Below, piece by piece: positions 1-41,129 of a stretch of 41,129 nt of DNA. The notes beneath the pieces are model-generated. The model did no database searches. It had not been told where the DNA came from and saw only the letters and a list, made by a program, of their open reading frames with translations. The DNA lies in assembly GCA_913050095.1 (NCBI GenBank), contig CAJXAV010000008.1, forward strand, positions 1 to 41,129, in the 5' to 3' direction. A program made the position numbers and the translations under genes. Numbering within the stretch: the first letter of the stretch is position 1; each line of letters starts with the position of its first letter. Source of the stretch: an uncultured Gammaproteobacteria bacterium. Its GTDB lineage: Bacteria > Pseudomonadota > Gammaproteobacteria > Poriferisulfidales > GCA-002705445.

Positions 1-2
1 TC

Positions 3-158
3 AAAAATTTTCTCTCTATATCTACATGTGCAAAAAGTATTGAAAGAATTGGGGACCATGCTAAAAATATCGCACAACATACTATCTATTTAGTTAAAGG
101 AAAAGATATTAGACACACATCCGTAGAACAAGTTAGATCCGAGCTTGACCAGGATTAA
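3..158 (+). CDS. phoU: PhoU C-terminal fragment (phosphate transport/regulon regulator), truncated by window start
   Basis: Frame 3 translates to KNFLSISTCAKSIERIGDHAKNIAQHTIYLVKGKDIRHTSVEQVRSELDQD*, which carries the PhoU-type ERIGDHAxNIA signature; stop TAA at 156-158. Missing from the ORF track. Confidence 0.85.
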   Translation, partial: KNFLSISTCAKSIERIGDHAKNIAQHTIYLVKGKDIRHTSVEQVRSELDQD

Positions 159-1057
159 ATATTCTTAACCAAAAGATATTCAAGGAGTGCTTTTTGAGCA
201 TGAAGTCTATTCTCTGCTTCTTGCCAAACTACACTTGATTTACTATCTAAAACTTCTGACGTGACTTCTTCACCTCTATGGGCAGGTAAACAATGCATAA
301 ATATCACATTTTTATTTGCAACAGACATGATTTTTTCATTTACTTGCAATGGTTTAAATATTTTCTTTCTTTCCTCTTCCTCATCTTCCTGACCCATGCT
401 TGCCCATACATCTGTTACAATTAAATCAGCGTCTTTGGCGGCTATTAAAGGATCATGAGTAAGAATAATGCCTTCATTTTCCTTAAATAAAGATGGCGTA
501 TAATTTTTTGGAGTAGCTATTGATAGATGAAAATCAAATTGCTTTGATGCATTAATATATGAATTACACATATTATTAGCATCCCCAATCCAGGCAACTT
601 TCTTGCCCGCAATATCGCCATTAATTTCCATAAAAGTCATCATGTCTGCGAGTAATTGACAAGGATGCACAAGATCAGTTAAACCATTTATTACAGGCAC
701 TGTAGATTTTGAACAAAACTTTAATACATTATCATGATCATGTGTTCTTATTACAATACAATCAACCATACTAGAAATAACTTTTGCAGTGTCTTCTATC
801 GGCTCACCTCTGCCAAGTTGCGTATCTCTTGGTGATAAAAATAATGTATTTCCACCAAAATGAGTCATTCCAACTTCGAAAGATACTCTAGTTCTTGTTG
901 ATGATTTATCAAATATCAACGCTAAAGTTTTATTTTGTAATGGAGTATAAACAATATTATCTTGTGTCATCTTCTTAAGCTCAATAGCTCTCAAGATGAG
1001 ATTATTTAAATCTTTTTTTTGTATATCAAGCAGTGTAATAAAGTTTTTATTTTTCAT
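155..1057 (-). CDS. argF: Ornithine carbamoyltransferase
   Basis: STRTRVSFEVGM carbamoyl-phosphate binding motif, HPCQLLADMMT, FMHCLPAHRGEEV. Confidence 0.96.
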   Translation of the reverse strand: MKNKNFITLLDIQKKDLNNLILRAIELKKMTQDNIVYTPLQNKTLALIFDKSSTRTRVSFEVGMTHFGGNTLFLSPRDTQLGRGEPIEDTAKVISSMVDCIVIRTHDHDNVLKFCSKSTVPVINGLTDLVHPCQLLADMMTFMEINGDIAGKKVAWIGDANNMCNSYINASKQFDFHLSIATPKNYTPSLFKENEGIILTHDPLIAAKDADLIVTDVWASMGQEDEEEERKKIFKPLQVNEKIMSVANKNVIFMHCLPAHRGEEVTSEVLDSKSSVVWQEAENRLHAQKALLEYLLVKNI

Positions 1058-2219
1058 TGGAGTACTCTTTTAAAATCTGATACAAAACTTTTGAGATATA
1101 ATCTGCTTCATTTTTTTTTAAAATAAGAGGAGGTAATAATCTAATAACATTACCTGAAGTTAAGTTAAGTATTAGGTTTTTTTTGATACAATCTTCTACA
1201 ATATTTGTATTTTTTTTATTTATTTCAATACCTATCATTAAGCCCTTGCCTCTAATTTCTTTAAAAATGCTTAAATCTTGTATTTTATTTTTAATTTTTG
1301 ACATAAGGTAGTCGCCCATGACTTCAGATTGTTTGCATAAATTCTTTTTATCAATCACATCTATTACTTTTGAAGAGACTGCGCATACCAAAGGATTACC
1401 CCCAAAAGTGCTACCATGAGAGCCCGGCTTGAATAGGTTACTAGCTTTTTTATTTCCCAGACATGCACCAATCGGCACACCATTACCCAAACCTTTAGCA
1501 CATGTAACTATGTCAGGATTTATATTAGCATGTTGATATGAAAACCATTTTCCAGTTCTACCCATGCCAGTTTGAACTTCATCAACAATTAATAGAACAT
1601 CATTTTTTTGTGTGATGCTTCTAACATCTTTGAGAAATTTTTTGTTAGCTAATCTTATACCGCCTTCACCTTGAATTGTTTCCAGCATGACTGCTGATAC
1701 ATTATTTTTTTCAATCAACTTCTTAAATGTAACAATGTCATTTAGTTTGCATTTAACAAAACCACCTAGAAGAGGTTTAAATCCTTTTTGAACAGAGCTG
1801 TTGCCTGTAGCGCTTAAAGTCGCAATAGTTCTACCGTGCCATGATTTATCAAATATTATTATTTTTGAATTCTTTAAGTTTTTATTATTTGCATGAAGTC
1901 TTGCTAATTTTATTGCTGCCTCATTTGCCTCAGATCCGGAGTTACAAAAAAAAGCAGAATTCATTTTAGAAATTTTACATAATTTATTTGCAAGATTTTC
2001 TTGGTTTTGTATGTTGAAAAGATTTGAAACATGAATCAATTTTTTTGATTGCTTATTTATGATTTTTGTAACTTCATTATGAGCATGTCCAATGCAACAG
2101 ACTCCAATACCCGATAAAGCATCAAGATATTTTTCTTTTTTATTGGTATATAGATAGCAGCCCTTACCATATTCAAATGATATATCTATGGGTTTATAGT
2201 TTTTCATTAAATAATTCAT
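1047..2219 (-). CDS. argD: Acetylornithine/succinyldiaminopimelate aminotransferase (class III PLP)
   Basis: PLP aminotransferase motifs (FCNSGSEANEAAIKLAR, LIVDEVQTGMGRTGKWF, HGSTFGGNPL). The track starts at a TTG at 2225; the ATG at 2219 with AGAG upstream is more likely. Overlaps argF by 11 nt. Confidence 0.93.
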   Translation of the reverse strand: MNYLMKNYKPIDISFEYGKGCYLYTNKKEKYLDALSGIGVCCIGHAHNEVTKIINKQSKKLIHVSNLFNIQNQENLANKLCKISKMNSAFFCNSGSEANEAAIKLARLHANNKNLKNSKIIIFDKSWHGRTIATLSATGNSSVQKGFKPLLGGFVKCKLNDIVTFKKLIEKNNVSAVMLETIQGEGGIRLANKKFLKDVRSITQKNDVLLIVDEVQTGMGRTGKWFSYQHANINPDIVTCAKGLGNGVPIGACLGNKKASNLFKPGSHGSTFGGNPLVCAVSSKVIDVIDKKNLCKQSEVMGDYLMSKIKNKIQDLSIFKEIRGKGLMIGIEINKKNTNIVEDCIKKNLILNLTSGNVIRLLPPLILKKNEADYISKVLYQILKEYSNEK

Positions 2220-2230
2220 AAACAATACTC

Positions 2231-2260
2231 TAAAATAAAAACGGCAGCTAATGCTGCCGT
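2231..2260 (-). terminator. Rho-independent terminator-like hairpin between Leu-DH-like gene and argD (element A)
   Basis: On the minus strand ACGGCAGC-ATTA-GCTGCCGT followed by TTTTTATTTTA; perfect 8-bp stem (2241-2260). Confidence 0.75.
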
Positions 2261-2302
2261 GTTAATTAAGTATTTTACTGTCAATTATGATTTAATTCAA
2301 TG

Positions 2303-3403
2303 CTATAGGCTATCTAACTTAATTTTGAATTTATTTGGCTTCCCAGTAATATTTTGACCAATTTGCTGGCATACATCTGCTGGTGATATTTCATTTTCTT
2401 CGGCAATATTTAATATTTTAAGCGTTCTATCATAGAAAGCCTTTATTAATTTAAATGAATCTTGTTCATCTCTTGTCTTCAATATAATACCTGCTGATCT
2501 AAAGACCCCGCCAGCATTTGCCAATGTATCTGGTATATATAAAATATTGTTGGCAACTAACTGACGGTTGGCTTCCTCTGGGTCCGCGATGTCTAGTTGA
2601 TTATTTGCTGCCCCACAAATTATTTTACATTTAAGCTCTTTAATTCTTGATAATCTAATATCGTTACCTAATGCGCAAGGGGAGTAGATATCTACCTCTT
2701 CTTTATGAATTTCATCATGGTCAATATTTTTTATTTCATGGGAAAATTTAGTTTGTAGATTATCTGCAAATTTTATTTTATCAAAGTTTTTATCAGCAAT
2801 AACAAGCTTTGCCCCATCAGCTAAAAGATAATTTGATAGTTGGAAACCTACTTTCCCAACTCCTTTAATTGCAATTTTTAAACCTTTTACTGAATCTTTT
2901 TTTAATTTAAACTTAACCCCAGCTTTTATAGCATTATAAACCCCAAGTGCTGTGCATAAGCTTCCGATATCAGGATTAGAATATTTTGTTGTAAAGTCAG
3001 TATAGGCTGTTAATTTTTGTAACATCGTGTAATCAAAACCAACATCAAGACCACCATAATAATCTCCATTAAGATAATTTATTAACTCACCTAAACACGG
3101 GTAAAAATTTTTTTGATCAACTTTAAATGCTTTATTATTTTTATAAAAACTTTTTTGTATTGCTGTTTTGCCGCCACTCATATTAATGCCAGCAACAATA
3201 CATTTTTCAGTCATAGCTTCTGCAAGTTTCATTACGTCTAGGCATGCTCTTTCGTTATTTCTATAATTAAAATAACGTATTCCGCCAAACGCAGGGCCAT
3301 TTTTTAAAGTATGGATAGCTATAAAAGCGTTAAAATTATTTTTTTCATCGCAGCCACGTACTACTCGTTCATAGCCTTTTGTTTTTATCTCTTTTATATA
3401 CAT
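2303..3403 (-). CDS. Leu/Phe/Val/Glu dehydrogenase family protein (leucine dehydrogenase-like)
   Basis: NMSGGKTAIQ (GGGK-like catalytic Lys region), LDVGFDYTML, GVGKVGFQLSNYLLADGAKLVIAD Rossmann motif, IPDTLANAGGV. Confidence 0.85.
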   Translation of the reverse strand: MYIKEIKTKGYERVVRGCDEKNNFNAFIAIHTLKNGPAFGGIRYFNYRNNERACLDVMKLAEAMTEKCIVAGINMSGGKTAIQKSFYKNNKAFKVDQKNFYPCLGELINYLNGDYYGGLDVGFDYTMLQKLTAYTDFTTKYSNPDIGSLCTALGVYNAIKAGVKFKLKKDSVKGLKIAIKGVGKVGFQLSNYLLADGAKLVIADKNFDKIKFADNLQTKFSHEIKNIDHDEIHKEEVDIYSPCALGNDIRLSRIKELKCKIICGAANNQLDIADPEEANRQLVANNILYIPDTLANAGGVFRSAGIILKTRDEQDSFKLIKAFYDRTLKILNIAEENEISPADVCQQIGQNITGKPNKFKIKLDSL

Positions 3404-3417
3404 ATATATGATTTCAA

Positions 3418-3444
3418 ATAAAAAACGGCAGCTTATGCTGCCGT
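3418..3444 (-). terminator. Rho-independent terminator-like hairpin between puuD-like gene and Leu-DH-like gene (element B)
   Basis: On the minus strand ACGGCAGC-ATAA-GCTGCCGT followed by TTTTTTATTTG; perfect 8-bp stem (3425-3444), same stem as element A. Confidence 0.75.
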
Positions 3445-3481
3445 AAATAAATATTACTGTTAAATTTTTTTAAATTCAACT

Positions 3482-4072
3482 TTATAATGGTAAACCATGC
3501 ATATGACTGCTCATACACATTAACATTGGTATAGACAACAAAGTGTTTGTTCTAGATGCCATTAAAGCAACTACTTTACCTTTAGCAATCTGTGCTTCAG
3601 TTGCTTCAACAATACCTAAGATTCTTTTTTGATTTGGCCAGATTAAACCCCATACATTGAATAACATTATTGTTCCTAACCAAGCTCCTATTCCAATAAC
3701 TTCAGCACCGGTTTGAAGTGCAAAAGCATTATGAACACCAATACCACTATAGTGAAGAGCTGCCGCACCTGTTATCCAAGTTAACAAAGCGCCCCATCTG
3801 AAATAAAATAGGGCAGTAGGCGCAACATATTTATTTATAGCAGCAGGGCCAGGACCTTCTTTATCAGCTAATGCCGCAGCAACACCTGGGACTTGAACAA
3901 AGTTAAAGTAATATAATAATCCTATCCAAATAATACCAAAAAATACGTGAAGCCAAGTTACAAGAGACCAAAGAGGCATTCCAGGCCCAACATGCTCAAT
4001 AGAAAGGCTAATTAAAATTGCTAGTATGAAACCCAGACCGACGGTCATAGGTATTGATTTTAAAGGATTCAT
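3482..4072 (-). CDS. PuuD/Urate_ox_N-like integral membrane protein without cytochrome c domain
   Basis: Multi-TM protein with WLHVFFGIIWIGLLYYFNFVQVP and related motifs typical of the urate hydroxylase PuuD N-terminal membrane domain. Start revised to ATG at 4072 (MNPLKSIPM) because GGAGGT precedes it; the track's 4138 start adds an unlikely 22-aa extension. Confidence 0.75.
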   Translation of the reverse strand: MNPLKSIPMTVGLGFILAILISLSIEHVGPGMPLWSLVTWLHVFFGIIWIGLLYYFNFVQVPGVAAALADKEGPGPAAINKYVAPTALFYFRWGALLTWITGAAALHYSGIGVHNAFALQTGAEVIGIGAWLGTIMLFNVWGLIWPNQKRILGIVEATEAQIAKGKVVALMASRTNTLLSIPMLMCMSSHMHGLPL

Positions 4073-4109
4073 TATTTTTACCTCCAAATAAAAATATTTA
4101 ATCGTCACT

Positions 4110-4138
4110 ATTCTATTCTTTGATATACAATGTTGCAA
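4110..4138 (-). promoter_or_regulatory. Putative sigma70 promoter of puuD-like gene
   Basis: Minus strand TTGCAA (4133-4138), 17-bp spacer, TAGAAT (4110-4115); followed by GGAGGT RBS at about 4080-4086. Confidence 0.5.
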
Positions 4139-4176
4139 TCTATCATTGTAAAAATTAAATAATTTTTCTTAAAAAT

Positions 4177-4626
4177 ATGAAAATAATATTAGAAACAGAG
4201 GGGCAAACACAAAAATTAGCAAAAGAATTTTCAAATATAATAGTTTTACCATTGATAATAGGATTTAAAGGGGATTTGGGTGTTGGAAAAACAGTATTTA
4301 TAAGAAATTTAATAAAGTGTTTTAAAGAAGATGAGGCAGTAAAAAGCCCAACTTTTAGTCTAGTAGAAGAGTATGAATATGAAAATGCTAAAATTGCACA
4401 CATAGATTTATATAGAATAACAAACGATGAGGAATATTATCTAGATTATCAAGACTACCAAGCAAACAACAGCTTGATACTAATAGAATGGATTCAAAAC
4501 GATTTAAAATTAATGAGCAACTCTGATATTATTATAGAAATAAATATACCAAAAGAAAAAAATAATAGAGAAATAAGTTTTGAAGGACAATCAAACATAG
4601 GTAAGAAAATATTAAAAAACTTATAA
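4177..4626 (+). CDS. tsaE: tRNA threonylcarbamoyladenosine biosynthesis ATPase TsaE
   Basis: GDLGVGKTVFIRNLIK P-loop, SPTFSLVEEYE, HIDLYRI; adjacent to an amidase gene as is common in gammaproteobacteria. Confidence 0.93.
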   Translation: MKIILETEGQTQKLAKEFSNIIVLPLIIGFKGDLGVGKTVFIRNLIKCFKEDEAVKSPTFSLVEEYEYENAKIAHIDLYRITNDEEYYLDYQDYQANNSLILIEWIQNDLKLMSNSDIIIEINIPKEKNNREISFEGQSNIGKKILKNL

Positions 4627-4627
4627 A

Positions 4628-5791
4628 ATGACCTTATCATTAAATACAATATCTAGAATTTTTAAAACCCTAATTCCCGTATTTGTATTATTTTTACTTT
4701 TTCCCTCAGAAGCACTATCAGATAATAAATTAAATAAAATTAGGAAATCATATGATTCCAACATTGAAAAATTAAGGATAGTATTTGACACAAATAAAAA
4801 AATTAATTTTAAATTTGATAAAATTTCAAAAAAAAATGAACTTAATATTAATTTAAGAAATATAAGAACTTCTGAAAAATTTATAAAACCAAAATTTGAT
4901 AGAAAATATACAATATCTTCTAAGCTAATAAAAAATAAGAATAATATAAAATTTAATTTCGTATCTTCAAAAAATTTTACATATAAATATTTTATCTTGG
5001 ATCCGAAAGATAGCTATAATCACAGACTTGTTGTTGACATATATTTTGATAAGAAGGTATCGAAATTATCAAAAATAAAAAATAAATTAAAAAATTTAAG
5101 TAAGCATAAATTCGTAATTGCTATTGATGCAGGTCATGGAGGAAGAGATCCTGGAGCTGTAGGAAAAAGAGGGACTCTTGAAAAAGATATTGTATTATCT
5201 ATCTCAAAAAAATTATATTCTCTTCTGAAAAAAGAAAAAAATATTAAACCAATCTTAATTAGAAATAAAGATTCATATATATCGTTAAGACAGAGAATTA
5301 ATATTGCAAGAAGAAACAAAGCGGATTTATTCATATCCATTCATGCTGATGCGGCAAAAAATAAAAAAGCAAGAGGTTCTTCAGTTTATGTCTTGTCACA
5401 ACACGGAGCCTCTAGTGAAGCTGCTAAGTGGCTTGCAAATAAAGAAAACTCATCAGATCTATTAGGTGGAGCAAGCATTGATGATAAAGATAATGATATT
5501 GCTGAGGTTTTATTAGATATGTCTCAAAGCGTGACTATCGAAACTAGTCTAAAGGCATCAAGAATAATGCTTAGTAAATTAAAAAAAGTTTCAAAATTAC
5601 ATTCAAACACTACCGGTCAAGCTGGTTTTGTTGTTCTAAAGTCACCAGATATACCGTCATTACTAATTGAAACAGCTTTTTTGTCAAACCCAAAAGAAGA
5701 AAAAAAGCTTCGAACAAAAAAATTTCAGAATAAAATAGCTAGAGCAATAAGAGACGGGATTATTGAAATTATTAAAAAAGGTATTATTTGA
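4628..5791 (+). CDS. N-acetylmuramoyl-L-alanine amidase (AMIN-like + Amidase_3)
   Basis: Signal peptide, IAIDAGHGGRDPGAVG, SIHADA, LLIETAFLSNPKEE. Confidence 0.92.
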   Translation: MTLSLNTISRIFKTLIPVFVLFLLFPSEALSDNKLNKIRKSYDSNIEKLRIVFDTNKKINFKFDKISKKNELNINLRNIRTSEKFIKPKFDRKYTISSKLIKNKNNIKFNFVSSKNFTYKYFILDPKDSYNHRLVVDIYFDKKVSKLSKIKNKLKNLSKHKFVIAIDAGHGGRDPGAVGKRGTLEKDIVLSISKKLYSLLKKEKNIKPILIRNKDSYISLRQRINIARRNKADLFISIHADAAKNKKARGSSVYVLSQHGASSEAAKWLANKENSSDLLGGASIDDKDNDIAEVLLDMSQSVTIETSLKASRIMLSKLKKVSKLHSNTTGQAGFVVLKSPDIPSLLIETAFLSNPKEEKKLRTKKFQNKIARAIRDGIIEIIKKGII

Positions 5792-6788
5792 AAATATCTT
5801 TATCGTGGTTTTTTTGTTCAAATACATTAAAAGTTTTTTTTGTTAAATCTGAAGAAAACTTAGATATCTTATCAGACAAAGTTTTTACAGGTTTATATTT
5901 TATTAAAATAATATCAAATTTATTTCGCATAGATAAAATATACTCGTCACTAGTCATTATGCCGTCAACTAGGTTAAGATCTAATGCGCTTTTCCCGTAC
6001 CAATACTCTCCTGTTGAGACCTTATCTATATCAACATTTTTTCTTTGACTTGTTATAAAATCTTTGAACAAAACATGAATATCCTCAAGTTGTTCGTTTA
6101 ATTTTTTTCTATCTTCATCTGTATTCTCACCAAACATAGTCACTGTTCTTTTATAATTCCCAGCTGTATGTTGTTCAAAATTTATTCCTTTATCTTTAAG
6201 TAATTTATTAAAATTTGGAACTTGTGCCAAAACTCCTATAGATCCAATAATTGCAAATGGCGAGGCTAAAATTTTATTAGCCACACACGCCATCATATAT
6301 CCGCCACTTGCCGCAACTTTATCTACACAAATAGTTAAAGGGATCTTATTATCTTTGATTCTTTTTAGTTGTGATGCAGCTAAGCCATGCTCATGAACGG
6401 TGCCGCCAGAATTTTCAAGTCTTAAAAGAACTTCATCACCTTTTTTGTATGATAGAAGTATTCCAGAAATTTCCCTTCTCAGAGATACAATTTCGCTTGC
6501 TCTGATATTTCCTTTAAAATCTAAAACAAATAATTTTTTTTCAATATCTTTTTGAGACTTCTTTTTTAATTTAAGAAATTTTTTAAATTCTGATTTATTA
6601 AAAATATTTTTTTTTATACTTTTTTCTAATTCATCTAATTCTGTATTGATGTTTTTGACAGTCAAATTAACGTCAGTATTACTTTTTTTGCTATTTATAA
6701 TAGCACTTATGATTAATAAAATACTTACTACAATTGTTATTGTTTTGAGTAGAAATAATCCATAATTCGATAATAATTCTATTAGCAT
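5784..6788 (-). CDS. sohB: SohB-like S49 family protease
   Basis: N-terminal TM, LRLENSGGTVHEHGLAASQL, CVDKVAASGGYMMACVANKI (Ser nucleophile region), SIGVLAQVPNFNKLLKDKGI. Confidence 0.9.
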   Translation of the reverse strand: MLIELLSNYGLFLLKTITIVVSILLIISAIINSKKSNTDVNLTVKNINTELDELEKSIKKNIFNKSEFKKFLKLKKKSQKDIEKKLFVLDFKGNIRASEIVSLRREISGILLSYKKGDEVLLRLENSGGTVHEHGLAASQLKRIKDNKIPLTICVDKVAASGGYMMACVANKILASPFAIIGSIGVLAQVPNFNKLLKDKGINFEQHTAGNYKRTVTMFGENTDEDRKKLNEQLEDIHVLFKDFITSQRKNVDIDKVSTGEYWYGKSALDLNLVDGIMTSDEYILSMRNKFDIILIKYKPVKTLSDKISKFSSDLTKKTFNVFEQKNHDKDIFK

Positions 6789-7610
6789 TTATTCTTCCTT
6801 TGCGTTAAAAATTTGAAATAGTGTTTGTTCATTAATCTTCCCTTTTTCTTCATATATATACATTTCTGATAATTTTAGATTGACTGCTTTTTTTAAAAAA
6901 TTACCACGAATAATAGTATCATATTTTGTTGTGCCGATCATTCTTATACTAGTGCTGTAATATAATTTATCAAGAAGGTTTTTACTTATAAATTTTTCAA
7001 CAATTGTTGGGCCAGCTATAAAATATATAGAGTTAAATTTATTTTTGACTATAAAATTATCCAACTGTTTCGCAGAAATGTTTTTCCCAGAAAACTTTAA
7101 GATTTTATATCCATTTGATTGAAATTTTTTTATTTTATTTTTATTTTTTGATGTAGTTAAAATTATAATTTCTTCTTTATATTTTTCTGTTTTGTCACTT
7201 ATGGGGAAGTTTAAAGAATTACTCAAAATTATAATTTTTTGACTATATAGATTATTTTCTTTTCTCCATTTTTTCAATTTTTGATCTTTTGTAGAGAGAA
7301 TATCCCCATAATAGCCAATATCCAGCCCTTTCATATAGTGAGTGTTTGTGATCAAACAATCTGCTTGCGCCTGAAGTTGGCAAAATAGCTGAAAATCAAC
7401 ATTATTTTTAATACTTTGAGGGGTCAATAATTGCTTATATTTATCATTGTATGTGGCTATTCTGCCATCAAGACTTGTTAAGAAATTTGCGTAATACATT
7501 GGTTTATCATGATTTTTTTTAAAAATAAGCCTTTTTCTTAAATATACGGAATCTACCGCATATCTAGAGTTTTTAGTCTTTGGATAAATTTTACTTATAA
7601 TTTGATTCAT
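6789..7610 (-). CDS. RibD C-terminal (reductase) domain protein, stand-alone
   Basis: YYANFLTSLDGRIA, LTNTHYMKGLD region and IYFIAGPTIVEKFI typical of RibD_C/DHFR-like reductases; no deaminase domain. Confidence 0.75.
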   Translation of the reverse strand: MNQIISKIYPKTKNSRYAVDSVYLRKRLIFKKNHDKPMYYANFLTSLDGRIATYNDKYKQLLTPQSIKNNVDFQLFCQLQAQADCLITNTHYMKGLDIGYYGDILSTKDQKLKKWRKENNLYSQKIIILSNSLNFPISDKTEKYKEEIIILTTSKNKNKIKKFQSNGYKILKFSGKNISAKQLDNFIVKNKFNSIYFIAGPTIVEKFISKNLLDKLYYSTSIRMIGTTKYDTIIRGNFLKKAVNLKLSEMYIYEEKGKINEQTLFQIFNAKEE

Positions 7611-7738
7611 AAATTCAATAATATTATTAATTTATTTTTGATAATATAGTCTATTAGTTAAATTAACACTATATATTAAAAGGAAAATTATAATTTAATC
7701 AAGGATGAGCAACTCAAATTAATAAGGGGAAATTAATT

Positions 7739-9652
7739 GTGGAGTCAATACTAGAGATTAAAGACAGCTGTTCAACACCGCAACAACTACTTAGAAGTTT
7801 TGCTTTTGCAAGATATTTAAAGATATATAAAAAAGAATATCTTGAGGATCTTGAAAAAAAAGGCGAAAAGCATTCTCAAGAAGCAAAGCAAAAAGAAGAT
7901 TTAATAGCTAACTTATCATTAAAAGATATCTTACAAATATTTGAAAGAGATGCATCAGGTAAAGAGCTAGAAAGAGATAGGGCAATTGTTAGATTTTTAG
8001 ATGGGTGTTACCACCACTATAGAAATAAAAGTTTTTCAAGGTTAGTGAGACTTAATAATGAAATAATTACAACAAGTACAGAATCTCAAAAATCTTTTAA
8101 AACAAAAATTTCAGATAAGGCAGAAAATCTTTCTGAGTTAATTATAAATACAAGAAGAATGTTGCTTGATAAAGTTGGACTTGGCCACGGTGTCTCAAGA
8201 TCTCATGGCTTAGATGCGTCCCCAAATGTAACAGCTGGGGAAATATCTGGTCATTTTTCTAATATTCCTTCAGCATATTCTAAACTAGCGCATACAAATT
8301 TAACTGTAACAGCTGATATAAAAACTGGAGTACATTATGAAACTTCAGTAAATAAAAGGGCGTTTCCATTTTATGAATTAGAGCACAATCCTTTAGACTT
8401 AGATGGCTATGATCCTGAAGACTGGGTAGCAGTTCCATTAAGCGTTGGAAAATGGTTAATAATAGCTTATATACATAAATCAAGAGGGTGTATAGAAATG
8501 GAGCCAGGGTTATTAAATTTATTTCCGCTTTATAAAATAGATAATAATTTTATTGATAAAAAACCAGATGGAATATTTTTCTTTGGTTTTCCAGATGCAA
8601 AAAAAGAAGATTTAGGTTTTTATCATGACAAAGAAGATGATTTGCTTATAGGAATGGTACCTAAGCTTCCAGAATACGGGTATTTTGGTTACTGTAAGAA
8701 ACCAATTTTAACGTTGCACAATGTTCTTGCTATTCTTAAAGGCGACTTCCCATTACATTGTGGATGTAATAGATATGTTGTTGGATTTGATAAAGATACT
8801 GATGAGCCATTTATATCTGATATTTATATTAAAGCAGATGATATGGGTAAGGCAGAATTTTATAAAAAAGATAATGATAAATTAAAAACACTGAAGTTTT
8901 TTGGTACTGAAATCGGAGCTTTCGCTTGTCTAGATGGGTTTAGTGAGCAAGCAAAACTGCAATTGGTTGGAAGAGAGATAGGTTATAACGCTTCAGCTGG
9001 AACAAACGCTAGGCAAATAGTTCCTGTTGCAGAAGAAAAAGAAGTTTCTACAGGCAGTGATTTAGATCTTTTGTTATATATAAACAATTATGATCTAAAA
9101 AAACCTGGAGAAACTATGGTTGATACAAATATGCCAGTCAAAGATGCAATTATTCATTTTCATGATGGAAGAAGGTGTGCCGCAGGAAGTACACAGACCG
9201 GCAGGGGTGGCACCGAAATAAGCTATTGGGCAAATCCTTTTCCATTATTAAAAGATAATGATGGCACAATTCTACATAAAGATTTATATGAGAAATACAC
9301 TGATACTGAAGAAGAACTAATATCAAGTATTGAAAAACTAGTAAAAAGAGGTGACATGGAAGTTGGTGTTGCATATAGCATGCTAATGGCAGGTGTTTAT
9401 GAAGGAAATACAGATGAAAAAGTTCTTGAGTGTGGATTTAATAATAGAGAAGAAATAGAGCAGGAAGGCCCAACACGCCTTGCAGAATCGTTAATAGTTT
9501 CTGTAAAAGAATTTGCAGTTAAGAAAAGAGAAAAATTAGGAAACAATCTGCAAGAAGTTGATGTAACAGTAGCGATGATTGGTGATAGCAGAACAGGCAA
9601 GTCCGAGACTGCAGAAAAAATGGAAGGCATACTAAATATGAATATAGCGTAA
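7739..9652 (+). CDS. Uncharacterised 637-aa protein with extreme C-terminal P-loop (PEPCK/HPr-kinase-like motif; possibly DUF4914-type family)
   Basis: GTG start preceded by AAGGGGA at 7724-7730. C-terminus VAMIGDSRTGKSETAEKMEGILNMNIA, with P-loop GDSRTGKS at 9581-9604. DUF4914 is recalled from memory only and not verified. Confidence 0.6.
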   Translation: MESILEIKDSCSTPQQLLRSFAFARYLKIYKKEYLEDLEKKGEKHSQEAKQKEDLIANLSLKDILQIFERDASGKELERDRAIVRFLDGCYHHYRNKSFSRLVRLNNEIITTSTESQKSFKTKISDKAENLSELIINTRRMLLDKVGLGHGVSRSHGLDASPNVTAGEISGHFSNIPSAYSKLAHTNLTVTADIKTGVHYETSVNKRAFPFYELEHNPLDLDGYDPEDWVAVPLSVGKWLIIAYIHKSRGCIEMEPGLLNLFPLYKIDNNFIDKKPDGIFFFGFPDAKKEDLGFYHDKEDDLLIGMVPKLPEYGYFGYCKKPILTLHNVLAILKGDFPLHCGCNRYVVGFDKDTDEPFISDIYIKADDMGKAEFYKKDNDKLKTLKFFGTEIGAFACLDGFSEQAKLQLVGREIGYNASAGTNARQIVPVAEEKEVSTGSDLDLLLYINNYDLKKPGETMVDTNMPVKDAIIHFHDGRRCAAGSTQTGRGGTEISYWANPFPLLKDNDGTILHKDLYEKYTDTEEELISSIEKLVKRGDMEVGVAYSMLMAGVYEGNTDEKVLECGFNNREEIEQEGPTRLAESLIVSVKEFAVKKREKLGNNLQEVDVTVAMIGDSRTGKSETAEKMEGILNMNIA

Positions 9653-9659
9653 GTTATAT

Positions 9660-12401
9660 TTATTTAGAATAATTTTTTAATTGGTCATCAATTTTTTGAA
9701 TTTGTAATTTTAACTCTTTAAGCTTTTGTTCGTCTGCTACAACTATATGCCCAGGAGCGTTGTTTATAAATTCAGATTTAGATAATCTTTCTTCAATACC
9801 AGCTGATTGGCTAATATACTTTTCTTTTTCTCTAGTTAATCTATCAGTTTCTAATTTTATATCAATTAAGTCAGATGAAGGTATTAAGATTTTTAAGTTG
9901 TTTGATACGCATGTGTAGTAATTTTTGCTTTCATCGGCCTTTTTAAAACTAATATTTTTAACTTTAGCTAAACTCATAATTAAAAAAGATAGGTTTTTAA
10001 AATATAGTTTATCTTTATCATTTTCGCCGGTTACCATAATTTCAATTTCTTTATTTGGTTTTACACCAATCTCGGATCTAGTTTTTCTTATCGCGGAAAT
10101 AATTTCTATCATCCAATTAATATTTTCAACAGACTTTTCTGTCGAAAATTTACGTATATCTGGATAAGTATTATTTTGCAAAAATTTTTTTTCTTTAAAA
10201 ATATCGTTATAAATTTCTTCGGTTATAAATGGCATGATAGGATGAAGCAATAGTAAAATATTTTTAAGAACTTCTCTAAGATTATAAACTATTATATTTT
10301 TTTGGTTTTTATCAATATTATCACTGTTAAGCTTTGATTTTGAAATCTCTATATACCAACTACAGTAATCTTGCCATATAAAGTTATATAAACCTTTAGC
10401 AGCGAAGTCAAATCTATAATTCTTGTAATTCTCGTTTGTATCCTCTATTAATTTTGCAAGTTTATCTCTAATCCATAAATCTTCGTCTTGAAAATTGGTT
10501 TGACCACTATCATTTTCGATTTCGTTTTTTTGTAATTTTACGAATCTTGCAGCATTCCATAATTTATTACAAAAATTTCTATAGCCTTCAACTCTCTTTA
10601 GATCAAAATTTATATCTCTTCCATTGCTTGCAAGAGAGGCAAATGTAAACCTTAAGGCATCTGTTCCATACGAATCTATTCCATTTGGGTATTCTTTCTT
10701 TGTATTTTTTTTTATTTTTTCAGACATCTCAGGTTGCATTAAGTCTGAAGCTCTTTTATTAATAAGATCGTTTAACTCAATTCCATCAATTAAATCTATT
10801 GGGTCAATAATATTCCCTTTGGATTTTGACATCTTATTACCAGAGGAGTCTTTTACTAAACCATGAACATATATTTCTTTAAACGGAATTTCACCAACAA
10901 ATTTTTTACCCATCATTATCATTCTTGCAACCCAGAAAAAAATTATGTCAAATCCCGTTATTAAAACACTTGTTGGGTAAAAAGTTTTTACTCTTTCTGT
11001 TTCATCTGGCCAGCCTAAAGTAGAAAAAGGCCATAAAGATGAAGAAAACCATGTATCTAAGACATCCTCATCTTGTGTTAAATCTATATTATCTTTTAAA
11101 TCATACTTCTTTCTTACATCTTCCTCACTTTTTCCTACGAATATATTTTTTTCTTCGTCATACCATGCAGGTATCCTATGACCCCACCATAACTGTCTGC
11201 TAATACACCAATCTTGAATATTATTCATCCATTCAAAGTAAGTTTTTTCCCAATTTTTTGGTACAAATTTTATTTCTTCTTCTTTAACGCATTTAATTGC
11301 TTCATCAGCTAATGATTGAATTTTTACATACCATTGGTCTGTCATTAATGGTTCTATGATTGCGTGACTTCTATCACCTCTTGGGATTAACATTTTGTGC
11401 TTGGTGGTTTTTAAAAGATATCCGGTTTCTTCAAGTTCTAAAAGAATTTTCTTTCTCGCTTCAAATCTATCAAGGTTATTATATTCTTTAGTTTCGCATT
11501 TTATTCTTGCTGACGCGTCAAAAATATTTACAATTTCTAAGTTATGCCTCTTTGCTAATTCATAGTCATTGAAATCATGTGCTGGAGTTATTTTCAAACA
11601 CCCTGTTCCAAAATCAATGTCCACATATTCGTCAGAAATTATAGGGACTACCTTACCTGTGATTGGTACAATTACGTTTTTCCCGATATATTTTTTGTAT
11701 TTTTCATCATTTGGATTAACTGCAACCGCTGTATCTCCTAAAATTGTTTCTGGTCTTGTGGTTGCAATTTCAAGATATTCATCCGAGTCATTATCTATAA
11801 AATATTTTATTTGCCATATTTTTCCATCTTCTTCTGAAGAAATAACTTCTAAGTCAGATAGAGCTGTTTGTAAAACTGGATCCCAATTTACCAATCTTTT
11901 GCCTTTATAAATAAGACCTTCTTCATAAAGATCAATGAAAACTTTATTTACAGCTTTTGATAAACCTTCGTCCATGGTGAATCTTTCGCTTTCCCAATCA
12001 AGAGATGCGCCCATTCTCCTCAGTTGCTTACTAATCATGTCGCCTGATTGGCTTTTCCAATCCCAAACCTGATCTATAAATTTTTCTCTTCCTAGATCAT
12101 TTCTTGAGATTCCTTGTGCAGTAAGTTTTCTTTCCACAACCATTTGGGTAGCTATTCCGGCATGGTCAGTACCAGCTTGCCACAAAGTTTTATCTCCAAG
12201 CATTCGATGATGTCTGCATAAAATATCCATTAACGTTACTTGAAAAGCATGGCCCATGTGAAGTGTGCCAGTAACATTAGGGGGAGGAATCATTATGCAG
12301 TAGGGGTTACCTATATCAGACGGTGAAAAAATTTTATTTTTTTCCCACTCTTCATACCATTTTCCTTCAATTTCTGCAGGATTATATTTATTATCAGCCA
12401 T
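9660..12401 (-). CDS. valS: Valyl-tRNA synthetase
   Basis: PPPNVTGTLHMGHAF (HIGH), KMSKSKGN, C-terminal coiled-coil. Confidence 0.98.
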   Translation of the reverse strand: MADNKYNPAEIEGKWYEEWEKNKIFSPSDIGNPYCIMIPPPNVTGTLHMGHAFQVTLMDILCRHHRMLGDKTLWQAGTDHAGIATQMVVERKLTAQGISRNDLGREKFIDQVWDWKSQSGDMISKQLRRMGASLDWESERFTMDEGLSKAVNKVFIDLYEEGLIYKGKRLVNWDPVLQTALSDLEVISSEEDGKIWQIKYFIDNDSDEYLEIATTRPETILGDTAVAVNPNDEKYKKYIGKNVIVPITGKVVPIISDEYVDIDFGTGCLKITPAHDFNDYELAKRHNLEIVNIFDASARIKCETKEYNNLDRFEARKKILLELEETGYLLKTTKHKMLIPRGDRSHAIIEPLMTDQWYVKIQSLADEAIKCVKEEEIKFVPKNWEKTYFEWMNNIQDWCISRQLWWGHRIPAWYDEEKNIFVGKSEEDVRKKYDLKDNIDLTQDEDVLDTWFSSSLWPFSTLGWPDETERVKTFYPTSVLITGFDIIFFWVARMIMMGKKFVGEIPFKEIYVHGLVKDSSGNKMSKSKGNIIDPIDLIDGIELNDLINKRASDLMQPEMSEKIKKNTKKEYPNGIDSYGTDALRFTFASLASNGRDINFDLKRVEGYRNFCNKLWNAARFVKLQKNEIENDSGQTNFQDEDLWIRDKLAKLIEDTNENYKNYRFDFAAKGLYNFIWQDYCSWYIEISKSKLNSDNIDKNQKNIIVYNLREVLKNILLLLHPIMPFITEEIYNDIFKEKKFLQNNTYPDIRKFSTEKSVENINWMIEIISAIRKTRSEIGVKPNKEIEIMVTGENDKDKLYFKNLSFLIMSLAKVKNISFKKADESKNYYTCVSNNLKILIPSSDLIDIKLETDRLTREKEKYISQSAGIEERLSKSEFINNAPGHIVVADEQKLKELKLQIQKIDDQLKNYSK

Positions 12402-12429
12402 ATAGTTTAATTAATTGATAAGATATTTT

Positions 12430-13935
12430 TTATAAAGATTTAGCATCTTCTAATAAAAGATGAGTCAGTAAAGATACTGGCCTTCCAGTTCCACCTTTAT
12501 TTGCACCTTCGTTCCATGCCGTACCAGCTATATCAAGGTGAGCCCAACTAAATTCTTCCGTAAATCTTGATAAAAAGCATGCGGCTGTAATAGTTCCAGC
12601 ATATCTTTTACCAATATTTGCTATATCGGCAAAATTACTGTCCAGCTCTGATTGAAACTCTTCCCACATTGGTAACTCCCAAACATAATCGTGACTAATA
12701 TTAGAGCTATTTTTTATTTTTTCAGTAAGCTTTTCATCATTCGAAAGTACCCCACTTGCAACTTTACCTAAGGCAACTAGGACAGCACCTGTAAGCGTTG
12801 CAACATCTATAATATGTTTCGGTTTGAATCGTGATACATATGTAAGAGCGTCACATAAAACTAACCTTCCTTCTGCGTCGGTATTAAGTATTTCAACAGT
12901 TTGCCCTGACATTGTTGTTACAACATCTCCAGGATTTGTTGCTGTACCACTTGGCATATTTTCTGCAGATGCAACAACACAAACAACATTAATTTTTAAA
13001 TTTAATTCGCTTATTGCTTTCATTGTTCCTAATACACTTGCCGCGCCACACATGTCATATTTCATTTCATCCATGCCATTACTTGGCTTAATTGAAATTC
13101 CTCCAGTATCAAAAGTTATTCCTTTGCCAACAAGAGCAATTGGTTTTTGATTTTTTCCTGCACCATTATATTTTATTGTGATCAATTTTGATGGTTCTTC
13201 ACTTCCATTTCCAACAGATAATAAACAATTCATTCCCATTGATTTCATTTCTTTCTCATTATGAATTTTAATATTTAGTTTCTTGTTTGACTTTCCTAGT
13301 TTTTTTGCAGTATTCGCTAGGTATGTAGGCGTACAAATATTACTTGGAAGATCACCTAAATTTTTTGCAAGTTTAATTCCATTAGCTATTGCGGCACCCT
13401 GCGCAAAATATTTCTTTATATTTTCTTTGTAATTTTTTCTTATACTATTAAATTTAAAAATGAATTTAGAAATTTTGTAAGGATTTTTATTTTTAGTTTT
13501 ATTTTTTGTATCATTGTATTCATAATCAATCCCATTAATATGTATTGAAATATTCCTAACTGCCCAATTTAAACTAATATCACTTGAGATAAAACTATCA
13601 ATACAAAAATAAATATTTTTAAGATTTTCTTTTTTGAAAAGTTCGCATGAGCTTATTACAGACTTCAAAAATTTTTTTTCATTATATTTATCTTTATCAC
13701 CTAATCCAACTAAATAGATTTTTTCTATCCTTTGATTAGAGCTTTCATATATACAAAGGTTTTGATTAATTTTGCCTTCAAATGAGGAATTATTAATGAT
13801 ACCCTTTATTGCCTTTAAATCTGATGCGCTAACTGACTTCGAAAGGGTGTTTATATTTTTATCAGAAAATACTCCAAATATAGCTGACCCTTTAGTGCTT
13901 TTTGATGTTATATTGTCAGTTAAATCGTATTGCAT
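12430..13935 (-). CDS. pepA: Leucyl (cytosol) aminopeptidase
   Basis: NTDAEGRLVL M17 signature, GKGITFDTGGISIKPSNGMDEMKYDMCGAA. Confidence 0.97.
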   Translation of the reverse strand: MQYDLTDNITSKSTKGSAIFGVFSDKNINTLSKSVSASDLKAIKGIINNSSFEGKINQNLCIYESSNQRIEKIYLVGLGDKDKYNEKKFLKSVISSCELFKKENLKNIYFCIDSFISSDISLNWAVRNISIHINGIDYEYNDTKNKTKNKNPYKISKFIFKFNSIRKNYKENIKKYFAQGAAIANGIKLAKNLGDLPSNICTPTYLANTAKKLGKSNKKLNIKIHNEKEMKSMGMNCLLSVGNGSEEPSKLITIKYNGAGKNQKPIALVGKGITFDTGGISIKPSNGMDEMKYDMCGAASVLGTMKAISELNLKINVVCVVASAENMPSGTATNPGDVVTTMSGQTVEILNTDAEGRLVLCDALTYVSRFKPKHIIDVATLTGAVLVALGKVASGVLSNDEKLTEKIKNSSNISHDYVWELPMWEEFQSELDSNFADIANIGKRYAGTITAACFLSRFTEEFSWAHLDIAGTAWNEGANKGGTGRPVSLLTHLLLEDAKSL

Positions 13936-13958
13936 AATATATTGCCTCTTTGTAATTA

Positions 13959-15272
13959 ATGATTATGAAAATTAACTCTAAATATACCAAAAATATAGAA
14001 AAATGGCTGGATATTTACGAGTCATGTAAATTAAAATTATATCAAGTTCAAAAGAAAATAATATCTATAATTTTAAAAAACAAAACAATATGTTTAGTTT
14101 TATGTAAAAAATTATTTAAAAAACCTAACCTTTCGGATCTAAAGAATTTATCGCTTAATCCAGAATTAACAATATTAGATAAATATATGCTCAAGAGCTT
14201 TATATTTTCGTTTATCTCAGTTTTATCAGTTTTAATTTTAGTTATTGTCGGAAGATTGTTTGTTAAGCTTTTAGAACTTGTTGTAGATGGAAGATTTGAT
14301 ATTGGAATGGTTTTTTCATTGCTATTTTTAAGTACATCAAAGTCAACAATATTATTGTTACCATTTGCGCTAATGATAGGCTTGATAATATGTTTGTCAA
14401 AATTTTACAGAGATAGTGAAATATATGCATTAAAAGCCTCAGGAAACTATAAGAAAGTATTTACAAAATTTTTTATTATGATTTCAATCCCGTCTTTTGC
14501 AGTAATTCTTCTATTAAATATATTTACTTCGCCATACTTAATAACAGAAATACAAAAAAAGAAAATTGAAGCGGCATCAACATCGGAAATCGGTTTAACT
14601 AATCCTGGAAAATTTATTCAAATGAAAGATAAAAACTGGATAATTTTTGTTGAGAATATTGAAAATGATATATCAAAAAGAATTTTTATAAAAAGCTCAG
14701 AAAATAATAAAATTTCTATTGAAACTGCAGAGGAGGGAGAAGAGTTTTTACAAGACGGCGTAAGAAGATTAGTTTTGAAAAACGGTCAAAGATATACTGG
14801 AACTCCTGGCAATGGTAATTTTCAGGTAATGAAATATGATGAACATGAAGTTAAATTATTAAATACTGCGCCAGATTTTTCGTTAAACTATAGAATGAAA
14901 AACATCTTTGATTTATTTGTTGATGAAAATAGGCCTTTTTCAAACGCAGAAATTCAATGGAGATTATTTGCACCTTTATCTGTCGTTATTTTAATCTTAT
15001 TCGCCTTTGTTTTTGGTGATGTAGCCCCACGACAAAATAAATATTCAAATCTTCTTTCGGCAATAATAATTTATTTTTTGTATTCAAATCTAGTTATTGT
15101 TTCTGTGAATCAAATTCAAAAAGAATCATTAATATTTAGCATAATTGGAACATGGTGGGTTCATTTTATAGCCTTGTTATTATGTTACACCATTTATAAA
15201 TTAAAAAAATATCAAATAAAAAATCCCAAAGAAATTTTAATGCTTGTTAAAAAGCTAAAAACTAAAATATGA
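13959..15272 (+). CDS. lptF: LPS export ABC transporter permease LptF
   Basis: YjgP/YjgQ-family TM protein (LDKYMLKSFIFSF), precedes lptG and is divergent from pepA; unusual ~72-aa N-terminal extension. Confidence 0.88.
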   Translation: MIMKINSKYTKNIEKWLDIYESCKLKLYQVQKKIISIILKNKTICLVLCKKLFKKPNLSDLKNLSLNPELTILDKYMLKSFIFSFISVLSVLILVIVGRLFVKLLELVVDGRFDIGMVFSLLFLSTSKSTILLLPFALMIGLIICLSKFYRDSEIYALKASGNYKKVFTKFFIMISIPSFAVILLLNIFTSPYLITEIQKKKIEAASTSEIGLTNPGKFIQMKDKNWIIFVENIENDISKRIFIKSSENNKISIETAEEGEEFLQDGVRRLVLKNGQRYTGTPGNGNFQVMKYDEHEVKLLNTAPDFSLNYRMKNIFDLFVDENRPFSNAEIQWRLFAPLSVVILILFAFVFGDVAPRQNKYSNLLSAIIIYFLYSNLVIVSVNQIQKESLIFSIIGTWWVHFIALLLCYTIYKLKKYQIKNPKEILMLVKKLKTKI

Positions 15273-16363
15273 AAATTCTTGATAAATACATTGCGAAACA
15301 AATCCTAATTTCAATATTTGCAGTATTGGGCGTACTTGTAATTGTTGTTGGATTACTTGATTTAGTTGATGAAATTAAGAAAGTTAATAGTGAATATTCA
15401 ATAATTCTTGCTTTTACATATGTAATATTGAATATGCCTCAGAATGTTTATGAAGTTTTGCCAATAGCAACATTAATGGGAAGCCTAATAGGGTTAAGTA
15501 AACTCTCAAGCACTAGTGAGCTTAATGCTGCAAAATCATGTGGCTTGTCTTTTATACAAATTACTCTTATTACATTAAAAACTGGAATGGTAATTGTAAT
15601 TTTAACATTTCTAATAGGAGAATTTATTGCACCAAAAGGTCAGCAATTAGCAAACAATGTAAAAAATATAGGTGAATCTACCAGATTAAGTATGAAAAAT
15701 ACTGATGGCATATGGATAAAAAGTAATAATAGTTTTATACATATCGCAAAAGTTTATCCAAATAAAATAGTCCAAGAAATTTCTTTATATCGTTTTAATG
15801 AAAAGCAACAATTAATGGAGTCTATATACGCTGAAGAAGGTTATTATAAAAACGGTCGTTGGTATATGGAAAATATAACTTCAACAAACTTTAAAAATAA
15901 GGACGTAGTTGTTGTTAATGAGGAGGCAACAACATTTGAAGAATTTATTGATTTAGATCTGTTTGATATTATGGTTATAAAACCAAATCAAATGACCTTA
16001 TTACAATTAAAAAAATATATACAATATTTGAAAAACAATTCTATGGAATCTAAAAACTATGAGCTGGCTTTTTGGTCAAAGTTTTCTATTCCTCTTTCTT
16101 GTCTCGTTATGTTTCTTTTAACAACCCCATTTGTTCATTCAAGTATAAGAACGGCAAGTTATGGTCAGAGAATATTTATTGGGATTTTAACCGGCGTAGC
16201 ATTATTTTTATTTAATCAAACTTTAAACAAACTATCTATTATCATTGATATTCCCCCATTTATTGGATCTTTTCTTCCAATAATTATTCTATTATCACTA
16301 AGTATAATAATTATTAATAAATACCATGGAATTAAACCTTTGTTAAAACTGTTTTCGAAATAA
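15269..16363 (+). CDS. lptG: LPS export ABC transporter permease LptG
   Basis: MKILDKYIAKQILISIFAVL..., YjgP/YjgQ family; ATGA overlap with lptF. Confidence 0.93.
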   Translation: MKILDKYIAKQILISIFAVLGVLVIVVGLLDLVDEIKKVNSEYSIILAFTYVILNMPQNVYEVLPIATLMGSLIGLSKLSSTSELNAAKSCGLSFIQITLITLKTGMVIVILTFLIGEFIAPKGQQLANNVKNIGESTRLSMKNTDGIWIKSNNSFIHIAKVYPNKIVQEISLYRFNEKQQLMESIYAEEGYYKNGRWYMENITSTNFKNKDVVVVNEEATTFEEFIDLDLFDIMVIKPNQMTLLQLKKYIQYLKNNSMESKNYELAFWSKFSIPLSCLVMFLLTTPFVHSSIRTASYGQRIFIGILTGVALFLFNQTLNKLSIIIDIPPFIGSFLPIIILLSLSIIIINKYHGIKPLLKLFSK

Positions 16364-16745
16364 TATCATGCAAACACTTTTTTTCTTTATGAAATATTGA
16401 TAGAAAAAAACCGAACCCAAAAAGTGATATCGACAATATTGAAATATTGAATCTTATAATAGCCTTTTTATAAGTAATTTTTTTACCTTGGTTGTCACTA
16501 ATTTTTATCTTCCAAGTTTTCATACCTAAGGTTCCATCATTGTTTACCCAAAACCATACAAAAAAATATTGAATTATTAGGTAATAATAAATTTGCATTG
16601 TTATCTTAAGAGTAAAGCTATCTTCAATATTAAAGCTAAAAAAAGGGATCGACATAATCATAAGAATTGCAAATATTAAGACAAAGTCGTAAATTATTGA
16701 AGCAATTCTTCTCCATAAAGAAATATATATCATAATTTTTTCCAA
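16332..16745 (-). CDS. RDD family membrane protein
   Basis: LWRRIASIIYDFVLI and NDGTLGMKTWKIKI typical of RDD domain; convergent overlap of 32 nt with lptG. Confidence 0.8.
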   Translation of the reverse strand: MEKIMIYISLWRRIASIIYDFVLIFAILMIMSIPFFSFNIEDSFTLKITMQIYYYLIIQYFFVWFWVNNDGTLGMKTWKIKISDNQGKKITYKKAIIRFNISILSISLFGFGFFLSIFHKEKKCLHDIISKTVLTKV

Positions 16746-16772
16746 ATTGTAAAAGTGTGATAAATAATTTAT

Positions 16773-16778
16773 TATAAT
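16773..16778 (+). promoter_or_regulatory. Putative -10 box of xerD
   Basis: TATAAT ending 9 nt before the xerD ATG; no good -35 at standard spacing. Confidence 0.35.
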
Positions 16779-16787
16779 ACGTGATAT

Positions 16788-17687
16788 ATGAAAAATAAAT
16801 TATACAATGATTATTTAGATGGCTTTCTTGATAATGCATGGGCTGAGCAGGGCTTATCAAAAAATACTTTGATATCTTATGAGAACGATATAAAAATTTT
16901 TTTAGTATTTATTAAAGAAAATAAATTGAAAATATCTGATATTCAGCAATCACATCTTAATACATTTATATCAAAAAGGCTTCAAGATGGAATATCTTCA
17001 AGAAGTATAATGAGGCTAATATCATCTTTAAAAAAATTTTTTGTTTATTTGTCTTCTCATAACCACATCAAAGTTAATCCTGCTGAGAATATCGAAAGTC
17101 CAAGAAAGGTAAAAACCTTACCTCACACGATTGACGTTGAAAGTGTTGACAAGCTTCTCGGTGCGCCAGATACAAAAACTAGATTTGGTGCAAGAGATAA
17201 AGCAATGTTAGAAATTTTATATGCATGCGGTTTAAGAGTTTCAGAGTTGGTTTCTTTAAGATTTTCTCAAGTTGTAATGGAAAGTAACTTTTTGAGAGTG
17301 ATGGGTAAAGGTAAAAAAGAGAGAATAATTCCAATTAATGATTATGCTTTATCATTTTTAAAAAATTATATAGATAATTTTAGATCTGATTTTATAAAAA
17401 ACAAAAGAACTGACTCATTATTTTTAAGCAACAGAGGTAAAGAAATGACAAGGCATTCATTTTGGCATATACTTAAAAAATATGCAGCACTAGTAGGAAT
17501 TGATGCTCATTTATCACCCCATACTTTGAGACACGCTTTTGCAACGCATATGATTAATAATGGAGCAGATTTAAGAGTTGTTCAATTATTGCTTGGACAT
17601 AGTGATCTATCAACAACACAATTATATACCCATATTGCCAAGAACGAATTAAAGGAGTTACATTGCAAAAATCATCCAAGAGCCTAA
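16788..17687 (+). CDS. xerD: Tyrosine recombinase XerD
   Basis: YACGLRVSEL, HTLRHAFATHMINNGADLRVVQLLLGHSDLSTTQLYTH catalytic residues. Confidence 0.95.
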   Translation: MKNKLYNDYLDGFLDNAWAEQGLSKNTLISYENDIKIFLVFIKENKLKISDIQQSHLNTFISKRLQDGISSRSIMRLISSLKKFFVYLSSHNHIKVNPAENIESPRKVKTLPHTIDVESVDKLLGAPDTKTRFGARDKAMLEILYACGLRVSELVSLRFSQVVMESNFLRVMGKGKKERIIPINDYALSFLKNYIDNFRSDFIKNKRTDSLFLSNRGKEMTRHSFWHILKKYAALVGIDAHLSPHTLRHAFATHMINNGADLRVVQLLLGHSDLSTTQLYTHIAKNELKELHCKNHPRA

Positions 17688-18403
17688 TAAAATTAATTAT
17701 TTTTTCAATTTTCTTTATTTTTTCAAATCAAATAGCTTATTCAAGTGACTCTGTTATTAAATCACTTGAAAAAAAAATGAATGAAATTTTTCCATCTGTA
17801 AAATTTGATAAGATAAAAAAAACCGAAATAAAAAATATTTATGAAATCCATTATGGTGGAGAAATAGTTTATATAACGAGTGATGGAAATTATATTTTTG
17901 AGAGTGGCAATATTCAAAAAGTAGAAAAAGAAAATAATTCTTATGTGTTCACAAATCTTACTGAAATTTCTGCTGCTGAAGGTAGAAAAAATTTACTAGA
18001 TAATATCCCAGACGAAAAAATGTTTTCATATGGAAGTAGTAAAGAAGATTATATCAATGTTGTAACTGATATAGATTGCCCATACTGTAGAAAATTCCAT
18101 AACGATATACCAATTTATATTAAAAATGGAATCAAGGTTAGATATTTAGTATTTACAATAAAAACAAGCTCAAAAAGAAAAATTATATCTGCGTGGTGCT
18201 CTAATGATAAAAATGAAGCATTTACAAAGCTAAAAAATGAAGAGAACATCCCAAGTAAAACGTGTGATAATCCTATAGAAAAGCACCAGGAGCTAATAAG
18301 TAGTATTGGCGTGGGTTCAACTCCATCAATATATCTTCCAAATGGAAGGTTAATTCAGGGTTATATGAGTCCAGACGAGGTTATTCAAAAAATAAGGAAT
18401 TAG
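17663..18403 (+). CDS. dsbC: Thiol:disulfide interchange protein DsbC-like
   Basis: Signal peptide, DIDCPYCRKFH active site, GVGSTPSIYLPNGR; TTG start with AAAGGAG RBS inside the xerD end. Confidence 0.88.
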   Translation: MQKSSKSLIKLIIFSIFFIFSNQIAYSSDSVIKSLEKKMNEIFPSVKFDKIKKTEIKNIYEIHYGGEIVYITSDGNYIFESGNIQKVEKENNSYVFTNLTEISAAEGRKNLLDNIPDEKMFSYGSSKEDYINVVTDIDCPYCRKFHNDIPIYIKNGIKVRYLVFTIKTSSKRKIISAWCSNDKNEAFTKLKNEENIPSKTCDNPIEKHQELISSIGVGSTPSIYLPNGRLIQGYMSPDEVIQKIRN

Positions 18404-20804
18404 TAAACCAGCTATTTTTTTCTTTAAATCCATTTACGATTAAAATCTCCATCGCTCTAGTGCAAGCTACATATAAAAGATTTTCTTCTTCTTGATAGCG
18501 TTTACTAACATTTTTATAAAATATTTTTTCTATTAAAGGATTATTTTTAAAAATATTTGGGTTATAAATCAAGTCTTCACATCCTAAATCATCATTGAAA
18601 ATCGGAAAAATGATATCTTTGTTATTTGTAGTTTTTCTATAAGTTTGCGCGAGAATTACCACTTTTGATTCAAGTCCTTTAGCAGAATGTATAGTTTGTA
18701 TTTTTACACAATCTGAATCTATACTTTCGATTTCTTGTTTTATGTCTTTAATTTTTTCTATATGACATAAAAACTGGAAAGGGGTTAAAAATCTTCCATG
18801 ATTCATTTTTAAAGCCATATTGACAAAATTTAAAAAATTATTATTTATCTCTATATTTTTAATTTTATTATCGCCAGCATATAATTTGGTAATATCTAGA
18901 TCACTATATATTTTATCAATTAGATCATGCATTGGAATTAGCCCAACTAGACTTTTCCAATTGTTATATAAATTATTGTATTTACTTTTTTCAATAAAAT
19001 TCTTAATATCGTTAATATTGTTGATATTTATTTTATTTACTTCATTGACGGGAAAATTGAATATTGGAGAAATTAGTACCGAATATAAATCTCCAGTTGT
19101 TTCCTCATGATCTAAAATTAAATGTCTTAACAATAAGTAAATATCATTTATTTCTTTATTATCAAGTAATGTTTTTTGTAAGTTTGTAGAAGTAGGAATA
19201 GAATTTGAAATTAATATGTCTTCCATGTCCTTAATATGTGTTCTACCTCTTACTAAAATCATTATATCGTGATATTTTATTCCTTTGTCTTCCACTAAAC
19301 TTTTTATTTGACTAGCAATAAAATTTGTCTCTTTTAAAATCATGTCCTTAATATTTAATTTTTCGCTATCATTTCCAATATAATTTATACTAACCTCATT
19401 ATCATTTTTTAGCTTGGTGTTAAAATTTTTTACATTAGGAAAAACTATATTTACAAAATCGACAATATTCTCTGAAGACCTTCTTGATTGGTTGAGATAT
19501 AAATCTATAGCACCAAATCTGTCATTGTTATACTTTTTTGCAATATGAAACAGTTTTGGTTCAGATCCACGAAATCCATAAATAGATTGTTTTTCGTCAC
19601 CAACAATTGTTACACTCGAGTTTTCACCAAGACTGTGAACAGCATTAAGAATAATTTTAATTATTTTCCATTGTATATAATTAGTATCTTGAAATTCATC
19701 AATAAGTAAGTGGTTAATAGAATTTGCAATTTTATAAAAAATCCAACTTTCATCTTCATGCTTTGCTAAATTATTGAAGCATAATGAGGTTTTGTCAGAA
19801 AAATCATAAAGATTATTCCTTTCTAAGGAATTTTGATATTCAGTAAAGAAAGTATTGGATAATTCTTTCCAAGCATCTTGTATCAGGAAGAAATTTTTTT
19901 CTTCAAATTTATAAATTTCTTGAAGAAATAACTCTATATCAATATTATTTTTTTTTAATATTTTCTCAATGTTTTTCTTTATCGTTCTATTTTTAGTAAA
20001 AAAAATACTGCATATTTTTTCAATAACTTGCTCATCATTTTTATTCAAGAAAATATATTCTAAGTCTAACTCCGGAAAAATATTTTGAAAATTATTTTCA
20101 ATAAATAAACTATGAATATTATTAATAAAATTTTTTTTATAATCTAAAAATTTTTTATTTTTATCGAAAAATTTTTTATTTATAAAATTTTTTTTATTAG
20201 AAATTTCTAAGTAATAATTTTTTTTTTCAACTATGCCAATGACTGATTTTTTAATACTGTCGAAACTCCCCACATGATTAATTAAAAATCTTAGATTTTC
20301 TTGGAAATTTTTATTTTTTTCTATATATTTATTAGTAAATATTTTATTTTCAACCTCTTGAGAAAATAATTTGCTATTTAACTTGTCGTTAATTTCAAAA
20401 TTATTAAAAATATCATTTTCTAAATATAATTGAGATAAAATTTCTGTAAAAAATGAATCAAATGTGCAAATTCTTATATCTTTATTGTCTAATTGAAGTT
20501 TAGTAAATAATTTTTTTGCACTTTTTAAGTAGTTATTTATATCTTTATTTATTCCAATTTCCTTAAGTTCCTTTATTAAATTTTCCTCGTCTTTATATGC
20601 CCAGTTAGATATTTTTTCATTTAATCTGTCTCTCATTTCTGCTGATGCTTTTTTTGTGAATGTAATCGCTGTAATTTTTTCTGGACTTTCACCTTCTAAT
20701 AAAAGCCTTAGAATTTTTGATATTATTATCCATGTTTTGCCAGTCCCAGCATCAGCTGTAACGTTTATACTTTGTCCTGGTTTTAAATATTTATTTATAT
20801 TCAT
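18381..20804 (-). CDS. UvrD/AddA-type superfamily 1 helicase, no C-terminal nuclease domain
   Basis: Walker A ADAGTGKTWII, TFTKKASAEMRDRL, HLLIDEFQDTN, LLYVACTRAMEIL; ORF ends soon after motif VI. Confidence 0.85.
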   Translation of the reverse strand: MNINKYLKPGQSINVTADAGTGKTWIIISKILRLLLEGESPEKITAITFTKKASAEMRDRLNEKISNWAYKDEENLIKELKEIGINKDINNYLKSAKKLFTKLQLDNKDIRICTFDSFFTEILSQLYLENDIFNNFEINDKLNSKLFSQEVENKIFTNKYIEKNKNFQENLRFLINHVGSFDSIKKSVIGIVEKKNYYLEISNKKNFINKKFFDKNKKFLDYKKNFINNIHSLFIENNFQNIFPELDLEYIFLNKNDEQVIEKICSIFFTKNRTIKKNIEKILKKNNIDIELFLQEIYKFEEKNFFLIQDAWKELSNTFFTEYQNSLERNNLYDFSDKTSLCFNNLAKHEDESWIFYKIANSINHLLIDEFQDTNYIQWKIIKIILNAVHSLGENSSVTIVGDEKQSIYGFRGSEPKLFHIAKKYNNDRFGAIDLYLNQSRRSSENIVDFVNIVFPNVKNFNTKLKNDNEVSINYIGNDSEKLNIKDMILKETNFIASQIKSLVEDKGIKYHDIMILVRGRTHIKDMEDILISNSIPTSTNLQKTLLDNKEINDIYLLLRHLILDHEETTGDLYSVLISPIFNFPVNEVNKININNINDIKNFIEKSKYNNLYNNWKSLVGLIPMHDLIDKIYSDLDITKLYAGDNKIKNIEINNNFLNFVNMALKMNHGRFLTPFQFLCHIEKIKDIKQEIESIDSDCVKIQTIHSAKGLESKVVILAQTYRKTTNNKDIIFPIFNDDLGCEDLIYNPNIFKNNPLIEKIFYKNVSKRYQEEENLLYVACTRAMEILIVNGFKEKNSWFTNSLFFE

Positions 20805-20860
20805 ATATTTTTATAATAATATATTAAAGAATATTAACTGTTTATTAATTTTTTATTTTT

Positions 20861-21742
20861 ATGCTTAGAATAGCACTTTTTCTTGGGACAAATATTGCAA
20901 TACTATTTATATTAAGTATTTCAATGTCTGTGTTTGGTATTGAAGGAGTCTTGGATGAGCAAGGCGTAGATCTTAACATAAATTCTCTCCTTTTTATTTC
21001 AGCCATTATTGGTTTTAGTGGTTCTTTTATATCGCTTTTATTATCTAAATGGTTAGCAAAGAAAAGTATGGGCGTCATTATAATCAGCACCCCATCTAAT
21101 GAAACAGAAAAGTGGTTACTTCTTACCTTAAAAGAAATTTCTTTAAAAGTAGGCATAAAAACTCCGGAATTTGGATTATTCAAATCTCAACAATTGAATG
21201 CATTTGCAACTGGATTTTCAAAAAATAATTCATTAGTTGCATTAAGCTCTGGGCTTGTAAATCATATGAATAGAGATGAAATAGAGGCAGTAATCGCTCA
21301 TGAAATTTCACATATTTCAAATGGAGATATGGTTACAATGACTTTGATACAAGGAATAATAAATACTTTTGTTATTTTCTTTTCAAGAGTTATAGGACAT
21401 ATTGTCGATAGAGTTGTTTTTAAAGTTCAAAGAGGGCATGGCCCAGCATATTATATTACAAGTATTATTACACAAATCATTCTTTCTATTTTAGCAAGTA
21501 TGATTGTTATGTGGTTCTCAAGAAAAAGAGAGTATGAAGCTGATTCTTCAGCTGCAAATTTAGTTGGCCCAAGTAAAATGATATCAGCCTTAAAAACTTT
21601 ATCTCTTAAATCAACTAGCGAACTCCCAGATCAAATGGCGGCATTTGGAATATCTGGAAAAGATAAAAATACATTCAAGAGTTTATTTAGCAGCCATCCT
21701 CCTATAGAATCTAGAATCGAATCATTATTAAAAAATAGCTAA
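20861..21742 (+). CDS. htpX: HtpX family membrane metalloprotease
   Basis: HEISHISNGDMVTMTLIQG (HExxH), ALSSGLV, SSHPPIESRI. Confidence 0.96.
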   Translation: MLRIALFLGTNIAILFILSISMSVFGIEGVLDEQGVDLNINSLLFISAIIGFSGSFISLLLSKWLAKKSMGVIIISTPSNETEKWLLLTLKEISLKVGIKTPEFGLFKSQQLNAFATGFSKNNSLVALSSGLVNHMNRDEIEAVIAHEISHISNGDMVTMTLIQGIINTFVIFFSRVIGHIVDRVVFKVQRGHGPAYYITSIITQIILSILASMIVMWFSRKREYEADSSAANLVGPSKMISALKTLSLKSTSELPDQMAAFGISGKDKNTFKSLFSSHPPIESRIESLLKNS

Positions 21743-21748
21743 ATCCTT

Positions 21749-22318
21749 ATGGCAAGTTACAATACAAGCAACATAAAAAACGGTTTAAAAGTCTTAATTA
21801 ACAATGATCCTTATGAAATTATTGATAATTCTTTCCATAAACCAGGTAAAGGACAAGCTTTTAGTAAAATAAAATTAAAAAATCTGATTAATGGCAGGGT
21901 AAATGAAAAAACCTTAAAAATCGGAGATAGTCTTAATTCTGCAGATATTCACACATCAAACATGCAATATTTATATAGTGATGATCAGAATTATTTTTTT
22001 ATGGACCTAGAAAACTTTGAACAAATCTCAATTAACAAAGAAGTTTTAGCAGAAAATAGGAATTGGCTTAAAGGAGAAGAAGAATGTGTAATTACTTTCT
22101 TTAACAATAATCCTATTGGTGTTGAACTACCAATATTTGTGGAACTTAAAATTAAGCATACAGAGCCTGGACTTAAAGGAGATACAACATCAAAAGCTAC
22201 TAAACCTGCAATCTTAGAAACCGACGTTGAAATCCAAGTTCCTTTGTTTATCAATCAAAATGATTTAATTAAAATAGATACAAGATCTAAAGAATATGTT
22301 TCTAGAGTAAAAATATAA
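21749..22318 (+). CDS. efp: Translation elongation factor P
   Basis: FHKPGKGQAFSKIKLKNL with Lys34 in the modifiable loop; three-domain EF-P length. Confidence 0.97.
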   Translation: MASYNTSNIKNGLKVLINNDPYEIIDNSFHKPGKGQAFSKIKLKNLINGRVNEKTLKIGDSLNSADIHTSNMQYLYSDDQNYFFMDLENFEQISINKEVLAENRNWLKGEEECVITFFNNNPIGVELPIFVELKIKHTEPGLKGDTTSKATKPAILETDVEIQVPLFINQNDLIKIDTRSKEYVSRVKI

Positions 22319-22319
22319 C

Positions 22320-23180
22320 TTACTTTAAAACTTCATCTCTAATTAATATTTTTTTGTCAGTAACTATATTATCCGACCAAATACTTTCGTTTTTACTTAT
22401 CAATATAATAACTGTTGATCCCAAATTAAACATGCCAATTTCTTGGCCTTTTTTATAATAATTTTTATCAGCATCTTTTTTAAATGCTATAACGCTATCC
22501 CTATGTTTTGATGGGGCTATAATTCCATAATCACTTAGCGAAATACAACCTACATTTACAGCACCAATCATTATCATCGATATTTTGAAATTATCATTAT
22601 CAAAAGACATAACCACTCTTTCATTTTTCGCATATAAATTTCTAATTCCTTTAGTAGCGTATGGCGCTACACTGTAAAGAGTCCCTGGGACGTGTGTGAT
22701 TTTTGTAAGAAAACCGTCACATGGCATATAAATTCTATGACAATCTTTAGGCTCAAGGTAAATATTAATAAATTTTCCATTATCAAAATCATTGGTATTT
22801 TCGTGAATTAATTCGCTCACAGAATATTTATGGTCTTTTGCATGTATAAAAGTATTTTTATTGATCTGACCATGACTTGCTATCGTCCCATCACAAGGAG
22901 AGATAATAAAATCTAAATTTCCTAATTCTCTTCTAAAAGATAAATCCAACTCCCTTGTAAAAAAATCATTTAATGATTTATAGTCATTTATCTTTTTTAA
23001 CTTATATTCTTCTAAAGTAATATTAAAAAGTGAGATATATATCCTTATTAAAATATTTTTTATAGCCGGTTCTTCAATTCTTGATATTTTATAGGTCATA
23101 TTGGATATCAGATGAAGCGGGGCTATATAGAAAATAGTTATTTTAAATTGATTAATAAGTTTTTTTAAGTTTTCTTTCAT
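22320..23180 (-). CDS. psd: Phosphatidylserine decarboxylase proenzyme
   Basis: FFTREL, CDGTIASHGQI, FNLGSTVI (LGST pyruvoyl cleavage site). Confidence 0.96.
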   Translation of the reverse strand: MKENLKKLINQFKITIFYIAPLHLISNMTYKISRIEEPAIKNILIRIYISLFNITLEEYKLKKINDYKSLNDFFTRELDLSFRRELGNLDFIISPCDGTIASHGQINKNTFIHAKDHKYSVSELIHENTNDFDNGKFINIYLEPKDCHRIYMPCDGFLTKITHVPGTLYSVAPYATKGIRNLYAKNERVVMSFDNDNFKISMIMIGAVNVGCISLSDYGIIAPSKHRDSVIAFKKDADKNYYKKGQEIGMFNLGSTVIILISKNESIWSDNIVTDKKILIRDEVLK

Positions 23181-23205
23181 TTTATTTTTTATAACCTATA
23201 AATTT

Positions 23206-23214
23206 TGGTATAAT
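23206..23214 (+). promoter_or_regulatory. Putative extended -10 promoter of aroC
   Basis: TGGTATAAT (perfect TGnTATAAT) ending 5 nt before the aroC ATG at 23220. Confidence 0.5.
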
Positions 23215-23219
23215 AAGAT

Positions 23220-24281
23220 ATGCCAGGAAATAGTCACGGACAATTATTCAAAGTAACCACTTATGGCGAAAGTCATGGTGAAGCTATTGGTTGTATAATA
23301 GATGGTTGCCCACCAAATCTCAAGATTGATATTAAAGATATTCAAAAAGATCTAGATAGAAGAAAACCTGGAAAAACAAGACATACCTCTCAAAGAAGAG
23401 AGTCAGATACAGTAAAAATTTTATCAGGAGTTTTTGATGGAAAAACTACCGGCACACCTATAAGTTTGATTATTTATAATGAAGATGCGCGAAGCAAAGA
23501 TTATTCCGATATAAAAGATTTATATAGGCCTGGCCATGCAGATATTACATATGATAAAAAATATGGTAACAGAGACTATAAAGGCGGTGGAAGATCATCA
23601 GCTAGAGAAACGGCAACAAGAGTAGCAGCAGGTGCGATAGCTAAGTTGTATTTAAAAGAGAAATATAATGTCGAAATTCAGGGATTTGTGTCTCAGCTTG
23701 GGCCAATACAAGCTGAAAGTATTAATTATAAAGATATAGAAAATAATCCATTCTTTTTTCCTGATAAGGGCAAAGTTAAAGATCTTGAAGATTATATGGA
23801 TGCATTAAGAAAAGAAGGAAATTCTATTGGCGCAAGAATAAATGTAATAGCAAAAAATGTGCCTGCAGGATTAGGTGAGCCAGTTTTTGACAGAATAGAT
23901 GCAGATATTGCAAAAGCAATGATGAGTATAAATGCTGTTAAGGCAGTCGAAATTGGAGCTGGTTTTTTATCTGTTACTCAAAAAGGAACAGAGCATAGAG
24001 ATGAAATTGATTCTAAGAATGGCTTCTTAAGTAATAATGCTGGCGGAACGTTAGGCGGTATTACTTCTGGTCAAAATATAGAGACTAGTATTGCAATTAA
24101 ACCAACTTCAAGTATTAGAATTCCAGGAAAGACAATCAATAATGAAGGAAAAGATTCTACAGTTATAACAAAAGGTAGACACGATCCATGTGTTGGAATA
24201 AGAGCAGTACCAATAGCTGAAGCAATGCTTGCTTTAGTTTTAGTAGATCACGCTTTGAGACATAAAGCTCAAAATTTATAA
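23220..24281 (+). CDS. aroC: Chorismate synthase
   Basis: [58 protein letters not shown]. Confidence 0.98.
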
Positions 24282-24388
24282 TTTAAAATAGTTCAATATT
24301 TTTCAAAAATAATCAAACTTTATGTTTAGAAAATATACAAACTTATATATATATAATTTATCAAATAATTTTTTTAAGGATTCATCAA

Positions 24389-25585
24389 TTGAAAAAAAAT
24401 AAAATTTACAAAGGGAATATTCTGGATTCTCCTATAATGTTTAATAAAGTTTATATAAAACTATCATCTTTTTATTTTTTTTATTTCGCTTCTTTAGGAG
24501 CATTTTTACCATTTTGGCCATTATATTTAAATTATAAAAATTTTAATCCGTATGAAATCGGAATAATTACTGGAACTATGATTGGAACAAAAATAATTGC
24601 TCCAAACTTATGGGGATGGATAGCAGATAAAACAGGATTAAGACATAGGGTAATCCAGTTCGGAGCATTTAGTTGTTTTTTAATATTTAGCTTTGCATCA
24701 TCTATTGAAAACTTTATTGGTATGGTTTCTCTTATTTTTTTCTTTAGTTTTTTCTGGAATGCTTCGTTACCTCAATTCGAAGCGGTTACAATGACTTCGT
24801 TAGGCTCGTCATATAATAAATATAGTCAAATAAGATTATGGGGTTCATTGGGCTTTATATTGTCAGTTTTTTTATTGTCTGCTTTAACAAATTATTTTGG
24901 TATAAAAATAGTACCTTTATTTATTTTATTTTTCTTATTTCTGACCTTCGTAACTACATTGTATATTAGCAATACTAAAATTGATCAAAAGAAAAATAAA
25001 AATTCTTTAATGAGTATTGTGTTTAAACCAGTTGTTATTGGTATTCTATTGTCATGTTTTTTGATGCAATTGAGCCATGGTCCATTTTATGCTTTCTTTG
25101 CAATATATTTATCTGAAAGTAACTACAGCACAAATCTAATAGGATTTATTTGGACGCTTGGAGTAATTGCTGAAATTCTAATTTTTATGAAAATTTCCTC
25201 ATGGATTCCGAAATATGGTCTACAAAATTTATTTGTTGTTAGTTTTTTATTTGCGTCATTAAGATGGCTATTGATTTCATTTTTCCCGGAAAGCATTGGA
25301 ATTGTAATACTTGCAACTCTATTTCATGCAATTACGTATGGAATGTACCATGCTGTATCTATTTCCTTAATACATGAATATTTTACTGGTGAATTACAAG
25401 GTAGAGGACAAGCATTATATTCTAGTATAAGTTTTGGATTAGGAGGTTCTATCGGAAGCTTTTATAGTGGATATCTTTGGGAATCAGCTGGTGGGTCTAC
25501 AGTATATCTATATGCCTCATTATTTGCTTTTTTTGGTTTTATTGTGTCCTTTATCTTAGTAAAATCAAATCATAGGAATATTTAA
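24389..25585 (+). CDS. MFS transporter (MFS_1-like / HcaT-type)
   Basis: [19 protein letters not shown]...[12 protein letters not shown], 12-TM pattern; TTG start, with an alternative ATG inside. Confidence 0.8.
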
Positions 25586-25599
25586 ATTATTTTAAAATT

Positions 25600-27000
25600 A
25601 TGAAAAAAACATTATATGACAAATTATGGGACGAGCATCATATACATACATATGAGAATGGTTATAGCCTTATATATATTGATAAACATTTAATTCATGA
25701 AGTAACCTCTCCACAAGCTTTCGAAGGCTTAAAGCATGCTGGGAGAGATATATGGAATAAAAATAGTATTATGGCTGTGCCTGACCATAATGTTCCAACC
25801 ATTCAAAGAGATGATGGAATTAAAGATCCAATTTCAAAATTACAAGTAGATGCATTAAATAAAAATTGTAAAAATAATGACTTATTAAAATTTGACCTTG
25901 ATGATGTAAGACAAGGTATTGTCCATGTTGTTGGGCCAGAACAAGGAATACTTTTGCCAGGAATGACGGTTGTGTGTGGAGACTCTCACACATCCACACA
26001 TGGCGCATTGGCTGCGCTAGCATTTGGTATTGGAACATCAGAAGTTGAACATGTGCTTGCAACTCAATGCTTATTACAAAAAAAATCTTTAAATATGAAT
26101 ATAAAAGTTGATGGCGAAATGTCTAAATACTTCTATTCTAAAGATTTAGCGCTAGTAATAATTAGTCAAATTGGTACAGCTGGAGGTACTGGTTATGCTA
26201 TTGAATATACAGGTAGCGCAATTAAAAATTTATCTATGGAATCAAGAATGACTCTTTGTAATATGACTATTGAAGCTGGTGCGACAACCGGTCTTGTTGC
26301 AGTTGATGATACAACTATTGAATATGTTCAAAATAGACCATACGCGCCAAAAGAACAAAATCTTGCAGAAGCAAAAAAGTTTTGGAAAAATTTAATTTCA
26401 GATCATGGCGTACATTATGATAAGACAATAAATATAGATATTAGTAAATCAAGTCCAATGATTACTTGGGGAACTTCTCCAGAGATGGCAGTAAACGTCG
26501 ATGGCAAACTACCAGATCTAGAAGATGAAAAATTTTCAGACAAAAGACAAGATTTAATTAATGCATTCAATTATATGGGTTTAAAAGAAAAGCAAAATGT
26601 TAACTCAATCGAGCTTGATAAAATATTTATTGGTTCCTGCACAAACTCTAGAATTGAGGACTTAAGAATCGTAGCAGATATTGTTAAAAATAAAAAAATT
26701 GCAAAAAATATCAAAAGCGCAATTATTGTTCCTGGCTCTGGTTTAGTCAAGGAAGAAGCAGAAAAAGAAGGTTTAGATAAAATCTTCATGAAGTCTGGAT
26801 TTGAATGGAGAAGTCCTGGATGCTCTATGTGTTTAGGAATGAATGATGATAAATTGAGTGAATACGAAAGATGTGCATCAACTTCTAATAGAAATTTTGA
26901 AGGAAGACAAGGTCGACTAGGAAGGACACATTTGGTAAGTCCTGCGACTGCAGCAGCAGCAGCTATACATGGGCATTTTGTAGATGTTAGAGATATATAA
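25600..27000 (+). CDS. leuC: 3-isopropylmalate dehydratase large subunit
   Basis: [55 protein letters not shown]. Confidence 0.98.
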
Positions 27001-27005
27001 AAAAT

Positions 27006-27644
27006 ATGGAAAAATTTAAAGAAGTTAGTACAGTTGCAGCATATATTGATAGAAAAAATATCGATACGGATGCTATTATACCCAAGCAATATTTGAAAGC
27101 TGTTACAAGAGATGGCTTTGGAGACAATTTATTTGATGATTGGAGATATTTAGAGCCTGGTAATCTTGGAGATAATCATAGTTTAAGAAAAAAAAATCCT
27201 GAATTTTTCTTAAATAATTCAAAATTTAAAGGTGCAAAAATATTAGTTGCAGGAGATAATTTTGGTTGTGGCTCCTCTAGAGAACATGCAGTGTGGGCGT
27301 TAATGGATTTTGGTTTCAGAGTGGTAATATCTTCAAGCTTTGCAGATATTTTTTATAATAATTGTTTTAAAAACGGATTGTTACCGATAAAGCTTGAACA
27401 AGAAAATTATATTAAGATCATAGGAGATATAAAAAATAAAAATAATATATTAACTATAAATTTAAATAACCAAACTATTTCATCAAAGGATATTTTTATT
27501 AAATTTGATATTGATGATCGAAGAAAAGAGGTTTTAGTAAATGGGATAGATGATATTTCAGAGACCTTAAAATTAAAAAATAAAATTATAGAATACGAAA
27601 ACAAACAGTCAAATAAGACGCCTTGGGTTTTTAATGAAAAATAA
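27006..27644 (+). CDS. leuD: 3-isopropylmalate dehydratase small subunit
   Basis: DAIIPKQYLK, GDNFGCGSSREHAVWAL. Confidence 0.97.
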   Translation: MEKFKEVSTVAAYIDRKNIDTDAIIPKQYLKAVTRDGFGDNLFDDWRYLEPGNLGDNHSLRKKNPEFFLNNSKFKGAKILVAGDNFGCGSSREHAVWALMDFGFRVVISSSFADIFYNNCFKNGLLPIKLEQENYIKIIGDIKNKNNILTINLNNQTISSKDIFIKFDIDDRRKEVLVNGIDDISETLKLKNKIIEYENKQSNKTPWVFNEK

Positions 27645-28713
27645 AATGAATATATTAGTTTTGCCTGGTGATGGTGTTGGTCCAGAAGTCACAGAAGAAG
27701 CTATTAAAGTTATTAAAGCAGTTTCTGAAATTTATAGTTTGAATGTGCAAATTGAAAAAGCACTATTTGGAGGAGCTGCCGTAGATAAATTTGGCAATCC
27801 CTTTCCAGAAGAAACTAAAAATAAAATAAGAGATTCTGATGCAATTTTATTAGGTGCTGTTGGTGGAAAAAAATATGATTCATTAGAAAAAGAAAATAAA
27901 CCTGAATCAGGTTTATTAGAGCTAAGAAAGAAATTAAATTTATTTATTAATATTCGTCCAATAATATCTTTTGCTGAATTATCTAATTCTTCACCAATAA
28001 AAAGTGAGTATATTTCAAATTTAGATATAGTAATAATTAGAGAATTAGTAGGTGGTTTATATTTTGGAGAGCCACGTGGTTATAAAAATAATATGACTGA
28101 GGCGTACAATACAATGAAGTACTCTGAGTCAGAAATTAATAGGATTTCAGATTACGCATTTAAGTTATCGGAAAAAAGGAGTGGTAAGTTATGCTCTGTT
28201 GATAAAGCAAATGTTCTAGAGGTATCCCAGCTTTGGAGATCTACAGTAAAAAAATTATCTGAAAATTATCCAAATGTAGATTTATCTCATATGTATGTAG
28301 ACAATGCAGCTATGCAGTTAGTTCAAAATCCAAAACAGTTTGATGTTGTTGTTACTGAAAATTTATTCGGAGATATATTATCAGATATAGCATCTGTTTT
28401 AACTGGATCTATTGGAATGTTACCGTCAGCCTCTTTAAACGAAAAAAATTTTGGGGTATATGAGCCAATTCATGGATCAGCACCAGATATAGCAGGGCAA
28501 AATATTGTTAATCCAATTGCAACAATTTTATCAGTAGCAATGATGTTCCAGCATACATTTGAAAGACCAGATATATATAATTGTATCTTAAATGCAGTAA
28601 AATTAGTTTTGAAAGATAAAAAATATACAAAAGATATTTCGATAGATGGACATTATATATCTACACAATCTATGGGTGACTGTATTTTAGAAAAATTAAG
28701 CGGTGAAAAATAA
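27634..28713 (+). CDS. leuB: 3-isopropylmalate dehydrogenase
   Basis: LPGDGVGPEVTEEA, VVTENLFGDILSDIASVLTGSIGMLPSAS, YEPIHGSAPDIAGQN. Confidence 0.98.
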   Translation: MKNKMNILVLPGDGVGPEVTEEAIKVIKAVSEIYSLNVQIEKALFGGAAVDKFGNPFPEETKNKIRDSDAILLGAVGGKKYDSLEKENKPESGLLELRKKLNLFINIRPIISFAELSNSSPIKSEYISNLDIVIIRELVGGLYFGEPRGYKNNMTEAYNTMKYSESEINRISDYAFKLSEKRSGKLCSVDKANVLEVSQLWRSTVKKLSENYPNVDLSHMYVDNAAMQLVQNPKQFDVVVTENLFGDILSDIASVLTGSIGMLPSASLNEKNFGVYEPIHGSAPDIAGQNIVNPIATILSVAMMFQHTFERPDIYNCILNAVKLVLKDKKYTKDISIDGHYISTQSMGDCILEKLSGEK

Positions 28714-29735
28714 TGAGTAAAAAATATAATATTGCAGTAGTTGGTGCAACTGGTGCCGTTGGCCAAATGATGATTAAAATATTAATAGAAAGGAAATTTC
28801 CCATAGATAATTTATATTTGCTTGCGAGCAAAAAATCAAAAGGAAAAATTATTACTATTGAAGGAAATAAATATCAAATAGATTCACTAGAAGAATTTAA
28901 TTTTAAGGGAACAGATATCGCCCTTTTTTCTGCAGGGGGAGAAATATCTAAAAAATATGCATCTATTGCAACAAAAAATAATGCTGTAGTAATCGACAAT
29001 ACATCTTTTTTTAGATATGAAGATAACATTCCACTAATTGTGCCAGAAGTTAATAGTAACGAGATTTCAAAATATAAAGAAACAGGAATAATAGCTAATC
29101 CAAATTGCTCAACTATTCAAATGTTAGTTGCTATAAAACCAATACATGAAGTTTGTAAAATCAAAAGAATCAATGTTTGTACTTATCAAGCTGTTTCTGG
29201 TTCGGGTAATTCTGCGGTAGAAGAATTAAAAAAACAGGTGCAAGCATTTGTTAATAACGAGAAATTAGTAAGTGAAGTTTACCCAAAACAGATTGCTTTT
29301 AATGTGATCCCACAGATTGATAAATTTATGGATAACGGTTATACCAAAGAAGAAATGAAGATGGTTTGGGAGACTAAAAAAATTTTAGATAGTAATATAG
29401 AGGTTAATCCAACAACTGTAAGAGTACCAGTATTTTATGGTCACTCGGAAGCAGTTCATTTGGAATTAGAAGAAAATATTACTGCTAATGAAGTTAAAAA
29501 TATTTTAAGCAGCGAAAATAGTAATGTTGTTTTGGTTGATGAGCATAAAAATGGTGGTTATCCATGCGCTGCAAATGAATGCGAAAATAGCAATGATGTT
29601 TTTGTTGGAAGAGTCAGAGAGGATATTTCAATAAAAAATGGTATTAATATGTGGGTTGTAAGTAACAATATTAGAAAAGGCGCTGCTTATAATAGTATTC
29701 AAATTGCAGAATTATTAATTAAAGATTATTTGTAA
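28713..29735 (+). CDS. asd: Aspartate-semialdehyde dehydrogenase
   Basis: VVGATGAVGQMM, IIANPNCSTIQM catalytic Cys; 1-nt TAATG overlap with leuB. Confidence 0.96.
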   Translation: MSKKYNIAVVGATGAVGQMMIKILIERKFPIDNLYLLASKKSKGKIITIEGNKYQIDSLEEFNFKGTDIALFSAGGEISKKYASIATKNNAVVIDNTSFFRYEDNIPLIVPEVNSNEISKYKETGIIANPNCSTIQMLVAIKPIHEVCKIKRINVCTYQAVSGSGNSAVEELKKQVQAFVNNEKLVSEVYPKQIAFNVIPQIDKFMDNGYTKEEMKMVWETKKILDSNIEVNPTTVRVPVFYGHSEAVHLELEENITANEVKNILSSENSNVVLVDEHKNGGYPCAANECENSNDVFVGRVREDISIKNGINMWVVSNNIRKGAAYNSIQIAELLIKDYL

Positions 29736-29743
29736 TATATTTT

Positions 29744-30526
29744 ATGAGAATCTTACTATCTATCGAATATGATGGAAAAAATTATTACGGTTGGCAGGAG
29801 CAAAAAAACCCTAATACCATTCAAGGTAAAATACAAAAAGCAATATTTGAATTCACACAAGAAGAAGTGAAATTACATGTAGGCGGAAGAACTGATTCTG
29901 GTGTTCACGCAACAGGACAAATTGCGCACTTTGATACAAATATAAAACGATCAGAAATAAATTGGCTTCTTGGGTTAAATTCGCTTTTACCAAACGATAT
30001 AAGAATAAATTATATAAAATTTATGGATGATAATTTTCATGCAAGATTTTCTGCATTAAGTAGATCATACAGATACATTATATATAATAACAAAGTTAAG
30101 CCTTGTTTAAATAGGAATAAAGTTTGCTGGTATTTTTTAAATGTATTAGATGAAATTAAAATGCAAGAAGCTGCGAAAACTATTATGGGTACAAAAGATT
30201 TTTCATGTTTTAGATCTGCTCATTGTCAATCAAAATCACCGATTAGAAAGATAAATGATATAATTGTAAAAAGAGAAAATGACTTTATGTATATAGATAT
30301 TAACGCAAATTCTTTTTTATATAATATGGTAAGAAATCTAGTTGGCTCATTAGTTCTAGTAGGTTCAGGAGAAAAAGATATAAATTGGATAGAAAATTTG
30401 ATTATTTCTAAAGACAGAAAAAATGCTGGGAAGCAGTTTCCCGCAAATGGTTTATATTTGGTTAATATAGAATATGATTTAAAGTATAATTTAGAAAAAA
30501 ATATAAATTATCCAAAATACAGTTAA
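29744..30526 (+). CDS. truA: tRNA pseudouridine(38-40) synthase
   Basis: YDGKNYYGWQEQ, GGRTDSGVHATGQIAHFDT catalytic Asp. Confidence 0.97.
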   Translation: MRILLSIEYDGKNYYGWQEQKNPNTIQGKIQKAIFEFTQEEVKLHVGGRTDSGVHATGQIAHFDTNIKRSEINWLLGLNSLLPNDIRINYIKFMDDNFHARFSALSRSYRYIIYNNKVKPCLNRNKVCWYFLNVLDEIKMQEAAKTIMGTKDFSCFRSAHCQSKSPIRKINDIIVKRENDFMYIDINANSFLYNMVRNLVGSLVLVGSGEKDINWIENLIISKDRKNAGKQFPANGLYLVNIEYDLKYNLEKNINYPKYS

Positions 30527-30535
30527 ATTACGATT

Positions 30536-31156
30536 GTGAAAAAAGTAAAAGTAAAAATTTGTGGGATTAAAGACGTTACCACTGCATTGGAAGCAGAAAA
30601 AAGTGGCGTGGACTATATTGGTTTAGTATTTTGCGAAAAAAGTAAAAGATGCATTACTATAGAAAAAGCCAAAGAAATTATTTCATCTTTAAGTAAAAAA
30701 ACATTAATTGTAGCTTTGTTTTCAAATGACGATGAAAAATATGTTTCCTCTATAATAAATAGTTTAGATATAGATATTGTCCAATTCCATGGTAATGAAT
30801 TAGATTCTTATTGTATTAAATACAATTTGCCATATTTTAAAGGAATATCAGAACGAAATAATGATTTTAGTTCTTTAGATGAAATATATCCAAACTCAAG
30901 CGCTTTTATTGTTGATAGTCATGACGGTGACGGAATCGGAGGAACTGGTAAGACATTTAATTGGTCAAAAAATCATTTCAACACAAAAAAACCTATTATA
31001 ATTGCCGGAGGGCTTAATTGTGATAATGTAGAGGATGCAATTAAAGTATTTTTACCATATGGTGTTGATGTAAGCAGCGGAGTAGAATCTTGTGATGGGG
31101 TAAAGGATTTAAAATTAATAAAAGAATTTATACAAAAAGTAAAAAATGAAAAATAG
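30536..31156 (+). CDS. trpF: Phosphoribosylanthranilate isomerase
   Basis: [36 protein letters not shown] start. Confidence 0.95.
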
Positions 31157-32378
31157 TCAAAATAAAAATTTAAACGATTTCAATCTTTCAAGCTATGGCT
31201 ACCCTGATAAGAATGGCCATTACGGAATATTTGGCGGAACTTTTGTTGCAGAAACTCTTATTGAGCCTTTAACTGATTTAAGAAAAACATACCATCTTTT
31301 AAAGAAAGATCCAGAATTTCTAAAAGAGCTTTATGACGAATATGAAAATTATGTAGGAAGGCCAACACCATTATATTTTGCTGAGAGATTAACAAAAAAA
31401 ATTAATGGAGCAAATATATTTTTAAAAAGGGAAGATCTATGCCACACAGGTGCGCATAAAATTAATAATACTATTGGTCAAGCAATATTGGCTAAGAAAA
31501 TGGGCAAAACAAGAATCATTGCGGAAACTGGAGCAGGACAACATGGTGTTGCTTCGGCAACTGTTGCTGCAAGATTGGGAATGGAGTGTGTTGTTTTCAT
31601 GGGCGAACAAGATATATACCGCCAGTCACAAAATGTTTATAGAATGAAATTACTTGGTGCAGAAGTTGTACCAGTTACATCCGGCTCAAAAACACTCAAG
31701 GATGCCTTAAATGAAGCTTTAAGAGATTGGGTTACAAATGTAGATAATACCTTCTATATAATTGGCACTGTTGCGGGACCATCTCCTTATCCTGAATTGG
31801 TAAGAGATTTCCAAGCTATTATAGGTCGAGAAGTAATAGATCAAATGAATGATATTGATAAAAAAGTAGATGCTTTGGTAGCCTGTGTTGGTGGCGGATC
31901 AAATGCTATAGGTCTTTTTTATCCGTTTATAGATGGTGAGTCAAAAATGTATGGTGTTGAAGCTGCTGGTGATGGATTAGAAACAGAAAAACATTCTGCG
32001 CCATTAAATAAAGGAAAAGTTGGTGTTTTACATGGTAACAGAACATATTTATTAGAAGACGAAAATGGGCAGATAATAGAAACCCATAGTATTTCTGCAG
32101 GCCTGGATTATCCGGGCGTTGGTCCAGAACATGCTTTGTTAAAAGATTTGGGAAGAGTGCAATATAAGTCTGCTACAGACGAAGAAGCGCTAGAAGCTTT
32201 CCATGAAATATCAAAAGTTGAAGGAATTATTCCAGCTTTAGAAACAAGCCATGCTGTAGCCTATGCAATTAAATTAGCAAAATTAATGAAAAAAGGTGAG
32301 AACATTGTTATAAACCTATCTGGTAGAGGAGATAAAGATTTAAATACTGTGGCAAAGATAGAAGGTATAGAGATTTGA
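31146..32378 (+). CDS. trpB: Tryptophan synthase beta chain
   Basis: [20 protein letters not shown] (PLP Lys), [24 protein letters not shown]. Confidence 0.98.
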
Positions 32379-33202
32379 GTAGAATTAGCAAAAAATTTGA
32401 AAATTTAAGAAGTGAAAGTAAAACCGTTTTAATATCATATATTACGGCTGGAGACCCATCTATCTCAGATAGTCTCAGTATTATGAATACGCTTGTTGAC
32501 TCTGGTACTGATATTATTGAGCTTGGCGTTCCGTTCTCAGACCCTATGGCAGATGGCCCAACAATTCAAAAAGCTTGCGAAAGAGCATTGAAGAATAATG
32601 TATCATGCTCAGATATTTTTAATCTAGTAAAAAATTTTAGAATAAAAGATGATAAAACTCCTGTTGTATTAATGGGTTATTTGAATCCAATAGAGCGCAT
32701 GGGCTATGATTTGTTTGCTAAATCAGCGAGTAAAGCAGGTGTTGATGCAGTATTAGTTGTAGATTTGCCTCATGAAGAGGCTGAAGAAGTAGTAGCTGTT
32801 TTTAAAAGTTATAATTTAGAAAGTATCTTTTTAGTTGCCCCAAATACAAAAGTAGACAGAATCAAAAAAATTTCTAAATATGCCTCTGGATTTTTGTATT
32901 ACGTATCCTTAAAAGGAGTAACTGGAGCTGCTAGTCTGGATATTGAAAAAACATCGAAACAATTAAAGATAATTAAAAAAGAAATTAATTTACCGCTTGC
33001 AGTTGGTTTTGGAATAAAAGATGCAGATACTGCAAAAACTCTATCGAAGGACGCAGATGGCATAGTTATTGGAAGCGCAATTGTGAATATTATTGAGAGA
33101 GAGCAAAATAATAAAATCAAAGTAAATAATGATATAATTAATCTTATGAGACCAATACGTTTAAAACTTGATGATGAATTAACTGCTGGAAATAGGTCAT
33201 GA
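32375..33202 (+). CDS. trpA: Tryptophan synthase alpha chain
   Basis: [18 protein letters not shown]-type motif, [18 protein letters not shown] start overlapping trpB TGA. Confidence 0.97.
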
Positions 33203-34083
33203 GTTGGTTTGAAAAACTCATGCCCTCTAGAATAAGAATAGATTCTAGCAAAGATAAGAAAGTAATTCCTGAAGGAGTTTGGGAAAAATGCTTGAGCTGC
33301 CAAACTGTTTTATATAGAGAGGATATAGTATCAAATCAATATGTTTGCACTAATTGTGGTTACCACATGAGAATTAAAGCACGCGAAAGGCTAGATATAT
33401 TTTTAGACCCTGATGAAAAAAAGGAATTATTTTCAAAACTATCATCAAAAGATTTTTTAAAATTTAAAGATAGTAAAAAATATAAAGATAGAATAAGTGC
33501 TGCACAAAAATCTACAAACGAGAAAGATGCTTTGTTAGTAATGGAAGGAAAAATTAACGGAATTAAAGTTATAGTTGCCGCATTTGAGTTTTCGTTTATG
33601 GGTGGATCTATGGGCTCCGTAGTCGGCGAAAAATTTACAAGAGCAGCTAAAGAGTCAATTGCAAAAAATATACCTTTCATTTGTTTCTCTGCAAGTGGTG
33701 GCGCAAGAATGCAAGAATCACTGGTGTCATTATTTCAAATGTCTAAAACATCAAGTGTAATAGCTGATATGAAAAAAAAGTCAGTTCCTTTTTTATCGGT
33801 TTTAACAGATCCTACAATGGGTGGTGTTTCAGCAAGCTTAGCAATGTTAGGAGATATAAATATAGCTGAACCAAATGCACTAATAGGTTTTGCCGGACCA
33901 CGAGTAATTGAGCAAACAGTTCGTGAAACTTTGCCAGATGGTTTTCAAAGAAGTGAATTTTTATTAGAGCATGGCGCCATAGATATGATTATTGATAGAA
34001 GAAATATGAAATTAGAGATAACAAATCTAATTAAGACGTTAATAAATAACCCTGTAAATAAATCAGGATCAATTGAAAATTAA
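33199..34083 (+). CDS. accD: Acetyl-CoA carboxylase carboxyltransferase beta subunit
   Basis: Zn ribbon CLSCQTVLY...[31 protein letters not shown]. Confidence 0.97.
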
Positions 34084-34097
34084 ATTAAGAAAAAGAA

Positions 34098-35375
34098 TTG
34101 AAGAATTTTACATTAGATCAGTGGATTGAGTGGCAGTGTAATTTACATCCAACTAATATGGATTTTAATCTTAGCAGAATGAAAAAAGTTGCTGAGCAAT
34201 TAAATATTTTTCCTATTAAACCAAAAGTTTTTACAGTTGCTGGAACAAATGGAAAAGGTTCAACAGTAGCAATATTAGAGTCAATTCTTGTAGAAAGTGG
34301 CTACAATGTTGGTTCATATACATCTCCACATTTATTAGATTTTAATGAACGAATTAAAATAAATAAAATAAATTCCTCTACTAAAGAAATTTGTAAAGCA
34401 TTTGAAAAGATAGAAAAAATTCGCAAAGATATAACTTTAACATTTTTTGAATTTAGCACTCTTGCAGCATTTATAATATTTTCTGAAAAAGATCTTGATG
34501 TTCTTGTGCTAGAAGTTGGTCTTGGAGGTAGATTAGATGCGGTAAATATTATAGAACCAGATGTATCAATAATTACAAATATAGGCTTTGATCATACCGC
34601 AATTCTTGGGAATAATTTAGAGGAAATAGCATATGAAAAATCAGGAATAATGAGAAATAATAAGCCAACAATTTTAGGTTATAAAGACATTCAAGAGTCT
34701 GTCAAAAAATATTCAAAAGATATAGGATCACATTTAAATATATTGGGTAATAATTTTTCATTCGACATAATATCTGACAAAAAATGGTTATTTACAAACA
34801 ATAATGGATTAGAAATTGAATTTGATTACCCAGGAATTAAGGGAGAAAAGCAAATTTTCAATGCCGCTGCGGCTATACAAGCAATTTATATTTCAAAAGA
34901 TATATTATTTAATGAAAAAAAAATAAATATTGGGTTAAAAAAATCACAAATATTTGGAAGATTCCAAATATTTAAAAACTCACCAAATATTATATTAGAT
35001 ATAGCTCATAACGAGCAAAGTATAATGACACTGAAAAATAACCTTCAAAGGTACTACCCAGAAAAAAAATATCATGCAGTATTTAGTGTTCTAAAAGACA
35101 AAGACGTTGATAAAATACTAAATCCATTAAAAAATATTTTTGAAAGCTGGCATATTTCGGAAAGTATGAATGATAGAGCTCTACCAGTTAACCATTTAAA
35201 AGAAAATAATTTTTTCATTGAAGAAAAGATAATGGATTATGATAGTATAGATAATGCATATAATAGTGCTGTTAAAATAGCTAAAAAAGAAGGCGGTATT
35301 ATAGTTGTTTTTGGTTCCAGCTATACAATTGCGCCAATATTAAAAAAATATTTAAACAAAAATAAACAAATATGA
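34098..35375 (+). CDS. folC: Bifunctional folylpolyglutamate synthase/dihydrofolate synthase
   Basis: VAGTNGKGSTVAILESIL, TSPHLLDFNERIKI, GGRLDAVN; TTG start. Confidence 0.95.
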   Translation: MKNFTLDQWIEWQCNLHPTNMDFNLSRMKKVAEQLNIFPIKPKVFTVAGTNGKGSTVAILESILVESGYNVGSYTSPHLLDFNERIKINKINSSTKEICKAFEKIEKIRKDITLTFFEFSTLAAFIIFSEKDLDVLVLEVGLGGRLDAVNIIEPDVSIITNIGFDHTAILGNNLEEIAYEKSGIMRNNKPTILGYKDIQESVKKYSKDIGSHLNILGNNFSFDIISDKKWLFTNNNGLEIEFDYPGIKGEKQIFNAAAAIQAIYISKDILFNEKKINIGLKKSQIFGRFQIFKNSPNIILDIAHNEQSIMTLKNNLQRYYPEKKYHAVFSVLKDKDVDKILNPLKNIFESWHISESMNDRALPVNHLKENNFFIEEKIMDYDSIDNAYNSAVKIAKKEGGIIVVFGSSYTIAPILKKYLNKNKQI

Positions 35376-35878
35376 ACGAAAATCAAAAAAATAGAATTTT
35401 AGGTGTCTTTATCCTAATTACTTTAGCTGTAATAATAACTCCAATTTTTTTTAATGGTTCAGGAAAATCTGAATTAAAATACACTAATATAGAAACTAAA
35501 AATGATATTGAATTTAAATATACTGATAAAATAAAAAATATAGAAGAAGAAAATTTACTTACAAAAAAAAATTCAGAAATAATAATTTCAAGCAAACAAG
35601 TAAAAGATTTAAAAGAATTAAACAATAATGACAAAAAAACAAGTTGGGTTATAAGGGCTGGTTCATTTGTAGAAAAACAAAATGCTCTTAAATTAATTAA
35701 AAAGTTAGAATATATTAAAGAAAAATCTTTTTTATTAAAAATTAATAAACAAAATAAATCTTTTTACACCGTGAACATTGGTCCATTTTTTTCATCTTCA
35801 GAAACAAAAAAAATATTTTTAGATATCATTAATAAAGAAGAATTTAAAAATTCATTTATTATCGAATCAAATTATTGA
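35372..35878 (+). CDS. dedD: DedD-like SPOR domain protein
   Basis: Single N-terminal TM and SPOR-like WVIRAGSFVEKQNALKLIKKL...YTVNIGPF; position folC-dedD-cvpA-purF. Confidence 0.85.
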   Translation: MNENQKNRILGVFILITLAVIITPIFFNGSGKSELKYTNIETKNDIEFKYTDKIKNIEEENLLTKKNSEIIISSKQVKDLKELNNNDKKTSWVIRAGSFVEKQNALKLIKKLEYIKEKSFLLKINKQNKSFYTVNIGPFFSSSETKKIFLDIINKEEFKNSFIIESNY

Positions 35879-35901
35879 AAAATTTTTTTTATGGAATATA
35901 T

Positions 35902-36393
35902 ATGCTGGATTTTATTATCTTAATTTTTTTGTTATTTTTTGCTATTCTTGGATTTTTTAGAGGCTTTAAAAAAGAATTAAAATCTTTTATTAATAATTTC
36001 TTATTATTGTTCTTAAGTTACGGGTACGCTATTTTTTTTGGTAAATTTTTAATTGAATTAATAAATTTAAATTCCGGTAATTTTCATCCTAATATTATTT
36101 TATTCATCGGCATTTTCTCAATATATGTTATTACAACTTTTACTTTATATGTCATTTTTAATATTTTTTTAAATCATAGTAGTTCTATTGGTATAAATGT
36201 AATTAATAGGTTATTTGCTTTTATATTTGGCTTGATTAATGGTTTTATTATTTTTGGAGTTTTCCTATTTATAATGACATTTTATAATAATCTAGATTAT
36301 ATATATGACTTTGATAATAATTCATTCTTTCTAGATTATTTTTTTAAATTTGGTGTACAATTACAGAATGTGTGGAATCATTGGTATAGTTGA
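35902..36393 (+). CDS. cvpA: CvpA family membrane protein
   Basis: MLDFIILIFLLFFAILGFFRGFKKE; start revised from TTG 35875 to ATG 35902; precedes purF. Confidence 0.88.
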   Translation: MLDFIILIFLLFFAILGFFRGFKKELKSFINNFLLLFLSYGYAIFFGKFLIELINLNSGNFHPNIILFIGIFSIYVITTFTLYVIFNIFLNHSSSIGINVINRLFAFIFGLINGFIIFGVFLFIMTFYNNLDYIYDFDNNSFFLDYFFKFGVQLQNVWNHWYS

Positions 36394-37819
36394 TGATAAC
36401 TCTGTAAATCAGAGTTTATTTGATGGTTTAACAGTCCTACAGCATAGAGGGCAGGATTCCGCTGGGATTGCAACTTGCTTTAACAATAATCTGTATCAAA
36501 AAAAGGCTAAAGGCCTGGTAAATGATATTTTTAATACAAATGATATGCTAGATTTGCAAGGTAATCTTGGAATCGGGCACGTAAGATATCCTACAGCCGG
36601 AAGCCATGGAACTGATGAAGCTCAACCTTTTTATGTAAATTCGCCATATGGTATTGCACTTGCGCATAATGGAAATTTAGATAACTCAGAATCTTTAAGG
36701 CAAGAATTATTAGTAAATGATAGGAGGCATATTCATACTCAGTCTGATACAGAAGTGCTTCTAAATATATTTGCGCATGAATTATTAAATGTTGATTCTC
36801 ATAGTTTTAAGGTTTCTGATTTGTTTAGCGCAATAAACGGTGTTCATAAAAGATGCTCAGGAGCATATGCCGTAGTAGCTCTTATAGCTGGTTACGGTCT
36901 AGCGGCGTTTAGAGATATTCATGGAATAAGACCTTTAATATTAGGCAAGAAAAAGAATTCAAGTGGTTATAGTTATATTGTGTCTTCTGAAAGTGTGGCT
37001 TTAGATTTGTTAGGATATGAAACAGTAAGAGACTTAGAGCCAGGAGAGTCAATCTTTATAGATACAAATGGCAAGTTGCACAAGTCAATTTATTCAGAAA
37101 AATTAAATTTAACGCCATGTATATTTGAGTATGTTTATTTTTCAAGACCAGATTCAATAATTGATGGAATTAATGTTCAAGAAGCCAGAATGAGAATGGG
37201 TAAGCAGCTTGCTAATAAAATTTTAAGAGAATGGTCTGATAACGATATTGATGTGATAATTCCAATACCAGATACAAGTAGAACTGCTGCATTGGAAATG
37301 GCAATTAGACTTAATAAAAATTACAGAGAAGGTTTGATCAAAAATAGATACATTGGAAGAACATTTATAATGCAAGGCCAAGCGGTAAGAAAAAAATCTG
37401 TTAGATACAAATTAAATCCTTTGGTTTCAGAATTTAAGGACAAAAATGTCTTATTAGTAGATGATTCAATTGTTAGAGGAACAACCTCTAGGGAAATAGT
37501 TCAAATGGCTCGAGACTCAGGTGCAAAAAAAGTATATTTTGCTTCAGCATCTCCTCCAATAAGATATCCAAACATTTACGGTATAGATATGCCAAGTAAA
37601 AATGATTTAATAGCGAATGGTAAAAATACTGAAGAAATATGTAATGAAATTGGAGCAGATAAATTAATTTATCAAAATCTTGATGATTTAGTATATGCAG
37701 TACAAGCAGGCAATCAAAGTATAAATCAATTTGAAACCTCAGTTTTTACTGGCAATTATTTAACTGATGTAAACGATAAATACTTTCAAGATCTCGAAAA
37801 AAAAAGACATTCTACGTAA
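36368..37819 (+). CDS. purF: Amidophosphoribosyltransferase
   Basis: MCGIIGI N-terminal Cys nucleophile (start revised from 36350), LQHRGQDSAGIAT, LLVDDSIVRGTTSREIV PRPP motif. Confidence 0.97.
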   Translation: MCGIIGIVDDNSVNQSLFDGLTVLQHRGQDSAGIATCFNNNLYQKKAKGLVNDIFNTNDMLDLQGNLGIGHVRYPTAGSHGTDEAQPFYVNSPYGIALAHNGNLDNSESLRQELLVNDRRHIHTQSDTEVLLNIFAHELLNVDSHSFKVSDLFSAINGVHKRCSGAYAVVALIAGYGLAAFRDIHGIRPLILGKKKNSSGYSYIVSSESVALDLLGYETVRDLEPGESIFIDTNGKLHKSIYSEKLNLTPCIFEYVYFSRPDSIIDGINVQEARMRMGKQLANKILREWSDNDIDVIIPIPDTSRTAALEMAIRLNKNYREGLIKNRYIGRTFIMQGQAVRKKSVRYKLNPLVSEFKDKNVLLVDDSIVRGTTSREIVQMARDSGAKKVYFASASPPIRYPNIYGIDMPSKNDLIANGKNTEEICNEIGADKLIYQNLDDLVYAVQAGNQSINQFETSVFTGNYLTDVNDKYFQDLEKKRHST

Positions 37820-37844
37820 TTGATTTTATTTAAAATAAAAAATA

Positions 37845-38378
37845 ATGAAAGATTTAAGGTCAATATATTCCGAATTTTCAGAAAAAAACTCTAATAAAAA
37901 ATTTTTTATATTTGTTAGTATTCCCAATCAGAATTTAATCTTATATAAGGATTTTGTAAAAATTAAAGAATACAATATATCAAGTTCAAAATATGGAGAA
38001 GGGTCAATTGAAGGCAGCTACAAGACTCCTCTTGGAGCTCATATAATAAAAAAATATATTGGAGAGAACGAAGATATATATACAATATTTAAAAATAGAA
38101 AACCAACACAACATAAATTAAAAATTGAAGAGGATAAAATTTTCTTAGAAGATGATATCATCTCCTCACGTATTCTTTGGTTAGAAGGATTAGAAGCTGG
38201 AAAAAATAAAGGATCTAATTTAGATAGTTTTAAAAGATACATATATATACATGGAACACATGAGGAAGCAAAATTAGGTGAGAAGGCATCACACGGATGT
38301 ATTAGAATGGGCAATAATGATATTATAGACCTTTGCAATAGAGATATCATTAATACACTAGTTTACATTTCAAATTAA
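37845..38378 (+). CDS. L,D-transpeptidase (YkuD/ErfK family), no obvious signal peptide
   Basis: IHGTHEEAKLGEKASHGCIRMGNNDIIDL YkuD catalytic motif. Confidence 0.9.
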   Translation: MKDLRSIYSEFSEKNSNKKFFIFVSIPNQNLILYKDFVKIKEYNISSSKYGEGSIEGSYKTPLGAHIIKKYIGENEDIYTIFKNRKPTQHKLKIEEDKIFLEDDIISSRILWLEGLEAGKNKGSNLDSFKRYIYIHGTHEEAKLGEKASHGCIRMGNNDIIDLCNRDIINTLVYISN

Positions 38379-38386
38379 ATAAAAAT

Positions 38387-39607
38387 ATGGATGATAAAAA
38401 TAATATAAAAGAGATCTTTTTGGCTGGCGTGGATAGAGTTTTAGGATACAACGCCGTAAAAAAATATTTAGATGAAAATAAAATTTCAGGTAATTTAAAT
38501 TTAGTCTCATTAGGAAAAGCAGGAAGCTCTATGGCTTTAGCAGCTCTTGAGGATAAAAATATAAAAATACAATCAGGGCTGGTAATAACTAAAAGAGATC
38601 ATCTTGAGTCAGATTTAAAGAGTTATAACAATGTAAAATGTTTGGAATCTGATCACCCAACCCCATCATTAACAAGTATAGAGTGTGGTATTGAACTAAT
38701 AAAATTTATAAATACAAAAAAAGATGATGACCAATTTTTATTTTTATTGTCAGGTGGTGGATCTAGCTTAGTTGAATTAATTGTCGATGGTTTTAGTTTG
38801 AATGAATTAATGATATTAACTGATGCTCTCTTATCAAGGGGCTACAATATAAATGATATCAATGCTATTAGAAAACATTTTTCACAAATCAAAGGTGGAA
38901 AGTTGGCTAGTTTTTTAAAGAAAAGAAAAACAATTGTTTTAACTATATCTGATGTTCCTTTTGACGACCCAAAAATAATAGCATCAGGTCCATTGTCACA
39001 TGATGATGTAAAAATTAATTTTGATAAATATGAAGATGACATCATAGAAAAATTAAATTCTGTTAACCCAATAAGTTGCCCAGACATTAACCAATTTTCT
39101 AATATTAATACTCATATTATAGCCAAGTTAGATGACGCAAAATTAGCATGTAAGACCCATGGAGAAAAACTCAACTATAATACATTTATGCATGATAAGT
39201 TTATAGAGGGAGATGTTAATGATTTAGCTAACTATTTTTCAGAGCATCTTGATAATTGCGAAAAAGGCCTACATATTTGGGGTGGAGAGAGTTCAGTACA
39301 ACTTCCTGAAAATCCTGGGAGAGGCGGAAGAAATCAGCAATTAGCTTTACTAATGGCTGAAAAGATTAAAAATAAGGATATAATTTTTCTTTCAGCAGGA
39401 ACAGACGGTACAGACGGCCCTACAAATGATGCAGGTGGCTTAGTAGATGGAAGCACAATAGATACTGGTATCAATAATAATTTAGACTATAAAATATATC
39501 TTAAGAATGCAGACTCAGGTAACTTCTTGGAAAAATCTAGCGCTTTAGTTACAACAGGCCCAACAGGAACAAATGTTATGGATTTAATTCTTGCGATTAA
39601 AAAATAA
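38387..39607 (+). CDS. Glycerate kinase (DUF4147/MOFRL, GckA/TtuD type)
   Basis: SLGKAGSSMALAAL, DHPTPS, LLSGGGSSLVE, GGRNQQLAL, SAGTDGTDGPTNDAGG. Confidence 0.92.
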   Translation: MDDKNNIKEIFLAGVDRVLGYNAVKKYLDENKISGNLNLVSLGKAGSSMALAALEDKNIKIQSGLVITKRDHLESDLKSYNNVKCLESDHPTPSLTSIECGIELIKFINTKKDDDQFLFLLSGGGSSLVELIVDGFSLNELMILTDALLSRGYNINDINAIRKHFSQIKGGKLASFLKKRKTIVLTISDVPFDDPKIIASGPLSHDDVKINFDKYEDDIIEKLNSVNPISCPDINQFSNINTHIIAKLDDAKLACKTHGEKLNYNTFMHDKFIEGDVNDLANYFSEHLDNCEKGLHIWGGESSVQLPENPGRGGRNQQLALLMAEKIKNKDIIFLSAGTDGTDGPTNDAGGLVDGSTIDTGINNNLDYKIYLKNADSGNFLEKSSALVTTGPTGTNVMDLILAIKK

Positions 39608-39638
39608 AGAGGAAATTGGGTAAAATATAGTTAATTTA

Positions 39639-40358
39639 CTAAATATCAAATAACTCAATTTTATTATTTTTAAAAATAATATAACTAGGAGCGTTATGCC
39701 AGTCGCCAAGTACATACCTAGTATAATCTTGATCATTTAATCTAGTTTCGTGTATATTTTTTCTATGTGTATGTCCATGTATAATAACATTCGTTTTAAA
39801 TTTTTTAAAAAAACTTAAAACAGTTTCCTGGTTGACATCCATAATATTTTCAGGTTTTTGAGAAGTAATTTTTTCACTTTTTCCTCTTAAATACGAGGCA
39901 ACTTTTGTTTTTAAATTATTACTAAGTAAATTAAAAATTTTTAAAGTTATTTTATTTCTAATAAATTTTCTAAATTTTTGATAATCAATATCATCTGTGC
40001 ACAAGAGATCTCCATGAGTTATTAAAATTTTGGATTCACCAAGGTTTAAAATATAATTTTCCGGAAGAATTTTAATATGTGTTATCTCAGAAAATTTATT
40101 TCCAATTAAAAAATCTCTATTGCCATGAGTTAAAAATACCTTAGTTCCATTTTTAACAATATTTTTTAGCGTAGTTATTATTAAATTATTTTGAGTAATA
40201 TCGTATTTATCATCGATCCAGAATTCAAACAAATCTCCAAGAATATAAAGTTCTTTCATGTCACAGCTTTTATTTGTTATAAAATTTATGAATTTATTTG
40301 TAACTTCTGAATTTTTTGGATCTAAGTGTATATCTGAAATAAAATAAATGTTATTCAT
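39639..40358 (-). CDS. lpxH: UDP-2,3-diacylglucosamine diphosphatase
   Basis: ISDIHLDPKN, ILGDLFEFWID, THGNRDFLIG, ITHGDLLCTDD, IHGHTHRKNIH metallophosphoesterase motifs. Confidence 0.96.
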   Translation of the reverse strand: MNNIYFISDIHLDPKNSEVTNKFINFITNKSCDMKELYILGDLFEFWIDDKYDITQNNLIITTLKNIVKNGTKVFLTHGNRDFLIGNKFSEITHIKILPENYILNLGESKILITHGDLLCTDDIDYQKFRKFIRNKITLKIFNLLSNNLKTKVASYLRGKSEKITSQKPENIMDVNQETVLSFFKKFKTNVIIHGHTHRKNIHETRLNDQDYTRYVLGDWHNAPSYIIFKNNKIELFDI

Positions 40359-40360
40359 TT

Positions 40361-40936
40361 TTATTCAATAATTACCTCATTTATTATTATTGGATCTTTG
40401 GGGACATCTTGATGAGGCCCATAGCTTCCTGTATCTGCTAAAGCAATTTTATCTATGGTTTCTATACCCTCAATAACTTTTCCAAAAACACAGTAACCCC
40501 AGCCCTGAATAGTTTCACTTTTAAAATCTAAAAAAGTATTGTCTTTAAGATTTATGAAAAACTGTGAACTTGCCGAATGCGGGTCATTTGTCCTAGCCAT
40601 TGCTATAGTCCCTCTTGCATTACTTATCATATTATTTGCTTCATTTTGTATTGGTTTAAAAGTGTCTTTATCTTTCATATCTTGAGTAAAACCGCCACCT
40701 TGAATCATAAAATCTTTAATTACTCTATGAAATATAGTATTTGTAAAAAAACCTGATTTAATATATTTTTTAAAATTTTCAGATGTTGCGGGTGCTTTAT
40801 CATCAAATAATTCTAATTTAATATCGCCCGATGTTGTCTTGATGGTAATTATTGTATTTGTTGTCATTTCTGCATTTACTCCGTTATTTATAAAGATTAT
40901 TGCCATTAGAGCGAGATATTTGATAAGTTTTTTCAT
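40361..40936 (-). CDS. Peptidyl-prolyl cis-trans isomerase (cyclophilin) with signal peptide, PpiA-like
   Basis: MKKLIKYLALMAIIFINNGVNAE signal peptide; TIFHRVIKDFMIQGGGFTQD, NDPHSASSQFFINLKDN. Confidence 0.94.
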   Translation of the reverse strand: MKKLIKYLALMAIIFINNGVNAEMTTNTIITIKTTSGDIKLELFDDKAPATSENFKKYIKSGFFTNTIFHRVIKDFMIQGGGFTQDMKDKDTFKPIQNEANNMISNARGTIAMARTNDPHSASSQFFINLKDNTFLDFKSETIQGWGYCVFGKVIEGIETIDKIALADTGSYGPHQDVPKDPIIINEVIIE

Positions 40937-41050
40937 TTTTAAACGCTATTGTCCTTGTATGTCTGTTTTTTTTGATTAGAATACCATTCATCTAGAAAAA
41001 TATCATGTTGATTAACTTATAAATTGATGAAGTTATTCTTTTTTTTCTCG

Positions 41051-41056
41051 TATAAT
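41051..41056 (+). promoter_or_regulatory. Putative -10 box of tRNA-Pro
   Basis: TATAAT 12 nt upstream of the tRNA 5' end; no standard-spaced -35 identified. Confidence 0.4.
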
Positions 41057-41067
41057 ATACAGGTATT

Positions 41068-41129
41068 CGGGGTATAGCGCAGTCTGGTAGCGCGCCTGCT
41101 TTGGGAGCAGGATGTCGGGGGTTCGAATC
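41068..41129 (+). tRNA. tRNA-Pro(TGG), truncated at the window end
   Basis: CGGGGTA acceptor, D-arm AGCGCAGTCTGGTAGCGC, anticodon stem CCTGC/GCAGG around TTTGGGA (anticodon TGG), T-loop GTTCGAATC; 3' end outside the window. Confidence 0.93.

Follow-up and report, generated by a model that had tools for sequence, protein, structure and literature searches.

A conserved terminator-like leader upstream of argD in Gammaproteobacteria, present in two copies at one locus of an uncultured bacterium

Why should two different amino acid genes of one bacterial locus be preceded by nearly the same short hairpin? This question is raised by a stretch of 41,129 nucleotides (hereafter the window) from the genome of an uncultured gammaproteobacterium (G000). 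Its minus strand carries, in order, a puuD-like gene, element B, a gene for an ELFV-type amino acid dehydrogenase, element A, argD and argF (Table 1). Read on this strand, both elements contain TTGAATT, 12 nt, ACAGTAA and then a further 14 nt (element A) or 9 nt (element B) before the stem, with ATG start codons located 21 nt past the stem at positions 2219 and 3403, respectively. A first-pass annotation of the window had reported this arrangement, and its coordinates, boxes and spacings all proved correct on the sequence, as did its description of a duplicated element ahead of amino acid genes, with one copy before argD and one before the ELFV gene. The best NCBIfam match of the latter gene is ScyB, at 209 bits and far under the cut-off of 600 for that family, and the gene is found in some members of the genus and not in all.

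Table 1. Features of the two elements and their neighbouring genes, in window coordinates.
Feature	Position	Strand	Remarks
argF, ornithine carbamoyltransferase	155..1057	minus	TIGR00658, 388 bits; next gene of the operon, overlaps the end of argD
argD, acetylornithine transaminase	1047..2219	minus	PF00202; TIGR00707, 474 bits (cut-off 410); ATG at 2219
Element A U-tract, TTTTATTTTA	2231..2240	minus	
Element A hairpin, ACGGCAGC-ATTA-GCTGCCGT	2241..2260	minus	argD leader; top match of model R2
Element A −10 box, TAAAAT	2272..2277	minus	overlaps the ttactgt box of the first-pass annotation
Element A −35 box, TTGAAT	2295..2300	minus	the aattcaa box of the first-pass annotation
ELFV-type amino acid dehydrogenase	2303..3403	minus	PF00208/PF02812; between copies A and B
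Element B U-tract, TTTTTATTTG	3415..3424	minus	
Element B hairpin, ACGGCAGC-ATAA-GCTGCCGT	3425..3444	minus	precedes the ELFV dehydrogenase gene; second match of model R2
Element B −10 box, TAATAT	3451..3456	minus	hairpin 6 nt further on
Element B −35 box, TTGAAT	3474..3479	minus	
puuD-like membrane protein (Urate_ox_N)	3482..4072	minus	PF06181; widespread upstream neighbour of argD

Both hairpins have the GC-rich stem and the immediately following U-run of an intrinsic terminator, form strong minus-strand folds (z = −3.1 and −4.7), and rank highest among the terminator-like sites of the first 20 kb. Nine family genomes yielded 13 copies of the element, and every one retains the U-tract. A generic terminator that follows many unrelated genes, with flanks that are not conserved, was the doubt that the first-pass annotation raised against itself. 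The search found otherwise, with two copies in the genome and conserved boxes. Specifically, when at most three mismatches are tolerated, the 20-nt pattern of the stem occurs at just two sites in the window (0.01 expected), and there is no third site in the whole assembly of 1,079,967 bases. This small, streamlined genome has very few strong intrinsic terminators, since a stricter scan of 439 kb of G000 (the window plus L125–L144) returned eight sites, two of which are A and B. Some of the other sites lie within genes. A generic recurrent terminator was rejected on this rarity and on the copy number of two.

Comparison across the class places the hairpin in a wider setting. Among 95 puuD loci of Gammaproteobacteria, 75 have argD downstream, and these puuD-argD loci (L159–L245) carry two kinds of hairpin. 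The first is a CCCGG-type terminator that is often located 14–30 nt past puuD, and the second, often 20–40 nt ahead of argD, combines a GGCRGY...RCYGCC hairpin with a U-tract. Many loci carry both: puuD is followed by a separate CCCGG terminator, and the hairpin before argD comes second. The leaders of 40 argD genes align cleanly, with 91% of cells paired and nine of the ten pairs changed on both sides. None of 500 shuffles reached the covariation of this alignment, which also lies above that of every slid register, and both the covariation score and the paired percentage hold when the sequences of the window family are removed. Because members of this alignment (A1) were selected for having the hairpin, these covariation figures are inflated and serve as description. 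Conservation of sequence is seen in the outer GGCRG/CYGCC, and the inner stem and loop vary. In family f2, the core CGGCAGC...GCTGCCG likewise persists between puuD and argD. At three f2 loci (L155, L156 and L157) the argD hairpin is a stem of 14–16 bp with the same core and no clean U-tract, and it may therefore work differently in this family.

A covariance-model search had been suggested in the first-pass annotation. Such a model (R1) was run on 143 genomes, with argD positions taken from a separate search. Of 35 matches scoring at least 35 bits, 25 are located directly upstream of argD in the correct orientation, and most top matches lie 9–105 nt upstream of this gene. Outside the training set, 28 of 89 genomes with argD have a leader match upstream of the gene at the strict threshold, and a leader is predicted in 45 of the 89 at 20 bits or more, according to a table compiled by hand from locus scans. 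By our estimate, the number expected by chance is far below one. In about ten loci with an argD leader, puuD is not adjacent or is divergent. In one further locus (L272, 1501–1542), which gave a strong R1 match, the same hairpin precedes argF, and the genome concerned has no argD match at the threshold used. Given this position before argF, the leader may be tied to the pathway as a whole and not to a single gene.

Some ordinary intrinsic terminators, which share the GC-rich stem and U-tract, also score with R1. Unlike the argD hairpin, which stands directly behind a promoter, before argD, and has a conserved stem, those examined are mostly 3′ of genes, and the strong non-argD matches that were inspected fall mostly shortly past a stop codon. 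It is therefore position, and not R1 score by itself, that defines the family. A second model (R2), built from argD leaders and trained without sequences of f1, f2 and f46, ranked the two window copies first and second over the 439 kb, with E-values of 7e-7 and 1e-5. The next-best matches (0.016 and 0.054) are both inside coding regions. Copy A is located where a family member is expected, 21 nt upstream of argD, whereas copy B precedes the ELFV gene instead. These comparisons offer good support for a class-wide leader family whose home is at argD, and they strongly favour a conserved argD leader over a recurrent terminator. The first-pass proposal of a duplicated element or shared regulatory RNA thus survives in part. 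The duplication is real, the element falls within the argD leader family and an attenuator role is probable, but the duplication is not a private one.

The conserved boxes next to the hairpin are best described as a promoter. Our comparison set included the 13 family copies mentioned above, 12 of which are from the genus. In all 12, the gap between TTGAAT and the −10 position is 17 nt, and 10 of them have TAAAAT or TAATAT as the −10 hexamer. The exceptions are copy B in G008 (TACTAT) and in G009 (AACGAT). Sigma70 promoters are recognised by just such a fixed 17-nt gap separating their two hexamers, and the boxes are for this reason predicted to form a sigma70-type promoter of the form TTGAAT, 17 nt, TAAAAT/TAATAT. 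In such a layout the hairpin would begin only a few nucleotides from the predicted transcript start and so occupy the 5′ end of the leader. The earlier view that boxes and spacings belong to a regulatory RNA therefore holds for the conservation of the boxes and not for their role, and ACAGTAA corresponds to the junction of the promoter spacer and the −10 box. The distance from the −10 box to the hairpin varies from 6 to 12 nt across the genus copies. That from the hairpin to the ATG varies from 16 to 21 nt among relatives, making the identical 21-nt start codon spacing of the window copies a local coincidence. Exact matches to TTGAAT-N14-CAGTAAWAT are confined to the hairpin element in 12 family genomes, and the box pair was thus rejected as the mark of a wider regulon. 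Class-wide, 48 of 74 leaders have a −10 hexamer with at least five of six matches at a distance of 6–22 nt ahead of the hairpin, compared with a mean of 6.2 and a maximum of 13 of 74 for shuffled sequences.

The promoter layout, the hairpin, the U-tract, their phylogenetic conservation, the covariation and the duplication can all be read directly in the genomes. With moderate confidence, we propose that the hairpin is a promoter-proximal attenuator of the argD operon that resembles the rimP-leader. This proposal fits because a strong terminator-like hairpin with a conserved stem comes straight after a promoter and before a gene. Each element would comprise the sigma70 promoter, a hairpin and U-tract within about 6–12 nt, a Shine-Dalgarno-like stretch and the start codon. 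Presumably, the hairpin serves as an intrinsic terminator at which RNA polymerase halts about 25–35 nt after the start, and readthrough into argD would require a factor, or some condition, able to recognise the conserved stem. Termination, its regulation and any arginine signal are what we infer from this arrangement.

How such a switch might be thrown is not visible in the leaders, as they offer neither an antiterminator nor an arginine leader peptide. In the argD leaders tested, no antiterminator pairing exceeded that of shuffles, and the alternative anti-terminator structures envisaged in the first-pass annotation, in which the upstream segment would pair with the 5′ arm, were no better than shuffles either. 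No leader peptide with arginine codons was found in the argD leaders tested. ATG or ATA is enriched right before the stem (22 of 74 leaders end in AT there), and the resulting peptides, which follow from the palindrome itself, have no run of arginine.

The main rival is that the element is a 5′ leader for stability and translation, whereby the hairpin protects the mRNA, the U-rich stretch and Shine-Dalgarno sequence bind S1, and no termination takes place. The start of the hairpin a few nucleotides from the predicted start site, the G-rich Shine-Dalgarno-like stretch directly after the U-tract and the lack of an antiterminator would all suit such a leader. However, it would need neither a conserved stem sequence nor a U-run that touches the stem, and both are conserved. 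Moreover, the U-tract of class leaders is no poorer in T than the tract of the puuD terminators at the same loci. It is often broken at positions 6–7. We consider this explanation unlikely.

The hairpin might instead be the ordinary terminator of the upstream puuD or ELFV gene that, in a compact genome, merely lies near the next start codon. The genes are codirectional, and the hairpin with its U-tract folds strongly (z of about −3 to −5). This explanation nevertheless appears improbable given the conserved promoter-like boxes between the upstream stop codon and the hairpin and the conserved stem sequence. In addition, puuD has its own terminator in many other genomes, and the hairpin is retained before argD at loci, such as L258, that lack puuD or have it in divergent orientation.

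The copy number of the leader tracks the presence of the ELFV gene among relatives. One copy, between puuD and argD, is found in relatives without this gene (G002, G006, G007 and, from the neighbouring genus, G011), and two copies flank the gene in the four genomes with a complete locus (G000, G001, G008 and G009). The locus of G005 breaks off inside the ELFV gene at a contig edge. The second copy thus appears to have been gained with the ELFV gene, or lost with it. Within the genus, a leader copy may have travelled along as the ELFV gene was inserted between puuD and argD, which would place both genes under the same leader. A scan of 84,980 species for the ELFV gene returned one close relative and four distant ones of 31–35% identity, and alongside this sparse result argD, and not the ELFV gene, is taken as the home of the leader. 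The duplication represents a natural experiment in which the same leader has been moved to a second amino acid gene.

The hairpin of copy A also coincides with a recombination junction, where identity shifts sharply on either side (window positions 2241–2260 and their equivalents in G001, G002, G005 and G009). Between G000 and G001, identity is 99% in the 70 nt before this hairpin versus 72–74% in argD after it. For G002 and G009, the values are 62% before the hairpin and 88–100% after it. The element therefore marks a junction at which related genomes gain, lose or exchange genes. With such a junction at copy A, and with an altered −10 box and a stem of 7 bp in copy B of G008 and G009, element B might be a functionless remnant that arrived with the ELFV insertion. 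We give this little credence, as the −35 box, stem and U-tract of copy B are retained in all four genomes where it is readable.

A DNA operator, with a repressor dimer on CGGCAGC-N4-GCTGCCG just past the −10 box, would suit the constant 4-nt centre and the non-compensatory stem changes within the family. It is nevertheless very improbable because, across the class, the loop and inner stem vary in length and covary, a pattern that an operator does not call for. The U-tract is also conserved, and the genome has no further site.

Among known systems, the attenuator reading finds its closest likeness in the rimP-leader, a conserved premature terminator in the 5′ region for which its discoverers argued that a protein recognises the stem (PMC2965389). 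Each consists of one terminator hairpin, whose stem sequence is highly conserved, and a U-stretch, at a variable distance from the gene. Both lack a visible antiterminator or aptamer, and for both an RNA-binding termination or antitermination factor is the proposed reader. The window elements have neither the stem nor the genes of the rimP-leader: its stem is GGGc...gCCC and its genes are rimP-nusA-infB, whereas the argD leader has GGCRGY...RCYGCC and precedes argD (or argF). The argD hairpin also differs in lying only about 6–22 nt past the −10 box. In leader-peptide attenuators of the trp and his type, the leader of a biosynthetic operon likewise contains a terminator hairpin. However, the argD leader has no room for both a coding region and alternative hairpins, and it has no arginine codon run or antiterminator. 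No Rfam family matched at the gathering threshold in the window, nor at an E-value of 0.5 in 11 argD/argF loci, and a riboswitch or other known Rfam RNA was rejected because no aptamer family matched. By analogy, we would file the argD leader among the conserved 5′ terminator leaders. No mention of an argD or argF leader or attenuator was found in the open papers searched, and a prior one in supplements (including that of PMC2965389) or subscription journals is possible.

The E. coli type of control by ArgR and its ARG boxes, like the proposed attenuator, acts on the first arginine synthesis genes at the promoter. The Arg_repressor domain (PF01316) was found above cut-off in none of 12 family genomes, with E. 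coli as a positive control, and an ArgR operator was rejected on this basis. Across the class, the leader is present in none of five argD genomes with ArgR versus 63 of 102 without it (Fisher p = 0.01, without phylogenetic correction), which is only suggestive of mutual exclusion. To our knowledge, how arginine synthesis is adjusted in most Gammaproteobacteria that lack ArgR is largely unexplained. The conserved argD leader provides a concrete, testable cis-element for this control, and its conserved stem suggests a reader acting in trans, which could be isolated biochemically. More tentatively, and at somewhat less than even odds in our judgement, the leader may be a class-wide cis-regulator that replaces ArgR, with a terminator hairpin of about 25 nt behind the argD(-argF) promoter that is read by a protein or nucleotide signal and can be copied to other amino acid genes.

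Two further observations concern RNA genes. A possible small RNA gene is located on the plus strand of another locus of the same genome (L141, contig C18, about 15050–15180), opposite and between two minus-strand genes. It has no Rfam match. Two CCTCC motifs accompany its TTGACA promoter, and its strong terminator reads AAAGCGCAG-TTCTTAC-CTGCGCTTTTTTTTT. In the window itself, a tRNA gene at 41068–41129 is truncated by the window end.
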